A stretch of DNA of 64,000 nucleotides from a gamma proteobacterium HTCC5015 (GTDB lineage Bacteria > Pseudomonadota > Gammaproteobacteria > HTCC5015), in the NCBI GenBank assembly GCA_000155715.1, contig DS990599.1, forward strand, positions 107,846-171,845. Reading direction: 5' to 3'. Positions 1-64,000 of this stretch are shown here, one piece after another. How positions within the stretch are numbered: position 1 is the first letter of the stretch; every line of letters begins with the position of its first letter. A program made the position numbers and the translations under genes. The notes beneath the pieces were generated by a model. The model was not told where the DNA came from. It searched no databases and saw only the letters and a list, made by a program, of their open reading frames with translations.

Positions 1-59
1 GACACACTGGATTGGCAGAGGACCTCTAGGCCTGTCTGCAAGCGCTCAGCAACACTCAT
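1..59 (-). CDS. rsmG: 16S rRNA (guanine-N7) methyltransferase RsmG, N-terminal fragment
   Basis: Only the first 19 codons lie in the window; translation begins [14 protein letters not shown], which resembles RsmG (GidB) N-termini. The ATG overlaps the mnmG stop codon by one base (TAATG), so the two genes are translationally coupled. RsmG methylates G527 of 16S rRNA in the cytoplasm. The mnmG-rsmG order is standard in gammaproteobacteria, usually followed by parA-parB outside this window. The fragment is too short to show a SAM-binding motif, so identity rests on position and N-terminal similarity. Confidence 0.75.
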   Translation of the reverse strand, partial: MSVAERLQTGLEVLCQSSV

Positions 60-1945
60 TAGGCACTGCGCGGCAGAGAGCGACGCTTTAAGTGCACGCG
101 CAGCAGAGAGATCGCCGCCGGGGTGACGCCGGGAATACGGCCCGCCTGGCCCAGTGTGTTGGGGCGGTGTTCGGCCAACTTGTGGGCAACCTCTTTGGAG
201 AGACCGCGAATACTCGGGTAATCAATGTCATCGGGTAGAGCCGTATTCTCCTGAGCCCGATTGCGCTCAATATCCGCTTCGGCACGCGCTAAATACCCCG
301 CGTATTTAATTTGCGTCTCCACTTGATCGGCGACCGAGGGTGTCTCTGTGCCCGAGCCGATGCCATCGAGCGACATTAACTGGGAGTAATTCATTTCGGG
401 ACGCTTCAGTAGATCTGCAGCGGTTGCCTCTTTGCTTAGCGCCTTTCCCGTCACTTTGGCAAAACTTTTCCCTGCGGGAGAATGGGGCTGTACCCACAAG
501 GATTGCAGACGCTGTTTTTCGCACGCCACCGCCTCGCGCTTGTCGTTGAACGCCGTCCAGCGCGCATCGTCGACGAGACCAACGTCCCGCCCCAGTTCGG
601 TGAGGCGCAAATCCGCGTTGTCCTCGCGCAGTAGCAAGCGGTGCTCCGCGCGCGAAGTAAACATGCGATAGGGCTCTTTGGTACCCCGAGTGATCAAGTC
701 ATCCACCAGCACACCGATGTAGGCTTGATCGCGACCCAGCGTCAATTCACCCACCTCTCGTGCCCGCATGCTGGCATTGATACCCGCGAGCAAACCTTGG
801 GCACCCGCCTCTTCATAGCCAGTAGTGCCGTTGATTTGTCCCGCGAAATAGAGATTGTCGACAAACTGCGTCTCTAGCGTATTGCGCAAGTCGCGAGGGT
901 CGAAATAATCGTATTCAATGGCGTAGCCCGGCCGAGTGATGTGGGCGTTTTCAAAACCTTTAATCGAGCGCACTAAGGCCATCTGTGTTTCAAAAGACAG
1001 ACTGGTGGAAATGCCATTGGGGTAGAGCTCGTGGGTGTTCAGCCCCTCGGGCTCGATAAATATCTGGTGCCGATCTTTATCGGCAAAGCGCATGATCTTG
1101 TCTTCAATGGATGGACAATAGCGCGGGCCGACACCCTCAATCACACCACTGTACATGGGCGATTCATCGAGACCCTGGCGAATAATGTCGTGGGTGGTCT
1201 CATTGGTGTAGGTAATGTGACAGGGCACTTGCTCGGGGTGATCTTGAGCACTGCCCATAAAGGAAAAAACGGGGACGGGGTCGTCTCCAGGCTGAGTTTC
1301 CAGCTGAGAAAAGTCCACCGATCGAGCGTCGATGCGCGGCGGCGTACCCGTTTTTAGGCGGCCCACGCGAAAGGGCAGAGCGCGTAGGCGCTCGGCCAAC
1401 GCGTTAGAGGGCGGATCGCCCGCGCGGCCACCCGCACTCTGCTTGAGGCCGATGTGAATTTGGCCGCCGAGGAAGGTACCGACGGTCAACACCACCGTCT
1501 TGGCACTGAATACGATACCGCTCTGTGTAACAACACCTGTAACGCGGTCGCCCTCGACGCATAAATCGTCCGCCGCCTGTTGGAAAATACTCAGATTCTC
1601 TTGGTTTTCCAATATCTGACGAATGGCCGCCTTGTACAACACGCGATCCGCTTGAGCGCGCGTAGCCCGTACCGCAGGCCCCTTTCGAGAGTTGAGCGTG
1701 CGAAACTGAATGCCCCCCAAATCCGCGGCTTTCCCCATGGCGCCACCGAGAGCGTCGATCTCCTTGACCAAATGCCCTTTGCCAATGCCACCAATGGCAG
1801 GGTTGCAGCTCATCTGACCCAAGGTTTCAATATTGTGGGTCAGCAATAGAGTGCGCGCACCGCTGCGCGCCGCGGCCAGTGCGGCCTCGGTACCCGCGTG
1901 GCCACCGCCAATCACAATCACATCAAATGGGTCGGGATAGTGCAT
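59..1945 (-). CDS. mnmG: tRNA uridine-5-carboxymethylaminomethyl modification enzyme MnmG (GidA)
   Basis: FAD-dependent enzyme that works with MnmE to place the cmnm5 group on U34 of certain tRNAs. The N-terminus has the dinucleotide-binding motif [15 protein letters not shown], followed by the family blocks [16 protein letters not shown] and LKTGTPPRI and the C-terminal helical domain around IRGLSKEV and [15 protein letters not shown] chose the ATG at 1945 (MHYPDPFD) over an upstream in-frame start at 1972 because a GAGGCG ribosome-binding site lies just before it. The resulting 628 residues match the usual family length (about 629). Its stop overlaps rsmG by one base. MnmE lies in the same direction upstream but is separated from it by two binding-protein genes. 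Confidence 0.97.
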
Positions 1946-2041
1946 ACTCGCCTCGAAAAAATACCCGCGCAAACGGGTATTTTAGTGCCCGAGCCTTGCG
2001 CTCGGCAATGATTCTGCGAACTTGCTAGAGCTTTTGCTCGA

Positions 2042-2830
2042 TTACCAACCCCAAACCTTGGCCGAAAGCAGATCCATATCGGCGTATCGATCCCCGTTAA
2101 AGGCTTGGATTTCTAACTCGTCTTGATAATTCCAAGTCGCTCCCAACTTGCTGGCCCACTCCTCAGAACCGACAAAGAAATCGATCAACAAGTTTTGCAC
2201 CGAAGCGGGTACATTCCCCCGCACACTCATTGCGGGGCGGGGAAATGCAGGTGACTCGGCGACGACAGAAAACTCTTCGCCAGCGGGAATTTGATCTTGG
2301 CGCAGTACTAAAGCATCACAGCGCTTGTTGCGGAGAGCCTTTAGGCCCTGTTTCGGCGTTGTAATTTGATGTACTCGAGGCTGCAAAACGGGGTTGGTAA
2401 AGCGGCTTAGGAAATGCACAGTTTCTAGAGCGGGCGAATTGCGGCTGCAAATCACCTTGTTATCAAAGTCTTTGAGCGTGCTGCCCTTAGTGTCTGTTAG
2501 CTTAATTAAACTAAAACGGTCTTCGCCGCTCAATTGCACCAAACCGCGGTGACCGAGGTTGATAGATACCAGACGCCAAGCCACGAAATGGGGACCATCG
2601 ATAACAATATCAAAGTCTCCACGGCGCATGCGCTTGCTAAAAGTCAGCCAATCCCCAGAGTAATCGAGAATCACTTCTTCTTGTAGCAACGTGGTCAGAT
2701 TGTCCGCTAAGGGCTGATAAAGCTCTTTGTACTTGGCCTCACCCAAATTGGGCGAGATCGACAGCACAAGCGTGGAGTTAGCTAACGCTGGCGCCAACAA
2801 AACGGCAATTAAACACAGTGTTTTTTTCAT
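2042..2830 (-). CDS. PhnD-like periplasmic binding protein (tandem copy 2)
   Basis: 262 residues with an N-terminal signal peptide (about 17 residues, ending near ALANS). The body resembles the phosphate/phosphonate ABC-transporter substrate-binding family (PhnD-like): an early YQPLADNLTTLL segment, then DWLTFSKRMRRGDFDIVIDG and HFVAWR. It is a diverged paralogue of the gene directly upstream, sharing YQPLA, DWL, the MR.G.(F/Y)D motif, HF.AWR and a C-terminal WGW. No permease or ATPase gene is adjacent, so it may be a sensor or a receptor for a distant system. The ligand is unknown. It is probably co-transcribed with the upstream copy (24 bp gap). Confidence 0.75.
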   Translation of the reverse strand: MKKTLCLIAVLLAPALANSTLVLSISPNLGEAKYKELYQPLADNLTTLLQEEVILDYSGDWLTFSKRMRRGDFDIVIDGPHFVAWRLVSINLGHRGLVQLSGEDRFSLIKLTDTKGSTLKDFDNKVICSRNSPALETVHFLSRFTNPVLQPRVHQITTPKQGLKALRNKRCDALVLRQDQIPAGEEFSVVAESPAFPRPAMSVRGNVPASVQNLLIDFFVGSEEWASKLGATWNYQDELEIQAFNGDRYADMDLLSAKVWGW

Positions 2831-2854
2831 GGCTTGATGTCCTATTCTTATTAT

Positions 2855-3688
2855 TTACCAGCCCCAAAGTACGCCTTGAAGCATATTCTTGAGTGGATCG
2901 AGTTCGCCGCTCTCAACTTCAATATAGCGGCTAGCCTCGCCATTGGTAAATGTTTCAAAAATTTTATCCGAGCCCTTGGGACTCAACTCATCGGTTAAAG
3001 CGGTTATTAAATCCTGACGAACGTACGAGGGATGTTTTTTGGTGATCGTCAACACAAGGTTGGGAATAGGGTTGCTGGTATAGAGCACTTTGGTTAATTC
3101 CTGATCCTCCGTGCTGACAATTTCTTCCTCGTAATAGCGCTGAGAAACCACGGCTGCTTCGCACTCTCCGCGCTTGAATTTTTTAAAGACGTCTTCAAAG
3201 CGGCCCTGCGCTTCAACCATAACAGGCTGCCGAACCGGGTTGTTAAACTGGGATAGCACAACCATCGTCGACAAACTGGGCGAGGGCAGGGCGCAAATTT
3301 CCCGGCTCAGCAAGTCACTAATACCAAAAGCGGGATCCTCCGCTTTCGTCAGGACCAAATAGCGGTTCTCTCCCGGAAGACGCGCCACGGTTTCGTGAAA
3401 AATATTTTGTGGCATCAATCGCCATGCGGCGAAGTGAGCCTGATCAAAAATTAGGTCGTAACGCCCCGTTCGCATCACTTTGGCGTACTGCAACCAATCG
3501 TCGGGGTGTTCGTAAATCACTTTCTGCTCAAGCACTTCGCTCATTGCCTCCGCCAAGGGCTGGTAGAGTGCCTCTGAGGTTTTCTTGTCAAACAGCGGCG
3601 CCGCCGTCAACAAAAGATCCGCTCGAGCCACCGCTCCCATCAGCGTGAGCATAATGGCAACAATGAAAGCTGCGGTGGTGGACTTCAT
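2855..3688 (-). CDS. PhnD-like periplasmic binding protein (tandem copy 1)
   Basis: 277 residues. The signal peptide is predicted to be cleaved after about residue 23 (GAVARA). It has the same fold signature as the next gene: YQPLAEAMSEVLEQ, DWLQYAKVMRTGRYDLIFDQ and HFAAWR, and it ends LWGW. An ATG start with an upstream GGGGAAG ribosome-binding site at suitable spacing supports the chosen start. The pair sits between mnmE and mnmG, which are often neighbours in gammaproteobacteria, so it looks like an insertion into the origin-region block. Substrate and partner transporter are not visible. A 162 bp gap to mnmE could hold its own promoter, and a short palindrome (ATTTGT-ctg-ACAAAT, 3765-3779) lies in it. 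Confidence 0.75.
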   Translation of the reverse strand: MKSTTAAFIVAIMLTLMGAVARADLLLTAAPLFDKKTSEALYQPLAEAMSEVLEQKVIYEHPDDWLQYAKVMRTGRYDLIFDQAHFAAWRLMPQNIFHETVARLPGENRYLVLTKAEDPAFGISDLLSREICALPSPSLSTMVVLSQFNNPVRQPVMVEAQGRFEDVFKKFKRGECEAAVVSQRYYEEEIVSTEDQELTKVLYTSNPIPNLVLTITKKHPSYVRQDLITALTDELSPKGSDKIFETFTNGEASRYIEVESGELDPLKNMLQGVLWGW

Positions 3689-3850
3689 AGTGCTTCCCCT
3701 TAAGCCTGACTGTCTTACTTATATTTTAATGGCCAACTAGCCCTTTTAACGGCTTTTTGTAATTATTTGTCTGACAAATCATTCATAGCAGAGTTCGCCC
3801 ATCAAATGCCAGAAAATTGACCTGTTTTCTAAATTGGGGGTACCAGCGGT

Positions 3851-5206
3851 CTATTTTCCGATACAAAAGCGAGAAAAAATCTCACCCAACAGATCGTCCG
3901 AGCTAAATTCCCCTGTAATTTGAGACATGCTCTCTTGAGCCTGCCTCAATTCTTCAGCGGCGAGTTCCCCCGCTCCAACACTGAGCTGATCGGCAGCGCA
4001 CTCGATTGCTTTACTGGCCGCCTCTAGCGATTCAATGTGCCGCTGTCGTGCAATAAACAAGCCCTCTGTTTCCTGCTTGTAACCCATGGCTTCTTTCAAA
4101 TGCTTTGATAGCAAATCAATACCTTCGCCGAGGGAGGCACTGATCGATAAGTGCCACTGCCCGGATTTTTTCTCAATTTTAGGCGCTTGTCCCAATCGAT
4201 CAATTTTATTCCAAAGGTAGTCAAAATTCGTGCTGTGTCGATCTAAAGCATCGACAATCGCTTGGTCGCCATGATCAAAACCGCGCTCTGCATCGATCAA
4301 CAACAATACGCGATCGGCCTGCTCGACAGCGGCCCAGGCGCGCCGAACGCCCTCGGCTTCAACCACGTCCTGAGTATCTCGCAACCCCGCCGTATCGATG
4401 ATATTGAGCGGCAGACCGTCTAGGTGTATCGCCTGTTGCAACACATCGCGCGTGGTGCCCGCCACATCGGTGACAATGGCGGTATCATCGCCCGCCAAGG
4501 CATTCAATAAACTGGACTTTCCCGCGTTGGGCTGACCGAGCAATACCACACTCATACCCTCGCGCAGCAATTTACCTTGGCGCACAGATTGCTTGACCGA
4601 GGCCACGTCCAAACGCAGTTGCTGCATACGCTGGGCGAGCTCGCTATCGCCGAGAAAATCGATTTCCTCCTCGGGAAAATCGAGCGCGGCCTCAATATAG
4701 AGGCGGATATAAATCAGCGAGTCGAGCAGCGTTTGAATTCGCGAGGAAAAAGCACCACTTAAGGAGCGCGTCGCCGCTAATGCGGCCTGCTCTGTCGTAC
4801 TCTCAATAAGATCCGCCACGGCTTCCGCTTGGGCTAAATCCATCTTGTCATTGAGAAACGCGCGTTCGGTAAACTCACCCGGCTGAGCGGGGCGAGCACC
4901 GAGCTTAAATACCGATTTAAGCAATAGATTAAGCACAACAGGGCCGCCGTGCCCCTGAAACTCAAAAACATCCTCTCCCGTGTAGGAGTGGGGCCCGGGG
5001 AAATACAGAGAGATACCCCGATCGAGCACCTGACCCTCACTATCATAAAAGGGCCCGTAGTGGGCATAGCGAGGCCGGCACTCGGAGAGCCGAGTCAGCT
5101 GTTCACCCATACTGCGAGCTTGGGGGCCCGATACTCTCACAATGCCCACGCCACCTCTTCCCGGCGCCGTTGCGATCGCAGCAATCGTATCCCTGTGCTC
5201 AGACAC
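3851..5206 (-). CDS. mnmE: tRNA modification GTPase MnmE (TrmE)
   Basis: K+-activated GTPase that forms the cmnm5U34-modifying complex with MnmG. The 451 residues contain the N-terminal tetrahydrofolate-binding domain (TIAAIATAPGRGGVGIVRVSG), then a G domain with P-loop GQPNAGKSSLLNAL, switch II DTAGLRDT and NKID specificity motif. The C-terminal FCIGK carries the conserved cysteine. It starts at GTG with an AGAGGTG ribosome-binding site six bases upstream. It follows yidC by 14 bp and is very likely in the rpmH-rnpA-yidD-yidC-mnmE operon. Confidence 0.97.
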   Translation of the reverse strand: MSEHRDTIAAIATAPGRGGVGIVRVSGPQARSMGEQLTRLSECRPRYAHYGPFYDSEGQVLDRGISLYFPGPHSYTGEDVFEFQGHGGPVVLNLLLKSVFKLGARPAQPGEFTERAFLNDKMDLAQAEAVADLIESTTEQAALAATRSLSGAFSSRIQTLLDSLIYIRLYIEAALDFPEEEIDFLGDSELAQRMQQLRLDVASVKQSVRQGKLLREGMSVVLLGQPNAGKSSLLNALAGDDTAIVTDVAGTTRDVLQQAIHLDGLPLNIIDTAGLRDTQDVVEAEGVRRAWAAVEQADRVLLLIDAERGFDHGDQAIVDALDRHSTNFDYLWNKIDRLGQAPKIEKKSGQWHLSISASLGEGIDLLSKHLKEAMGYKQETEGLFIARQRHIESLEAASKAIECAADQLSVGAGELAAEELRQAQESMSQITGEFSSDDLLGEIFSRFCIGK

Positions 5207-5220
5207 GAAACACCTCTGTA

Positions 5221-6882
5221 CTATTTTTTAGCCGATTCAGCTTCAAGCTGACGCGTAATCCACCACTGCTGAATAATCGATAAGGTGTTGTTGGTCACCC
5301 AGTAAAGAACGAGACCCGAGGGGAAAAAGGCGAAGAATGCCGTAAACACGACCGGCATCATCATAAACACTTTGGCCTGCATTGGATCGGGAGGCGTTGG
5401 GTTCAGTTTTTGCTGTAGATACATGGTGAGACCCATGATCAAAGGCAAAACATAAAAGGGATCTTTTGTTGATAAATCGTTGATCCAAAGAATAAAAGGC
5501 GCTTGGCGCAGCTCAACGGATTCGAGCAGCGCCCAGTAAAGCGCAATAAATACCGGGATTTGAATCAACATCGGCAGGCAGCTACCCACGGGGTTGATCT
5601 TCTCGGTTTTATAGAGCTTCATCATCTCTTGGGACAGACGCTGTCGATCGTCGGAGTAGCGCTCGCGAATTTGCTGCAACTTAGGCGTCACCTGGCGCAT
5701 TTTCGCCATGGAGCGATAGCTCGCCTGAGAGAGCGGGAAGAACAACAATTTGATGATGGCGGTCAGAACAATAATCGACCAGCCCCAGTTGCCAATAAAA
5801 CCATGTAACCAAGACAAAAGATGGAAGAGGGGTTTAGAAAGAACCGTTAAAAAGCCGTAGTCGACGGTTAGATCCAGGCCCTCGGCCACTTCTTCTAGGC
5901 GATCTTGAAGTTTCGGTCCGACAAACACTTGTGTCGTCCGACTTGCCGATTCGCCCGCGGGCACAGCAATTTCAGGCGAGGTCATGCCCAAAATATAGCG
6001 CTTGCCCTCCGCTTTACTAACGCCTCGGCTGTAGTAGTGATTCGCCGTCTCTTTAGGCGGCACGAGAGCCGTCAAGAAGTAGTGTTGAATCATCGCCGCC
6101 CAGCCGTGATCAAAACTCTGGCTGAGTGGAGACTCTTCTAACTCGTCGTAATCCAGTTTTTGGTAGCGATCTTCTTGGTTGTAGATAACGCCACCGGTGT
6201 AGGTCACCAAAAAGGGAGAACTGCTGTCGTCAAACTCCGCGCGCTGCAACTGGCGATACTGGTGACCCGACCAGTTTTGCGGTGTCTGGTTATCAATTTC
6301 AAAGCTTAAATCAAACAGGTAGCTGCCTTTGTAAAAGGTATAGCGCTTGGTCACGCGCAGACCATCCTGCTCCCATACGAGAGGGACTGTGACCGTATCC
6401 TTGGCCCCCAATTGATATTCCGTTTTTTCACTGCGATAAACCGCATGGTGGTCGGGAGCAGGGACACCGGCATTGCCCAACAAGCCGGACTGCACACTGA
6501 AAAATCGTTGGGGTTGTGAACTCTGAAGTTTAACCAGCGTTTCCTCGCCCAACTCTGTCGAGTACTGCAACAGCTGCGATTCCACCACATTACCGCCCCG
6601 CGTATTGATGGCGATGTCTAAAACATCTGTCTTAACGCGGATGCTTTGATTTTCAACCTGTGTTTCCGCCGCAGTATCAGCCGTCGTGGAGCTGTTCTCA
6701 CTGACGGGTCTCGAGGGCAAGTCTTTCGCAGCTTGAGGGTTGGGCGTCGTCACCGATGAACTGGCCGATTCCGTTTGAGTGACAGCCGCTTTCTGGTCGG
6801 CGTAGTCGTCTTGCCACTGGCCGTAGATCATGGCGCCCACGAGAGCGAGAGAGATCAAAAGAAAAATACGCAAATTATCCAC
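5221..6882 (-). CDS. yidC: Membrane protein insertase YidC
   Basis: Inner-membrane insertase of the Oxa1/YidC family, 553 residues. An N-terminal membrane anchor (NLRIFLLISLALVGAMIYGQW) is followed by the large periplasmic beta-sandwich domain seen in Gram-negative YidC. The C-terminal Oxa1 core has five membrane segments, including the FIGNWGWSIIVLTAIIKLLF region and the NPVGSCLPMLIQIPVF block. It starts at GTG and overlaps the end of yidD by 8 bp. It acts alone or with SecYEG to insert membrane proteins. Confidence 0.97.
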   Translation of the reverse strand: MDNLRIFLLISLALVGAMIYGQWQDDYADQKAAVTQTESASSSVTTPNPQAAKDLPSRPVSENSSTTADTAAETQVENQSIRVKTDVLDIAINTRGGNVVESQLLQYSTELGEETLVKLQSSQPQRFFSVQSGLLGNAGVPAPDHHAVYRSEKTEYQLGAKDTVTVPLVWEQDGLRVTKRYTFYKGSYLFDLSFEIDNQTPQNWSGHQYRQLQRAEFDDSSSPFLVTYTGGVIYNQEDRYQKLDYDELEESPLSQSFDHGWAAMIQHYFLTALVPPKETANHYYSRGVSKAEGKRYILGMTSPEIAVPAGESASRTTQVFVGPKLQDRLEEVAEGLDLTVDYGFLTVLSKPLFHLLSWLHGFIGNWGWSIIVLTAIIKLLFFPLSQASYRSMAKMRQVTPKLQQIRERYSDDRQRLSQEMMKLYKTEKINPVGSCLPMLIQIPVFIALYWALLESVELRQAPFILWINDLSTKDPFYVLPLIMGLTMYLQQKLNPTPPDPMQAKVFMMMPVVFTAFFAFFPSGLVLYWVTNNTLSIIQQWWITRQLEAESAKK

Positions 6883-7147
6883 GGGACGAACCTTTGTTTG
6901 AGCAGTGGCAAGAATGGGAGTGGGTGTCGGGAACGGGATCGTAGCCCCCCGTTTTTAACGGGTGACAGCGGGCAATACGTTTAGCGGAAAGCCAAGTGCC
7001 ACGAAAAGGGCCGTGCTGTTGGATGGCCTCGACGGCGTACTCAGAACAAGTGGGAACATAGCCACAAGTAGAGCGCGTAAAAGGCGACACGCCATAGCGA
7101 TAAGCCTTAACCAAAAGTAAAAGAATGTGGGCTAGGACCGTCTGCAT
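6875..7147 (-). CDS. yidD: Membrane protein insertion efficiency factor YidD
   Basis: Small membrane-associated protein with the family pattern: YRYGVSPF, then CGYVPTCSEYAVEAI, then WLSAKRIARCHPLKTGGYDPVP. I place the start at the ATG at 7147, giving 90 residues, near the usual 75-90. A GTG at 7168 would add seven residues. The start lies inside rnpA (16 bp overlap) and the stop overlaps yidC by 8 bp, so translation is coupled through rnpA-yidD-yidC. The cysteine/histidine-rich tail (HSHSCHCSNKG) is unusual compared with the typical family end. Confidence 0.93.
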   Translation of the reverse strand: MQTVLAHILLLLVKAYRYGVSPFTRSTCGYVPTCSEYAVEAIQQHGPFRGTWLSAKRIARCHPLKTGGYDPVPDTHSHSCHCSNKGSSRG

Positions 7148-7482
7148 TTTTTTAAGGTACTCTGCCACTGTTGATCGATGGCTTGACGCAACTCGCGGCG
7201 CTCTACTTCTGCCACGCCGCGCTTGGACAATACCACAATGTCGAGACCACCTAGCTGTTCACGGTGGTGGCGAAAACTTTCCTTAACGATGCGCCGAACA
7301 CGATTGCGAACGACTGCGTTGCCAGTGTGCTTTTTTGAGACCGCTAAGCCCAATCGAGCTGCCCCCCGCCCGTTGGGGCGAACCAGTACGGTTAAATGGG
7401 GGCCGTAAATCTTTTTGGCTTTGGCAAAGACAAAGCTAAAATCGTCGGGGCCGGTCAGTGTTGCCTGGCGTGTGAGAGTCAC
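7132..7482 (-). CDS. rnpA: Ribonuclease P protein component
   Basis: Protein subunit of RNase P, which matures tRNA 5' ends. The 116 residues contain the conserved arginine-rich RNR block (VVRNRVRRIVKESFRHH) and the FSFVFAKAKKIYGP entry segment. It starts at GTG with a GGGGTAG ribosome-binding site. It lies between rpmH and yidD as in nearly all gammaproteobacteria. Confidence 0.96.
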   Translation of the reverse strand: MTLTRQATLTGPDDFSFVFAKAKKIYGPHLTVLVRPNGRGAARLGLAVSKKHTGNAVVRNRVRRIVKESFRHHREQLGGLDIVVLSKRGVAEVERRELRQAIDQQWQSTLKKCRRS

Positions 7483-7519
7483 TTGCTACCCCGAGCGCCA
7501 CCTAGGTGGCCTTTAAAAC

Positions 7520-7654
7520 TTAGGCTGACAGGCTGTGGCGACCTTTAGCGCGGCGGCGAGCCAGCACTTTGCGGCCGTTTTTAGTAGCCATGCGAGCGCG
7601 AAAACCGTGAGTGCGCTTGCGACGAATATTACTGGGTTGGAATGTGCGTTTCAT
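7520..7654 (-). CDS. rpmH: 50S ribosomal protein L34
   Basis: A 44-residue ribosomal protein. It begins [20 protein letters not shown] and ends GRHSLSA, a near-canonical bacterial L34 highly rich in Arg and Lys. It is the first gene of the minus-strand rpmH-rnpA-yidD-yidC-mnmE operon and is divergent from dnaA. Confidence 0.97.
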
Positions 7655-7947
7655 GGTGATTAACCTTTACTTGCTGCGATACGTTTAAAACGACAAATCG
7701 CTAAAATACAGCGGCTCAATGTTTTGAGCATCGGCCTCAAAAGACCGCGCAAATTAGGGGATTAGCCGCCTATTGTCAAGCAAAATCAGGGATTTAGCGG
7801 CAATGGCTCAAACGCCCACTCGACAAACTCTCCTCTAGTGCCTCAAGCCATTTTTAAACCACTATATATAGGTATGGCGCATCGGGCTCCCGAACAGTAA
7901 AATTGCCGGTTCGATATTGTTTACACACCTCTAGCGGGAGTAGATCC
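7655..7947. promoter_or_regulatory. Divergent rpmH/dnaA control region
   Basis: A 293 bp gap between divergent rpmH and dnaA. No gene or convincing DnaA box (TTATCCACA-type) was found here. A TATATA run at 7863-7868 could be the dnaA -10 element, but no good -35 hexamer lies at 17 bp. The dnaA ribosome-binding site GGGAG is at 7936-7940. In pseudomonads this gap can take part in origin function; here the boxes lie on the other side of dnaA. Confidence 0.5.
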
Positions 7948-9324
7948 TTGACCCAAGCGGTTTGGCAAAGTTGTCTCAGCCAGCTCGAAAACGAGCTGAC
8001 GGATCACGATATGAATGTTTGGATCCGTCCGCTGCACGCAGAGGTGGTCAACCAGACGCTCAACCTAATGGCGCCCAACCCCTTTGTGCGGGATTGGGTT
8101 CAGGAAAAGTATCAAACGCGCATCCAGGAGATACTCAACAGCCTGCAGACAGAAATCACTCAACTGCGCATTTCCATTGGTAGCTTTTCCGCCAAACCCG
8201 CTCCCGCTCGCGATCCCGTGGTGACAACAACATCTCAGTCCTCGCAGTCCAGTGCGGCACCCGCGCCGAAGCCTGCGGAACCGCCCTCCCAGCCCCCAGT
8301 TAATCACAATTTAGAGGCGGGCCATACTTTCGACAGCTTTGTTGAAGGCAAATCCAACCAAATGGCCAAGGCCGCCGCTCAGCATGTGGCACAGGCGCCC
8401 GGCGATGGTTATTACAACCCACTTTTTCTATACGGCGGTGTTGGCTTGGGCAAAACCCACCTTATGCACGCCGTTGGACACGCCATTCTCGAGCGCAACC
8501 CCAAAGCTCGCGTGGTCTATCTCCACTCCGAGCGCTTTGTCGGCGACATGGTAAAAGCCCTACAACACAACGCAATTGACGAGTTTAAGCGGCTCTACCG
8601 CTCCGTCGATGCGCTTTTAATCGATGACATCCAGTTTTTCGCGGGCAAGGAGCGCTCCCAAGAAGAGTTTTTCCATACATTTAACGCCCTGCTCGAACGC
8701 AAACAGCAGATGATTCTGACCTGTGATCGCTACCCCAAGGAAGTAAACGGGTTAGAAGAGCGCCTTAAATCGCGCTTTGGCTGGGGGCTAACCGTCGCCA
8801 TTGAGCCGCCCGAACTGGAAGAGCGCGTGGCCATTCTCAAAAGCAAAGCGGAAATTGCCAATGTCGACATGAAGGATGACGTCGCTTTTTTCATTGCTCA
8901 AAAAGTGCGCTCCAATGTCCGCGAACTCGAGGGCGCGATGAAGCGCGTCATCGTCAACAGCCAGTTCACCGGCCGCGAAATCACCGTCGACTTTGCCCGC
9001 GAACAGCTGCGCGACCAAATCGCCTCTCAAGATCGCTTAGTGACACTGGAAAATATTCAGCGTACGGTCGCTGATTACTACAATATTCGCGTGGCTGACT
9101 TGCTCTCGAAAAGCCGCAGCCGCTCTATTACTCGGCCTCGGCAAATTGCCATGGCACTCGCCGCAGAGTTGACGAATCACAGTCTGCCGGAAATCGGCAA
9201 TGCCTTTGGCGGTCGAGACCACACAACGGTGTTGCACGCCCGTCGAAAAATACAGGCTCTGCGCGCCGAAGACGGTCGAATGAACGAAGACTGTCAAAAT
9301 TTACTGCGAATATTGAGCAGCTAG
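7948..9324 (+). CDS. dnaA: Chromosomal replication initiator protein DnaA
   Basis: Replication initiator AAA+ ATPase that binds DnaA boxes and melts oriC. The N-terminal domain I has [14 protein letters not shown] and WIRPL. A Pro/Ala/Ser-rich linker follows. Walker A is [16 protein letters not shown], Walker B is LLIDDIQFF, and the C-terminal DNA-binding signature is [15 protein letters not shown] chose the TTG at 7948 because GGGAG lies seven bases upstream. An upstream in-frame TTG at 7903 would add 15 unrelated residues. The product is 458 residues. Confidence 0.97.
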
Positions 9325-9359
9325 GGGTTTGTCCCCGCTGTATTGAGGCCGAGAGGCGC

Positions 9360-9368
9360 TGTGGATAA
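9360..9368 (-). promoter_or_regulatory. DnaA box (perfect)
   Basis: TGTGGATAA on the plus strand, the exact complement of TTATCCACA. Confidence 0.8.
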
Positions 9369-9439
9369 ACTCGGTATAAGCTTGTGCACAGAGCGCGGAA
9401 CAAACTGGTGGCAAATCGATCGCTGAATTTATCGACATT

Positions 9440-9448
9440 TTGTCCACA
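9440..9448 (+). promoter_or_regulatory. DnaA box (one mismatch)
   Basis: TTGTCCACA, differing from the consensus at one base. Confidence 0.65.
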
Positions 9449-9527
9449 GCTGCGAAGGTCTTTTATTCGACGACTTACAAACAGGCAGAAATTAAATAAA
9501 TAGTTGATAATTAAGGATTTTTTTATT

Positions 9528-9536
9528 TTATCCACA
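9528..9536 (+). promoter_or_regulatory. DnaA box (perfect)
   Basis: TTATCCACA inside the A/T-rich stretch just before dnaN. Confidence 0.8.
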
Positions 9537-9607
9537 AGAAAATGCTTACTTAATAACTATAACAATTAATAAAACTAATAGGTTTTACTATTAATTAGGT
9601 ACGGACT

Positions 9608-10708
9608 ATGAAACTCCATTTGTCACGAGAAAGTTTGCTTACACCGCTACAGAAAGTTATTGGTGCGGTTGAACGGAAAAACACCATGCCAGCGTTGGGT
9701 AATGTCTTGATCAAAGCTCAGGGCGGCGAAATTCAAATGACGGCAACCGACCTAGAGATTGAACTGTTGGCCAAAAGCGTTTTGCCAGTGGATCAAGAGG
9801 GCGATATCACATTGCCAGCGCGCAAGTTGTTGGATATTTGCAAAAACTTACCGGATGGCGCTGATATCACACTGCAAGTCGACGCCGAGCGAGCGACGCT
9901 GTCTTCTGGTCGCAGCCGCTTTAAATTGTCGACACTGCCCGCTGCGGATTTCCCTCAGCTTGAAGCGGTTCAAGGCGTGACTCAATTCACATTGCCCCAA
10001 AGCACTCTGCGCAAAGTCATCGACAAAACGTCATTTGCCATGGCTCAACAGGATGTGCGCTATTACCTCAACGGCTTGATGTTGGAGCTCGATGGCAGCA
10101 CCGTTCGCGCCGTTGCCACCGATGGTCACCGTTTAGCCTTGTGTGAGACAGATGCCGGCCTCGATATTGGTGATAAGAAGCAGGTAATCATACCGCGTAA
10201 AGGGGTACAGGAATTGTCTCGTCTTCTCGATGATGAAGAGCGCGACGCGGAAGTGAGTTTGAGCAACAACCACATCCAAGTGGATTTGGGCAATTTGCGC
10301 TTTACATCGAAACTCATTGACGGCCGCTTCCCAGACTACCAGCGCGTGATGCCCGCCAACTGCGACAAAGTGGTGTCTGCCGATAAGCAGGATCTCAAAC
10401 TGGCGTTGACGCGTACCTCGGTACTCTCGAATGAAAAGTACAAAGGCGTGCGCCTCGTGGCGGATAACGGTGCGCTGACTATCCAAACCAACAATCCCGA
10501 GCAGGAAGAGGCGGAAGAGCAGCTCGAGGTGCAGTATCAGGGTGAGAACATGGAAATTGGCTTCAACGTCAACTACATGCTGGACGTGCTGAATAATCTC
10601 ACAGAGGAGTTGGTGACGATTGCGTTGAAAGATGCCAACAGCTCTTGTTTGGTGGAAGAGGTCGGTGAGCAAACCGCCAAATATGTCATTATGCCGATGC
10701 GCTTGTAG
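9608..10708 (+). CDS. dnaN: DNA polymerase III beta subunit (sliding clamp)
   Basis: Ring-shaped processivity clamp for DNA polymerase III, 366 residues, the usual length. It begins MKLHLSRESLLTPLQKVIGA, has the central LDGSTVRAVATDGHRLAL block, and ends YVIMPMRL, the conserved C-terminal clamp motif. It lies between oriC and recF. Confidence 0.97.
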   Translation: MKLHLSRESLLTPLQKVIGAVERKNTMPALGNVLIKAQGGEIQMTATDLEIELLAKSVLPVDQEGDITLPARKLLDICKNLPDGADITLQVDAERATLSSGRSRFKLSTLPAADFPQLEAVQGVTQFTLPQSTLRKVIDKTSFAMAQQDVRYYLNGLMLELDGSTVRAVATDGHRLALCETDAGLDIGDKKQVIIPRKGVQELSRLLDDEERDAEVSLSNNHIQVDLGNLRFTSKLIDGRFPDYQRVMPANCDKVVSADKQDLKLALTRTSVLSNEKYKGVRLVADNGALTIQTNNPEQEEAEEQLEVQYQGENMEIGFNVNYMLDVLNNLTEELVTIALKDANSSCLVEEVGEQTAKYVIMPMRL

Positions 10709-10800
10709 TTATCGTTCACGGGTGGCGTTGCCCGCGCCACCCAAACGGCACCTCGTATTTTTTTGTCACTTCTTACTCGGGGCTCCCACGCTGATTTGCA

Positions 10801-11874
10801 ATGAGCCTTCAACAACTCACTATCCAAAATATTCGTCGCTTGGCCACGGTTGAAATGGCGTTGTCGCCGAGCCTGAATGTGATCTATGGCTTAAATGCCT
10901 CGGGAAAGACCAGCTTACTCGAAGCGATCCACTTGCTTTCAACGGGGCGCTCCTTCCGTACGTCTCGATTTACCGAATGTCTAAGTCACGAGGCTAAGCA
11001 GGCCGTCGTGGCGGCAACCGTCCACCAGCCCGACGGAGCGTGTCGAATTGGTGTTCAGCGCAGTGCGAGAGAGTGGCTAATGAAGGTGGGCGGGGAGCGC
11101 GTGCAGCGCGTGTCTGAATTAGCGCGTTGGCTGCCGACGCAGGTGATTCACCCCGACTCCCATTTTTTGCTGACTGCTGGCCCCAGTTATCGCCGACAGT
11201 TTTTGAATTGGGGAGTGTTCCACGTGGAACATCGATTCTATCCTGCTTGGGTGCGCTATCAGCGCGCCTTGAAACAGCGCAATAGTGCATTGAGGCAGAA
11301 AGACGCTCGCATGGATGGGGCGTGGGATTCAGAGTTGAGTCGTGCCGCGAGTTTTATTCACGAACTGCGCGAAGAGTATGTGGCCGATTTGAATCGCATA
11401 CTGCCCCGCTTTGTGGCGGCTATGATGGGGCAACAAGAGGTGCAGATGGTGTATCAACCTGGCTGGGATTCGGAGCAAACTCTGGCGACGGTTTTGCGTG
11501 ACTATCGCGAAAAGGATCGATATCGCGGCCATACACAGCAGGGGCCTCATCGGGCTGACTTAAGTTTTAAAGTAAACGGATACAAAGCGCAGGCGGAAAT
11601 TTCCCGAGGCCAACAAAAGATGCTGGTGTCAGCACTGCGTTTGGCTCAAGCGGCTTTGTACCAAGAGCAGAGTGGGCAATCCTGTTTGATTATGATGGAT
11701 GATTTGCCCGCAGAGCTCGATGAAAAGCATAGAAATGCATTGATGGGACTTTTAGCGGATATGCAGTCCCAAGTCTTGGTAACATGCGTTGAGGCGGAGC
11801 AAATTCCCCTAAACGCATGGAAAGAATATAAGTTGTTCCACGTGGAACATGGTAAGGTTCAGGCAGTGATATAA
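10801..11874 (+). CDS. recF: DNA replication and repair protein RecF
   Basis: SMC-like ATPase that helps load RecA at gaps via RecFOR. Walker A is GLNASGKTSLLEAI (residues about 30-43), the signature motif is SRGQQKMLVSALRLAQ and Walker B is LIMMDDLPAELDEKHR. It has 357 residues. Two copies of a parS-like palindrome lie within the coding sequence, both encoding FHVEH (near residues 140 and 346). A 92 bp gap separates it from dnaN. Confidence 0.95.
   Translation: MSLQQLTIQNIRRLATVEMALSPSLNVIYGLNASGKTSLLEAIHLLSTGRSFRTSRFTECLSHEAKQAVVAATVHQPDGACRIGVQRSAREWLMKVGGERVQRVSELARWLPTQVIHPDSHFLLTAGPSYRRQFLNWGVFHVEHRFYPAWVRYQRALKQRNSALRQKDARMDGAWDSELSRAASFIHELREEYVADLNRILPRFVAAMMGQQEVQMVYQPGWDSEQTLATVLRDYREKDRYRGHTQQGPHRADLSFKVNGYKAQAEISRGQQKMLVSALRLAQAALYQEQSGQSCLIMMDDLPAELDEKHRNALMGLLADMQSQVLVTCVEAEQIPLNAWKEYKLFHVEHGKVQAVI
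11216..11231. promoter_or_regulatory. parS: parS-like ParB binding site 1
   Basis: TGTTCCACGTGGAACA, a perfect 16 bp palindrome inside recF. It matches the conserved ParB/Spo0J parS pattern (TGTTNCACGTGNAACA). The position about 1.7 kb from oriC fits known origin-proximal parS placement. A parAB operon would be expected beyond the left edge, after rsmG. Confidence 0.85.
11834..11849. promoter_or_regulatory. parS: parS-like ParB binding site 2
   Basis: A second identical 16 bp TGTTCCACGTGGAACA palindrome, near the end of recF, read in the same codon phase as the first (FHVEH). Confidence 0.85.
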
Positions 11875-11904
11875 TAGGCCGCGCTCGCCGTCGGTGGCGA
11901 GTAG

Positions 11905-14325
<2,421 letters not shown>

Positions 14326-14354
14326 ATCGCATCGAGTCGGCTGACTTCTAATTC

Positions 14355-14373
14355 AGCGGCCTTTAGGGCCGCT
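14355..14373 (+). terminator. Possible hairpin after gyrB
   Basis: AGCGGCC-tttag-GGCCGCT, a 7 bp perfect stem about 30 bp after the gyrB stop. No clear T-run follows, so termination is uncertain. Confidence 0.35.
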
Positions 14374-14511
14374 TCGCCGCTGTTGTTGTATCAGTTGAGC
14401 CAGATCATGGCATCCATTGAGAAGTGCGTTGGCTTTTGCTCGATTTGTGCTCAGTCGGCTATGATGCCGTTTCTTTGAGCCTTAACTTAAATTCTGAGCT
14501 GAATTAACTTC

Positions 14512-16554
14512 ATGAGTGAAAATCCGCTTCTCACCAACAGCACACTGCCGCTGTTTTCCCAAATTCGTGCCGAGCATGTTGTCCCTGCGATCAAACAAAG
14601 ACTCGACGAGTGTCGCCAAACTGTCGATGCCGTCATCCGTGCACACGCCGACAAAGCGCCGACTTGGGACAGTTTTGTCGAACCGCTGGACCTCGCTGAA
14701 GACGCCCTCGAGCGCAGTTGGTCTCCCGTGGGGCATTTAAACTCGGTCATGAACAGCGAGGCACTGCGAGAGGCCTACGATCAGTGTTTGCCCCTGCTGT
14801 CGGAATACGCCACCGAAATGGGACAGCACGAGGGCCTGTTTAAACTGACTCAAGCACTGGTCGACTCAAAAGAATTTGAAGGCTATAGCCAAGCGCAAAA
14901 ACGCAGCCTAGAAAACAGCCTGCGCGGTTTTCGCTTAAGTGGCATTGCCTTGGACAAAGACAAACAACAGCGTTTTAAAGCCATCGAACAATCGCTGTCG
15001 GAATTGAGTTCAAAATTTGAGCAAAACTTACTCGACGCCACCAATGATTGGTCGATGTTGATTGAAGACCCCGACCAGCTCAGTGGGTTACCCGAGTCGG
15101 CGCTCGGCCTAATGGCGCAAAGTGCCAAAGCGGAAGACAAGTCGGGGTGGCTGCTGACCCTGCAACCGCCTTGCTACATTGCGGTGATGACCTACGCCGA
15201 TAATCGCGAGCTGCGCGAGACTTTGTATCGCGCCTTCAACACGCGGGCTTCCTCTCTCGAGAAGAATGGCGGCGAAAGGGATAATGCGCCCATCATTGAT
15301 CAAATACTCGCCCTGCGCCACGAAAAGGCCCAGCTACTCGGCTTTGCCAATTACGCCGAGTATTCGCTGGACACAAAGATGGCGGAATCCCCCGATGAGG
15401 TCTCGGAATTCTTAGAACAGCTAGTGACCAAATCGCGCCCGCAAGCGCAGAATGAATTTGAAGCACTTCAGAGCTTCGCCAGCGAACAGGGGCAAAGCTC
15501 GTTAAAAGCTTGGGATGTGCCCTATTGGTCCGAGAAGCGACAGCAGGCGGAGTATCAACTCGATCAAGAAGCCTTGAAACCGTGGTTTCCCGCCATGAAT
15601 GTGATTCAGGGTTTGTTTGATGTCGTCGAGCGGCTTTACGGACTGCATATTCGGGAACAACAAGGCGTTTCCGTTTGGCACGACGATGTGACCTTCTACG
15701 ATATCGTCGATGGCGAGGGCCAAAAGCGCGGTCAGTTTTATCTCGATCTCTACGCCCGCAAAGATAAGCGCGGCGGCGCTTGGATGGATGTTTGTAGCTC
15801 GCGATACAAAAAGCCCAACGGCTTGCAGTACCCCGTGGCCTATCTAACCTGCAACGCCACACCCGCCATCGAAGGCAAGCCCGCGCTTCTCACCCACGAT
15901 GAAGTGATTACATTGTTCCACGAGTTTGGCCACGGTTTGCACCACATGCTAACTCAGGTCGATGTACCTGGCGTATCGGGCATTAGCGGTGTCGAGTGGG
16001 ATGCCGTCGAACTGCCCAGCCAATTTATGGAGAACTGGTGTTGGGAGCGTGAGGCGTTGGATTTATTCGCTCGCCACTACGAGACGAACGAACCACTGCC
16101 CGAAGCTCAGTACCAGCGCATGATCGCGGCGAAAAATTTTCAATCCGCCATGATGATGGTGCGACAACTCGAGTTCTCGCTGTTTGATTTTTATTTACAC
16201 CGCGATTACCAAGTAGGTGAAACCGATGTGCAATCGGTGCTCGATGAAGTGCGCCAGCGCGTCGCAGTGGTTCAGCCGCCTAGCGACAATCGTTTTCAAA
16301 ATGGTTTTTCGCATATTTTTGCCGGTGGCTATGCAGCGGGTTACTACAGTTACAAGTGGGCCGAAGTGCTCTCAGCGGATGCCTATTCGCGTTTTGAAGA
16401 GGAGGGCATTTTCAATCGCGACACTGGCCGCGACTTTTTACACCACGTGCTAGAGCAGGGCGGTGCGGTATCGGCAAAAGATTTGTTTGTGGCTTTTCGC
16501 GGTCGCGAACCTTCGATTGATCCTTTATTACGACACAGTGGATTGGCGGCTTAA
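14512..16554 (+). CDS. prlC: Oligopeptidase A (M3 zinc metallopeptidase)
   Basis: Cytoplasmic M3-family peptidase that degrades short peptides, including cleaved signal peptides. The 680 residues carry the zinc-binding motif HEFGHGLHHML near residue 470, with the downstream glutamate in SGVEWDAVELPSQFMENWCWE. The C-terminal YSYKWAEVLSADAY block is typical. It has no signal peptide. It is followed by an SH3 protein after 5 bp, suggesting co-transcription. Confidence 0.95.
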   Translation: MSENPLLTNSTLPLFSQIRAEHVVPAIKQRLDECRQTVDAVIRAHADKAPTWDSFVEPLDLAEDALERSWSPVGHLNSVMNSEALREAYDQCLPLLSEYATEMGQHEGLFKLTQALVDSKEFEGYSQAQKRSLENSLRGFRLSGIALDKDKQQRFKAIEQSLSELSSKFEQNLLDATNDWSMLIEDPDQLSGLPESALGLMAQSAKAEDKSGWLLTLQPPCYIAVMTYADNRELRETLYRAFNTRASSLEKNGGERDNAPIIDQILALRHEKAQLLGFANYAEYSLDTKMAESPDEVSEFLEQLVTKSRPQAQNEFEALQSFASEQGQSSLKAWDVPYWSEKRQQAEYQLDQEALKPWFPAMNVIQGLFDVVERLYGLHIREQQGVSVWHDDVTFYDIVDGEGQKRGQFYLDLYARKDKRGGAWMDVCSSRYKKPNGLQYPVAYLTCNATPAIEGKPALLTHDEVITLFHEFGHGLHHMLTQVDVPGVSGISGVEWDAVELPSQFMENWCWEREALDLFARHYETNEPLPEAQYQRMIAAKNFQSAMMMVRQLEFSLFDFYLHRDYQVGETDVQSVLDEVRQRVAVVQPPSDNRFQNGFSHIFAGGYAAGYYSYKWAEVLSADAYSRFEEEGIFNRDTGRDFLHHVLEQGGAVSAKDLFVAFRGREPSIDPLLRHSGLAA

Positions 16555-16559
16555 TCGCA

Positions 16560-17162
16560 ATGAGAAAATCGTATATCTCACGTATTGCTTTGACAGTATT
16601 GATGCTATTCAGTGGTTCTCTATTGGCGCAAACGCTGTATATCAAAGATGATTGGAAAGTCGGACTTTACAGCCAGCCCAACTCGCAATCTCAAGGTTTG
16701 GGGCTACTCGATATGGGCGAATCGCTCAGCGTGCTAGAAGTGGGTGCCGACTTTAGTAAAGTGAAAACGCAAGACGGACGCGAGGGCTGGGTCGGCAATC
16801 GCTATCTTGTAGAAAACCCAACCCTTGTTCAAACCATGCAATCCGCGCAAAACCAAATTGCAAAGCTGGAAGATCAAATTGAGATGATGGCCAGCGACAG
16901 TGGTATGGACAAGTTAAAAGAGGCTTTAAAAGCCGCCGAAGCTGAAAAGCTCACTATGGGCGAACTCATCGCCGAACTCAAAGAGGACAACGAGGCACTC
17001 AAAGCGGTGAGCGATCCAAAAGCTATCGAACAGCAGCGTTTGGAATCGATGGTTACGGCCATCACGCTGTGTTTCGTGGGTTTGGTCGTGGGCTTTTTAG
17101 TCGGCAAGCGATTGATTGAAAGTAAAGTTCGAGCGCGCTTTAACGGCATGAAGGTGTGGTAA
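16560..17162 (+). CDS. SH3-domain, coiled-coil membrane protein (YgiM/TIGR04211-like)
   Basis: 200 residues. The N-terminal signal peptide is predicted to be cleaved near residue 24 (SGSLLAQ). A bacterial SH3 domain runs about 25-85 (SLSVLEVGADFSKVKTQDGREGWVGNRYL). A charged coiled coil covers about 95-160, and a C-terminal membrane helix near 165-187 (TLCFVGLVVGFLVG) is followed by basic residues. This architecture matches the YgiM-type SH3 proteins of gammaproteobacteria, of unknown exact role, probably envelope-associated. The stop overlaps the next start (TAATG). Confidence 0.85.
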   Translation: MRKSYISRIALTVLMLFSGSLLAQTLYIKDDWKVGLYSQPNSQSQGLGLLDMGESLSVLEVGADFSKVKTQDGREGWVGNRYLVENPTLVQTMQSAQNQIAKLEDQIEMMASDSGMDKLKEALKAAEAEKLTMGELIAELKEDNEALKAVSDPKAIEQQRLESMVTAITLCFVGLVVGFLVGKRLIESKVRARFNGMKVW

Positions 17163-17947
17163 TGAAAATAGCCAGTTGGAACGTCAACTCGCTCAAAGTG
17201 CGTTTGCCTTATGTACTCGACTGGTTAGAGCAAACGAATACAGACGTATTGTGTTTGCAAGAAACCAAACTGACCGACGATAAATTCCCCGACTTAGCTA
17301 TTGAAGAGGCGGGCTACGAGGTCGCTTTTTCTGGGCAAAAAACCTACAACGGCGTTGCCATTTTACTCAAGAAAAATGCGGCAAGCTTGCGTGATGTCGT
17401 CACCGATGTTCCCGGCCTCGTCGATCCACAGCGACGCATCATGGCCGCGACGATTGGCGATGTGCGAGTGATCGATTTGTACGTGGTTAATGGCAAGGAA
17501 GTCGGTAGCGACAAATACGATTATAAGTTGCACTGGTTAAAGAAAGTCGGCGATTACATAGAGCAGCAGTCTCAACAATACGAAAAACTGATTGTGTTGG
17601 GCGATTTCAATATTGCCCCCGAAGATGAGGACGTTTACGACCCCATCGCATGGAGTGAAAAAATTCTCTGCAGCACACCCGAACGCGATGCCTTAAAGCG
17701 CATTAAAGACAATGGCTTAAAAGATTGCTTTCGCATGCTCAACCAAGATTCTGGCGAGTACAGCTGGTGGGACTTTCGCACCAAAGGTTTTGAAAACGGT
17801 CGCGGCCTGCGCATTGATTTAATCCTCGCTAGCGAAGCACTGCAAAAAGTACTCAAAGGGTGTTGGATTGATCGACAGCCCAGAGCGGGAGAAAAACCCA
17901 GTGATCACGCCCCCGTGGTCGCTGAGTTTACGTACACTATAGACTAG
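17162..17947 (+). CDS. xthA: Exodeoxyribonuclease III
   Basis: AP endonuclease/3' exonuclease of the EEP family, 261 residues. Key motifs are [28 protein letters not shown] (metal-binding Glu), [17 protein letters not shown] (Asp/Asn catalytic) and the terminal [11 protein letters not shown] start at the ATG at 17162, which shares a base with the upstream TAA. An earlier GTG at 17156 would add two residues. It is not next to pyrE and resembles ExoIII rather than the Crc branch. Confidence 0.93.
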
Positions 17948-17961
17948 GTTCTTTACCCACT

Positions 17962-19446
17962 ATGAAATACAAAGACCTTCGCGATTTTATCCAGCAGCTA
18001 GAAGCCATGGGTGAACTAAAGCGCATCACGCTGCCCGTCGATCCCGTGCTCGAAATGACGGAGATTTGCGATCGTACTTTGCGTCAAGGCGGGCCCGCGC
18101 TGTTGTTTGAAAATGTTAAAGGCCACTCCACCCCCGTGTTGGGCAATCTATTTGGCACCGCTCGACGAGTCGCTCTCGGTATGGGCGAGGAGAGCACCGA
18201 AGCTCTGCGCGATGTCGGTAAACTGCTGGCCTTTTTAAAAGAACCCGAGCCACCTAGTGGATTTCGCGATGCTCTGGCCACACTACCCAAGTACAAAAAA
18301 GTCGTCGACATGGCGCCCAAAAAAATTCGCAAAGCGGCTTGCCAAGAGGTGGTGTTAGAGGGCGATCAAATTGATTTACAAAAAATCCCTATTCAAACTT
18401 GTTGGCCCGAGGACGCGGCTCCGTTAATTACCTGGGGTCTTGTTGTCACTAAAGGTCCTCACCAGAAGCGTCAGAACATGGGGATTTATCGCCAGCAGGT
18501 GATCGCCAAAAATCGCGTGATTATGCGCTGGCTTTCACACCGTGGCGGCGCGTTGGATTTTAAAGAATTTCAAAAGGAAAACCCGGGCCAACCCTTCCCC
18601 ATTGCGGTGGTACTCGGCTGTGACCCCGCCACCATACTCGGTGCGGTTACACCCGTTCCCGACAGTTTAAGTGAATACGCCTTTGCGGGATTATTGCGCG
18701 GTTCTAAAACCGAGCTGACCGATTGCCTGAGCGTTGACTTGGAAGTGCCCGCCTCGGGTGAGTACATTCTAGAGGGTCACATCTACCCCGACGATATGGC
18801 CGATGAGGGTCCCTATGGCGATCACACGGGGTACTACAACGAGGTAGAGCGTTTTCCCGTGTTTACTATTGAGCGCATTACTCACCGAAAAGACCCCATC
18901 TATCACAGCACTTACACGGGGCGCCCACCCGACGAGCCCGCCATGCTAGGCGTGGCATTAAACGAAGTGTTTGTGCCGATACTGCAAAAGCAATTCCCCG
19001 AGATTGTCGATTTTTATTTGCCCCCCGAAGGCTGCTCTTATCGCTTAGCCGTCGTCAGTATGAAAAAGCAATACGCGGGCCACGCTAAACGAGTGATGTT
19101 AGGTGTGTGGTCGTTTTTGCGCCAGTTTATGTATACCAAGTTTGTCATCGTCGTAGACGACGATGTGAATACGCGAGACTGGAAAGATGTCATCTGGGCC
19201 ATGACCACGCGCATGGATCCGCAGCGGGATATGACCTTTATTGAAAACTCCCCCATCGACTATCTCGATTTTGCCTCACCGGTACCGCGCCTTGGTTCAA
19301 AGGTGGGTATGGACGCGACGAATAAGTGGGAGGGCGAAACCCAGCGCGAATGGGGGCGTCCCATCGAAATGGACGCCACCACCAAAGCCCGCGTCGACGA
19401 CATCTGGGACCAACTCGGCATCCCCGAAGGCCCCGACAAACCGTGA
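17962..19446 (+). CDS. ubiD: 4-hydroxy-3-polyprenylbenzoate decarboxylase UbiD
   Basis: Prenylated-FMN-dependent decarboxylase of ubiquinone synthesis, 494 residues. It begins [21 protein letters not shown]. Conserved blocks include [15 protein letters not shown]-like [57 protein letters not shown], and [20 protein letters not shown]. The UbiX flavin prenyltransferase gene is not in the window. An MITE-like element starts 18 bp after its stop. Confidence 0.96.
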
Positions 19447-19464
19447 CATTTAGCCACAGCATCC

Positions 19465-19733
19465 TAGGGCCTGTTAACACAAATTTGATGGTCACTGTTG
19501 TGACTAAAAAAGCGCCAATCAAGGCGCAAGGAGCGTGGTTTGGTGACTCCAAATGAGCGACGAGCAACGATGAGTGGCGCTTTTTTAGCCACAACCCGAA
19601 GGGCTGGAGCTATTTTCCGCCCAGCTGCGTTATCAGTCGTTTGTGTAGACGTACTACACGGCACTCCTTCTGCCTTGCTGGGCAGGAAAATGGCTTCCAG
19701 CAGAGATCATAAAATTTGTGTTAACAGGCCCTA
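19465..19733. mobile_element. MITE-like element, copy 1 (269 bp)
   Basis: The ends are perfect 22 bp terminal inverted repeats (left 19465-19486, right 19712-19733), beginning TAGGGCCTGTTAACAC. CTAG occurs at both junctions (19464-19467 and 19731-19734), as expected if a CTAG target was duplicated. Internally CTAAAAAAGCGCCA and its complement (about 19502 and 19575) form a second inverted repeat. There is no transposase; short open frames inside it also occur in copy 2 and look like chance. A near-identical copy lies at 21559-21825. Confidence 0.8.
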
Positions 19734-19815
19734 GTCTTGCTTAGGTAGAAAAAACACAGAGTTCAGGAGAACACAGGGTTCACAGAGTATTTGAAAACTT
19801 TAGCTCTGAGCACTC

Positions 19816-19836
19816 ATGCCCTTTAGGGTGCTGTGG
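19816..19836 (+). repeat. 21 bp direct repeat, left of parA
   Basis: ATGCCCTTTAGGGTGCTGTG plus one G. It matches 20584-20604 at 20 of 21 positions, and the two flank the solo parA gene. Nearby AACACAGAGTTC (about 19752) recurs inverted near 20612. The remaining gap from 19734 to 19912 holds no gene. Confidence 0.6.
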
Positions 19837-19912
19837 CTAAACTCCAATAATTGGAGAAGTCTCTAAGGCTTTGGTACATTGATTGAGTTCCTAATGAATG
19901 GGAGAAGCTTCA

Positions 19913-20557
19913 ATGCGTAAAATCATGGTACTCAATGCAAAAGGTGGGGCGGGCAAGTCGACGGTCGCGACCAACTTGGCGGCCTACTACGCCAGCCAAG
20001 GCAAAAAGGTGGCCATTGCCGACTTTGATCCCCAAGAATCCAGTTTGGAATGGGTGCTAGAGCGCAATAAAAACGAAGAACTCCAGCCCATTCACGGCGT
20101 GGCTTCCCACGATCAAACATTTCGCGTGCCGCGCAGTACCGAGTACTTAATCGTCGATGTGCCCGCTGCCATGCACGGCGACGATTTAAAAAAACTCGTC
20201 AAGCGCGCCGAGACCATTATCGTGCCCGTGATGCCATCGCCAATAGATATTCGCGCCTGCAAGCACTTTATTGAAGAGCTGCGGAGTACGCCGACCATCA
20301 CCGGTAAAAAAGCCAAAATTGGTGTGGTGGCCAATCGCTGTAACGGCAATAGCAATATTTTCTTAGAGCTCGACGAGTACCTAGAAAAAATTAAGGGCAC
20401 AAAATATGTGACGGCTCTGCGCGATAGCAATAACTACATTCGCGCCGTTGCCCAAGGCATGGGCGTTCACGAGCTGCCCGGCACCAGCAACCGTATCGAT
20501 ATTGCCGAGTGGGAGCCACTGATCGAATGGCTCGACTCCAAGCGATCCACACCTTAA
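19913..20557 (+). CDS. Solo ParA/MinD-family ATPase
   Basis: 214 residues with deviant Walker A KGGAGKSTVATNLA near the N-terminus, switch I DFDPQESSLEW and the Walker B-like strand EYLIVDVPAAMHGDD. These mark the ParA/MinD class, which positions DNA or protein cargo on the nucleoid or membrane. I start at the ATG at 19913, with GGGAG eight bases upstream, rather than at 19898. No parB or cargo gene is adjacent, so it is probably not the chromosomal ParA expected next to rsmG. It lies in the segment bracketed by two MITE copies and by its own 21 bp direct repeats. Confidence 0.85.
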   Translation: MRKIMVLNAKGGAGKSTVATNLAAYYASQGKKVAIADFDPQESSLEWVLERNKNEELQPIHGVASHDQTFRVPRSTEYLIVDVPAAMHGDDLKKLVKRAETIIVPVMPSPIDIRACKHFIEELRSTPTITGKKAKIGVVANRCNGNSNIFLELDEYLEKIKGTKYVTALRDSNNYIRAVAQGMGVHELPGTSNRIDIAEWEPLIEWLDSKRSTP

Positions 20558-20583
20558 TGTTTACTCCTGCGTAGGCCGGGTTT

Positions 20584-20604
20584 ATGCCCTTCAGGGTGCT
20601 GTGG
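20584..20604 (+). repeat. 21 bp direct repeat, right of parA
   Basis: ATGCCCTTCAGGGTGCTGTG plus one G, differing by one base from 19816-19836. Confidence 0.6.
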
Positions 20605-20655
20605 TCTTTGTGAACTCTGTGTTAACACACCCCAGCTAACCAGACACCACCTACA

Positions 20656-21495
20656 TCAAGCGGGTCGGTGTTGAACCCAGTGTTTGAAGGCCACTTCCCC
20701 CAGCGTCGATTTTAATTTTTGAATGTCTAAGCGTCTCGATTCGTTTAAAAAGCTTAGACGCATCGGGCTCCAAGTGGCTTCGGCTTCCTGTCGAGTGATA
20801 AACGGCGGTGGGGGAATGTCGAGTTTTTGGCACAGGCGCAGCGCTCGTTCACTGGACGTCGTGGGGCAGTCGTCGGAGATGTTGTAAATACCCGCAGGGG
20901 CTTTGGAGGCCAGTGCCAGTAGTAGGCGCGCAAGATCGTCGGCGTCGATCACGTTCGTCCAAGTGGCTTCGTCGGGGTTTAAAATCGGTTCGCCCTTTTT
21001 CAGTCGTTCCAGTTTGTCGCGCCCTCTACCGACGATGCCGGGCACGCGCAGAATTTGCAGTTCCACACCGTGGCTATCGCACCAGCTTTGCCATTGCTCT
21101 TCGGCGTCCGCGCGGCGCTGGCCGCGATCGCTGCTAGGCTTGCGTGGCGCCGTCTCATCCACCCAGTCACCGCCGCAGTCACCATAGACACTCGAGGTGC
21201 TAATGTACTGAACGCGGGCGGGCTGTTGCTCTTGGGGCACTTGGGCTAAAAAGCGCTGCAGGCGAAGGTCACACTGCCCCGATCTAGGCGGCGGTGCGCT
21301 GTAGAGCCACTGGGCCTGCGGCGGCATGTCGGGAAATTGAAAATCACCGTCGATATCCAAGGTGACGGCGGTGGCGCCCACGGCCACGGCGGCGCGAGCA
21401 CTGTCGTCGCTGCGAACCCAGGCGATAAACGGGCGATCGGGATTGGCCAAGCCGATTAAGCGCTGTCCAACATCGCCGCAACCAATGATCAGCAT
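20656..21495 (-). CDS. NAD(P)-binding SDR-family epimerase/reductase (YeeZ-like)
   Basis: 279 residues with an N-terminal Rossmann motif, LIIGCGDVGQRLIG. Strand-helix blocks typical of atypical SDRs follow (YISTSSVYGDCGGDWVDE; VPGIVGRGRDKLERL; WTNVIDADDLARLL). The likely active-site Tyr is in SSVYG. Such proteins are annotated as NAD-dependent epimerases without known substrate. It is oriented against its neighbours and lies inside the MITE-bracketed segment. Confidence 0.8.
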   Translation of the reverse strand: MLIIGCGDVGQRLIGLANPDRPFIAWVRSDDSARAAVAVGATAVTLDIDGDFQFPDMPPQAQWLYSAPPPRSGQCDLRLQRFLAQVPQEQQPARVQYISTSSVYGDCGGDWVDETAPRKPSSDRGQRRADAEEQWQSWCDSHGVELQILRVPGIVGRGRDKLERLKKGEPILNPDEATWTNVIDADDLARLLLALASKAPAGIYNISDDCPTTSSERALRLCQKLDIPPPPFITRQEAEATWSPMRLSFLNESRRLDIQKLKSTLGEVAFKHWVQHRPA

Positions 21496-21558
21496 TTGCT
21501 ACAATCTCCACTCGATGCAAAACGCTATTGTAGAGAGTCTAAACGCGGCGAGTAAACC

Positions 21559-21825
21559 TACGGCCTGTACACAAATTTGATGGTCACTGTTGTGACTAAA
21601 AAAGCGCCAATCAAGGCGCAAGGAGCGTGGTTTGGTGAATCCAAATGAGCGACGAGCAACGATGAGTGGCGCTTTTTTAGCCACAACCCGAAGGGCTGGA
21701 GCTATTTTCCGCCCAGCTGCGTTATCAGTCGTTTGTGTAGACGTACTACACGGCACTCCTTCTGCCTTGCTGGGCAGGAAAATGGCTTCCAGCAGAGATC
21801 ATAAAATTTGTGGTAACAGGCCCTA
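21559..21825. mobile_element. MITE-like element, copy 2 (267 bp)
   Basis: Direct-orientation copy of 19465-19733. Between the ends I see only one base difference (GACTCC versus GAATCC). The left end has lost two bases and changed one (TACGGCCTGTACAC), and the right end has one change. It ends 5 bp before the ATG of the following reductase gene. Confidence 0.8.
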
Positions 21826-21830
21826 ATCCA

Positions 21831-22841
21831 ATGAGCCACACAATTACAATTCAGCCCAGCGGCCACCAGTTTGAATGCGATTCCAGCCAAAGTGTGCTCG
21901 AGGCCGCGTTGCAAAGCGGTTTTGCCGTGCCCTACGGCTGCCGCAACGGCGCCTGTGGCGCTTGCATGGGCCGCATTGTGTCGGGCCAAGTGGAGTATCC
22001 CAACGATGTGTATGTGGGCATGACGCTACAGGGCGAGTCCGATGACAAAGCGCTGCTCTGTCAGGCGCGCGCCTGTTCGGACTTGGAGCTCGAAGTTCGG
22101 GAGATTGGCGCGGCTAAAGACATTCAAATCAAAACGCTGCCCGTGCGAGTCCACCGCGCCGAGCGCCTAGCAGACGATGTCATCCGCTTATTTTTAAAAC
22201 TGCCCGCCACCCAGCGTTTGCCTTTTTTAGCAGGGCAATACATCGATTTCTTATTGAAAAATGGCCAGCGGCGCAGCTTTTCGCTCGCCAATGCCCCCCA
22301 CGACGACGCGCTGCTGGAACTGCATATCCGCCGCGTCGATGAGGGCTTTTTTACGGGTTTTGTCTTCGAGCGCTTAAAAGAGAAGGATCTCTTGCGCATC
22401 GAAGGTCCCCACGGCAGTTTTCATTTGAACGAAGAAAGCGATAAACCCTTGATTTTAATGGCCGGTGGTACGGGGTTTGCGCCGATAAAAAGTTTGATTG
22501 AGCACATGATTCACACCGATGATCACCGACCCGTTCACCTATTTTGGGGCGTGCGAAATCAGCCCGACCTCTATCTCAACCATCTCGCCGAGCTGTGGCA
22601 AAAGAAGCACCATCAGATTCAGTACACACCGGTGCTATCCGAGGCCGCCGCCGATCGCGAGTGGACCGGCGAGCGCGGCTGGGTACACGACAGCGTCATT
22701 CGCCACTATGCTGATTTAAGCGATCATGAAGTGTATTGTTGTGGACCGCCGCCCATGATCGAAGCGGCCAAACACGCACTGAAACAACAAGGACTCAACG
22801 AAGAGGCCTTTCATTTCGATAGCTTTGAATTTAACCATTGA
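21831..22841 (+). CDS. 2Fe-2S ferredoxin / FAD-NAD(P)H reductase
   Basis: 336 residues. The N-terminal plant-type ferredoxin domain binds a 2Fe-2S cluster with CRNGACGAC (Cys37, 42 and 45) and a fourth Cys near residue 76 (LLCQARAC). A FAD domain follows (RSFSLANAP, then HGSFHL), and the NAD domain has AGGTGFAPIKSLIEHM and YCCGPPPM. The family includes phenol-hydroxylase reductases and CDP-6-deoxyglucoseen reductase-like proteins. I take the ATG at 21831. The upstream DNA is MITE sequence, with only a weak CAGG ribosome-binding site (21817-21820). The proteins it reduces are unknown; a tie to ubiquinone synthesis via nearby ubiD is possible but unproven. Confidence 0.87.
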   Translation: MSHTITIQPSGHQFECDSSQSVLEAALQSGFAVPYGCRNGACGACMGRIVSGQVEYPNDVYVGMTLQGESDDKALLCQARACSDLELEVREIGAAKDIQIKTLPVRVHRAERLADDVIRLFLKLPATQRLPFLAGQYIDFLLKNGQRRSFSLANAPHDDALLELHIRRVDEGFFTGFVFERLKEKDLLRIEGPHGSFHLNEESDKPLILMAGGTGFAPIKSLIEHMIHTDDHRPVHLFWGVRNQPDLYLNHLAELWQKKHHQIQYTPVLSEAAADREWTGERGWVHDSVIRHYADLSDHEVYCCGPPPMIEAAKHALKQQGLNEEAFHFDSFEFNH

Positions 22842-22860
22842 ACCGATGTAGGAGATAGCT

Positions 22861-23478
22861 ATGCCCGTTATGAATGCCCAAAAGGCCTTAGAGGATTTAA
22901 AGGAGGGCAATCGCCGCTTTGTGCAGGCTCAAGAAAATCGCGAAGACCTGTGCCTGAGCGGCATGCGCCGAGAGCTTCCGCAAACTCAAGAACCTAAAGC
23001 CATTATTGTCGGTTGCTCCGACGCCCGCGTCCCCGCCGAGCTGGTGTTCGATCAGGGCTTGGGCGATTTGTTTGTGATCCGCGTGGCGGGCAATGTAGTC
23101 GCGCCCTCACAGGTGGGCAGCGTCGAATTTGCCGCTGAAAATTTTGGCACGCAGCTGGTTGTGGTACTGGGCCATACCCACTGCGGCGCAATTCAGGCAA
23201 CGCTCGAGGCCCTAAAAAACCCAGAGCAGACGGCGTCATCCAATCTCATGTCGATTGTCGATCGCATCAAGCCGTCGGTGGAATCGCTCTACGAGTCCAG
23301 CATTTTGCGGCAGCATCCCGAAGAACTGACAAAGCAGTCGGTGCGGGCCAACATTCGAGCGTCGGTGAATTTTCTCAAGCGCGGTTCCCGCTGCTTAGAA
23401 GAGCTGGTGAGCGATGGACGCTTACTGGTCGTCGGGGCGGAATATTCGCTGGAAACGGGAGAAGTTGAATTCATCTAG
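22861..23478 (+). CDS. Beta-class carbonic anhydrase
   Basis: Zinc enzyme interconverting CO2 and bicarbonate, 205 residues. Zinc ligands lie in VGCSDARVPAE (Cys and the Asp-Arg dyad) and in GHTHCGAIQA (His and Cys). The VIRVAGNVV block is also conserved. An AGGAG ribosome-binding site precedes the ATG. It is 19 bp after the reductase, so they may share a transcript. An intrinsic terminator follows. Confidence 0.94.
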   Translation: MPVMNAQKALEDLKEGNRRFVQAQENREDLCLSGMRRELPQTQEPKAIIVGCSDARVPAELVFDQGLGDLFVIRVAGNVVAPSQVGSVEFAAENFGTQLVVVLGHTHCGAIQATLEALKNPEQTASSNLMSIVDRIKPSVESLYESSILRQHPEELTKQSVRANIRASVNFLKRGSRCLEELVSDGRLLVVGAEYSLETGEVEFI

Positions 23479-23550
23479 CGAGTAAAACTTGAGCTGCATC
23501 AAGTTTTCGTCCAATACCCGCAAAATCAGTAAGAATTGGCTCGTAAATTG

Positions 23551-23600
23551 CCCTATTAGGTTTATGTTATAAGAAGATAAGTCCTAATAGGGCTTTTTTA
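23551..23600 (+). terminator. Intrinsic terminator after carbonic anhydrase
   Basis: Perfect 10 bp stem CCCTATTAGG (23551-23560) / CCTAATAGGG (23583-23592), then CTTTTTTA. It separates the upstream genes from the surface-protein locus. Confidence 0.8.
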
Positions 23601-23681
23601 TGCGTGTTTGACGATTTTTAAACAGAATTCGACGAATATCAGACAAGTGACTGATATTTGGGCAAAAAGAGGAAGGAAAAG

Positions 23682-24179
23682 ATGACAGTTCATCATAGTT
23701 TTAAAGTGGCCTTAGTGATTTTTGCAAGTGTGGCTAGCTCTGTCGCTTGGGCGGCCCCTCAGCTCGAACTAGAGATCAAAGCGGAAAAAGAAATCGAGGT
23801 AGAAACCGATGGCACAACCGAAGTACAGCGGGTTGTGGCGGAAAAGGTTGAGCCTGGGCAAGTCGTTTTCTACACGCTGACCTATCGCAATGTCGGCGAT
23901 TCAGTGGCGAATAACATCAAGCTGAAAGATGCGTTTCCCGAGAATACCACCTACGAGGCGGGCAGCGCTTGGGGTGACGGCGCGGTGATCGAATTTTCGA
24001 TTGACCAAGCCGAGTCGTTCAAAAAGCCTTCGATGCTGAAGTACCAAGTAGAAAGTGTCGATGGTGAGAAAGAAGAAAAAGAAGCCAGTGTAGAAAACTA
24101 CACACACATTCGCTGGGTAGTCGACAGCGTGCCAGCGGGCAGCGAAGGTCAAGTGGGGTATAGCGTGACCGTTAACTAA
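23682..24179 (+). CDS. Secreted DUF11-type single-domain protein
   Basis: 165 residues. The signal peptide ends near residue 24 (SSVAWA). A single immunoglobulin-like DUF11/B_ant_repeat domain follows, with the pattern VEPGQVVFYTLTYRNVGDS, NNIKLKDAFPENTTY and VDSVPAGSEGQVGYSVTV. A charged stretch (DGEKEEKEAS) is inserted. I start at the ATG at 23682, preceded by AGGAAGG, rather than the GTG at 23658. There is no membrane anchor, so it is probably periplasmic or exported. It is the first gene of the surface-protein locus. Confidence 0.8.
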   Translation: MTVHHSFKVALVIFASVASSVAWAAPQLELEIKAEKEIEVETDGTTEVQRVVAEKVEPGQVVFYTLTYRNVGDSVANNIKLKDAFPENTTYEAGSAWGDGAVIEFSIDQAESFKKPSMLKYQVESVDGEKEEKEASVENYTHIRWVVDSVPAGSEGQVGYSVTVN

Positions 24180-24252
24180 CCAACAATAAAAGGGCTGATA
24201 ATAAAAATGAAATTAACGCAAAAAAATACGATTGAATGGCAGACAGGGGAGC

Positions 24253-24447
24253 AGAAGGCACAAGGTAAAAGGTGCCTTCTAATGGTCGCGACACTACAGT
24301 GAATTGTAGGGCTAACTGTAGAGCATAGGACAGTGCCGATGCTCTCAGAATCTTATTACTACCGTATGGCGGGTCTAGCTAGAGCTGGACCTGCGCTTTT
24401 GTGTGCGTGTGTGTGGCTTAGCGAGAGCAATCTCGCTCAGGGGCCAC
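24253..24447 (+). ncRNA. Highly structured leader RNA region (candidate)
   Basis: The 355 bp gap before the 24535 gene holds no credible open frame but five successive hairpins. They are AGAAGGCAC/GTGCCTTCT (24253-24280), CTACA/TGTAG (24294-24309), GAGCAT/ATGCTC (24321-24344), GGTC-AGC/GCT-GACC (24372-24391) and GTGGC..GCGAGA/TCTCGC..GCCAC (24413-24447). It could be a riboswitch, a 5' UTR regulator or a separate small RNA. It does not match any riboswitch core I can recognise. Confidence 0.5.
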
Positions 24448-24534
24448 CGTAGCGCAGTCTTTTAAATCAACCCTGAAAGTAACGTCGTTAATTATTTTAA
24501 AAGCAGTATCCAATCTCAATGAGAGGACTAGAAA

Positions 24535-25794
24535 ATGAAAATACTCAAACAGCATCCGAAAGGATGGCCAAGCAAGCGCTTAAGCACTGCGGTGCTGCTA
24601 GCGCTAGGCGGTGTTTTAGCCAGCGGGGTCGCTCAGGCCAATACCTCAGCAGGCACCACATTACAGAATGCTGTAACCGTCGATTACACCGATGCAGGCG
24701 GCACGGCACAAGCGCAAATTAGCGATAGTGTTGATGTCACAGTAGACCACGTGGCAGATGTCGCTTGGGGTGCTGCTCCTGCTGGGCAAGCAACGTCATC
24801 GGGCGACACTTTGCCGTCGGCCTATACCATTGATTTAACCAACACCGGTAACGGCAGTGACTCTTACAACATCACTGATAACACTAGCGAAACCTGTGCT
24901 GGTGGCACGCTAACGGCTGAGTCCTTCGCCTTTACGACACCTGTGGTATTGGGTGCGACAGTCTCTGCCGCAGCGGCGACAGACGACGGCACCAATACAA
25001 CCATTGAAGTTAGTAACATGACGGTCGCTGACTTTACGGCTGGCGATATTGTTGTGATCAACAATGGCGCAACGGAATACACGGTTGTTAGTGCAACGGC
25101 TGGTGCCACGGCTACGGACAACGATGAGCTCGTGGTTTCCGGTGTTCACACCGGCGACTTTAACGCCGCTGGTTTACAAATCGGTGAGCGCGCTGAGTTT
25201 AGCTACGGTGCAACCGGTACTGCGGGTACGTTATCAGGTGGTCCCGCGTCGTGTACCCACGATCACTCAATTGTTGCAACAGGTACCACAGCAACTGGCG
25301 GCAATACGCAAAGTACCGACACGGTAAGTGGCTGGGTCACCACAGTGAATGGCGTCACGCTGACTGTTGATAAATATGTTCGCAACGTGACAACGGCGGC
25401 CAAAAACCCCGGTGCGGCAGATATCACATTTGACAGTGTGGACTACTACGCCACTGGCGTGACGGGCAACCCCGGTGAAACACTGGAGTACCTCGTTGTT
25501 ATCGATAACGCCACCGCCGGTAATGCTGCGGGTGTTGAATTCAACGATACCCTACCTGCGTTCACGGGTTACGTGACGAGCAGTATTGAAGTCGACACCG
25601 ATGGTGACGGCACCTTTGATGTAGCACTGCCCGGTGATGAAACCGAAGCAGACAGCGAGGGCGGCATCGTCACACAAAGTGGCAGCAGCATTCAGGTGTT
25701 TGCTGGCACGGGCGGTGATGAAGATACCGACACCGGTGGCAACATCGCTGGATCCTCAAACTCGGTGGTTAAATACCAAGTCACCATCGACTAA
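24535..25794 (+). CDS. Secreted DUF11-type surface protein A
   Basis: 419 residues. A long signal peptide ends near residue 36 (SGVAQA). The mature protein is rich in Thr, Ala, Gly and Asp. It starts with a strand block (TTLQNAVTVDYTDAGGTAQ) and ends with a DUF11 domain (NPGETLEYLVVIDNATAGNA, VEFNDTLPAFTGYV, VVKYQVTID). Its middle has two cysteines near each domain edge (ETCAGG, ASCTHDH). It is a clear paralogue of the next gene, with the same layout. No anchor is visible. It may be a secreted or cell-surface fibre or coat component; the function is unknown. Confidence 0.75.
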   Translation: MKILKQHPKGWPSKRLSTAVLLALGGVLASGVAQANTSAGTTLQNAVTVDYTDAGGTAQAQISDSVDVTVDHVADVAWGAAPAGQATSSGDTLPSAYTIDLTNTGNGSDSYNITDNTSETCAGGTLTAESFAFTTPVVLGATVSAAAATDDGTNTTIEVSNMTVADFTAGDIVVINNGATEYTVVSATAGATATDNDELVVSGVHTGDFNAAGLQIGERAEFSYGATGTAGTLSGGPASCTHDHSIVATGTTATGGNTQSTDTVSGWVTTVNGVTLTVDKYVRNVTTAAKNPGAADITFDSVDYYATGVTGNPGETLEYLVVIDNATAGNAAGVEFNDTLPAFTGYVTSSIEVDTDGDGTFDVALPGDETEADSEGGIVTQSGSSIQVFAGTGGDEDTDTGGNIAGSSNSVVKYQVTID

Positions 25795-25832
25795 ACGAAG
25801 ATGCCCCGCCTTCGTTTAGGCGGGGCGCTTTC
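25791..25832 (+). terminator. Two-state terminator/attenuator hairpin
   Basis: GCCCCGCC (25803-25810) pairs with GGCGGGGC (25819-25826), followed by GCTTTCT. Alternatively CTAAACGAAG (25791-25800, including the stop codon) pairs perfectly with CTTCGTTTAG (25810-25819). The two stems exclude one another, so the site may set how much transcription passes to the next genes. Confidence 0.6.
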
Positions 25833-25855
25833 TAACTTTGTAAAAGGAGAAAGCG

Positions 25856-26998
25856 ATGTATAGAAAATTTTGGATGAAAGCACTGGTCGCTATTGCAGTG
25901 ACGGGCTTTGCAGGTCAACTATTAGCTGCTGCACCGGCTAATAGCGTATTGCGTAATACCGCTGAACTGTCTTATACGGGCTTGGGTACACCCATTCAGG
26001 CTACAGTCTCAGTGACGATTGATTTGACGCCGACTGCGCCAACGTTATCAGCGCCTGTCGATAACACAGTGGCAGAAAACCAAGCGTCAACTTTTACTTA
26101 CAACATTACCAGCAATGCAAATGGTAATGATGTATATCAACTGACATCGTCGACCGCTTTGAATAATTTAACAGCGGCTCCCAGCGTTGCCTTTACCCAA
26201 GGCGGTGTTGGTGTGGCGAGTATTACACTCGGTGCAACCGCAGCCCGGGTTGGCTCTGCTGTAGGCAGCAATACGATTACGGTTCCAAGCGATGGCTCAG
26301 CTGGTGGCAGTGTCAATGGCTTAACAGGTGGCGACACAGTTGTAATTGATGGCAATGTTTATGTCATCAATGGAGTAGCCGATAATGGCACGACAGCAAC
26401 TATATCGCTGGCTAGTAATCTTACGACAGTGGTAGCTGTTGGTGATCCGATCTTTGAGCAACAAAGCTTTGATGCAACAATTGATGATGTTGGAACAATA
26501 ACCACCTCTGGTACCCCCGCGAGTGTTGAACTAGACACGACAGCAACATCTCAATCAGATGCTGCACAAAGCAGTACGGATCAAACCATTACCAATGTTA
26601 CAGAGCTGGCATTTGAAAAATTTGTCACTAATGAAACAAATGTTAATGGTGGTGCGCCAGTAGGTATCGACTTTGATGGCGACAGCATTGACGACCAAAA
26701 CTTTTACACCACTGCGAGTAATGTTAGAGCGGAGTCAGGCGATACGCTGCGCTACGCAATCCGCCTAATTGCTCCCGCAGGTTCAAGTTTAACGGGTGTG
26801 GAATTTAGTGATGTTCTGCCAGTTTTTACAACCTACGTAGCGGGTTCTACCGAGCTAAACGGCAATGCGGTTGCCGATGACGCTGGCCCTGCATCACCAC
26901 TGATTGCCGGTATGGCAGTTAATAGTCCCGGTGAGGCTGCAGGAACGGTAAATCCCGGTGAAAGTGCAGTCGTTACCTTCCGTGTGATGGTGGATTAA
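25856..26998 (+). CDS. Secreted DUF11-type surface protein B
   Basis: 380 residues. The signal peptide ends near residue 24 (AGQLLAA). The layout parallels the preceding protein: an opening strand block (NSVLRNTAELSYTGLGTPIQ), a Gly/Thr-rich middle with a GGDTVVIDGNVYVING segment, and a C-terminal DUF11 domain (SGDTLRYAIRLIAPAG, VEFSDVLPVFTTYV, NPGESAVVTFRVMVD). There are no cysteines in the mature part. An AAAGGAG ribosome-binding site precedes the ATG. It is 8 bp before the giant barrel gene, so translation is likely coupled. The function is unknown. Confidence 0.75.
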   Translation: MYRKFWMKALVAIAVTGFAGQLLAAAPANSVLRNTAELSYTGLGTPIQATVSVTIDLTPTAPTLSAPVDNTVAENQASTFTYNITSNANGNDVYQLTSSTALNNLTAAPSVAFTQGGVGVASITLGATAARVGSAVGSNTITVPSDGSAGGSVNGLTGGDTVVIDGNVYVINGVADNGTTATISLASNLTTVVAVGDPIFEQQSFDATIDDVGTITTSGTPASVELDTTATSQSDAAQSSTDQTITNVTELAFEKFVTNETNVNGGAPVGIDFDGDSIDDQNFYTTASNVRAESGDTLRYAIRLIAPAGSSLTGVEFSDVLPVFTTYVAGSTELNGNAVADDAGPASPLIAGMAVNSPGEAAGTVNPGESAVVTFRVMVD

Positions 26999-27006
26999 AC
27001 ACTGCC

Positions 27007-30000
27007 ATGTTGAAAGTAAGCCGCCCACTCGCTCAATTCATGTCGCGCTGTTTGGACAGTGCGATATGTGTTGTGCTGTGGGCGGCACTTTTTATCAGCA
27101 CAACGGCTCATGCCGCCTTAGAAGTACAACTAAATGAGCCTGCCTATTTAACGGCAGATCAAGTGTCAGGGTCAGTTGAAGCGAGAGTATTGATCAATGC
27201 CTTGCTACCAGACTACAACAAGGCAGACATCACTTTTGACCTAGAAGAGGTCGCGCTTGATCGTGGGTATTCAGAAGGCCTAGAGATTGTTATTAGCAAC
27301 ACAGGGCTTAATGATTTAAATAACCCGAGTATCGTCGTAAGTTTGCCCAATAGTATTGGCTTCTCACTAGAAGATAGCCCCGCCTACACAGTAAGCCAGT
27401 TGCCGAACGGCGACTGGGAAATTATTTTGAAAAACCCCATTTTAGTTGGGCAAAGTGTCAGCCTAAACGCAACTTTGTCCGCGTCACCCGATGCACAAAT
27501 TGGCGTTGAGTCGATTTCTTTTACGCTGAACGCCAACGGAGCCGTTATTACGGAAGAGAGGCTTCAGATAAAAATTAACAATGTGGTATCCGGTTTGTTT
27601 TTAACAAACGATGTTGACCGTGCCGTGGTGTACCACGATGAAGTAGTGACCTACCGCTTAAGCGTCAGCAGCCAATATGAAGTTGGCACTATTAACAATG
27701 TTACCATCAGCGACTTCCTGCCCGTTGGCATGCGTTTTATGGGCGGAACAGTTAAGCGTGGAGGAACAGCAGATCAAGACCCTGTGATCGCGCAAAATGG
27801 ACGCGACTTGACCTTTAATATTGGCACCATAGGCCCTGAAGAAACGATGGTTATCGAATACATCGCTTATGTTACCGCCGCCGCACCCGAGGGCAAAAGC
27901 ATTAGCCCAGCGAGTGCCCAAGGCGACGGTGCCAGTTCAAACGATGCTCGGGCTATCACGGTGGTTAAAGCCGATCCTATCAACACGGAATCCCATGTTG
28001 TTGGACGAGTTATGGCCAACGCTTGTGAAGTGACCCCCAATCACTTGGGCTTACTGGGTATGCAGTTGAGCTCAGAGTTAGTACAAGACCACTTGCGCTA
28101 CCGCATGACATTCCAGACCGAAGGCGTCGATCTGCAAAAATTTAATGCCCTGCTGGATGTGCCCGCCACATTAAATATTGACGCGAATAGCGTGCAATTA
28201 AATGGACAGCCCTTTTCAGGCTTGAAAGAAAAAGCGGGGCAATACATTTTTGATTTGGGCACCGTGCCTGGCAATGGTCGCTATCAATTGCAATTTGATG
28301 GACAGCCTGAGACAGGACACTACGGCGAGTTCGAAGTGATGGCGATGGCTAGCTATCACTTAGAAGGCCTCGGGTTCCGTCGCACGGAGTTGCTGAGCAA
28401 CACCTACCGCCATCAAACCCGCGATCAAAAAATTGAGCGCTACAGTTTGTGGCCTCGTTTTGAATCATTTAGCGCCGAACTGGGAGAAGAGGATCAACAG
28501 CACTTTGATCAAATTTTGTCACAGGTAGATAAACAGCGCGTTCAACGCATTACCGTTATAGGTCATGCGGATACAAGACCCATTCGTGCACGCAGCCAAT
28601 CGATTTATGCCGATAACCAAGCCTTGTCTTTAGCTCGAGCCAATGTAGCGGCCGAGTATGCGCGCCAACGTTTGGGCTTGGAAGCGGACAAAGTCGACGT
28701 GTTGGGCAAAGGAGATAGTTTTCCCCTGCTCAAAGGCCGCAGCGGTGAGGACAATGCCGCCAACCGCCGAGTCGAAATTGTGATCGAAAGTTTGCAGCAG
28801 GCCTCTAAATCGCAAACGCAAGTGCTCAAAGCCGTTGCGGATACAGAGCGAAAAGACATTTTCGGTGAGCAACTGGTGCCACTGAAAAACAGCCTCAATC
28901 GCAAAGCGGATGGGTTGCAAGGCATTCGACTGATTATGGAAGATGGTCGCTTTGTTGAAACAGACGCCGAGGGACGCTACCACTTTGAGGCCATCAAGCC
29001 GGGTACCCATGTGGTGCAAATTGATCCCGACTCGATTCCCGAAGGCTTTGAGCCCTATTTGTGTGAGAGCAATACTCGCTTTGCACAAAACCCCAGTTCG
29101 CGATTTATTGAAGTCTCTAATGGTTTAATTTGGCGCGCGAATTTCCACCTACGCCCCAAAGCTCAAGAGAAGCGCGAGTTGGCCTTGCAAATGAAAGCAC
29201 AGCGCCAAGACGATACGTTAAATTACACAGTGTCAGTAGACGACGCCCAGCAAGCAGGCTGGCTGCACATTGATCTAGCAGAGGCGTTGACACTCGATAT
29301 GCAATCGTTGCGCGTCGATGGCCGGGAAGTGCAGCCCGAGCAACAGGGTCAACAGGTGAAAGTGCCACTTGCCCAGCGAGAGGGTGAGTACAGTGTGAAC
29401 TTCCGTGCAGCCATCAACGAAAACGCCAAAGGCGATTTGCGCAGCCGCGCTTGGCTGGCAATGGCAGAGTACGAAAGCGCTCCAGTGGATACCATTTTGT
29501 CCATTCAGCCCGAGGCGAAAACGCAAGAGCGCTACCCCTTCGATCTACCGTTTGCCGCCGAGCAATCGACGCTGACGGGCGCTGCGGATATTCAAGTGCG
29601 CGATATAGTGGCGCTACTAGAAGGCCAAAGTGTCCACCAGTTTGAGCTCGCCGTATCGGCGGATAGCGAGTCGCTGGCTCAAGCGCGAGCGGATGCCATT
29701 CGCACGCGGCTCAGCAATGCGTTCCAACAAGCGAGCTGGGATGTAACGGTTGAAAAAGGCAGCGAGCGCAACCGCGTTGTCGCTCATGTGGGCGATGCGG
29801 ATGCGAAGTGGCAAACGACCTTGACCAAGCCCGAGTCGGCGGCGCTCAAAGAGACAGTGACCATCGATCAAGCAAAAGAAATGATCGAGGCTCAGCAAGA
29901 AGCCGCTCCCGAGCCAAAACAGGACGGCATTCTCAACATTACAGAGGGGCAGAAAATTGCCGATAACAGCTCCGCCGTACGCATCCAGCTCGACGCGCGT

Positions 30001-32982
30001 CTCAAGCTAGAGTTGTGGCGCGACGATCAACTTATCCCCGCTGAAAAAGTGGGCTTCCAAAGTGTGGATCGAAAAACCAACAAAGCGCTCTACACATTCT
30101 TTGGTGTGGATCTCGGCGAGCGCGGCAACCACGAGTTAACCGTCAAAGGTATCGGGCCATTTGGCAATGCGCGTTTTGAGCAAATCGTTCCCTATGTTCG
30201 GACGGGCGAAATCGACAAAATTGAACTCGTCGCCGCTGAGGGCAATGTCGCCGATGGTAAAACGCCTGTGCGCGCCAAGCTTAAGCTTCTGGACAAACAG
30301 GGCGATGCCGTTAATACCGCACTCGGCTTGCAAGTCGTCGAGGGACAGTTAAGGCCCTATGAAGAAACACAAGAAGAGGGCATTGATTTTCTAGAAGACA
30401 GCGACAAGCTACTTGAAGTGAATAAAGACGGCACCGTTGCTTTTGAACCCGTGAGTCAAGCGGGCCTGTACCGAGTCACTCTCAAGTACAACGACGTAGA
30501 AGAAGACATCAAAATACAGGTTAAGCCGCACTATAGAGATTGGGTCATGGTGGGCTTGGCCGATGCTACCTTTGGCTACAATGACCTAAGCGGCAATGTT
30601 GAAGAGCTCAGCGCCAATGATATTGAAGATGAATACTACGATGAAGGAAAAGTGGCCTTTTATGCCAAAGGTAAAATCAAAGGCAAGTATCTATTAACGG
30701 TTGCTTTTGATTCGAGCAAAGAGCGACAAGAAGACGAACGCTTGATGCAGCTCATCAACCCTGAGGACTACTACACGCTCTACGGTGACAATACGGAACA
30801 AGGTTTTGACGCGGCGAGCCGTGAAAAGCTTTATATCCGATTCGATGCCGATCGCTTCTACGCGATGTTTGGTGATTTTAATACCGAGATGACACAAACC
30901 GAACTGAGCCGTTACTCGCGCAGCTTCACGGGCGCCCGAGCCGTTTACGAGTCGGAGCGCTTCTCGGTGAATAGTTTTGCCGCCGAGACACTCGAGTCCT
31001 ACCAGCGCGATGAAATTCGCGGTAATGGTACGTCGGGTCTTTACCAATTGTCTCGTGGCAACATTGTGGCCAACAGTGAAAAAATTCGCATTGAAGTGCG
31101 CGATCGCTTTAACCCACAAGAGGTGATTAGCGAAGAGACGCTATCGCGCTTTAGCGACTACTACCTCGATTATCAAGATGGCAGCTTGTACTTTAAAAAG
31201 CCTGTTGCGGCGAATGCCGATGGCTTCAACCCAGTATTTATCGTGGCCGAGTACGAGACGAGAAACTTAAGCGAAGAAGATATCGTAGCTGGTGGTCGCG
31301 CCGCGGTTAAATTCAACGACGAAAAAATCGAACTGGGCGTTAGCGCCGTGCACGAAAATATCACGGGTGCCGATGGCCAACTGGTGGGCACAGATGCTCG
31401 CGTAGAGATTAGCGACAACATGGAGGTGCGCGCCGAGTACGCCACCACCGACGTAGAGGCCAACAACCTGACAGCCAAAGGCGATGCCTACCGTGCCGAG
31501 TGGGTTCGCGATGGCGAAGTGGCTGATGTCCAAGTCTTCGTACGAGAAGAAGAGGCCGCTTTTGGTTTGGGTCAGCAATCGCAGATTGGCCAAGGCACTC
31601 GTCGCTACGGAGCCGCCACCGAAATTACCGTCGACGAGCGCTGGAGCGTTGACAGTGAAATCAGCCACGAAGACAACCTGCAAACGAGTGCCGAAAGCGA
31701 TTTAGTGCGAGCGCAGGCCGAGTACGAACAAGATCAGTGGAGTTTGCGTGGCGGCGCCACACTGGCGCAGGATAAAGATCAGCTCGATCGCAAACATCGC
31801 TCGGAGTTGCTCAACTTCGGCGCCAGTCGCCTGTTGGTGGATGATCGCCTAGAACTGCGCGCGGATACCGAGTGGCAATTAAACGACGATGAGGGCGCCA
31901 ACCATTATCCCAACCGCCATATCGTTGGCGCCGACTACGCGTTAACCAGCGCCGTAGATGTGTTTACCGAGCATGAGTGGACGCACAGCGATTTGCTTGA
32001 GACTCGCGCCAATCGCGCGGGCCTGCGTGCACGCCCTTGGAGCAACGCGGTGTTGAACAGCTCCTTAGAGCGCAACACGGGCGAGTTCGACGAGCGCACT
32101 TTTGCCGTTTACGGACTCACGCAGACGATTCCTTTAAACGCGCGCTGGAAAGCCAGCTTTAGCTACGATGAATCGCGCACGCTAAAACAGAACACCTACC
32201 CAGCGGTAAACCCCAATGCGCCGTTGCCATCGGGATCGGCGATGCCGCAAACGGAAGATTTCTGGGCCGCCACCTCGGGTGTGGGCTATCAATCGGGACT
32301 CTATTTGTTTGACTCTCGTCTTGAATATCGTGACAGCCGCAGCGATACGCGCACCGGCGTATTCGCCAGCTGGCAGCGCGATCTTGAGCGCGGCGTCGGT
32401 CACGCTCTGCGTCTACAACTTTTTGATACAGAGCTGGATAAAGGCGGCGAAACCGTCGATGGCGAATTGCGCTACTCCACCGTGATTCGCCCCATTGGCA
32501 GCCGCTGGATGTGGTTTAACCGACTCGAATACAAGCACAAAGAAGACGACACGGCGGCCTCTGGAACACAGTCTCGGAAAATTGTTGAAAACTTAGCGAT
32601 TAACTACACGCCGAGTTACCGCTGGCAGCTGGCTGCGCATTTAGGCCTTAAACGCGTACGCACAGAGCTAGCGGGCGGCGATATCGACAATGACAGCTGG
32701 TTGTTAGGTACCGAAACCCGCTTCGACCTGAATGAACACTGGGACATCGGTGCCCAGTATCACTATTTAGGCGTGGACAATTTCGGCTTAAGCCAAGAGT
32801 CTTGGGGCCTATCCACAGGCTTCGATTTAGCTAAGAACTTATGGCTTAGCATCGGCTACAACTGGGAAGGTTACGACGATGAAGACTTCCGCTTTAATGG
32901 CTATACCGCAGAAGGCCCATACCTGAAACTGCGTTATAAGTTTGATCAAAACACGTTCAAATTGCGTGAGGACGATCAATGA
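27007..32982 (+). CDS. Giant outer-membrane protein with DUF11, OmpA-like and beta-barrel regions
   Basis: 1991 residues. The signal peptide ends near residue 36 (ISTTAHA). Then come two DUF11-like domains (about 60-320) and an OmpA-like peptidoglycan-binding domain (about 496-595: TVIGHADTRPI, ALSLARANVAAEYARQRL, NRRVEIVIE). A carboxypeptidase-regulatory/SdrD_B-like domain follows (about 615-708: IRLIMEDGRFVETDAEGRYHF). A degenerate second OmpA-like part (about 857-930) and an invasin-like Ig domain (about 1075-1175) come next. The C-terminal 800 residues alternate aromatic and polar residues like a large beta-barrel (DWVMVGLADATFGY onward, last strand near LRYKFDQNTF). It probably anchors to peptidoglycan and the outer membrane and displays or exports the neighbouring DUF11 proteins; this is inference. 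Confidence 0.8.
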   Translation: MLKVSRPLAQFMSRCLDSAICVVLWAALFISTTAHAALEVQLNEPAYLTADQVSGSVEARVLINALLPDYNKADITFDLEEVALDRGYSEGLEIVISNTGLNDLNNPSIVVSLPNSIGFSLEDSPAYTVSQLPNGDWEIILKNPILVGQSVSLNATLSASPDAQIGVESISFTLNANGAVITEERLQIKINNVVSGLFLTNDVDRAVVYHDEVVTYRLSVSSQYEVGTINNVTISDFLPVGMRFMGGTVKRGGTADQDPVIAQNGRDLTFNIGTIGPEETMVIEYIAYVTAAAPEGKSISPASAQGDGASSNDARAITVVKADPINTESHVVGRVMANACEVTPNHLGLLGMQLSSELVQDHLRYRMTFQTEGVDLQKFNALLDVPATLNIDANSVQLNGQPFSGLKEKAGQYIFDLGTVPGNGRYQLQFDGQPETGHYGEFEVMAMASYHLEGLGFRRTELLSNTYRHQTRDQKIERYSLWPRFESFSAELGEEDQQHFDQILSQVDKQRVQRITVIGHADTRPIRARSQSIYADNQALSLARANVAAEYARQRLGLEADKVDVLGKGDSFPLLKGRSGEDNAANRRVEIVIESLQQASKSQTQVLKAVADTERKDIFGEQLVPLKNSLNRKADGLQGIRLIMEDGRFVETDAEGRYHFEAIKPGTHVVQIDPDSIPEGFEPYLCESNTRFAQNPSSRFIEVSNGLIWRANFHLRPKAQEKRELALQMKAQRQDDTLNYTVSVDDAQQAGWLHIDLAEALTLDMQSLRVDGREVQPEQQGQQVKVPLAQREGEYSVNFRAAINENAKGDLRSRAWLAMAEYESAPVDTILSIQPEAKTQERYPFDLPFAAEQSTLTGAADIQVRDIVALLEGQSVHQFELAVSADSESLAQARADAIRTRLSNAFQQASWDVTVEKGSERNRVVAHVGDADAKWQTTLTKPESAALKETVTIDQAKEMIEAQQEAAPEPKQDGILNITEGQKIADNSSAVRIQLDARLKLELWRDDQLIPAEKVGFQSVDRKTNKALYTFFGVDLGERGNHELTVKGIGPFGNARFEQIVPYVRTGEIDKIELVAAEGNVADGKTPVRAKLKLLDKQGDAVNTALGLQVVEGQLRPYEETQEEGIDFLEDSDKLLEVNKDGTVAFEPVSQAGLYRVTLKYNDVEEDIKIQVKPHYRDWVMVGLADATFGYNDLSGNVEELSANDIEDEYYDEGKVAFYAKGKIKGKYLLTVAFDSSKERQEDERLMQLINPEDYYTLYGDNTEQGFDAASREKLYIRFDADRFYAMFGDFNTEMTQTELSRYSRSFTGARAVYESERFSVNSFAAETLESYQRDEIRGNGTSGLYQLSRGNIVANSEKIRIEVRDRFNPQEVISEETLSRFSDYYLDYQDGSLYFKKPVAANADGFNPVFIVAEYETRNLSEEDIVAGGRAAVKFNDEKIELGVSAVHENITGADGQLVGTDARVEISDNMEVRAEYATTDVEANNLTAKGDAYRAEWVRDGEVADVQVFVREEEAAFGLGQQSQIGQGTRRYGAATEITVDERWSVDSEISHEDNLQTSAESDLVRAQAEYEQDQWSLRGGATLAQDKDQLDRKHRSELLNFGASRLLVDDRLELRADTEWQLNDDEGANHYPNRHIVGADYALTSAVDVFTEHEWTHSDLLETRANRAGLRARPWSNAVLNSSLERNTGEFDERTFAVYGLTQTIPLNARWKASFSYDESRTLKQNTYPAVNPNAPLPSGSAMPQTEDFWAATSGVGYQSGLYLFDSRLEYRDSRSDTRTGVFASWQRDLERGVGHALRLQLFDTELDKGGETVDGELRYSTVIRPIGSRWMWFNRLEYKHKEDDTAASGTQSRKIVENLAINYTPSYRWQLAAHLGLKRVRTELAGGDIDNDSWLLGTETRFDLNEHWDIGAQYHYLGVDNFGLSQESWGLSTGFDLAKNLWLSIGYNWEGYDDEDFRFNGYTAEGPYLKLRYKFDQNTFKLREDDQ

Positions 32983-35069
32983 TGAAAAGCCGTCTCCCAC
33001 TTTTATTGTTTGGTCTTGTTCTACATGCGCCAGTTTGGGCGGCTCAGACTATTTGTAATGACAATAGTGGCTCAGGCTGGCCGATCAATGACTTCTCTGA
33101 AACTACGATCAGCATTCCATACAACTTTGCCGATGACGGTTTAGTGATTGATGTTGATGTAGAAGTGGATATATCACACACCTATATTGGCGACTTGAGT
33201 GCTTTTATTACCAGCCCTGAGGGCACGGAAATCAGCTTATTTCAAAGGCCTAGGACGACCGCACCTTTCGATCAAGACGTTGGCCCCTACGGTTGTAGCC
33301 GAGATAATTTGGATGTTCGGTTTGATGATTCGGCGGGCAGCAGAATGGAAAATAGCGGCTGTACATTTTCTAACCCGACATATTCGGGCAGCTACAGACC
33401 TCACAATGGGGCGCCTAACAACTTAAGCGCGTACTCAGGGCAAGACCCTATTGGTACATGGCAGTTTCGTTTTATGGACCCCGTTTCTCAAGATACGGGC
33501 CGAATGAATGAAGCCTGTATCCATATTGAAAATGCCTCTCTTATTTTCGATCAGTGGGTCAGTACGAATGCCAGTTGCTCAGATACAGTGGATGTACTCA
33601 GCGTGGCTTCGGGGCAAAACATATATACCTGCTACGTTATCACCAATACGGGTGACGAAGCATTTAGTCTGTCCTCCGGCGATTGGTCCAATAATTTGGG
33701 GCACGACTTATCGGGCTTGGAGAGAACGTACAATCCCGGCGTGACGGACACGGTAGTCATCGGCCCGCAAACTGCCGGTGCCTCGCCTTACTTTCAGGGC
33801 GTTACGCTGGGAACAGCCGAAGTGACTATTCGTGGGGCAACCGCCGTCTTCCCCAGCACAGAGTCGATCACCACGGATGAAACCTCAGAGGTGTATGTAG
33901 ATACGCCGCCACCGGCGACCGGTAATAAAGACTTGTATTTGTACGACAATTTAGATTTGTCTCGTGTCGTACCCACCAGTAACCAGTCAGATGACGACTT
34001 ATTGGAAGGCGAGACAAAAATATGGACTTTGACACCGGCGCTACAAACAAATTTAGAGATTAGTAACTCGGCAACGGAAGTGCCCGTAACACTCTACTTA
34101 GGGGAAACGGGGAGCGGCAACGTGCGCGATATTGAACTGGAGATATCAGGGTCAATATCGGGTACTGTGGCGGTGGGAACAACGAGTTTAGGGCTCACGG
34201 GTAGCTACGAAGAGTATGTTGTTAATATACCTATTACAGGCACCCGCTCGCTGGTATCGGGTGAAAGCATCTCGCTACGCATTCAAAACACCACTAATGG
34301 CTGGGGTACTCGGCGCTTGCATGTAGATCCCTCCAATGGATCTAATGAACATTCGCGAATCACGTTGCCAGCAGAGACAGTCATCAATGTTGATGAGATC
34401 GGTGTCTACTCACAAAGCTATGCCACCAACCCATCAGCCACTCCAGTGGCTGGTATCGAGGCGGGCAATACGGCCTACGTTCGCATTGAAGTGAGCGACC
34501 CTTTTGGTTCATTTGATATTACGGCAGCAGACATCACGTTGACGGATGCGGCTTCCAACGTTCAAGTCAACGCCGCCGCCATGACCGAAGTGTTTGATTC
34601 CAGCGCCGCTACAAAAATTTATGAATATGTCTACAACGTGCCCGCCTTCCCCAATTTAGGTACATGGCGCGCGGATGTGACAGCGTACGAAGGCACGGAA
34701 GGTTTAGTAAGCCACGATAGCTATACAGACTTTGCCGTGTTTCGTCCGCCCAACTTAAGTGTTTTAAAATCGGCCAATGTCACCAGTGCCAACCCCGGTG
34801 ACGTAATAACCTATACGGTAGCCGTGACCAACTCGGGCAGCGGCGTGGCACAAAATGTATATCTTGAAGATACACTCAGCCCGTTTACCGATCTTGATAC
34901 GGGCAGCTTCAGCTGTACGGCGGGCTGCCCCGGCTCTGGCGTCACACTGGGCACCGTCAACTTCACCACCGGGGTGGATGGCGACATCACCGTGTGGGAT
35001 GTGATGATGAGCGGCGACATGAACCCAAGCAGCTCATTTACCCTGCAATACCAAGCCACAGTCGAGTAA
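32979..35069 (+). CDS. Secreted P-domain / DUF11 protein
   Basis: 696 residues. The signal peptide ends near residue 22 (HAPVWA). Residues about 25-190 form a P (proprotein convertase/Homo B) domain, with VDVDVEVDISHTYIGDLSAF, ITSPEGTEI and DPIGTWQFRFMD. The middle has Ig-like strands. Residues about 587-696 are a DUF11 domain (NPGDVITYTVAVTNSGSGVA, NPSSSFTLQYQATVE). No protease domain accompanies the P domain. The start overlaps the barrel gene stop (ATGA), so it is the last gene of that operon. Confidence 0.8.
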   Translation: MMKSRLPLLLFGLVLHAPVWAAQTICNDNSGSGWPINDFSETTISIPYNFADDGLVIDVDVEVDISHTYIGDLSAFITSPEGTEISLFQRPRTTAPFDQDVGPYGCSRDNLDVRFDDSAGSRMENSGCTFSNPTYSGSYRPHNGAPNNLSAYSGQDPIGTWQFRFMDPVSQDTGRMNEACIHIENASLIFDQWVSTNASCSDTVDVLSVASGQNIYTCYVITNTGDEAFSLSSGDWSNNLGHDLSGLERTYNPGVTDTVVIGPQTAGASPYFQGVTLGTAEVTIRGATAVFPSTESITTDETSEVYVDTPPPATGNKDLYLYDNLDLSRVVPTSNQSDDDLLEGETKIWTLTPALQTNLEISNSATEVPVTLYLGETGSGNVRDIELEISGSISGTVAVGTTSLGLTGSYEEYVVNIPITGTRSLVSGESISLRIQNTTNGWGTRRLHVDPSNGSNEHSRITLPAETVINVDEIGVYSQSYATNPSATPVAGIEAGNTAYVRIEVSDPFGSFDITAADITLTDAASNVQVNAAAMTEVFDSSAATKIYEYVYNVPAFPNLGTWRADVTAYEGTEGLVSHDSYTDFAVFRPPNLSVLKSANVTSANPGDVITYTVAVTNSGSGVAQNVYLEDTLSPFTDLDTGSFSCTAGCPGSGVTLGTVNFTTGVDGDITVWDVMMSGDMNPSSSFTLQYQATVE

Positions 35070-35478
35070 TTAACCCAACTGCCACATCCTCGGGTGCCCT
35101 GCGGTGCTCGGCCAAAACGGCGCCTGCAGAACTCGCAGCACTGAGGTTTTGCTCCTTTCTTCGCTAGCTCGTCCTCGGCTTGATCCATTTTTCCGTATGC
35201 TTCTCGGTGTGGCATATGGCTTGTACTCGCGCCGGGCTGAACCAGCCTTCATTCTGAATTTGATTTGTCTACAGGGATGTAGGTGGGGGCGCGAGCAGGA
35301 GCGGAAGTTTCAGAATCTCCCAATCGAGCCACCGTGGGTCGGACTGGTTCCCGCTTTTGGGGTGCCCGGTCCGACATTGCTTGAAGCCGCTCGTCACGCA
35401 AAATTTACAGCGAGTAGGAGCGTGCCCTGCACGCGATGGCAATGGACGGTGAAGCCACAATATCGGCACAGGCGATAG
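35070..35478. repeat. Gene-free interval with REP-like palindromes
   Basis: A 409 bp gap between the P-domain gene and tRNA-Pro, without a credible gene. It contains GTGGGTCGGAC (35334-35344) facing GTCCGAC (35369-35375), the same stem as the REP pair at 60809-60943. A pseudomonad-style REP-like palindrome (35414-35440) begins GTAGGAGCGTGCCC and closes GCACGCGATGG. Either may help end transcription. Confidence 0.5.
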
Positions 35479-35555
35479 TGGTCGGAGTAGCAGGATTCGA
35501 ACCTGCGACCTCTGCCTCCCGAAGGCAGCGCTCTACCAAGCTGAGCTATACTCCG
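35479..35555 (-). tRNA. tRNA-Pro (anticodon CGG)
   Basis: A 77 nt cloverleaf on the minus strand. The acceptor stem is CGGAGTA/TACTCCG, the D arm contains AGCTCAGCTTGGTAGAGC, and the anticodon stem-loop is CTGCC-TTCGGGA-GGCAG, giving CGG. The T arm has GGTTCGAATCC. The 3' CCA is encoded (35479-35481). It borders the accessory region on its 5' side. Confidence 0.95.
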
Positions 35556-35800
35556 ATAAGAGAGAATATTTTATTCTACGGCTGAAGGCCTAAAGTGCCA
35601 ACAGCTTCAAAGAAGCTCTAGTTATGATAACGGTGCCTTCGAACTGGCTCACACCCGCAATCACGAGCTTTTCGCGGGGGGGCATTGTTTTTATTGACCC
35701 TCCACAACGGTTTAAGTCACGACACATTGTTCATGCTGACAACAAAACGTTATGCGTGAGCTCATTCAGCAGGTTTAGACAGAGAGCACCTAAGCGCCTC

Positions 35801-37123
35801 TCAGGCAAAATCTTTCAGCCTGAGATGACCCTCTATTGAATGGGCAAGCGTTTTCGGTACGTCATGCGCTTTAGCCAATTGCGGCCACTGAGACACCGCG
35901 TTAATCACATCATCAATAATGGTATCAATTTCGTTGCGCTCTACCCGTGGAAGCTGAGCGTCTGCCAGCGCGTAAAAATCGTCGCGAGTATGGCCACTGC
36001 GCTTGCCATTTAAAGACATCCAGTGCTGCTCTACCCAAGGGTTTCCAGGCTTGTAGCTAAAGGCAACGTCGTAAGCCGGGCTCAACCGCCATTGCTTGTC
36101 CTCCAGCATGAAACCAAAGTTCTTGGAGTGATCATCGTGGTTCGTTGCTACGTGGTTAAAGACCATACGGCGAAACAAGTCTATGGCGTCCGCCCGTGGC
36201 AACCTTAGTCGTCGTGCAACCTGAAATAGCTCTTCATAAGAAAACGCACCAATGTCGTGATAGTTCACGTGCTTAATGGCCGTAAGCGTTTGAATATGCA
36301 TTTTTTCATTGCCTATTCTGTCAAAGCGCTTGGTCACAAAATGGCGCCGGTTGCCTTCATCCAGCAGGTGGCATGGCATCATATGAATGCCGGCTTGCGT
36401 GGCCATTAAGTAATACACATACTCCATAGCCCCGTAACCTAACGGGTCGCCAAAGGTTTGCTGAGAAGGGTCGCGCTCCTTTACGCCGTCAAACTTCAGC
36501 AGATAATGCTCAAACCCTTCGGGCACAAGTCCCTGGCCAGAACGAACCTGGCTGAAGTCCTTATTAAATGCCAATACCGCTTTGGGTCTTGCCCCACCGG
36601 CGCTGGTGCCAACCGCTAATAAGGCTTGCATCATTTCTTTATCTGCCGCGTCGTCAAAGTGCGTGCGTTGACGAAAGCCCTTCCGCGCATCGAGCACTTC
36701 CTGCGCTAATTTCATTAAACCCTCAAGCTCAATGTCTTTATTTTTGGCGTTGGTTTGATTCTTACGTGCAGGACGATACTCAAGAGCGCCCATGCCCCGC
36801 TCGCCGGTGTATTGGAGTCGTTCAAGCGGGTTCAGAGGTTCTGTGCGACCGGGCTGTTGCGCAATCCATTGGTTCAGCACCGCATTACCGAAGTCATCGG
36901 GCAGAGAGTCTGCCAGCATGCCCGGCAAACCTCTGAAGGTATCCCAATTTAATCCCGGGAAGGCGTAAATTCGCCCCTTCTCGGCGGGCATGGTTAAAGG
37001 CGCAAGCGGAATGTTTTTTTCGACAAATTCAGATAAGTACTCGAACCGCGCAGCCGTGTCGCCTTTGTTATAACTTAAGGCACCAACAGGCTCACCTTTG
37101 TAGCGAACTTCAATGGTATTCAT
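35801..37123 (-). CDS. hipA: HipA-family serine/threonine kinase toxin
   Basis: 440 residues. The N-terminal HipA_N-type domain (GALSYNKGD, GMLADSLPDDFGNAVLNQW) is followed by a HipA_C kinase domain. That domain has a nucleotide-binding loop region (SAGGARPKAVLAF), the FVTKRFDR strand, and the catalytic stretch NHVATNHDDHSKNFGF (Asp and Asn/Lys of the active site). The DVAFSY block follows. HipA toxins phosphorylate aminoacyl-tRNA synthetases. I use the ATG at 37123, which overlaps the hipB stop (TGATG). It lies beside an integron cassette array, but no attC was found after it. Confidence 0.9.
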   Translation of the reverse strand: MNTIEVRYKGEPVGALSYNKGDTAARFEYLSEFVEKNIPLAPLTMPAEKGRIYAFPGLNWDTFRGLPGMLADSLPDDFGNAVLNQWIAQQPGRTEPLNPLERLQYTGERGMGALEYRPARKNQTNAKNKDIELEGLMKLAQEVLDARKGFRQRTHFDDAADKEMMQALLAVGTSAGGARPKAVLAFNKDFSQVRSGQGLVPEGFEHYLLKFDGVKERDPSQQTFGDPLGYGAMEYVYYLMATQAGIHMMPCHLLDEGNRRHFVTKRFDRIGNEKMHIQTLTAIKHVNYHDIGAFSYEELFQVARRLRLPRADAIDLFRRMVFNHVATNHDDHSKNFGFMLEDKQWRLSPAYDVAFSYKPGNPWVEQHWMSLNGKRSGHTRDDFYALADAQLPRVERNEIDTIIDDVINAVSQWPQLAKAHDVPKTLAHSIEGHLRLKDFA

Positions 37124-37443
37124 CACCAGTCCAGCGCCTCATTGTCAGCAGGCTTCACACGCGTTTTACCGCTCGCCCGTTTTTTCTGTTTGGTGCTACT
37201 TTTGAGCAGTTGCACAGGAGAAACGCCCTCGTCTGGGAATGCGGCCAGTAAGTTGTCGATATGACCCAAAGCCTGAAGAATAGCGACATAGGTCGGTAAG
37301 GTGCTTTTACCACCCTCCGCAGATTTAACGGCGTTTAGTGAGACCTTCGCCAAGGTCGCTAAGTCCTCCTGAGTTAAGTCCTGATTCAAGCGATACTGCC
37401 TGACTCGCTGACCAATAATTGCTGAAACGCGCTCAGAGTCCAT
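37123..37443 (-). CDS. hipB: HipB-family antitoxin, XRE-type regulator
   Basis: 106 residues with an XRE helix-turn-helix (RVRQYRLNQDLTQEDLATLAK, then VSLNAVKSAEGGKSTLPTYV) and a basic C-terminal tail (KQKKRASGKTRVK). It is predicted to neutralise HipA and repress the operon. It is translationally coupled to hipA. Confidence 0.9.
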   Translation of the reverse strand: MDSERVSAIIGQRVRQYRLNQDLTQEDLATLAKVSLNAVKSAEGGKSTLPTYVAILQALGHIDNLLAAFPDEGVSPVQLLKSSTKQKKRASGKTRVKPADNEALDW

Positions 37444-37451
37444 ATAACGAA

Positions 37452-37501
37452 CCTTAAATAGGCTTTAAACTAATAAATAGAGTGTAGCAGACTATTTAAG
37501 G
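37452..37501. promoter_or_regulatory. Candidate HipB operator (inverted repeat)
   Basis: CCTTAAATAG (37452-37461) and CTATTTAAGG (37492-37501) are perfect inverted copies separated by 30 bp, directly upstream of hipB in A/T-rich DNA. The position suits an autoregulatory operator. Confidence 0.55.
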
Positions 37502-37618
37502 TACGTAGTTACTTTTATATAAAAGATTTTATAGGGGCTATAAAATATAATTCAAAGAGGATTGCTAATAACACTTGATTTGAGCATGAATCGATAGCCT
37601 GCTCCGTGCCAAGAGCGG

Positions 37619-37679
37619 AGCTAACGCTAAGCTAAGCGGCGCAGCTTTGCTGCGTCCTTACTTGAGCGATTTGTTATAT
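37619..37679 (-). other. attC site 5 (after SUKH cassette)
   Basis: 61 bp. The outer ends are AGCTAAC and GTTATAT, with arms CTAAGCTAAGCGGCGCAG and CTGCGTCCTTACTTGAGCG around a short loop. It is very like attC site 2. It closes the last cassette of the array, in minus-strand reading. Confidence 0.85.
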
Positions 37680-37681
37680 TT

Positions 37682-38050
37682 TTATTCTTGCTCACTGAGG
37701 TACTTCGCAATGAACTCTTCAAGGGTATTTGCATAAAGGTTGCATTCCATTTTTTCATGATCAGAGAACCCTAAGGAAAATTCCTTTGCGTCTGGGGTAA
37801 TCACGTAATAATCACCGCAACCATTTTTACCGATAATTAAATAACGCTCAGGCCACGTTTCACCAAAGTAACCGTTCTCTCTAACATCAAGATTTTCCTC
37901 AATGATTTCATCGGGGTCATCAAGCAAACCAAAATCAGGAGCATCAGAACCCAATAATTCGGAGGGGTACTTAGTAACCACTTCCACATAACACGCTGGG
38001 AAATTCAGCCCGGTTTCTTTTTCAATTCTCTCAATGTCATTCCGTGTCAT
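37682..38050 (-). CDS. SMI1/KNR4 (SUKH) family protein, cassette E
   Basis: 122 residues. It begins with the SUKH pattern ERIEKETGLNFPACYVEVV. It continues with LLDDPDEIIEENL and ERYLIIGKNGCGDYYVITPD, ending in a charged helix (NTLEEFIAKYLSEQE). SUKH proteins often serve as immunity proteins against secreted nuclease toxins. No toxin partner is next to it, so it may be an orphan immunity gene. It fills one integron cassette between attC 4 and attC 5. Confidence 0.8.
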   Translation of the reverse strand: MTRNDIERIEKETGLNFPACYVEVVTKYPSELLGSDAPDFGLLDDPDEIIEENLDVRENGYFGETWPERYLIIGKNGCGDYYVITPDAKEFSLGFSDHEKMECNLYANTLEEFIAKYLSEQE

Positions 38051-38065
38051 GGGATCACTCTGAAA

Positions 38066-38137
38066 ATATAACGCCTACAGCAGAGGCAAAAATGGAGCGC
38101 AGCGGAATTTTTGTCCTGCTGGCTGTACTTGTTAGAG
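38066..38137 (-). other. attC site 4
   Basis: 72 bp, with ends ATATAAC and GTTAGAG. The arms include TACAGC/GCTGTA and CAAAAAT/ATTTTTG. Its ATATAAC end matches the GTTATAT end of attC 5, as expected for a cassette flanked by recombination junctions. Confidence 0.75.
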
Positions 38138-38140
38138 CTT

Positions 38141-38884
38141 TTACTCAAATACGACACCTACTAAATCTTCAATGAAGCTACTCGCCTTTTTGGGGCCGAT
38201 TTTATATTTTCCGGGATGCCCGCATTTATTTCTTAGATTTAAGCAATCTTCCAAAACTGATCTTTGATTCTTATCAAATAAACCTAACTCCTGAGATGCT
38301 AGAATAAGTGTAGACTCTTTAACCAAAACCAGATCATCAACTTTTTTGACCGGCTTGGCTTTCGGATCGAATTTAGCGATAGCCGGATTGACATTATTTA
38401 CACCACATGAAAACACATCGTCTCTTATCTTTTTAACTGCTCCAGACCACAAAAAAACGATACATGCCCGTAGTGCATTTACCTGAAGGCATTTGACTGC
38501 CTCGCTCAGGTAATCACAAACATCTTTATCGCTAATTGTGGAAATTAAGACTTCCAGAGACGAAACATCGTTTTCGATTTCTATATCATTTGCCGGGAGT
38601 TCGAGTAGTTCACGGACATATGCTTCGCCACTATTAGTGATAGACCACAAAAAACGGTTGCCCTCTTTCCCAATAGTGTCAACATATGGTGCTGACTGTG
38701 ACAGAGTAGCGGCCAAATTTAATTTTGCAGCTCGTGGAATCTTCGCCCTTTTTAAAAGCGCCCTCAAGCCTTCGACCGTGAGAGACTCGCCGGATTGATA
38801 GCGCTGATTAAAATACATCGCAGCAAGGCATATGTTTTTAATGCCTTTTGATTTAATCGGGTGCAAGAATTCTACTATTGTCAC
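38141..38884 (-). CDS. HEPN-like protein of a two-gene cassette (D2)
   Basis: 247 residues, mostly helical. The N-terminus looks like a winged-helix or adaptor part (LAAMYFNQRYQSGESLTVEGL). The C-terminus has LRNKCGHPGKYKIGPKKAS, an RX4H (R-NKCG-H) motif near residue 220 preceded by a long helical region. That is the active-site pattern of HEPN ribonucleases. It starts at GTG with AAGGA eight bases upstream, 3 bp after the partner gene. HEPN proteins are common in toxin-antitoxin and anti-phage systems. The family is not recognised and activity is inferred from the motif only. Confidence 0.6.
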   Translation of the reverse strand: MTIVEFLHPIKSKGIKNICLAAMYFNQRYQSGESLTVEGLRALLKRAKIPRAAKLNLAATLSQSAPYVDTIGKEGNRFLWSITNSGEAYVRELLELPANDIEIENDVSSLEVLISTISDKDVCDYLSEAVKCLQVNALRACIVFLWSGAVKKIRDDVFSCGVNNVNPAIAKFDPKAKPVKKVDDLVLVKESTLILASQELGLFDKNQRSVLEDCLNLRNKCGHPGKYKIGPKKASSFIEDLVGVVFE

Positions 38885-38887
38885 TTA

Positions 38888-39385
38888 CTAATCCTTTGGT
38901 GCGGGTTTGTTTCCTTTTGTTACGCTGTAAGTGCTCTTAAGGTATAACTCGCCGCTTACTGTCAATTTCCAGCCTTTGCCCTGCTGATTAAATAGGCCTT
39001 TACCTTTATCTTTAGCCTGACGCATCGTATTGTCTGCGCGACTAGGGATAACAAGACCACAAGCGTCACCAAGCTCTTTTATCTCTTTGGCCTGGATTGG
39101 GTAGGCTCCGTATTGAGAATATAGCCACGCAACTAATAGCATGACATTGTCTTTTGGTTTGTCGTGCTCGAAGCCGCTGATAAATGACCCTAAATCAGTT
39201 GTATCAACTTCTTCTTTCGTTTCCTCTTTTTCGGTTTTGGGATTTTTGGCCGTCTTTGCAACCGGGATATTGTCAAACCAATAGGGAGTCATTATCTCGA
39301 AAGCCGCGCCCCGAATTGCAGGATCTAATTTGGTGATGAGTTCATTCATCTCCAGCAAGTTTTTTTGAACTTCGTCTTTATCCAT
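38888..39385 (-). CDS. Unknown partner protein of the two-gene cassette (D1)
   Basis: 165 residues with a lysine/glutamate-rich stretch (KNPKTEKEETKEEVDTT) in the middle. The C-terminal half resembles a winged helix, with LLVAWLYSQYGAYPIQAKEI, DNTMRQAKDKG and GWKLTVSGELYLKS. It could bind DNA or act as antitoxin or regulator for the HEPN-like protein downstream. It starts at ATG with GAGG seven bases upstream. I do not recognise a named family. It shares a cassette with the HEPN-like gene. Confidence 0.6.
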   Translation of the reverse strand: MDKDEVQKNLLEMNELITKLDPAIRGAAFEIMTPYWFDNIPVAKTAKNPKTEKEETKEEVDTTDLGSFISGFEHDKPKDNVMLLVAWLYSQYGAYPIQAKEIKELGDACGLVIPSRADNTMRQAKDKGKGLFNQQGKGWKLTVSGELYLKSTYSVTKGNKPAPKD

Positions 39386-39417
39386 GTTCTACCTCATCGG
39401 TTTGTTTTATTTGATAG

Positions 39418-39507
39418 CTCTAACGCCTGCGGTAACCGGCGCCGTAGCGCAGCGGAGGGCACCAAAAGCGCCACGCTTTTGGCGTCCGGTTGACTGCCTG
39501 GTTAGGC
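39418..39507 (-). other. attC site 3
   Basis: 90 bp. The GTTAGGC end (39501-39507) is perfect, and the CTCTAAC end has a one-base deviation. Arms ACCGG/CCGGT and CCAAAAGCG/GCTTTTGG form the long central hairpin. Confidence 0.8.
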
Positions 39508-39798
39508 GCCGTAGCTGTTGGTACAGAACTCATCTCTGCTCACGTATATCTTGAATATCACTTCAAAATTATTGGCCCATTTGAGCAGCACGTCCCGCAA
39601 CTCATTTTTTATCCCATCTGTCGCTTTCAGGTTATACAGCCAGATTCCAATAGTCTTTTCTCGGGTTGGCAAATCCTCACAATCAATACTGAATTTGCGC
39701 CCCCCTTTCTCGACCGACAAGGCATGACAGTACATATGAGCATTCCGATTGAACGAAATCTCCCATCCATCAACATTGTCTTGGACTGCACTATTCAT
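39502..39798 (-). CDS. Unknown small cassette protein C
   Basis: 98 residues, no signal peptide. It is a soluble alpha/beta-looking protein with GWEISFNRNAHMYCHAL, KFSIDCEDLPTREKTIGIW and KWANNFEVIFKIYV. It ends NSYGA, partly encoded by the attC. The family is not recognised; it fills one integron cassette. Confidence 0.6.
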   Translation of the reverse strand: MNSAVQDNVDGWEISFNRNAHMYCHALSVEKGGRKFSIDCEDLPTREKTIGIWLYNLKATDGIKNELRDVLLKWANNFEVIFKIYVSRDEFCTNSYGA

Positions 39799-39814
39799 CC
39801 AGATCTCTTCTGAC

Positions 39815-39874
39815 GCCTAACGCCAAGCTAAGCGGCGCCGTTTTCGGCGTCCTTGCTTGAGCGCCTTGTTAAAT
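39815..39874 (-). other. attC site 2
   Basis: 60 bp, a classic 59-base element. The outer ends are GCCTAAC and GTTAAAT, with arms CCAAGCTAAGCGGCGCCG and CGGCGTCCTTGCTTGAGCG. Confidence 0.9.
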
Positions 39875-40259
39875 TTTCGCGGTAAAGGATAAATACTGCC
39901 ACATATAAGGCAATAGAATACGCCACGCCTACACTAACTATATCTATAGCGCGTTTCCACGCTAACCAACCTGTATTTCCAAAAACCCCTGGTTTATTTA
40001 GAGGCCAAGTAAGTTGATTAAAGTGCATGTATGCCCAATAGGTAACTAAAATCAAAGCAAAATGCTTGGCGTAGTTTTTATTTTTATATGCAAGAATACC
40101 CGTAAGTAGCAGCCCCCAATAAACTCCGTGATCAAACACCATCCCTAAATATAAAGGAAAATCGCCATCTGCTAAAAAACCAGTAATGTAGTGAAGAAGA
40201 ATATTTATCCCCTCAAAGAAACCAAACGAAGCAATAACAACTGAAGCAATAGCTTTCAT
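39828..40259 (-). CDS. Small multi-pass membrane protein, cassette B
   Basis: 143 residues with about four membrane segments (IASVVIASFGFFEGINILL; YWGLLLTGILAY; HFALILVTYWAYMHF; IVSVGVAYSIALYVAVFIL). The reading frame passes through the start of attC 2, so the last dozen residues (RRSSKDAENGAA) are encoded by recombination-site DNA. The function is unknown. AGAGGA precedes the ATG. Confidence 0.65.
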   Translation of the reverse strand: MKAIASVVIASFGFFEGINILLHYITGFLADGDFPLYLGMVFDHGVYWGLLLTGILAYKNKNYAKHFALILVTYWAYMHFNQLTWPLNKPGVFGNTGWLAWKRAIDIVSVGVAYSIALYVAVFILYRENLTRRSSKDAENGAA

Positions 40260-40271
40260 ATATCCTCTGAA

Positions 40272-40347
40272 ATTTAACGCCCAAAGCAGCGGCCGAGCGA
40301 AGCGAGGTCCAGCCCCGTAGGGGCGAGGCTGCCTTTGCTTGTTAAGT
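40272..40347 (-). other. attC site 1
   Basis: 76 bp. Its ends are ATTTAAC and GTTAAGT. Arms include CAAAGCAG/CTGCCTTTG and a GC-rich inner stem. The GTTAAGT end recurs as ACTTAAC at 40657-40663, bounding the first cassette. Confidence 0.85.
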
Positions 40348-40650
40348 GTTTTGCTCTGAGCATATTTCTTCCTTTATTGACCCGGAGACATTTACCCAAA
40401 TTGGGCTTGTTGAAAGTCTAAGTGAAAGCCCCAATCCCGACGCAGCTACCGCAACAATATGCTTATACCAGTCCGCGTGGCTCCACTTTCTTGGTGCCGG
40501 AGCTTTGAATGCCTTGCGCTCGCTATCCCAGTACACCTCGGCAGCCTCCCGATATATGTGTTGATAAATCGGTTTTCCACCGCTGGCGAGTACGAGAAGC
40601 ATTTCTCCGCTCTCCAGTATTTCAACCTTGGATATTTCTTCGATTTCCAT
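40342..40650 (-). CDS. Unknown integron-cassette protein A
   Basis: 102 residues: EISKVEILESGEMLLVLASG, then GKPIYQHIYREAAEVYWD and KWSHADWYKHIVAV. It resembles uncharacterised proteins often found in integron cassettes. The start codon lies only 6 bp from the cassette boundary, so there is no ribosome-binding site within the cassette. Its stop overlaps attC 1. The function is unknown. Confidence 0.65.
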   Translation of the reverse strand: MEIEEISKVEILESGEMLLVLASGGKPIYQHIYREAAEVYWDSERKAFKAPAPRKWSHADWYKHIVAVAASGLGLSLRLSTSPIWVNVSGSIKEEICSEQNT

Positions 40651-40656
40651 AGAGAC

Positions 40657-40708
40657 ACTTAACAGTTAAGTTAGCGGCGCAAGGCCGCTAATCTCGATGC
40701 CGTTAAAT
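40657..40708 (-). other. Candidate attC or degenerate attachment site upstream of cassette A
   Basis: 52 bp, with ends ACTTAAC and GTTAAAT. The central hairpin is TTAGCGGC-gcaag-GCCGCTAA. The ACTTAAC junction agrees with attC 1. The outer-arm spacing is less regular than in sites 1-5. It could instead be an attI remnant. Confidence 0.5.
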
Positions 40709-40788
40709 TGCTGATAACGGCTCGGGTTTAAAGATCTTTTATTTTCAAAAACAATCATTTATCGATTTCTTGTAGGGCTTTTTGTTTG

Positions 40789-40831
40789 AGGTTAGCGGTG
40801 CGGGGCCGTTAACTTCTTGTGCCTTGTTGCT
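40789..40831 (-). repeat. Diverged copy of the 40657-40708 palindrome
   Basis: GTTAGCGGTGCGGGGCCG followed by TTAACTTC and GCCTTGTTGC, matching the start of the neighbouring candidate attachment site with scattered changes. It is likely a decayed attC. The rest of the gap 40651-40949 holds no gene. Confidence 0.4.
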
Positions 40832-40949
40832 CTGTATCTGGTTGATTTTAGTGTCAATATTTTGGGAAGTGCGGTTATTTAGGCGCTTCCCTGCTTTAGT
40901 GGCTTCAAGCTAGCACAGGCGGTGTAGATTGTGAATTCAAGGTTGGGCT

Positions 40950-41696
40950 TTATAGGCCGATTTTTTGGAGCGCCATTTTGAGCATTTGTCGAGCGTTGAT
41001 GGGGATGACGGTGATGATGGCGTTCCCTTTGAAGAAGTTGGGGTTTTCCCGCAGGTAAAAGGCAATCTCGGGCTTTTCGCTGGTTTTAAAGCGTTTTAAA
41101 TCGTCTTTGCTGTAGTCGGCGTAGCGCCCCGTTTTGAGGACAAAGGGGCGCTGTGGGTTTTCTGGTTTGGGATTGAGTTGTCGCCACAGTTCGATCACCG
41201 CTGGCGGGGTGGTGTGGTCGGGGTGGGGATAGATGGTGGCCATGTTTTTGGCCATGACGCGGTACATGGCGGGGCTGAGCATCGTATCGGCGTAGTAGAT
41301 GGTTTCCCAGGGATGGCGTGCCCAGTAGCCCAGTGCCTGGCGAATCGAAAAGGGCACGGTGTTGTTGCCGCTGCGGTAGTCGGGCAGGAAGCCCGCGGAG
41401 GCGCCGAGCAGGGTGACGCGCTTGCGGCCGATGCGCTGTTTTTTAAAGGTGATCAGGCAGTAGCCGACGACGGTGTCGGCGGTGCCAGACTCATTGGGCG
41501 CGTAAAAAATGCGCAGCGCGCGCTTGAAGTAATCGTCTGAGAGAAAGTATTTGCGAAAGTAGTCTGCGGGGCTGATGCCGCTAAAGCACTGCTTCATCAC
41601 GGCCTGCAAAGCCAGCGCGGTGGCGTCGTCTGACCACTGTTGTGTGTGGTCAAAATCGCGGTAGTGGCTGATGTCATTGGCCATGGCGGTTTCCAT
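40950..41696 (-). CDS. Unknown protein, possibly acetyltransferase-like
   Basis: 248 residues, no signal peptide. The segment TVVGYCLITFKK followed by LLGASAGFLPDYRSGNNTV resembles a GNAT-type beta-strand/CoA-loop region, but the match is weak. The C-terminus is basic (QMLKMALQKIGL). An alternative start is at 41684 (MANDISHYR); neither has a strong ribosome-binding site. It lies where an integron integrase might be expected but shows no tyrosine-recombinase motif. The function is unknown. Confidence 0.6.
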   Translation of the reverse strand: METAMANDISHYRDFDHTQQWSDDATALALQAVMKQCFSGISPADYFRKYFLSDDYFKRALRIFYAPNESGTADTVVGYCLITFKKQRIGRKRVTLLGASAGFLPDYRSGNNTVPFSIRQALGYWARHPWETIYYADTMLSPAMYRVMAKNMATIYPHPDHTTPPAVIELWRQLNPKPENPQRPFVLKTGRYADYSKDDLKRFKTSEKPEIAFYLRENPNFFKGNAIITVIPINARQMLKMALQKIGL

Positions 41697-41789
41697 CGTA
41701 GTATTTATTAAGCGGCCCCTCTCAAAGAGAGGGAGCCACCGTATTGTAGGCGCGATGGGCCATTGGGCTAGTACGCAGGCGCTATCGAA

Positions 41790-42665
41790 TTAATTAAACA
41801 GTTTGTCTAGGGCTTCTTCGTAGCGGTGGTAGTCGAGATAGTCGTAGAGGTCTTTGCGCGTTTGCATGGTGTCGACCACCGCGTCCTGAGTGCCGTCTTT
41901 CTTGATGGTTTGATACACATTGAGCGCCGCTTGGTTCATGGCGCGGAAGGCGGACAGCGGGTAGAGCACCATGTCGACGCCGTGCTCGCCCAGTTGCTCG
42001 GTGGTGTAGAGCGGCGATTGGCCGAACTCGGTCATGTTGGCCAAGACGGGTACGCCGCAGGCATCTCGAAACTGTTGGTACTGCGCCATGTCGGTCATGG
42101 CTTCGGCAAAGATCATATCGGCGCCGGCCTCGACACAGGCGGCAGCGCGGTCGATGGCCGACTCTAGGCCTTCAACGGCGAGTGCATCGGTGCGCGCCAT
42201 GATGACGAAGTCGTCGTCGGTTTTGGCGTCGACGGCGGCTTTTACGCGGTCGACCATTTCATCCTTAGAGACAATGGCCTTGTTGGGGCGGTGACCACAG
42301 CGCTTTTGCGAGACTTGGTCTTCTAGGTGTACGGCGGCGACGCCGGCGCGAATCATTTCTTTAATCGTGCGGCCAATGTTAAAGGCGCCGCCCCAGCCCG
42401 TATCGATATCGACCAATAGGGGTGTATCGGTGGCGCCGGTGATGCGGCTGGCATCGGTGAGTACATCGTTCAGCGTGGTCACGGCCAAATCGGGCAGACC
42501 AAAAGAGGCGTTGGCCACGCCGGCGCCGGAGAGGTAGATGGCTTTAAAGCCACTGCGCTCGGCGAGCAGGGCGGTGTAGGCATTGATGGTGCCGGCAATT
42601 TGTAGGGGCTGTTCTTCTTGAATGGCTTGGCGAAAGCGGCGGCCAGCCGACGGGGTTGCGCTCAT
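41790..42665 (-). CDS. prpB: Methylisocitrate lyase
   Basis: Isocitrate-lyase superfamily enzyme that splits 2-methylisocitrate to pyruvate and succinate in the methylcitrate cycle. The 291 residues contain the catalytic loop [12 protein letters not shown] and the Mg2+-site segment [15 protein letters not shown] start at the ATG at 42665, preceded by AAGGAG, rather than at an upstream ATG-type start at 42704. The other prp genes (prpC, prpD) are not in the window. Confidence 0.93.
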
Positions 42666-42727
42666 GGGGGCTCCTTTTACATTGTCTCGATGGGCGCTCG
42701 GCATGGTAACCGAGGCGCTGGGTGGGT

Positions 42728-43540
42728 CTATTGTACGGTAGTGTCGCGGTGGCGTGCGGCCACCGCGGTGGGATCAGGTTCTTTCTCCGAGGATTTTTGC
42801 GCCATTTGCCAGCGAATCAGCTGTGAAACGGGCAGCAGTCTCACGCCCTCGCTCTCAAAATAGGGCAGTGCCTTTTCCAACACATTGAGTGTTTCCGGGT
42901 ACGGATGGCCGATGGCGATGGCGCTGCCGCTGGCTTTGGCGACGCGCACAAACTCCAGCACTTGGCGTGCGATATAGGCCTCGTTGCGCTGGTGATCGAG
43001 AAACACATCGCGCGTGCTGTTGGGCAATTGATAGTGTTGGGCGGATGCTTGTAACAGGGAGTCGCTGGCCGTGCGGCTGTCGACCACATAAAAATTCTCG
43101 ATGGTGCTCAGCTCGTCCATCAGCCAGTTCATGGGCTGCTGGCGAGTGGTCAGCACGCTGCCTTGGTGGTTGTTGATGCCGACGACGCGGGGAAAGCGAT
43201 CGAGTTGGCGCAGCACTTCTTGGCGAAAGTGGTGGCGGTCCATGTTGATGTTGAGCACATGGGGCTCTCGCGCCTCGCCCAAGCGGCCCTGCATGGGCAG
43301 GTGCAGCATCAGTTCTTTATCGGCGTCGGCGAGAATTTGTGCGGCGCGCTCACTGGCCACGGCCTCGGGTAGAACGGCGCAGGTTAGCGGCCAAGGCATA
43401 GCGGCAATGCGCCGCGCCGAGACCGTGTTGTAGCCGATGTCGTCGATGATGATGGCGCCCACCGCCTCGGGTTCGGCGGCGGGCGCAAGCAGAGGAAGCG
43501 CCAATAGCGCGGCGCACAGTATGCGTTTTAGGTCACTCAT
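42728..43540 (-). CDS. yibQ: Divergent polysaccharide deacetylase family protein YibQ
   Basis: 270 residues. The signal peptide ends near residue 22 (LLAPAA). The deacetylase-like fold follows, with [20 protein letters not shown] near the start, [12 protein letters not shown], and [13 protein letters not shown]. It belongs to the DUF610/YibQ family found next to envC. Its ATG overlaps the ctpA stop (TGATG). It probably acts in the periplasm on cell-wall or polysaccharide substrate; the exact role is unknown. Confidence 0.9.
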
Positions 43541-44883
43541 CACTTCTGAGCAGTGCGCAGAATTTGCAGTCCTTTTAGCAGGTTCAACGCTTCGTAGAGC
43601 TGGTAGTCGCGGCGCGCGAGCTCGTCTTGCTCATTGCCCTTGGCGCTTTTGTTGTCGCCCTCGTCTTCAGAGGTGTCGTTCTCCAAATGGCCGGTGAGGT
43701 CGGCTTCGGTGACGGGCTGGTAGCCGAGGTCTTCGAGCAGCTCCACTTTAATGCGGCTGAGTTTGATATCGGGCTCAATACCCTCGGCCTGAATCGAGCG
43801 GCCGCTGGGCGTGTAGTAGCGGGCGGTGGTCATTTTAACCGCGCCGCCTTGACGCAGTTCGTTGATGGTTTGCACCGAGCCCTTACCAAAGGATTTGCTG
43901 CCCATAATCACGGCGCGGCTGTCGTCTTGCAGCGCGCCCGATACAATTTCTGAGGCCGAGGCCGAACCGCCGTTGATCAAGACCACAATGGGCGCGCCGT
44001 TGAGGCGGTCACCGCGCACGACGGTTTCGCTGCCATAGCGCACTTGCTCGCCCTCGTGGCGGCCTTTGATTGAGACGATGCCACCTTCGTCGAGGAAGGT
44101 GTCGGCCACGCCAACCGCTGCGTTGAGCAGGCCGCCGGGGTTGTTGCGCAAGTCGAGCACGAGGCCGCTGAGCTCGCTGTCTTCATTTTCTTCGAGCAGC
44201 TCGTCGATGGCTTCTTGCAGGTCGTCTGTGGTGCGTGATTGAAATTGCGAGATACGGATGTAGCCATAGCCGGGTTCTAGCGTGCGATGTTTCACGCTGC
44301 GCACTTTGATGATGTCGCGCGTGATGGAAAGCTCAATGGGTTTGTCTTCGCCTTCGCGAACAATGGTCAGCTCAATGGCGTCGCCTGGCTTGCCGCGCAT
44401 AATATCGACCGCCTCGCTTAAGCTGAGGCCTTTGACGGGCTTGTCGTCGAGGCGAATGATGAGATCGCCCGCTTCGACACCGGCGTTCATAGCGGGGGTG
44501 TCGTCGATGGGTGAGACCACTTTGACAAAGCCGTTTTCCATGGTGACTTCGATGCCGAGGCCGCCGAATTCACCCGTGGTGCCAATCTTCAACTCTTGGT
44601 ATTCGCTTTTATCCAAGTAGTTGGAGTGGGGGTCGAGACCGCTGAGCATGCCGCGAATGGCGTTCTCGATCAGCTCTTTGCTGTCGGCTTCATCGACGTA
44701 TTGCAGTTTGATGCGCTGATAAACTTCCGTAAAAGTGTGCAACTCTTCGATGGGAAGGTCGAGATTCGCTTCGCTGGCTTCGCCATCACTGCGCACGGCA
44801 TTGGCGTCGTGATGCAAAGTGAGCCCTGCACCGAGCACGGCGCCGAGGCAAAGGGAAGCGACAAAAGATTTTTTACTGGTCAT
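43540..44883 (-). CDS. ctpA: Carboxy-terminal processing protease (S41)
   Basis: 447 residues with an N-terminal signal or anchor (FVASLCLGAVLGAGLTLHH). A PDZ domain follows (about 95-180: LGIEVTMENGFVKVVSPIDD, GDLIIRLDDKPVKGLSL). The S41 catalytic Ser is in GGSASASEIVSGALQDD and Lys in GSKSFGKGSVQTI. It degrades or trims periplasmic proteins. The C-terminal tail is Asp/Glu-rich (NDTSEDEGDNKSAKG). It lies between envC and yibQ. Confidence 0.94.
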   Translation of the reverse strand: MTSKKSFVASLCLGAVLGAGLTLHHDANAVRSDGEASEANLDLPIEELHTFTEVYQRIKLQYVDEADSKELIENAIRGMLSGLDPHSNYLDKSEYQELKIGTTGEFGGLGIEVTMENGFVKVVSPIDDTPAMNAGVEAGDLIIRLDDKPVKGLSLSEAVDIMRGKPGDAIELTIVREGEDKPIELSITRDIIKVRSVKHRTLEPGYGYIRISQFQSRTTDDLQEAIDELLEENEDSELSGLVLDLRNNPGGLLNAAVGVADTFLDEGGIVSIKGRHEGEQVRYGSETVVRGDRLNGAPIVVLINGGSASASEIVSGALQDDSRAVIMGSKSFGKGSVQTINELRQGGAVKMTTARYYTPSGRSIQAEGIEPDIKLSRIKVELLEDLGYQPVTEADLTGHLENDTSEDEGDNKSAKGNEQDELARRDYQLYEALNLLKGLQILRTAQK

Positions 44884-44957
44884 GTTTATCAGATCTCGTT
44901 GAATTCTGGGCGGTAGCCTTAAGCGATCCTAGTCTAGCACCTCTATTGGGCGGAGAA

Positions 44958-46103
44958 CTACCGTTTGGCCAGCCAGCCCGCGGGGTCGATCGGTTGGCCT
45001 CGATGGCGCAGCTCAAAATACAAAGCGCTGCGTTCAAGGCCGCCGGAGTCGCCGACTTCGGCGATGACATCACCGCGCTCAATCCAATCTCCCGTGGAGA
45101 CATAGAGCAATCGGTTGTGGCCATAGAGGCTGATATAGCCATCGTCGTGGTCGACGATAACAATCAAGCCAAAGCCTTGGAAGTAATCGGCAAAGGCCAC
45201 GCGGCCACTGGAAACGCTGCGAACCTCGTTGCCAGCGGGCGCCTTAAGCAGGACGCCCTGCCATTTGAGGCCGCCGGGGCTGCGAGGTTCCCCATAGCGA
45301 TGGCTGAGTTCGCCCTGCGTGGGCCAGCCCAAATTGCCGCGCAGCTTTTTAAAGGGAATTTGCGCGCTGGGGGCGTCGGGGATATCGGCCAACAAATTCG
45401 ACAAAGACTTGAGCAGGGCTTCGAAGCGCTCTTCGTCGCCGCGCAATCTCGACAGGGTGCGACCGCTCTGTTTGAGCTGGGAGCGAACCGCCACCAGCGC
45501 TTTTTCGCGGCTTGTTCGGTGTTTGCTGAGTCGCTCCCGCTCGCGGTCGTGCTGCTGTACGAGCTTCACGAGTTGCTGATTCTCGTGCTCGATCTCGCGC
45601 TCGACTTGAGCCAAGCTGTGCAGCGTTTCCCGCGCCTCTTCAATGTGTTCGCTGCGGGCGCGGTTGAGATAGTCGTAGTAAGTGGCAATGCGGCTCAGGG
45701 TGGCGGGGTCCTCTTGGTTGAGGATGAGCTTGAGCTGTTCTCGCTGCCCCGAGATATAGCTGGCGCGAATTTGATTGGCGAGGCGCTGCTTTTGGCTGGC
45801 GAGTTCGCGCTGCAAATCGCTTTGTTGGGTTTCTAATCGGTTTAATCGGCTTTTGTTGGCGTCGATGTCGCCATTGAGCGAAGCCAGTTTTTTGCGCACG
45901 TTGCCGAGGGCTTGCTCGGCTTTAAATAGGGCTTGTTCGGTGTCGCTCTTGTCCTCGCGGGCGTCCTCGATGTCTTCCATCAAGTCGTTAATTTCTTCGC
46001 GGACTTCTTCCAGTTTGCGCTCGGTTTCCTCGCGTTCGGAGTCCGCCACAGCGGAGCCGATCGGTAGGAATAAGAGGAAAATGAGAGACAGCAGTGGGCG
46101 CAC
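44958..46103 (-). CDS. envC: Murein hydrolase activator EnvC
   Basis: 381 residues. The signal peptide ends near residue 21 (PIGSAVA). A long coiled coil (about 25-250) follows. The C-terminal LytM/M23 domain has SVSSGRVAFADYFQGFGLIV, DHDDGYISLYGHN and SALYFELRHRGQPIDPAGWL. EnvC activates amidases at the division septum. It starts at GTG. It lies upstream of ctpA and yibQ on the minus strand and is divergent from yibN. Confidence 0.93.
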   Translation of the reverse strand: MRPLLSLIFLLFLPIGSAVADSEREETERKLEEVREEINDLMEDIEDAREDKSDTEQALFKAEQALGNVRKKLASLNGDIDANKSRLNRLETQQSDLQRELASQKQRLANQIRASYISGQREQLKLILNQEDPATLSRIATYYDYLNRARSEHIEEARETLHSLAQVEREIEHENQQLVKLVQQHDRERERLSKHRTSREKALVAVRSQLKQSGRTLSRLRGDEERFEALLKSLSNLLADIPDAPSAQIPFKKLRGNLGWPTQGELSHRYGEPRSPGGLKWQGVLLKAPAGNEVRSVSSGRVAFADYFQGFGLIVIVDHDDGYISLYGHNRLLYVSTGDWIERGDVIAEVGDSGGLERSALYFELRHRGQPIDPAGWLAKR

Positions 46104-46187
46104 AGTGTTTAGAGTTCGTTGGAATGGCGCTGGCTATCATATATGATTCTGCGCACCGTCTGAAACACACCCTCGGATTTATCCCCT

Positions 46188-46610
46188 ATGGCCCAATATA
46201 TAGAGTTCGCCACCAATCACCCGATTATGATTGGTCTGTTTTTACTGATTCTCGTGCTGCTGGCCGCGGGCGAGTGGCGCCGCAATGCCGCGGGGGCCAA
46301 GCGCGTCAGCCCGCTGCTGGCGACGGGTGTCATCAACGCCGACGGCAGCACGGTAGTGGATGTGCGCCCCAGCGGCGAGTTTAAATCCGGGCACATTACG
46401 GGCGCGCGCAATATCAGTTTTACCGAGTTGTCGGAGAAAGCAGAAAAGCTGGACGCGGATAAGCAAAAGCCCCTGCTGGTGTGTTGCAAAAATGGCATGC
46501 ACGCCCCCGATGCGGCGCGCCAGTTTAAGCAATTAGGTTACGAGCAGGTTTATGTGCTGGCGGGTGGCATCGCCGCCTGGACGGCTGACAACATGCCCCT
46601 TGAAAAATAA
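46188..46610 (+). CDS. yibN: Membrane-anchored rhodanese-like protein YibN
   Basis: 140 residues with an N-terminal membrane segment (PIMIGLFLLILVLLAAG). The rhodanese domain has VVDVRPSGEFKSGHITGARN and the active Cys in LLVCCKNGMHA. The YibN class lies next to secB in many gammaproteobacteria. Confidence 0.9.
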   Translation: MAQYIEFATNHPIMIGLFLLILVLLAAGEWRRNAAGAKRVSPLLATGVINADGSTVVDVRPSGEFKSGHITGARNISFTELSEKAEKLDADKQKPLLVCCKNGMHAPDAARQFKQLGYEQVYVLAGGIAAWTADNMPLEK

Positions 46611-46628
46611 ATCACAGCGGAATCCAAC

Positions 46629-47105
46629 ATGAGTGAAGAAGCCAAAACACAGCAGGCCGAAGTTCACCTGCAAAAAATCTATCTAAAAGACGCCTCGCTG
46701 GAGTCGCCCAATGCCCCCGAGGTATTCCGCGGCGGCGAGTGGAAGCCCGATGTGAATGTCGAGGTCAACACCGAGGCCAGCGATATGGGTGAGGGCAATA
46801 CCAATGTGGTGTTGACGCTGACGGTGACCGTCACCCAAGACGATAAAACGCTGTATTTAGTCGAGATCGCCCAAGCGGGCATTTTCACGCTGCGCGGCCT
46901 GCCCGATGAGCACAAGCGTCAAGTGGTCTCCACCTTTTGCCCCACACAGCTTTTTCCCTTTGCTCGCGAAGCGGTATCGGGCTTGGTCGAGCGCGCGGGC
47001 TTCCCCCAGTTGGTGTTGCAGCCGATGAACTTCGATGCCATGTACCGCCAGCACCTTGAGCGCCAGCAGCAAACGCAGGCGGCCTCTACGGAGACTGCGC
47101 ACTAA
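46629..47105 (+). CDS. secB: Protein-export chaperone SecB
   Basis: 158 residues, close to the family length. Blocks include LQKIYLKDASLESPNAPEVF, KPDVNVEVNTEASDM, LVEIAQAGIFTLRGLP, and the conserved CPTQLFPFAREAVSGLV near the C-terminus. It keeps secretory proteins unfolded for SecA. It is coupled to gpsA by TAATG. Confidence 0.97.
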   Translation: MSEEAKTQQAEVHLQKIYLKDASLESPNAPEVFRGGEWKPDVNVEVNTEASDMGEGNTNVVLTLTVTVTQDDKTLYLVEIAQAGIFTLRGLPDEHKRQVVSTFCPTQLFPFAREAVSGLVERAGFPQLVLQPMNFDAMYRQHLERQQQTQAASTETAH

Positions 47106-48118
47106 TGGCGAAGCCAGCCCCCGTATTCGCCGTACTCGGAGCGGGCTCCTGGGGCACCGCCATGGCCAGTGTCACGGCGGCCAACGGTATTCGCACCATC
47201 TTGTGGGGGCGCAATGCCGAGCAGATGGCCGCCATGCAGCAGAGCCATCGCAACGAACGCTATTTGCCGAATCTCGATTTACCCGAGGGCTTGGAGTTCA
47301 CCGCCGACTTAGACTACGCCCTGTCCGAGGCGAATCAGCTGGAGATCGTCACGCCGTCGGGGGCGTTTCGGGAAACCGTTCGCGCCAGCCGCGACTTTCT
47401 TCAGCGCCACCCCGAATTGTGTTGGGCGACCAAGGGGCTCGAGTACGGCACGAATCAGTTTCTCCACGATGTGGCCTGCGAAGAGACGGGGCAAACGCTG
47501 GATATGGCGGTGATCTCGGGGCCGAGTTTTGCGGGAGAAGTGGTACGCCAGTTACCCACGGCGGTGACGGTGGCCTCGAACAATGAAGACTACGCGCGCC
47601 GCGTAGCGAGCTATTTGCACAATCACAGCTGGTTTCGCGCCTACACGTCCGACGACATGACTGGGGTGCAACTGGGTGGCGCTGTCAAAAATGTGTTGGC
47701 GATTGCCGCGGGCATCGCCGATGGCCTCGGCTTTGGTATGAACACGCGAGCGGGCTTGATCACCCGCGGGCTCAATACCATCGTGCAGCTCGGTGTGGAG
47801 CTGGGTGCGCACACCGAAACCTTTATGGGGCTGGCGGGCATGGGCGATTTGATTTTGACCTGTTCTGACGACCAGTCTCGCAATCGCCGCTTCGGTCTGG
47901 CGCTGGCGCGCGGTGAGGGCGTCGAGGCGGCGCAGCAGTCCATCGGACAAGCCGTTGAAGGGATTAAATCGGCCAAGGCCGCTTGGGAGTTGGCACAGGC
48001 TCATGAGGTCGATATGCCGATTGTCGAGCAGGTTTACGCGATTATCTACGAGGATAAAGATCCCAAGCAGGCGGTGATCGATTTGCTCAAGCGCGAGCAA
48101 AAAGACGAAGTGGAATAG
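47105..48118 (+). CDS. gpsA: Glycerol-3-phosphate dehydrogenase [NAD(P)+]
   Basis: 337 residues. It has the nucleotide-binding GAGSWGTAMASVTA at the N-terminus, WATKGLEYGTNQFL, and the catalytic-lysine block LGGAVKNVLAIAAGI. AGMGDLILTC is also present. It makes sn-glycerol-3-phosphate for phospholipids. The start overlaps secB by one base. Confidence 0.97.
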   Translation: MAKPAPVFAVLGAGSWGTAMASVTAANGIRTILWGRNAEQMAAMQQSHRNERYLPNLDLPEGLEFTADLDYALSEANQLEIVTPSGAFRETVRASRDFLQRHPELCWATKGLEYGTNQFLHDVACEETGQTLDMAVISGPSFAGEVVRQLPTAVTVASNNEDYARRVASYLHNHSWFRAYTSDDMTGVQLGGAVKNVLAIAAGIADGLGFGMNTRAGLITRGLNTIVQLGVELGAHTETFMGLAGMGDLILTCSDDQSRNRRFGLALARGEGVEAAQQSIGQAVEGIKSAKAAWELAQAHEVDMPIVEQVYAIIYEDKDPKQAVIDLLKREQKDEVE

Positions 48119-48122
48119 CCTG

Positions 48123-49799
48123 CTAGCGCTGTTTGCTTAAGCTAAAGCAAACCATACCGGGTACATTCGTTTCCAGTTCTAAGCGGTAGCCTTGGTGTTC
48201 TGCCAGCGCCGCCGCTTGGTAGAGACCCACGCCGAGGCCAAACTCCGAAGTGACGGGTTCGCTCATCAGCGTGTCGACTTTGTTGGAGGGCACGGGCGAG
48301 CCGTTATCCGCCACACTGAAGACTACGCCATCGGCATTGGCGGCGAGCTCCACGGTAATTTCTAAACGCCGCTGCTCGATGCGTTTGTTGCGCGCATTTT
48401 CCAGGAGGTTTTCAGCCACATTGTCGAACAACTCCGTTGGCACGGGGGCGTCGAGTTCGATGGATGAGGAAAATTGAATATCTCGGCCCTTGTAGCTCTG
48501 TTGCAGCTTTTCCCACCACTCGCTCAATTTTAATTGTCGCTCGCGTTGGCCCTGCTGGGGTTCGGTGAGCTTTCTAAGCGTGGTGGTCAGGCGCTCGTTA
48601 ATATGCGGCACCTGTTTCATAAACAGAGCGTGAAAGGCGGCGGGGTCGCGGCTGTGTTCGCCGGCGGCGGCGAGGGTTTGTAGGCCCTGCAATAAGTTTT
48701 TGATGTCGTGGGTCAGGCGCGCCCCCGTCTCGTAGACCGCTTGCACATGGGCGCGGTGGGCGAGCGATCGCTCGCGTTTGATGGCGTGGTAAAAGTGGGT
48801 CATCAAGTGCACCAGCAATCGCGCGTGCATAGCGAGGTTGCCGTGCAGTTCTTGATCGGAGTACAGCGTGACACTCAGGTCGGCAATCTCGACGTCGAGG
48901 CTGTAGCCCGTCAGTTCGCCGACGTCACCGCGCCCCGATGCCGCGTGCCACGACACGCCGTTGAGCCAGTCGAGGCTAAGCATTTCATGAAAGCAGGTTT
49001 TCAGATAGTCACCGGGCGACTGGGTGGTTTTGGCCAGTGCGGAAAACTTCACCAGTACGGTCTCAAAGGGCGAGCCTAAAACGAGCAGGTAGCGCTTCCA
49101 AAAAAAGGACAGTGCCCCGGTGCCGGTGACGCGGCGCCAGCCGAGGTTGAGCAATACCGCGGCCACACAAACCGCGGCCAGTGAGGAGAGTAGCGCCTCA
49201 AAGTAGGGAATCGAGCTATACAGATCAATGATGACACTGGCCATGGCAACGGTGGACAGGACTTGGAAAAACAACAGGCTCAGAATGATGTCGCCCTGAC
49301 GCAAATTTTGATGTTTGCGCGCTTGAAGCATGGGCAGCAGGGACACGAGTAAGCCAAAGCATAAAAACTCGGCAGCGACTTCAACTGTGGGTGGGACGGA
49401 CAGCTCCAAACTGCGAGGAATTAGGGTAATAAAAAGCGTGATCGCCAACAGGCTCAGGGTGATGGTCTGGGCCGTTTTTTCGAGTAAACGCTGGAAGGGC
49501 TCGCCGACAACCATGCTGGCGACGAGGGCCAACCACACACTGGTCACAATTGGGTGTGCGATAGCAACGACGAGGGAGCAGATTGCGACCAACAGCCAAG
49601 AGGGCTGCATGCGAATTTGAAGTTCGCCCAGCCAAAAGGGCATCCAGACGATGAACAGTGCGCTGTGCACAACGAGCAAACTGCGGTTGATCCAAGCGGA
49701 ATCGCTCCAATTCCAGGCGACGACGAGCAGGGGGAATAGAGTGAGGGCCAAAAGGGCGTTGCGCCATTGAGATTGATAGACGCGGCTAAGAAAATTCAC
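48123..49799 (-). CDS. Membrane sensor histidine kinase
   Basis: 558 residues. About eight to ten membrane helices span residues 10-240, an unknown sensory region follows, then the phosphoacceptor H-box TGARLTHDIKNLLQGLQ. The GHKL ATPase has N-box NVAENLLENARNKR and G-box VADNGSPVP / GLGVGLYQAAAL. It starts at GTG. This layout is of the PrsK-like kind, with a membrane N-terminus and cytoplasmic kinase. It probably pairs with the sigma-54 regulator 985 bp away (50785). Confidence 0.88.
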   Translation of the reverse strand: MNFLSRVYQSQWRNALLALTLFPLLVVAWNWSDSAWINRSLLVVHSALFIVWMPFWLGELQIRMQPSWLLVAICSLVVAIAHPIVTSVWLALVASMVVGEPFQRLLEKTAQTITLSLLAITLFITLIPRSLELSVPPTVEVAAEFLCFGLLVSLLPMLQARKHQNLRQGDIILSLLFFQVLSTVAMASVIIDLYSSIPYFEALLSSLAAVCVAAVLLNLGWRRVTGTGALSFFWKRYLLVLGSPFETVLVKFSALAKTTQSPGDYLKTCFHEMLSLDWLNGVSWHAASGRGDVGELTGYSLDVEIADLSVTLYSDQELHGNLAMHARLLVHLMTHFYHAIKRERSLAHRAHVQAVYETGARLTHDIKNLLQGLQTLAAAGEHSRDPAAFHALFMKQVPHINERLTTTLRKLTEPQQGQRERQLKLSEWWEKLQQSYKGRDIQFSSSIELDAPVPTELFDNVAENLLENARNKRIEQRRLEITVELAANADGVVFSVADNGSPVPSNKVDTLMSEPVTSEFGLGVGLYQAAALAEHQGYRLELETNVPGMVCFSLSKQR

Positions 49800-49885
49800 T
49801 GGGCTCTTACCTTATCGCTATTGTTTGGAGCTACACGCAGACTACCACACTGTGATGGGCCGTTTAGGTGTTGAAAAGCCAACAG

Positions 49886-49924
49886 ATTGTTGATGATTCG
49901 TCGACAATTGTTGCGTTCTCAACA
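49886..49924. promoter_or_regulatory. Candidate upstream activator sites for the sigma-54 promoter
   Basis: A 23 bp imperfect palindrome (49886-49908) has ends ATTGT and ACAAT. An adjacent TGTTG-cgttct-CAACA (49909-49924) follows. They lie about 110-150 bp before the sigma-54 promoter, where NtrC-type activators usually bind. Confidence 0.5.
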
Positions 49925-50034
49925 GTTTCAGCGAGCCGCACTGATTTGAAGTAACTCGGTTTAAATCGATTCAAAAAATTAAGTCATTGTATTTAAAGGA
50001 ATTTTAAATATTTTTAAAGCCATTCTGAAAAAGT

Positions 50035-50050
50035 TGGCACGCCCTCTGCA
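50035..50050 (+). promoter_or_regulatory. Sigma-54 promoter
   Basis: TGGCACGCCCTCTGCA fits the -24/-12 pattern, with GG at 50036-50037 and GC at 50048-50049 separated by exactly 10 bp. Transcription would start near 50060. Confidence 0.8.
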
Positions 50051-50059
50051 ATATTAGTT

Positions 50060-50163
50060 ATGCAAGCCAGAACCGCATGGGGAGCTAGGCTTAAGCAACA
50101 GCCTTAACTGTGCAAAATAAATGACAATAAGAAAGATTCGGGGCCTTCGGGCCCCTTTTATTT
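50060..50163 (+). ncRNA. Candidate sigma-54-driven small RNA
   Basis: Between the sigma-54 promoter and a strong intrinsic terminator (50140-50163) is about 100 nt. The only frame is a 15-codon stretch from 50060 without a ribosome-binding site, so it is more likely a regulatory RNA than an mRNA. It lies between the histidine kinase and trmL, near the sigma-54 regulator gene. Confidence 0.55.
50140..50163 (+). terminator. Intrinsic terminator
   Basis: GGGGCC-ttcg-GGCCCC followed by TTTTATTT. A strong UUCG-type hairpin with a T-run. Confidence 0.85.
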
Positions 50164-50204
50164 GCCCGCCTACTTTATCTCAAACGAATGGATATCAGCG
50201 CCGT

Positions 50205-50684
50205 TTAATCGCCGCCGATAAAGTCCTGTTGGCGCCAGGCTTCGTAGCCTAGAACGGCCACGGTGTTGGAGAGGTTCAGGCTGCGGCCGCTGGCCCGCAT
50301 GGGTAAGCGCAGACGTTGTGCCTCGGGCAAGTCGTCGAGAATGTCTTGAGGTAGGCCGCGGGTCTCGGGGCCAAACAAAAACACATCGCCCTCACGGAAG
50401 GCGACATCGCTGTAGCGCTGTCGACCCCGCGTGCTCAAGGCAAATAAGCGATGGTTGGCATCGCCGCCTTGCACAAAATCGCGGCAAAAGGCTTCCCAGC
50501 TTTCGTGTTCGCGCACCGAGGCGAACTCGTGGTAATCCAAACCCGCGCGGCGCAGGCGCTTGTCGTCGAGTTCAAAGCCCAAGGGGTGGATTAAGTGAAG
50601 CTGAAACCCCGTATTGGCGCACAGGCGAATGATATTGCCCGTGTTGGGCGGAATTTCGGGCTGATACAGTGCAATATGAAACAT
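50205..50684 (-). CDS. trmL: tRNA (cytidine(34)-2'-O)-methyltransferase TrmL
   Basis: SPOUT-family methyltransferase for the wobble base of certain leucine tRNAs, 159 residues. It begins [20 protein letters not shown] and has the knot motifs [12 protein letters not shown] and [19 protein letters not shown]. It is convergent with the small RNA transcript and divergent from the regulator gene. Confidence 0.94.
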
Positions 50685-50784
50685 GGTGTACGTATTCTAC
50701 TAAAGATTGTGGCCAATACGGCGGCGCGGCGTTGACACTTTTCGCCCCCTATGAAAATCTGCATAAAAGTATTGAATATCGACT

Positions 50785-52173
50785 ATGGCAAAACCAAAAC
50801 TATTACTGGTCGATGACGACCCTCTTATTTCCGAAACACTGGGCTTCGTACTCGCCGAAGATTTTGAAGTAGCGACCGCGCAAACGCGCGACGAGGCGCG
50901 GGCGTGCGTGGCCAAAAGTGCTCGCGCTTTCGCCGTGGCGTTGATAGACCTCGGCTTGCCGCCCCAGCCCCACACGGCCGAGGAGGGCTTTGCCCTAGTG
51001 CGCGAGCTCATGGCCAACGACAGCAATCTCAAAATTTTGATTCTCTCGGGGCAGAGCGACAAGCGGAATATACAGCATGCGATGACTTTGGGCGCGGTGG
51101 ATTTTATTCCCAAGCCCTGCGACCCGGGCCTGCTAAAAACGCGCCTCGAGCACCAACTGTTACTGCGCGAGGTAGAAGAGGACCCCGTTCCGCGCGGTCA
51201 AGTCAGCGAACTCATCGGCAACTCGCAAGCGATGGCGGATTTGGCGGTACACATTCGCCAGTACGCCGACTCGCCTTTTTCCGTACTGATTGAAGGGGAG
51301 TCCGGCTGCGGCAAAGAACTGATTGCCAAGCAGTTGCACGAACAGGGCGTGCGCACGGGTGCACCCTACTATGTGATTAACTGCGCCGCATTCACCAAAG
51401 AGTTGCTCGAAGCGCAGCTCTTCGGTCACGCGAAAGGGGCATTTACCGGCGCTAACAAAGATCACTCGGGCTTTTTTGAGGCGGTGGGTGAAGGCACTTT
51501 GTTCATGGATGAAGTCGGCGAACTGCCGCTCGAACTGCAGGCGAAGTTATTGCGCGTACTCGAAAGTGGCGAATTCTATCGACTGGGCGAGACCAAACCG
51601 CGCATGTCGCAAGCGCGTATCGTCGCCGCGACCAATAAAAACATGCGCCGCGAAGTTGCCGAAAACCGCTTTCGCCAAGATCTCTACCACCGCTTGGGTA
51701 TTCTGACGTTGCGCGTGCCGCCACTGCGTGAACGCGATGATGATCGCAACCAGTTACTGGCGCACTTTCAAGATCAGCTATCGGGGACGGTGCCGTCTTT
51801 TTCACTGGGCAAAGAGGCCAAGGCTCTGTGGCAAGGCTATCGCTTTCCCGGCAATATTCGCGAGCTGCGCAACTTGGTAATTCGCCTCGGCACCAAGTAT
51901 CCCAATGCGGAAATCAGTGCCGAGCAGCTTATGGGCGAGATCGAACCCGACGACTACGGCAGCGATGAATCGCAGGGTGCGGGCTTTGATCCCAGTGCCG
52001 ATTTGCTGTCGGGCGATTTTGATCTCGATAGCCAGTTGCGCGCCTTTGAAAAACAGTACATCGAAGCGGCGATTGCGCAGTCGGGGGGCAATTTTTCTAA
52101 GGTGGCTAAATTGCTCAATATGAACCGCACCACGCTTTACAGCCGTATGGAGCGTTTGGGCTTAAAAGATTAG
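50785..52173 (+). CDS. Sigma-54-dependent response regulator (NtrC/PrsR-type)
   Basis: 462 residues. The receiver domain has VDDDP near residue 9 and the phosphoacceptor Asp55 (LIDLGLPP). The AAA+ domain has Walker A GESGCGKELIAK, the sigma-54 contact motif GAFTGA and a Walker B region (LFMDEVGELP). A C-terminal Fis-type helix-turn-helix follows (SKVAKLLNMNRTTLYSRMERL). It is a likely partner of the kinase at 48123 and a candidate activator of the sigma-54 promoter at 50035. Whether it also controls the pilus operon downstream is unknown. Confidence 0.92.
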   Translation: MAKPKLLLVDDDPLISETLGFVLAEDFEVATAQTRDEARACVAKSARAFAVALIDLGLPPQPHTAEEGFALVRELMANDSNLKILILSGQSDKRNIQHAMTLGAVDFIPKPCDPGLLKTRLEHQLLLREVEEDPVPRGQVSELIGNSQAMADLAVHIRQYADSPFSVLIEGESGCGKELIAKQLHEQGVRTGAPYYVINCAAFTKELLEAQLFGHAKGAFTGANKDHSGFFEAVGEGTLFMDEVGELPLELQAKLLRVLESGEFYRLGETKPRMSQARIVAATNKNMRREVAENRFRQDLYHRLGILTLRVPPLRERDDDRNQLLAHFQDQLSGTVPSFSLGKEAKALWQGYRFPGNIRELRNLVIRLGTKYPNAEISAEQLMGEIEPDDYGSDESQGAGFDPSADLLSGDFDLDSQLRAFEKQYIEAAIAQSGGNFSKVAKLLNMNRTTLYSRMERLGLKD

Positions 52174-52257
52174 AGTCTTGAGATTTTGAACGCATCTCTT
52201 TTATGATGCGATCTATTACCACGGACGGCTTGCCAAGGATGGGCAGGCGAGGTTGTT

Positions 52258-53778
52258 ATGAAAAAACAGGGATGGTTTCGCTGCGCACTGCTGGCGTCGG
52301 CGCTGTTTGCGTTGATGGCCTGCCAGTCTCATCAAGCGAAAAGCCACAGTCATCAAGCCTTGGATGGGGCACCGCCAATCGGCGAGGTCGCCGAGCGCCC
52401 CACGGATCGCTCATCGGAACGCCCAGCGCCACGGCAAGACGATGCTCATTCGAGCCGCGCTGTCGCGCCAGACCGCGACGCAGAACACTACTCGCTGAGT
52501 GTGCAGCAGCTGCCCACGGCAAAGGTGTTGCGCCGACTGGCGGAGTTGGCAGATTTTAATCTCGACCTGCGTGCCCCCGCCGAGGGGCGATTGACCTTAG
52601 TCGCTCGCGAGCAAACCGTGCCGCAGCTTTTAGAGCGTATCGCCACGAGTCAGGGTTTGCGCTACGAGTGGCGCGGGGACACGCTGCTCGTAGATCGCGC
52701 CGAGGCCTATTGGCGGCACTATAGCGTGCCCTATGTGAATGTGGATCGTCTGAGTGAACGCCATACACGCCTAGAGGGCGAGCAGTTTTCTCCCTCCCAA
52801 GAGCCTCAATTGGTGCAGCAAAGTGAACATCGATTTTGGCAAAATCTCGAAGCGGACCTCGCTCAGTTTGAGCATCTCAACCTGATTGTGAACCGGGATG
52901 TCGGCATGGTCAGTGTCTATGCCAAGCCCCGGCAACAGCGGGCGATTGCCGGGTTTGTCGATCGAGTGGTTGAACGCGGCCGCCGCCAAGTTTTAATCGA
53001 GGCCACGGTTGTAGAAATCGACTTAAGCCAAAGCTATCAAGCGGGCGTCGATTGGCAGCGCGTGATGAACGGCGGCGAGTGGACGCTGCAACAATCGATG
53101 ACCAAGCCGAGCTTGGCGGCCTCTCCCATGACGCTGCTCGCTCAACACGAAAAGCAAAGTCGAGACAGCGTTACGCGCGCCGCGGTTACGTTGCTAGAGC
53201 AGTTTGGTGACGTCAACGTGCACTCGCGTCCACGCATCGTGGCGTTAAACAATCAGCCGTCGCTACTCAAAGTGATAGATAAGCGCGTGTACTTTACATT
53301 GGATGTGCAAAACACCACTGCCTCAGGTGGCGCCACCACCAGCACCGTTGAAACCCACATCAACACGTTGCCCGTGGGTTTTACCATGAGTGTCACGCCC
53401 TTTGTGACTCAAAGCGATGTCACGTTGAGTGTGCGCCCCAGCTTGTCTCGCATCACTCGATTTGTCGACGACCCCAGCCCCGCGCTGGCCGCCGAGGGTA
53501 TCGTCAGTCGCGTGCCCGAAGTCGAGGTGCGCGAAATGGAAACGCTGTTGCGACTCGACGGCGAGCAAACGGCTCTGATCGGCGGTTTGATGCAGGAGCG
53601 CCGCAGCGAAGAACACTACGCGGTGCCCGTTCTGAGTCGAATTCCCTGGCTGGGGGAATTGTTTAAAGGGCGCGAGGAGCGCTGGAACAAATCGGAGTTA
53701 GTCATTTTGCTGCGCGCTCGGCGCGTTTATGAATCACAGGGTGTACGGGTTGCCAAGGAGGGCTGTTGCGGTGAGTGA
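52258..53778 (+). CDS. Secretin, MshL/PilQ-like lipoprotein
   Basis: 506 residues. The signal peptide has lipobox LMAC with Cys22. N-terminal secretin short-repeat domains (LADFNLDLRAPAEG) lead to the N-domains. The C-terminal secretin core has IEATVVEIDLSQSYQAGVDW and RQQRAIAGFVDRV. The end has DGEQTALIGGLMQERR, LSRIPWLGELFKGR. It is expected to form the outer-membrane channel for a type IV-like pilus. It is the first gene of the pseudopilus operon. Confidence 0.88.
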   Translation: MKKQGWFRCALLASALFALMACQSHQAKSHSHQALDGAPPIGEVAERPTDRSSERPAPRQDDAHSSRAVAPDRDAEHYSLSVQQLPTAKVLRRLAELADFNLDLRAPAEGRLTLVAREQTVPQLLERIATSQGLRYEWRGDTLLVDRAEAYWRHYSVPYVNVDRLSERHTRLEGEQFSPSQEPQLVQQSEHRFWQNLEADLAQFEHLNLIVNRDVGMVSVYAKPRQQRAIAGFVDRVVERGRRQVLIEATVVEIDLSQSYQAGVDWQRVMNGGEWTLQQSMTKPSLAASPMTLLAQHEKQSRDSVTRAAVTLLEQFGDVNVHSRPRIVALNNQPSLLKVIDKRVYFTLDVQNTTASGGATTSTVETHINTLPVGFTMSVTPFVTQSDVTLSVRPSLSRITRFVDDPSPALAAEGIVSRVPEVEVREMETLLRLDGEQTALIGGLMQERRSEEHYAVPVLSRIPWLGELFKGREERWNKSELVILLRARRVYESQGVRVAKEGCCGE

Positions 53779-55384
53779 GTCAGTGGAAGCGGTGTCGGTT
53801 GGCTGCGCGGCGGGTTTGTTATCCGAGGATCAAGCTCAGGTTGTCCGACAAGAAGTTGGTTTCGGTTTGGCAGATCAACTCGATGCCATAGAGTCTCTGG
53901 GCTTTGCTAATCGCGACGCGATTAAGCAGTCTGTGGCTCGAAGTCTGGCCTGCGAGTGCGCCAGCGAAGATGCCCTCAACCCCTGCGCGCGGGCCCTAGC
54001 GTGTGTACCGGCCAGCGTGGCCAATCGATATCGAGTGATGCCAATGGCGCTGCAAGACGGAGGGCTGTGGCTAGCGGTTACCGACCCACAGGATGTGTTG
54101 ATGCGCGATGCCCTACTGCAGCAACTCAGGCCGCTGCAAATTGTGCCGCGCTGGCAGTTGGCGCTGCCGTCGGAAATTGAGCAGTGGCAGCAGCGCTTCT
54201 ATGCCGATCGCAGAAAGGAGGCGGTTGTTAGCTTGCTGGCGGATCAGTATCGACAGCGAGATCGCTGGGCTCAGGAGTTGGCCGACGCCGTACTGATTGA
54301 GGCCGTGCAGGCGGGGGCCTCGGATATTCACCTAGAACCCGAGCGCGACTACGCCCGCCTGCGATTGCGCGTCGACGGTGTGATGCGTGTGCTCAGTGTA
54401 CTGCGCCGCTCGCAATGGGAGCCTTTGCTGGGCCGCTTTAAGGTGCTGTGCGATTTGGATATGGGGGAGCAGCGCGCCGCCCAAGATGGCAAATTGCAAC
54501 GCCGCATCGATGGGCGCGATATCGATGTCAGGGCTTCTGTGCTGCCGAGCCTGCACGGCGAGGTACTCGTGTTGCGATTGTTAAATCGCTCGGCGCGCTA
54601 TCTCTCCCTCAATGAGCTGGGCGTCAGTTCGCCGCAGTGCCAGCAATTGCAGGCATTGGTTCAGAAGCCACAGGGCATGACCCTTGTCTGTGGGCCGACG
54701 GGATCGGGAAAAACCACCACATTGTATGCCTTGTTGGCGCTGCTCGATCACCGCCAAAACACCATCGCGACGCTAGAAGATCCCGTTGAGTATCCCTTCG
54801 ATGGCATTCGGCAAACCGATTTAAGCCGCGGCGCCAAGCTGGGCTTTGCCGATGGTGTGCGAGCGCTGTTGCGGCAAGATCCCGATGTTTTATTGATTGG
54901 CGAAATCCGCGATACAGAAACTGCCAAAATGGCTTTTCGTGCCGCGATGACGGGTCACCGAGTGCTGACTACCGTACACGCTGCCAGCGCGCGAGGGGCG
55001 CTAAGGCGGTTGGTGGAGCTCGGCGTGGGTACGGCGGCGCTGGCGGAGCAACTCAATGGCATTATCGCCCAGCGACTGGTGCGGCGTCGCTGTGATGCCT
55101 GCGGTCATCGAGAGGATCGACAGTGCCCGAGCTGTGGCGGTCTGGGTTATCGAGGACGGCAGGCGCTGATGGATATTTTGATCCTGGACGAGCCGCTGCA
55201 AAAAGCGCTGCAAGAGGGCGGTGTACTCGATGGTTTTGCGGCAGATGGATTGCTGGAGGTGGCCCTAGAGGCACTGCGCGAGCAGCGCATCGATCGCGCT
55301 GAGTTTGAGCGCGTCTTTGGACGTTTGCCCCGCGAGTCGCTCGCTGAACGGAGCGTCGCCAACAGAGCGGGAGCCGAGGCGTGA
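53771..55384 (+). CDS. GspE/PilB-family secretion ATPase (MshE-like)
   Basis: 537 residues. Walker A is CGPTGSGKTTTLYALL. The Asp box and Walker B are LLIGEIRDTETAKMAFRA and GHRVLTTVHAASA. A zinc-binding tetracysteine is in CDACGHREDRQCPSCGG. I chose the GTG at 53771, preceded by AAGGAGG nine bases upstream, over an earlier start at 53729. It overlaps the secretin by 8 bp. It should drive pilus or pseudopilus extension. Confidence 0.9.
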   Translation: MSESVEAVSVGCAAGLLSEDQAQVVRQEVGFGLADQLDAIESLGFANRDAIKQSVARSLACECASEDALNPCARALACVPASVANRYRVMPMALQDGGLWLAVTDPQDVLMRDALLQQLRPLQIVPRWQLALPSEIEQWQQRFYADRRKEAVVSLLADQYRQRDRWAQELADAVLIEAVQAGASDIHLEPERDYARLRLRVDGVMRVLSVLRRSQWEPLLGRFKVLCDLDMGEQRAAQDGKLQRRIDGRDIDVRASVLPSLHGEVLVLRLLNRSARYLSLNELGVSSPQCQQLQALVQKPQGMTLVCGPTGSGKTTTLYALLALLDHRQNTIATLEDPVEYPFDGIRQTDLSRGAKLGFADGVRALLRQDPDVLLIGEIRDTETAKMAFRAAMTGHRVLTTVHAASARGALRRLVELGVGTAALAEQLNGIIAQRLVRRRCDACGHREDRQCPSCGGLGYRGRQALMDILILDEPLQKALQEGGVLDGFAADGLLEVALEALREQRIDRAEFERVFGRLPRESLAERSVANRAGAEA

Positions 55385-56532
55385 AGCGCTTTCACTACAC
55401 AGTGCTTCGCGCCGATGGTACACGCGATCAAGGTGAGATTTTGGCACCGTCGCGGGGGCAAGCTCGACGGCAACTCAATTGCGATGGCGCGTTTTTAATC
55501 CGCTTGAAAGCGCCGCGCAGCCACGCGGTCTCCCGACGACAGTGGCGGCAATCTTGGCCCTTGGTGGTGAGACAGTTAAGGCAGCTAAGCGCGGCGGGTG
55601 TGCCTCTGGCGGAGGCCATGGATGCCTTGTCTCAAGAGGCTGAGCCCGTGGCGTGGGCGCAGTTGTTGCAAGATTTAGCCCGCGACTTGAGCGCGGGGCA
55701 ACGGCTTTCTCAAGCGCTCGCTCGTTTCGAAGAGCATCTGCCCGAACCGTCGATGAGTTTAATTCAAGCGGGAGAGAACAGCGGCACCTTAGAGCGGCAA
55801 TTAGACACATTGGCGCAAATATTGGAGTGGCGCGAGGCGCGTCGCTCCGAGGCAATCAACGCACTGTTTTATCCCGCCGTGGCGGCGTTAGCAACGCTGG
55901 CGGCAGCGGGGTTCCTGCTGCTTTATCTCGTACCTAAGCTAGCGCCTTTTCTGCGCGAACTCGGTGTCGACCTACCGTTTTACAGCCGCTTTTTGTTTGC
56001 CTTCAGCGATTGGCTGCTGCTCTACGGCCTCTGGCTGTTGCCTCTATTGCCCCTGCTCTTTTCCGCACTGTGGATCAGCTCGGTGTGGCGTTTTTTGCCC
56101 GGGGTGGGCAAGGTGTTGCACGAGTTGTCGCTGAGTCAATTCAGCGCTCAAATGCGCGTTCTCTACGCCGCTGGCATGGCGTTGCCCCGTGCATTAGAGC
56201 GCGCTGGCGCGTTGCTGGTAGACCGCCGTGGCGCGGTAGGCGTCGCGGCTCAGGCACTAGAGAGCGGCCAATCTCTATCTCAAGCTTTGCAATCGACTCG
56301 ACAGTTTTCTCCTTTGTTTTTACGGGTGGTTCGCGTTGGCGAGCACAGCGGCGGTTTAGAGGAGAGCTTTGCGCAGCTGGAGGTCTACCACAGTGAGCGG
56401 GCGCAGCGACGCCTGCAAAAATTACAGGCGATGCTGGCGCCGAGTGTCAGCGTGATGTTGGCCTTGCTGCTTTTGTGGATTGTGGCGGCGGTCTTTCTGC
56501 CGCTCTACGATGCCATGGAGGTCATGGTGTGA
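55381..56532 (+). CDS. GspF/PilC-type inner-membrane platform protein (MshG-like)
   Basis: 383 residues. It has two T2SS-F domains, each with a helical cytoplasmic part (VRQLRQLSAAGVPLAEAMDA, ARSLQAMSIAGMALPRAL-type block ALERAGALLVD) and membrane segments (LATLAAAGFLLLYLVPKL; LYGLWLLPLLPLLF; VMLALLLLWIVAAVFLPLYD). It overlaps the ATPase by 4 bp. It is the membrane platform that couples ATPase to pilus assembly. Confidence 0.87.
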   Translation: MKRFHYTVLRADGTRDQGEILAPSRGQARRQLNCDGAFLIRLKAPRSHAVSRRQWRQSWPLVVRQLRQLSAAGVPLAEAMDALSQEAEPVAWAQLLQDLARDLSAGQRLSQALARFEEHLPEPSMSLIQAGENSGTLERQLDTLAQILEWREARRSEAINALFYPAVAALATLAAAGFLLLYLVPKLAPFLRELGVDLPFYSRFLFAFSDWLLLYGLWLLPLLPLLFSALWISSVWRFLPGVGKVLHELSLSQFSAQMRVLYAAGMALPRALERAGALLVDRRGAVGVAAQALESGQSLSQALQSTRQFSPLFLRVVRVGEHSGGLEESFAQLEVYHSERAQRRLQKLQAMLAPSVSVMLALLLLWIVAAVFLPLYDAMEVMV

Positions 56533-57626
56533 GGCATTGGATTCAACGGCATCCTCGCGACGCGATGGGCACGGTGTTACTGGACGACGCCAGTGAGCAA
56601 GTTCAGTACACACGCTTAGGCTGGATCAATCCATGGCATGTATGGCGCTTGTATCGGTTTCAAGCCAAAGCGCCACAGGCGATGGAAGATCGCTATGAAA
56701 AATCGGTGATAGGTTGGGATATCCGCGGTTGGCATCGCGCCCGCGTTAGCGTGCATGCATCGGCCATTGATTGCGAACCGCGCGATAGGGGCGTGTTGTT
56801 GCTCACGATGGCACTGCTTAGCGGCGCAGGCGTTAAACGCACTTTGTCGCGTTTGGTGTACTTCCCGTTGGACAGTGGCTGGCGCTTTGCCGTCTACCAA
56901 GGTGCTCACTTGGTCTACTCGCGTTTTCTCGATACGGCACAATGTTCTACATCTGAGGCGGCCCAGATCGAAGCGGATCAACTGATTCAGGCGCTGCGGC
57001 AAAAAGGCATTGCCCAAGTGACGCTTTGTGAACAGTGGACGCAGCAACAGGTTTTGCAGGCGGCGCGCCGCTACGCCCAAAGCCGTTGGCTGATTACGGC
57101 GTGGCTGCGCCGCCCCGCGCGCTGGGTGGCGCCGAAACAGTGGCCGCGGCGAGCGGGTATGTTGCTGTTGTGGTGCGTTTTGATGATCGGAGGTGTTGTC
57201 GGTTTACGCCACTATCCGCCGCCCCAAACGCTGTCCACCGTGGCGCTGTCGCTGCCCGAGAAAATGCCGCACTATCAACAGCGTTTGGCGGGACAGCAGC
57301 GCTTAGAACAACGGCCGTCGCTAGAGCCCGAGCGATGGTTAAGGCAGCTGGCTCAGTGGCAGTTGAGTTCGATGCGCTTAAACGAGGTTTTCTGGCAAAG
57401 GCGGCAGGGGCGCTGGCACTTTCGCTGGTCGGGGTGGACCACTTCAGAAGACGCTTATCAGCGCTATCGGCAGCAGGTTCGCGTCCAAACTTTAGAGCAG
57501 CTATTACCCACGACCCAGGCTGGGTTGCACTGGCAGCGGTTGAGTGCGCCACCGGCCATGACGCTGGATCGTCAAGCACCGTCCGACTATCGACTGCGCT
57601 GGAGCGCGCAATGGCGAGGTCGCTAA
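56529..57626 (+). CDS. PilN/PilM-like pilus assembly protein (MshI-like)
   Basis: 365 residues. It begins at GTG (MRHWIQRHP), overlapping the upstream gene by 4 bp. A single membrane segment lies near residues 215-240 (AGMLLLWCVLMIGGVVGL), followed by a periplasmic part. The order within the operon fits a PilM/PilN-type assembly component, but motifs are weak. Trp/Arg richness is high. The function is inferred from position. Confidence 0.6.
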   Translation: MRHWIQRHPRDAMGTVLLDDASEQVQYTRLGWINPWHVWRLYRFQAKAPQAMEDRYEKSVIGWDIRGWHRARVSVHASAIDCEPRDRGVLLLTMALLSGAGVKRTLSRLVYFPLDSGWRFAVYQGAHLVYSRFLDTAQCSTSEAAQIEADQLIQALRQKGIAQVTLCEQWTQQQVLQAARRYAQSRWLITAWLRRPARWVAPKQWPRRAGMLLLWCVLMIGGVVGLRHYPPPQTLSTVALSLPEKMPHYQQRLAGQQRLEQRPSLEPERWLRQLAQWQLSSMRLNEVFWQRRQGRWHFRWSGWTTSEDAYQRYRQQVRVQTLEQLLPTTQAGLHWQRLSAPPAMTLDRQAPSDYRLRWSAQWRGR

Positions 57627-58198
57627 TGCATCGCATTGCTTGGGTCTGTTTGTGTTTGTTGGGCGTGGTCGCGACCGCATCCAGCTTGTTATTGATCGGT
57701 CAGTCCTATGAGTACTGGCAGCAGTGGCGCGGCTGGCAAGATCGTCAGAGCGCCGTGTTCAAGCGGCATCGGCAGCACAGGGCCGACTTGCAGTGGTGGA
57801 TGGATCAGCGCGCACCCGTTCAAGCGTTGCTGAAAAGAGACGAAGCCATAGGTCAAGCTAAGCAAACGCTGTGGCAGGACATTCGACGCCGCGCGCTGGA
57901 GCGACACTGGCGGGATGTGTCTTGGCGGTCTGTGCCGACGCCACCGCGGGATAAGCGTTTGGCACAGTGGTCGCGCCAGCGCTTTCACTTACAAGCGCGG
58001 GTGGCCCACGAACGGGATCTTTTTACATTGTGGGACAACTGGCGCGCTCAGTGGGGCGATCAACTGCAATGGCCGCAATGCCATGTAGAGCGCTTGGCCG
58101 ATAAGGATATCCAAGCGCAATCGCGCCCTTTGACTCTCGATTGTCAAATCGAGGTCTGGCAGTGGCACGCGGCGTCAAGGAGGACGGTTTATGAATAA
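57626..58198 (+). CDS. PilO-like pilus assembly protein (MshJ-like)
   Basis: 190 residues with an N-terminal membrane segment (IAWVCLCLLGVVATASSLLL) and a coiled periplasmic region. TAATG overlap with the preceding gene supports the start at 57626; an in-frame ATG at 57611 would add five residues. Position and topology suggest PilO/MshJ; sequence similarity alone is not decisive. Confidence 0.6.
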   Translation: MHRIAWVCLCLLGVVATASSLLLIGQSYEYWQQWRGWQDRQSAVFKRHRQHRADLQWWMDQRAPVQALLKRDEAIGQAKQTLWQDIRRRALERHWRDVSWRSVPTPPRDKRLAQWSRQRFHLQARVAHERDLFTLWDNWRAQWGDQLQWPQCHVERLADKDIQAQSRPLTLDCQIEVWQWHAASRRTVYE

Positions 58199-58433
58199 TG
58201 CCCCCATTGTGATCGGTTTGGCGTTGACGCTGTTCTTTAGTCCGCAAGAGCGGGCTTTGATGGATCAACCAATCAATCGTGAGAAGTCGATACAAAGTGC
58301 GCCCAGCACAGAGCCAGAGCGAGTTGTCCATCCCCCAGCAATTCAAGGCGCGGGCTATTTAAAAAAGGGCTCGAAATCGATAGAGCAATGGGGGCGCGAT
58401 CCAGCGCTGCCTATTCGGCGAGTGCAGCCATGA
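58191..58433 (+). CDS. Small unknown protein, possibly PilP/MshK-like
   Basis: 80 residues. A hydrophobic N-terminus (VIGLALTLFFS) precedes a Pro/Ser/Glu-rich tail ending PIRRVQP. It overlaps its neighbours by 8 bp and 4 bp, which supports a real gene. The family is not recognised; position suggests a pilus-assembly accessory. Confidence 0.55.
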   Translation: MNNAPIVIGLALTLFFSPQERALMDQPINREKSIQSAPSTEPERVVHPPAIQGAGYLKKGSKSIEQWGRDPALPIRRVQP

Positions 58434-59371
58434 GACGGCAATCGGGCATGGCGTTACTGGCACTCATCGTACTCATGGCCGTTGCCATACTGAGTTTGTG
58501 GCAACCCCGTGTGTCGCCAGAGGCGGAGCATCGGCGCAGCCAGCGGGTTTTGCAGGAAGCGCTACAGGCGTTAGTGGCCTACGCCAGCCAAGCTCACAGC
58601 AGTGGCGTACAGATGGAGCGTTTGCGCATGGGTGAATTGCCTTGCCCCGATGTGGATGGCGACGGCGTGATCAATCCCACGATTGATTACACGGGTAGCG
58701 ACTGCACCGCCTACGTTGGCTGGTTGCCCTGGCGCAGTTTGGGGTTGCCCGAGGGCAAAGACGGTACCGGTGCTCGGCTTTGGTATGTGCTCGCCCCCGC
58801 CTGGGCCAATCGTGCGGGCGGTGTGGAAGCGGTGCTCAACCCCGATCAGACCGATCGAGTGTGGCTGGACGGTCAGGCTGCCGTGGCTTGGTTAATATCT
58901 CCCAGCGCCCCGCTGCCTCAGCAACAGCGAGACATCGCCAGCGATGGCGCGAGCCAAATCGCGCACTACCTAGAGTGGAGCGCGCTGGGTCCTCAACAGT
59001 GGCAGCGGCAAGCCGCCAGCAATGATCGGGCACTCGCCCTCGGTGCAGATCGTTTGTTGTACAGCGCCGAGCAGGTTGCCATAAAAGCGGTGGCGGGCTG
59101 GCTCAATGGTTTTTATCGAGATCAGCATCACTACCCAAGCGCGGCGCCGCTGGCGGGCCAAGTGTGCCAAGCCGGTGTGTCGGTGGGCGAATTGCCCAGC
59201 GCATGTCCCACATCGCTCGCTCTGCCGTGGCCCGAGTCCGACGACATGGATGCGTGGCTGTTGCGCAATCAGTGGTTGGCGCACATCGAGTATCGACAGT
59301 TGTCCAGCCAGCGCGTGCAGTTAGTGGGGCCTCAGCAGCGCGTTGAAATCGCAAGTGGAGTCATACAATGA
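58430..59371 (+). CDS. Large pseudopilin-like protein
   Basis: 313 residues. The start (MRRQSGMALLALIVLMAVAI) has a short positive leader and a long hydrophobic stretch, as in minor pseudopilins. It has a Ca2+-binding-like loop PDVDGDGVINP near residue 75 and several cysteines (LPCPD, SDCTAY). It overlaps the upstream stop by 4 bp. It is probably a minor subunit capping or shaping the pseudopilus. Confidence 0.65.
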   Translation: MRRQSGMALLALIVLMAVAILSLWQPRVSPEAEHRRSQRVLQEALQALVAYASQAHSSGVQMERLRMGELPCPDVDGDGVINPTIDYTGSDCTAYVGWLPWRSLGLPEGKDGTGARLWYVLAPAWANRAGGVEAVLNPDQTDRVWLDGQAAVAWLISPSAPLPQQQRDIASDGASQIAHYLEWSALGPQQWQRQAASNDRALALGADRLLYSAEQVAIKAVAGWLNGFYRDQHHYPSAAPLAGQVCQAGVSVGELPSACPTSLALPWPESDDMDAWLLRNQWLAHIEYRQLSSQRVQLVGPQQRVEIASGVIQ

Positions 59372-60093
59372 AGCAGCGCGGTTTTAGCTTACTGGAATTG
59401 GCGTTAGTCATTGCCGTGTTGGGATTGTTGCTGGGCGCGGCGATTAACCCGATGCGCCACTTTCTCAGGCAGCAGTGGATCGAGCGCGAACAAGCTCAGC
59501 TGGCTACGGCGAGAGACCTGCTACTGGCCTACGCTGTGCGGCAGGGGCGGTTGCCCTGTCCCGACCGCGATGGCGATGGCCGAGAGGACAACGGCAACGG
59601 CAGCTGTGGCGAGACTGCTATTAACAGCTCGCCCAGTGACGCCCAGCGCCAGCGTATTGTCGCGGGCCGCCTGCCGTGGCTCGACGTCGGTGCCGCCGCT
59701 CGCAACGCCCACGGCGAGCGCTACCACTACGCCGTGACACTGCATTACGCCGACACGGCCAGCTTCGATGATCCCACCGAATTTCCCCGCAGTTCCGGTT
59801 TGGCGTGCCCCAAGGCCAGCGCCAGCTTACTGCCCCAGCCGAGCTTTACCCTGTGTAGCTTGGGCGCCATTGATATTCGTGCGGCCGAGGGTAGTTGGCG
59901 CGTGCGCGACGCGCCCTTTGTGCTTTGGAGTCGCGGGGCAGACTCGGGTGCTCGCAGCAGTGGCGAGAGCGAAAACGCCGACGGCGATCGCGTATTCGAA
60001 ACACGGCCTTGGAACACTCAGTTCGACGATCAAGTGAGTTGGCTGTCTTCAGCACAGCTGGCTTGGCAAGGTGGGCTTCGGCCCGGTTACTAA
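59368..60093 (+). CDS. Prepilin-type pseudopilin
   Basis: 241 residues. A short leader MKQRG is followed by FSLLELALVIAVLGLLLGAA, the type IV prepilin cleavage and helix motif with Gly at -1. A Ca2+-loop-like DRDGDGREDN lies near residue 68. A conserved Cys pair (NGSCGET, SGLACPK) may be disulfide-bonded. ATGA overlap with the preceding gene. Confidence 0.8.
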   Translation: MKQRGFSLLELALVIAVLGLLLGAAINPMRHFLRQQWIEREQAQLATARDLLLAYAVRQGRLPCPDRDGDGREDNGNGSCGETAINSSPSDAQRQRIVAGRLPWLDVGAAARNAHGERYHYAVTLHYADTASFDDPTEFPRSSGLACPKASASLLPQPSFTLCSLGAIDIRAAEGSWRVRDAPFVLWSRGADSGARSSGESENADGDRVFETRPWNTQFDDQVSWLSSAQLAWQGGLRPGY

Positions 60094-60123
60094 GACCACG
60101 ACGGTCACAACAAGGAGAGTGAT

Positions 60124-60756
60124 ATGAAAGAAATAAACGAAAGGAAATGGAATCAGCAAAGAGCATTTACCCTCGTCGAATTGGCCATAGTGCTGGTTAT
60201 TGTCGGTCTGTTACTGGGTGGCGTGCTCAAGGGGCAGGCGATGATCGACAGCGCTCGCATGAAGCGAGCCATACAAGATTATAAAAATATCAGCGCCGCC
60301 GTACTGACCTACCGAGATCAATACAAAAGCTGGCCCGGGGATGACAACCGCGCACAAACACTACTCGGCAACACCACGCTACTCAACGGCGATGGTGATG
60401 GGCGTGTCGACGGCAGCTACGCCAGCAGTGACGACACCAACGAGTCGCGGCAGTTTTGGTACCACCTGCGCGCCGCCGATATGGTGACGGGCAGCAGCGC
60501 CGACACCGCGGGCGGCACATTGCTGCCGAGTAACCCTTGGGGTGGCCAAACGGGTGTGACCTCCAGTGCCATCAGTGGTTTTGCCTTGGGCGAGGCCAAT
60601 ACGCTGTGCTACGGACTCGTGCCCGGCGATGCCAGTCGCAATATCGACACACAGCTCGACGACGGCGTGCCCACCACGGGCAAAGTGCGCGGCCACGCCA
60701 GTGACACTAGCTACGACGCCAGCTCCAACTACACGCTGTGCCTAGTGATTGGTTAG
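60124..60756 (+). CDS. Prepilin-type pseudopilin with alanine at -1
   Basis: 210 residues. A longer leader (13-14 residues) precedes A-FTLVELAIVLVIVGLLLG: Ala rather than Gly at the -1 cleavage position, with the conserved Glu5 present. A NGDGDGRVDG Ca2+-loop-like sequence occurs near residue 87. It is the last gene of the operon. It may be the major subunit, or an alternative pseudopilin. Confidence 0.8.
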   Translation: MKEINERKWNQQRAFTLVELAIVLVIVGLLLGGVLKGQAMIDSARMKRAIQDYKNISAAVLTYRDQYKSWPGDDNRAQTLLGNTTLLNGDGDGRVDGSYASSDDTNESRQFWYHLRAADMVTGSSADTAGGTLLPSNPWGGQTGVTSSAISGFALGEANTLCYGLVPGDASRNIDTQLDDGVPTTGKVRGHASDTSYDASSNYTLCLVIG

Positions 60757-60808
60757 TGGGCTAAAAGAGGGCTGCGGTCTCTCGCTATGGAGGGGTGATT
60801 GGGTCACT

Positions 60809-60943
60809 GTCGGCCTGAAGGCCGACCCACGGTCACTGGTGGGCAGAAACTTAGGATTGAAACACAGAGGCCAAAGAGCCCTCCGAGTGGACAGAGTGAT
60901 TCCCCATCACATCAAGCCGACGTGGGTCGGACTTCAGTCCGAC
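60809..60943. repeat. Inverted REP pair (REPIN-like)
   Basis: GTCGGCC-tgaa-GGCCGAC (60809-60826) and GTCGGAC-ttca-GTCCGAC (60926-60943) are the same palindrome in opposite orientation, each with a GTGGG/CCCAC flank. A related copy lies near 35334. A further imperfect hairpin, GCTTGCTTGATG / CATCAAGTAAGC, lies at about 60979-61014. The 299 bp gap 60757-61055 has no gene. Confidence 0.7.
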
Positions 60944-61055
60944 CGTAGCAGTGACCGCTGCTAGTTCAGAGCGACAGCTTGCTTGATGACGGGGCAGCCG
61001 CGACATCAAGTAAGCTTAGTGAGCCCTGTGTTTTTACTGTCCAGGCAGACGAAAG

Positions 61056-61532
61056 TTAGGCCAGCTTCTCGGGTGCGACGACAACGCCGTCTTCATCGGC
61101 GTAGGTGTACTCACCGGGAGTGAACGTCACGCCGTGAAAGGTTACGGGCAAATCGATTTGTCCTTCGCCGCGCTTCACCGATTTTTGCGGCATGGTATCG
61201 AGGGCTTTAACGCCGATCTCGAGTGCGCCGATCTCTTTGCTGTCGCGAATACAGCCGAATACGATGATGCCCGCCCAGCCGTTTTTGACGCCGAGCTCGG
61301 CGAGGTTGCCGCCGACGAGAGCACAGCGCATGGAGCCGCCGCCGTCGACAACCAGCACGCGGCCCTCGCCGGGCTTTTCGAGTTGCTCGCGCACGAGGGT
61401 GTTGTCTTCAAATACTTTCAGCGTCGTGATGGGGCCGCCAAAGGCGATGCGCCCACCGAAATCGCGAAATCCGGGCAGTGCAACGCTGACATTTTGGTGG
61501 TCGTCGCTGAGGTCACAAGTGGCAAAACTCAT
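61056..61532 (-). CDS. rraA: Ribonuclease E activity regulator RraA
   Basis: 158 residues of the RraA/HMG-aldolase fold. It has VVDGGGSMRCALVGGNLAEL, GWAGIIVFGCIRDSKEI, and LPVTFHGVTFTPGEYTYADEDG. RraA inhibits RNase E; some relatives have aldolase activity. It follows the transporter gene by 8 bp on the minus strand. Confidence 0.93.
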   Translation of the reverse strand: MSFATCDLSDDHQNVSVALPGFRDFGGRIAFGGPITTLKVFEDNTLVREQLEKPGEGRVLVVDGGGSMRCALVGGNLAELGVKNGWAGIIVFGCIRDSKEIGALEIGVKALDTMPQKSVKRGEGQIDLPVTFHGVTFTPGEYTYADEDGVVVAPEKLA

Positions 61533-61540
61533 AGTGGCTC

Positions 61541-63130
61541 CTAAAGTGTGTTGGGTTCAGAGGGTTGAGGTGATTCTATGCGCAAGTGTCGCCCAGCCCA
61601 CCAAACTAGGGCAATAACGGGCAGCCCCATTAACGTGGTGGCGACAAAAAAGGCGGGGTAGCCCAGTTGATCGACCATGCCGCCGGAGTAGCCGCCCAAT
61701 AGCTTGGGAACGAGCATCATCATCGAGCTAAAAATGGCGTATTGCATGGCGGTAAATGAGACATTCACCAAGCTGGACAAAAAGGCCACAAAGGCCGCGC
61801 TGGCCAGCCCCGCAGCGAGGTTGTCGAGCGCGACCACGGCGTACAGCGACCACAGTCGGTCGTGTTCAAAGCCGAAGTTAATCGGTAGCACATCGACAAT
61901 CGTGCTCTGCAAGCTGAGGCCAATAAACAATAAATTGGTGAGCGCCGAGAGCACCGCGCCCAGCATGAGTATGCGCATCACGCCTAGGCGCAGCGCCAGC
62001 GCACCGCCGAGCAAGCCGCCTAAAATGGACATCACCACGCCAAAGGCTTTAACCGCGGCGGCGATGTCTTTCTTGCTAAAGCCGATGTCCTGATAAAACA
62101 CATTGGAAATCACACCGAGCACGATATCGGAAATGCGATAAAGGCCAATCAAGGCCAGCACCAAGAGGGCGGTTTTGATGGGGTATCGAGTAAAAAAATC
62201 GCGCACGGGAGCCACATAAGTAACATCCACCAATGGCTTGTTCACCAGATTCAAGAGCAGCGCGATCCAGACAACGACAGCGGCGATGCCCACCGCGAGG
62301 AAAAAGCGCAGTGCCTCGGTTAAGAAGCGCCAGAGGGGATTGTCTCCGAGTAACGCATGAAGATCGAGTGAGGACTGGCCGATATAGAAAAAGCTGCTGG
62401 CAAAGGCGCCAGTGGCCAGTACAAACAGCAGCAAAAAGCGGCCGTAGTCGCTGCCTTTATTGCGCAGTGCGGGCTGGTGCCGTTGAGGCTCGGGCATGCA
62501 GAGCGTAGCCAGCAAGCACAAACCCATTACCGCCGCCATGACCCAATAAGTCATTTGCCAAGCGCGGTAGTCGTAGTGATCGGTGGCACTGCCCAGCTCG
62601 GCGGCTAAATAGAGCGAGCCCGCGCCCGAGACAATCATCGCCAAGCGGTAGCCGACGATATAGGTGGCGGAGAGTAAGGCTTGATAGCGTGGCGGGGCGC
62701 ACTCGATGCGGTAGGCGTCGATGACGATGTCTTGCGTCGCACCGGAAAAGCCCAGCAACACGGCGGCCAATGCCATCCACACCAAGCCATCGCCAGCGGG
62801 GTTGATGGCGCCCATCAGAAATATGGCGGTGGCAACACCCAGTTGAGCCAACACGAGCCAGCTGCGCCGACTGCCCAGCGCGCGAGTGAGCCAGGGCAGG
62901 GGCAGTTGATCGACCAGTGGTGCCCACACAAATTTAAACGAGTAACCCAGAGCCGCCCAGGAAAAGTACGTCACCGCCGAGCGCTCGACGCCCGCCTCGC
63001 GCAGCCACAGAGAGAGTGACGAAAAAATCAGCAGCAGTGGCAGGCCCGCCGAAAAGCCGAGAATTAACAGCCGCCACGTCTGTGGCAGGCGGAGTGCTTC
63101 GACTAGGGGAACCCGCTCGCTCGCGGTCAT
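61541..63130 (-). CDS. AmpG-like MFS transporter
   Basis: 529 residues with about 12-14 membrane segments (LLILGFSAGLPLLLIFSSL, FVWAPLVDQLPLPWLTRALG). AmpG-type permeases import cell-wall muropeptides for recycling. The ATG at 63130 was chosen over a longer frame start at 63211, which would run into pyrE. It lies 1 bp from the pyrE stop. Confidence 0.8.
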   Translation of the reverse strand: MTASERVPLVEALRLPQTWRLLILGFSAGLPLLLIFSSLSLWLREAGVERSAVTYFSWAALGYSFKFVWAPLVDQLPLPWLTRALGSRRSWLVLAQLGVATAIFLMGAINPAGDGLVWMALAAVLLGFSGATQDIVIDAYRIECAPPRYQALLSATYIVGYRLAMIVSGAGSLYLAAELGSATDHYDYRAWQMTYWVMAAVMGLCLLATLCMPEPQRHQPALRNKGSDYGRFLLLFVLATGAFASSFFYIGQSSLDLHALLGDNPLWRFLTEALRFFLAVGIAAVVVWIALLLNLVNKPLVDVTYVAPVRDFFTRYPIKTALLVLALIGLYRISDIVLGVISNVFYQDIGFSKKDIAAAVKAFGVVMSILGGLLGGALALRLGVMRILMLGAVLSALTNLLFIGLSLQSTIVDVLPINFGFEHDRLWSLYAVVALDNLAAGLASAAFVAFLSSLVNVSFTAMQYAIFSSMMMLVPKLLGGYSGGMVDQLGYPAFFVATTLMGLPVIALVWWAGRHLRIESPQPSEPNTL

Positions 63131-63131
63131 G

Positions 63132-63773
63132 CTATACCCCGTACTCGCGGCGATAGGCCGACATGGCCTCACCGTGTTGCGCCAGTTCGGGGCGCTGGCT
63201 GGCAAACTCAATCAAGGTGTTCAAATCGGCAATCGCTGATACTTGAATGCCGTACTCCTGTTCGACTTCTTGAATCGCCGAGCGCTCGCCTCGACCGCGC
63301 TCTTGGCGGTTTAGGGCAATCGAGACGCCCACCAGTTCGGCGCCGTTGGCTTGAATAATTTCTACCGACTCGCGAATCGCTGTACCCGCAGTAATCACAT
63401 CGTCAATCACCAGCACGCGACCCTTGAGCTCCGCGCCGACCAAAGTGCCGCCCTCGCCGTGGTCCTTCTTTTCTTTGCGATTAAAACAATAGGGCACATC
63501 GCGGCCGTGCTCCGTCGCCAGCGCAATCGCCGTCGCCGCCGCCAGTGGAATGCCCTTGTAGGCGGGCCCAAACAGCACATCAAACTCAATGCCCGATTCG
63601 ACAATGGCCTGAGCGTAGTAGCGACCTAGCTGTGCCAAGGCCTGCCCACTTTTAAAGAGACCCGCATTAAAAAAGTAAGGGCTTACACGGCCCGACTTAA
63701 GAGTGAACTCACCAAAGCGCAAAACGCCTTGGTCGATAGCAAAAGCCAAAAAATCGCTGCGAAAATCGCTCAT
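63132..63773 (-). CDS. pyrE: Orotate phosphoribosyltransferase
   Basis: 213 residues. The PRPP-binding motif is [30 protein letters not shown] and [15 protein letters not shown] are also typical. It makes orotidine 5'-phosphate in pyrimidine synthesis. In many relatives it is next to crc; here a restriction gene begins divergently instead. Confidence 0.96.
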
Positions 63774-63931
63774 AACAAAATGAAAAGCTTAGAAATGAAT
63801 AAAAGAGGTCGGCAGTATAGCAACGCCGACCTCAGAACCACAGAGCACCCATGAATTCCAACAAAACCTGAGATACACTCAAGCGGGCGCCACATTGGGG
63901 AAATACTCGGAAAAGGACGCATTAAAAAGCT

Positions 63932-64000
63932 ATGAATAAAAAGGCACTCTCCGAGCGGGACATCTGCACCAAATTCATTACCCCCGCCCTGCAAAGAGCA
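63932..64000 (+). CDS. hsdR: Type I restriction enzyme R subunit, N-terminal fragment
   Basis: The first 23 residues (MNKKALSERDICTKFITPAL) match the usual start of type I restriction R subunits. The ATG is divergent from pyrE, 158 bp away. The gene runs off the right edge, so motor and nuclease domains cannot be seen. It suggests a restriction-modification island beyond the window. Confidence 0.75.
   Translation, partial: MNKKALSERDICTKFITPALQRA

Follow-up and report, generated by a model that had tools for sequence, protein, structure and literature searches.

The integron cassette array of the gamma proteobacterium HTCC5015 carries a cassette of two tightly coupled genes, here called A and B, which encode (i) a protein with a winged helix (wHTH) followed by a domain assigned by homology to the HEPN superfamily, of the subtype of the anti-phage protein PD-T7-3 (protein B); and (ii) a partner in which a charged linker precedes a second wHTH (protein A). 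We lean towards the view that the pair is a mobile two-protein anti-phage module of the abortive-infection type. In this text, the window is the whole stretch of DNA that was analysed (64,000 nucleotides), and related loci are designated by an L and a number.

Cassette architecture and neighbourhood

Gene A (39385-38888, minus strand) has an ATG start and encodes 165 aa, while gene B (38884-38141, minus strand) has a GTG start and encodes 247 aa. Both genes had been described as lying 3 bp apart in one cassette, and this was confirmed: the stop of A and the start of B are separated by 3 nt on the same strand, attC sites lie on both sides, and the attC scan of the pair detected no attC-like site between A and B. 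The attC of the cassette (38066-38137, 72 nt, minus strand) and that of the preceding cassette, which forms the upstream boundary (39418-39507, minus strand), were both located by the scan for attC-like sites. In BLASTN comparisons, the former matches a Pseudoalteromonas plasmid site with 85% identity, and the latter is 81% identical to the attC that separates two fos cassettes of a class 1 integron on pGES-GZ, beside intI1 and blaGES-5; integron-bearing plasmids carry a site resembling 39418-39507. The two open reading frames (ORFs) are bounded by attC sites of one orientation and, since these sites bracket the pair and are similar to known attC, A and B constitute one two-gene cassette, in agreement with the earlier proposal that they are moved by integrons.

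Altogether, attC-like sites were recognised on the minus strand at 40272-40347, 39815-39874, 39418-39507, 38066-38137 and 37619-37679, against a background outside the array of 14 candidates scoring at least 8 per 115,000 strand-bases. A relaxed pattern was used, because a strict RYYYAAC/GTTRRRY scan loses some attC sites (R' can end in GTTATAT). The integrase gene intI is found on a different contig of the assembly (C22) and does not adjoin the array, which therefore appears to be without an integrase of its own here; an adjacent integrase is not needed for cassette status. In the Vibrio cholerae array, cassettes hold one and occasionally more ORFs (PMC12409362). Thus, a two-ORF cassette, which the preliminary description had called unusual, is uncommon though precedented.

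The leader between the attC cleavage core and the ATG of A (39386-39423, minus strand, 38 nt) contains a ribosome-binding-like GAGGTAG, and no sigma-70-like promoter was found in it. Among the cassettes with the pair, leaders before A measure about 30-55 nt. A promoter of the cassette's own would hardly fit in them, as is the case where transcription comes from the promoter of the array.

The genes that flank the pair in the window correspond to ordinary cassettes and not to a defence island. The next cassette encodes a protein of the SUKH-1 (SMI1/KNR4) family (37682-38050, minus strand, own attC at 37619-37679), a family known for immunity proteins. On the other side, the ORF list and the family scan gave an ORF of 98 aa without family in the preceding cassette (39502-39798, minus strand), followed by a hydrophobic protein of 143 aa (39828-40259, minus strand, attC-like site 39815-39874) and a member of the integron family Hfx_Cass5 (40342-40650, minus strand, attC-like site 40272-40347). 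A HipB/HipA-type pair is located at the array end (35801-37443), near a tRNA-Pro gene (35479-35555).

Proteins B and A and their known counterparts

Protein B consists of a wHTH (residues 3-93) and a HEPN domain (about residues 105-247). Structure prediction bore out the winged helices of both proteins: with AlphaFold, the N-terminal 93 residues of B were modelled as a winged helix with pLDDT mostly 83-90. This domain of B had been overlooked in the preliminary description. The C-terminal half of B was predicted as all-helical with pLDDT below 50, a model that is unreliable because the alignment held only five sequences; hence, the HEPN fold of B rests on sequence homology. In this low-confidence model, a helix (205-220) ends at the presumed active-site motif. 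When the B model was compared by Foldseek, no HEPN protein appeared among the matches listed; there were only MarR-like and similar matches to the wHTH half, none of them significant. Matches of the B wHTH to the eS10 ribosomal protein (E about 0.5) were treated as generic winged-helix similarity. Weak DndF/DptF and DpnD hits were dropped for being short, sub-threshold and not common to the relatives.

The motif in question, R218-N-K-C-G-H223 (38216-38233, minus strand), was identified by alignment as the HEPN Rx4H active-site motif of B. Three of its residues, R218, N219 and H223 (R-N-x3-H), are invariant in 11 homologues with identity down to 20%, as are E128, R139, W146 and K189; E128 is an invariant acidic residue in the 11, with a placement relative to the active site that was not reliably modelled. 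R-N-x3-H is one of the classical catalytic motifs of HEPN proteins (Rx4-6H in PMC3710099). A profile made of 11 B proteins, with no Dandelion sequence among them, retrieved from the PDB 9wx2 ("Dandelion-hepn", E=1.8e-6) and 9wxf (Dandelion, E=1.4e-5), with RNKCGH aligned over RHLSAH, and no further match at E up to 1. Likewise, hhalign comparison of B with five PD-T7-3-like proteins gave a probability of 98.8% and a score of 114.7 (column-shuffle maximum 19.4). The early identification of R-NKCG-H as a HEPN motif is thereby sustained, both by the homology to the solved Dandelion-hepn structure and by the invariance of R-N-x3-H. Among Pfam, NCBIfam, PHROGs and PADLOC, library matches of B are confined to the HEPN part and to PD-T7-3/phrog_27609: phrog_27609 matches residues 108-246 (E=1.2e-9), and the PADLOC PD-T7-3 profile matches B proteins weakly, over profile positions 4-121 of 432 only. 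This link matters because PD-T7-3, which figures in a list of HEPN systems (PMC10952713), protected Escherichia coli against phages (PMC9519451). On this homology, the C-terminal domain of B belongs to the HEPN superfamily, and B is likely an RNA-cutting HEPN enzyme.

Protein A comprises a helical N-terminus (residues 3-36) that contains LDPAxR, a charged disordered linker (about residues 39-63) and a wHTH (residues 77-153). The charged linker and winged-helix-like half attributed to it earlier were both recovered: 44% of residues 39-63 are charged (D/E/K/R), and the wHTH was predicted with pLDDT about 83-91. No family match of A was obtained in Pfam, NCBIfam, PHROGs or PADLOC, and Foldseek with the A model gave nothing significant. 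Comparison of the wHTH of A with that of B by hhalign (92-94%, score 46.4; shuffle maximum 19.5) indicates that they are homologous.

Several known systems resemble the pair in part. PD-T7-3/Dandelion proteins (9wxf, 9wx2; PADLOC PDLC04108; phrog_27609) share with B the HEPN subtype, with a helix in which R-A-x2-V-x2-W is conserved and an R-x4-H-P motif, but they are single proteins of 430-480 aa with an N-terminal HEPN and a long C-terminal part, and lack both the wHTH and the A partner that characterise B, which has 247 aa. Since the conserved C-terminal region of the 430-480 aa protein is missing from B, it is not a PD-T7-3/Dandelion single-protein system. As read from their ORFs, PD-T7-3-like proteins adjoin a DNA methylase, a SIR2-like ORF and an HsdS subunit (L034:1-3195, L020 and L021), and the gene of a Dandelion-type HEPN protein of 323 aa immediately precedes one for a RAMP (type III CRISPR-like) protein (L036:4-1914). 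HEPN-MNT toxin-antitoxin systems (SO_3166-SO_3165 type, PMC4621449) likewise combine the gene of a HEPN toxin candidate with an adjacent partner gene, but their partner is a minimal nucleotidyltransferase, whereas A is a linker plus wHTH without a Pfam match. A HEPN protein encoded in an integron cassette has been reported (PDB 3jrt, PMC3710099); its report describes no winged helix or partner, whereas B has both, and the B profile did not retrieve 3jrt at E up to 10.

Closest in layout are pairs of the DUF4145 type, in which a linker-wHTH protein is likewise followed by a wHTH-HEPN protein, but with another HEPN subtype (Pfam DUF4145 for that of L003) and another N-terminus of the A-like protein. 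One such pair forms a second cassette-like unit beside the first in L003 (2731-4040; 190-aa linker-wHTH protein and 246-aa wHTH-DUF4145 protein); another, apparently of this type, was found with that portion of the B profile which covers the wHTH (L037:1090-2437; 203 aa and 242 aa). The wHTH parts of these pairs may be homologous to those of A and B, a relationship with weak support.

Relatives, pairing and selection

The search for related loci gave B relatives in a Nitrospirae MAG (L002, 86%), Terasakiispira (L003, 81%), Rhodanobacter (L004, 69%) and Hydrocarboniphaga (L005, 67%). In all four, A is directly upstream of B with a tight junction, as in the window; in L002, L003 and L005, inspection by eye, not formal scoring, showed B to be followed by an attC-like sequence and A to be preceded by a GTTAG core. 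Whole-genome searches of the class and the phylum added B at L011 (51%), L012 (29%), L013 (27%), L014 (32%) and L016 (20%), each with an A-type neighbour; in L012, the two genes are divergently arranged. The pair was also found on an Ochrobactrum plasmid (L023) and on a phage contig with tail, tail-fibre and endolysin genes (L025; B 49%). In the latter, the pair occupies the strand opposite to the phage genes and a strong 13-pair stem-loop, listed with a T-run on the opposite strand in the stem-loop scan, lies beyond B. Opposite-strand placement together with a stem-loop is usual for phage cargo genes, and the pair appears cargo-like in this phage.

Thus, B has an A-type neighbour at 12/12 loci (window, L002-L005, L011-L014, L016, L023 and L025). 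Conversely, an A-profile search of 369 genomes matched only those of the window and L011, both of which have B. The distribution of B is sporadic (about 1-2% of the genomes of the class), and phage and plasmid collections contain few relatives. Other candidates were set aside, namely L017, a short C-terminal HEPN-like fragment, and L018 and L035, which are longer single proteins.

Among the pairs, A ranges from 165 to 213 aa. In distant pairs, its N-terminus differs (with an IEFELEGS-like segment in L016 and in the second pair of L003) while the linker and the wHTH are kept. In the most distant ones, it is chiefly the size, the linker and the wHTH that mark a protein as A, profile scores being weak, so these proteins are only tentatively regarded as homologues of A.

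When the window is compared with its closest relative, L002, B has a pN of 0.07 and A one of 0.16, whereas pS is 0.80-0.91, with synonymous sites saturated. This contrast argues that neither ORF is a chance occurrence, that both are under strong purifying selection and that the association of A with B is old. Two copies are interrupted: B of L003 has a stop at codon 178 (5532-5534), and L011 has a frameshift in the A linker (about 2560) with B intact. These represent either decaying copies or assembly errors.

Proposed function and alternatives

In the reading that we favour, B would be a HEPN endoribonuclease that works without metal ions and is attached to a winged helix, and A would present the homologous domain at the end of a short N-terminal helical part and a flexible charged linker. 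The two proteins probably associate, plausibly through these wHTH domains. A may keep the HEPN dimer inactive, read an infection cue, or both, DNA being the obvious ligand of a wHTH. Upon infection, the RNase of B would be released or activated and would cleave RNA, stopping phage or host translation. The RNase activity of B, its complex with A, the role of A as inhibitor or sensor and the effect on the phage are inferred. This reading is supported by the HEPN homology to PD-T7-3, the invariance of R218, N219, H223 and E128, the wHTH homology of A and B, the constant pairing, the cargo-like position in the phage, the placement of single-protein relatives beside HsdS, DNA methylase, SIR2-like and RAMP proteins, and the short leaders, as in array-driven cassettes. 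Furthermore, integrons are known from the literature to store defence systems (PMC12409362). The ordinary cassettes around the pair, the poor model of the HEPN half and the weak profiles of distant A proteins count against it. The original suggestion of a toxin-antitoxin or anti-phage module is thus upheld only indirectly, through obligate pairing, the HEPN subtype of an anti-phage protein and phage carriage.

The main rival, which shares most steps with the defence reading and to which we give a lesser but real probability, is a classical type II toxin-antitoxin cassette in which B is the HEPN toxin and A a DNA-binding antitoxin that both counteracts B and represses its own operon, the system stabilising the array or element. 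The gene order (a small charged DNA-binding protein, then the toxin) and the tight coupling fit it. So does the region between the divergent A and B of L012, which holds a perfect 16-bp palindrome, CACATGAGCTCATGTG (1357-1372; 8/2000 shuffles), and a 10-bp one, ATGAATTCAT, centred 22 bp from the first; both lie within 1357-1391, share an ATGA..TCAT core and look like a candidate wHTH operator. Such operator-like palindromes were seen in L012 only. Against the rival stands the length of the cassette leaders, which hardly accommodates an evident promoter or operator of their own, the window leader having nothing promoter-like. Intact B beside frameshifted A in L011 is awkward for a strict antitoxin, unless the frameshift is an assembly error; moreover, A exceeds most type II antitoxins in size, and a simple toxin would not need a wHTH of its own.

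It is rather improbable that the two proteins serve regulation or housekeeping and have no role in conflict, for instance as a MarR/PadR-like regulator complex with HEPN as a mere binding or dimerisation fold. The presence of a wHTH in both proteins and the MarR-family regulators that head the non-significant Foldseek matches of B would suit such a pair, but the invariance of R218, N219 and H223 down to 20% identity, the PD-T7-3 subtype of the HEPN domain and a sporadic spread on integrons, phage and plasmid, typical of conflict systems, speak against it. As for two unrelated ORFs sharing a cassette by chance, integron cassettes can capture adjacent ORFs, but the pairing at every locus, the near-identical 3-nt junctions in close relatives, the divergent arrangement in L012 and the A-B wHTH homology make this highly unlikely.

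On a broader scale, and more speculatively than the defence reading itself, A and B might belong to a larger, so far unrecognised class of immune sensors with two proteins, a linker-wHTH adaptor and a wHTH-HEPN effector, and represent one of its branches. In such a class, the branches would have exchanged the N-termini of their adaptors as well as their HEPN subtypes (Dandelion-type, DUF4145-type), the paired winged helices would sense DNA and turn the RNase on, and integrons and phages would spread the systems.

The kind of HEPN enzyme is already known; the libraries searched contain neither the A nor the B family, nor the layout with paired wHTH domains, and prior testing of the exact pair is possible. 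The homology ties cassette genes unnamed in standard family libraries to an experimentally found anti-phage HEPN family. With two proteins encoded in 1.2 kb, the pair is a small system where an RNase may be under the direct control of a DNA-binding fold and, if the defence reading is true, this compact module would add to the increasing number of defence systems known from integrons.

Follow-up and report, generated by a model that had tools for sequence, protein, structure and literature searches.

The PilS-PilR pair controls pilA together with RpoN, and the small RNAs Qrr (LuxO) and GlmY (GlrR) are enhancer-dependent products of sigma-54 promoters. In commensal Neisseria, pilE is under the control of Nps-Npa and RpoN, through a kinase, an NtrC-type regulator, an upstream activating sequence and a GG-N10-GC promoter, as described in PMC6528607. 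In PEP-CTERM systems, the regulator of the PrsK-PrsR pair is likewise of the NtrC type and is accompanied by a sigma-54 promoter and a DNA motif upstream (PMC1569441). In the CbrA-CbrB/CrcZ system of Pseudomonas, a two-component pair is accompanied by a nearby small RNA with a sigma-54 promoter; CrcZ has a length of 407 nt with six (ARN)n motifs of 4 or more, and the CbrB subsites are described as non-palindromic (PMC8871633 and PMC4063720). A search of the open-access literature found no report that a regulator of the PilR/PrsR type drives a small RNA, nor one of sigma-54 control for the MSHA-like pilus cluster described below.

The DNA analysed here, called the window, is a stretch of 64,000 nt from the gamma proteobacterium HTCC5015. 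It possesses a kinase, an NtrC-type regulator, upstream activating sites and a GG-N10-GC promoter, as in the Nps-Npa/pilE system, and in the relatives of the window the target of such a promoter is also a type IV pilin. In contrast to Nps-Npa/pilE, the window promoter is followed by a predicted, terminated RNA of about 100 nt instead of a pilin, and the cluster is MSHA-like. Set beside PilSR and Nps-Npa-type units, the locus has the GG-N10-GC spacing and upstream sites shared with the pilin promoters of relatives, whereas no pilin lies directly downstream: the terminator begins at 50140 and the pilin at 60124. Judged by these elements, the locus belongs by mechanism with Nps-Npa/RpoN-pilE and PilS-PilR.

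The best NCBIfam models for both window proteins are PrsK and PrsR, with which the locus has the NtrC-type regulator, the upstream motif and the sigma-54 promoter in common. The differences relate to the scores, which are far below the curated cut-offs (58.8 bits against 300 for the kinase and PrsK, TIGR02916; 330.6 against 502.6 for the regulator and PrsR, TIGR02915), and to the cluster, which is a pilus and not an exopolysaccharide cluster. With Qrr and GlmY the window shares an enhancer-dependent small RNA gene, here a predicted one; unlike them, it has different neighbours and an RNA with no Rfam match at the gathering score.

A first, sequence-only reading of this DNA had likened the locus to CbrB-CrcZ in its logic, with a different RNA sequence. 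The general likeness holds (two-component pair, sigma-54 promoter, small RNA near the pair), and the RNA does differ, but the locus is not a CrcZ-like unit. Membership was rejected on the size of the RNA (about 100 nt), its (ARN) content (at most three triplets in a run, with (ARN)n of at least 4 absent) and the Rfam search, in which no family matched at the gathering score and weaker matches were at chance level. The window sites are moreover palindromic, and the pair is that of a pilus cluster. CrcZ-type RNAs titrate Hfq/Crc; an Hfq gene is present in this genome.

Promoter, palindromes and predicted RNA

A sigma-54 promoter of the -24/-12 type, TGGCACGCCCTCTGCA, is located at 50035..50050 on the plus strand; as claimed from the letters alone, it is near consensus, agreeing at 11 of the 12 fixed positions, with exact GG-N10-GC spacing. 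Three putative enhancer palindromes precede it on the same strand: a perfect TGTTGN6CAACA at 49869..49884 (TGTTGAAAAGCCAACA), a site at 49891..49906 (TGATGATTCGTCGACA) with one mismatch to TGTYGN6CRACA, and a second perfect TGTTGN6CAACA at 49909..49924 (TGTTGCGTTCTCAACA), a motif also found upstream of the pilin promoters of relatives. Enhancer-like palindromes had been placed at 49886-49924; they are present, and that span covers two of the three sites. A weak IHF-like site, with one mismatch to the IHF consensus, lies at 49969..49981 on the plus strand.

The promoter sequence by itself is not rare. Consensus matches with up to two mismatches number 395 in the whole genome, against 340 with the reversed control, and sigma-54 consensus matches in the window number 16, against 15.4 expected. 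The rarity is in the combination with the palindromes. Perfect TGTTGN6CAACA occurs three times in the 2.63-Mb genome, two of them at this locus and 40 nt apart, and among the 24 best promoter matches of the genome (zero or one mismatch) the present one alone has perfect palindromes within 250 nt. The composite pattern TGTTN8AACA-N80-110-TGGN9TGC matched the genome once, at this locus; its reversed control also gave one match. Two genome scans with C/G variants of the half-sites and a spacing of 62-92 nt returned zero and two matches (reversed controls, one each), and the two were judged unconvincing, the TGTYG/CRACA half-sites being broken in each. No further convincing site with palindromes and promoter was found on the genome-wide scan. 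Other intergenic sites among the best promoter matches include those before rpoN-like and ammonium transporter-like genes, named by inspection of their proteins. A sigma-54-like promoter with one mismatch (G000:C30:243374-243389) starts 40 nt before the rpoN-like gene (L068), which suggests autoregulation of this gene by sigma-54.

The predicted RNA, of about 100 nt, extends over 50060..50160 on the plus strand, its start being taken from the promoter geometry and its end from the terminator. The latter, at 50140..50163 on the plus strand, is a strong intrinsic terminator with a UUCG loop and a U tail (GGGGCC-UUCG-GGCCCC-UUUUAUUU). The sequence-only reading had described about 100 nt without a coding frame, ended by a strong UUCG terminator, and both parts of this description were confirmed: no ORF of at least 20 aa lies inside the predicted RNA, and no credible gene was recognised in the roughly 80 nt ahead of the hairpin. 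A sigma-54 promoter, no credible gene and a terminator within a few hundred nt form the arrangement of a sigma-54-dependent small RNA. The body of the RNA folds no better than its shuffles (z -0.84). A run of three AAN triplets before the hairpin and the U tail after it may resemble the corresponding parts of many Hfq-bound RNAs; an Hfq gene and an RpoN-like gene are present in the genome.

Two short reading frames raise the question of a small peptide encoded by the RNA. One, of 15 codons, begins at 50060, the predicted start site itself, and would be leaderless; the other, of 43 aa (50121-50252), runs through the terminator and then antisense into trmL, is without a visible ribosome-binding site, and is probably no gene; neither frame is known to be conserved. 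A peptide product is thus scarcely to be expected. It may also be supposed that the sigma-54 promoter is an inactive look-alike that arose by chance, and that the terminator serves trmL or stops transcripts reading through from elsewhere. Single -24/-12 matches do occur at about chance frequency in this genome, and on the minus strand the hairpin also has the form of a terminator, though a weaker one. The promoter, however, stands with three palindromes beside a matching kinase, and the same combination recurs at the pilin genes of relatives; a coincidence of this kind appears highly improbable.

The two-component pair and the pilin promoters of relatives

The sensor histidine kinase of the pilus-type pair (48123..49799, minus strand) contains a HATPase_c domain, and its THDxKN box is conserved in an alignment of 20 relatives. 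The sigma-54 response regulator (50785..52173, plus strand) consists of a receiver, an AAA+ domain with GAFTGA and a Fis-type HTH with NRTTLYSR. These two genes had been described as flanking the RNA. They are indeed a neighbouring pair, but the description omitted trmL (50205..50684, minus strand; TIGR00185 above cut-off), which is convergent with the RNA and separates it from the regulator. The proposal that the neighbouring kinase and sigma-54 regulator are the controllers finds support at the level of sequence. After the regulator, the pilus operon begins with the gene for an MshL-like secretin (52258..53778; TIGR02519, 226 bits against a cut-off of 250). Further along are an MshE/GspE-like pilus ATPase (53729..55384) and an MshG/GspF-like platform protein (55381..56532), both recognised by protein model matches, the conserved pilus-cluster gene orf58388 (58388..59371), which has homologues in the clusters of relatives, the prepilin-like pilinB (59368..60093) and, 31 nt behind it at the end of the operon, the pilin gene pilinA (60124..60756), all on the plus strand. 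By this comparison, the kinase and the regulator are assigned to an MSHA-like type IV pilus cluster as its two-component pair.

Near full-length relatives of the kinase occur in about 50 of the 369 genomes of the class; matches of any kind at E <= 0.001 were found in 193 of the 369, mostly to the kinase core alone. Orthologues of the kinase are found in MSHA-like pilus clusters: in the 20 loci compared, the kinase regularly adjoins pilinB and is near pilinA; locus L098 (G002) is without such a kinase. The regulator was present in all 20 genomes tested, with 50-60% identity, and its DNA-reading helix is NRTTLYS[RK] in 18 of them; the two remaining genomes have NRTHFYSR or NRTTLYGK. The NtrC-family regulators adjacent to the kinase in L082, L083 and L096 were rejected as its partner: they have 32-33% identity to the window regulator and the HTH of NtrC, and a closer orthologue of the regulator is encoded elsewhere in these genomes.

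From 100 loci around kinase relatives (20 and 80), 78 pilin genes of this type, all non-redundant, remained after the exclusion of duplicate upstream regions, genes with less than 120 nt upstream and pilins without the KGQ/KGE signature, the G001 pilin (LRGQ) being among those excluded. A sigma-54 promoter (at least 9 of 12 positions) was identified within 180 nt for 70 of the 78, a proportion conditional on loci chosen as kinase relatives, compared to 164 of 3000 random positions; these promoters start at a median of 62 nt before the pilin start codon. One relative with such a promoter before its pilin is the Dechloromonas sp. H13 isolate (L160). In the 250 nt preceding each of the 70 promoters, a perfect TGTYGN6CRACA occurs in 12 cases and one with at most one mismatch in 43, with shuffle expectations of 0.0 and 1.3, respectively. 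Many of the palindromes are about 80-110 nt upstream of the promoter, and pairs are common. Because the pilin promoters of relatives share both the promoter and the palindromes, the window promoter is very likely of the pilin, PilS/PilR-like type, and TGTYG-N6-CRACA is very likely the site of the regulator. In all 70 relatives the promoter leads to the pilin with no terminator in between; the window has one. Before pilinA itself, no sigma-54 match is listed in the window scan, and this gene, the only close pilin of the window, is located 10 kb from the promoter.

A scan that is independent of the kinase, with TGTTGN6CRACA-N62-92-TGGYAN7TGC, matched 13 of the 369 genomes of the class (reversed control, 3). 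The site is directly before this pilin in four of them (G200, G266, G362, G156) and before a nitrogenase iron-protein-like gene, as read from its protein, in one; the other eight sites have no obvious meaning. No site among the 13 resembles an orphan small RNA of the window kind. The origin of the RNA body as a remnant of a pilin leader is unsupported, the best local alignment against the 70 leaders (23.0) being equalled by 87 of 200 dinucleotide shuffles.

The palindromes precede the start of the kinase gene by 70-125 nt and overlap a weak minus-strand site of sigma-70-like sequence (49922-49893). This permits another explanation, namely that they control the divergent kinase gene only and that the sigma-54 RNA arises as a by-product. 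In most relatives, however, the palindromes are found at the pilin promoter, parted from the kinase gene by other genes, and autoregulation would not require a near-consensus -24/-12 element to be kept. Autoregulation as the sole role is accordingly considered improbable.

Gene order and the fate of the promoter

The genome (2.63 Mb, 30 contigs, 98.9% complete) was compared with three genomes of the same family, all from different genera than its own. Between gpsA and trmL, the window contains the kinase, the palindromes, the promoter, the predicted RNA and the terminator. In the sister genus G003, gpsA and trmL converge beside the regulator, their stops 2 nt apart. In the sister genus G001, pilinB and pilinA flank the kinase, which is divergent from pilinA. 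The idea that the window terminator is an old bidirectional terminator of gpsA and trmL is unsupported, as the 2 nt in G003 leave no space for one. It was also observed that trmL adjoins the regulator in a distant family (L219, L220; G139, G347); the neighbourhood of trmL and regulator would therefore predate the move of the kinase.

The simplest account of these gene orders would be that the kinase and the divergent pilin promoter moved beside the regulator and pilinA was left behind. In the ancestor, pilinB and pilinA would have flanked the kinase, and the pilin promoter would have pointed away from it; in this lineage, kinase and promoter would have come between gpsA and trmL, and pilinA would have been stranded directly behind pilinB. 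What the locus looked like immediately before this move is uncertain, because the G001 pilin lacks a canonical sigma-54 promoter. The identity of the motif, the cluster membership, the orthology of the regulator and the differing gene order come from direct comparison, and the direction of change would rest on parsimony and not on a tree. The separation of a pilin promoter from its pilin is well probable, and it is common to the two readings of the RNA considered below, as a functional molecule and as a relic. The new point, by this comparison, is a pilin promoter lacking its pilin.

The preferred reading, with a probability of roughly 45%, is a functional small RNA transcribed from the relocated pilin promoter. 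The phosphorylated regulator would bind the three palindromes and activate the sigma-54 polymerase at 50035, and an RNA of about 100 nt ending at the UUCG hairpin would be made. This RNA would be the present sigma-54 output of the pair, a small regulatory RNA that probably acts with Hfq. We infer transcription, its dependence on RpoN and the regulator, and any function of the RNA from the arrangement of the locus. In favour of function, the regulator retains its working parts (receiver, GAFTGA and HTH), and no sigma-54 target other than the RNA promoter was recognised for it in the genome; both the promoter (11 of 12 positions) and the palindromes (two of them perfect) are intact, and a strong terminator, new after the promoter, ends the unit.

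The same observations weigh against the RNA being a functionless stub behind a promoter that is real and derived as proposed. The palindromes could nevertheless have persisted since the move is recent, or since they also serve the divergent kinase promoter, and the rearrangement gives such a relic a simple origin. The absence of a homologue, a special fold or a convincing target speaks for it and against function, and the relic is a possibility to be taken seriously, if tentatively. No homologue of the RNA was found among the 36 genomes searched, the genome itself and the three of the same family included; the DNA search with promoter and RNA in these 36 returned the own site and one match of 30 nt over the terminator in G017. 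The kinase search of genome contigs yielded no congeners (none with the single protein; at most 36% identity with the alignment).

Target prediction, proposed together with the sequence-only reading, was carried out on 247 ORFs, which a simple rule called in the window plus 200 kb of the genome (2.63 Mb). By plain duplex energy, MshL ranked first of the 54 window genes, 2% of shuffled RNAs equalled the RNA against it, and a 9-bp match spans the MshL ribosome site. With accessibility added, MshL drops to rank 41 of the 247 ORFs, through another stretch, the top ranks are taken by other genes, and pilinA has zero match. Nothing convincing emerged over the 247 ORFs, and no target is claimed. A bolder reading, less likely than not, is that a small RNA born by promoter displacement has replaced pilin as the single sigma-54 output of the pair and acts in trans to tune either the pilus operon or the behaviour of the cell surface.

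If the preferred reading of a functional RNA is true, one route to a small RNA gene is a complete, strictly controlled promoter freed from its protein gene, with a terminator closing the new unit, and the output of a conserved pilus-sensing system can become an RNA where it was once a structural protein. Independently of the RNA, the comparison defines TGTYG-N6-CRACA as the likely binding site for the regulator that goes with a widespread MSHA-like pilus cluster, a prediction that is directly testable.

Further observations on the pilus cluster

An ExeA/MshM-like gene, whose product starts with MYxxxFGLxxPPFxITPDT, is located between the regulator and MshL in G001, G003, G139, G347 and G014 and is missing from the window (52174-52257). 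The pilus cluster of the window looks reduced. Loci L109, L110 and L161 carry this environmental pilus-cluster kinase; their MAG records bear the titles Bordetella parapertussis and Klebsiella pneumoniae, which are probably mislabelled. Downstream of pilinA, at 60800-60960 of the window, inverted repeats with GTCGGCCTGAAGGCCGAC and GGTCGGACTTCAGTCCGACC resemble intergenic REP-like elements.
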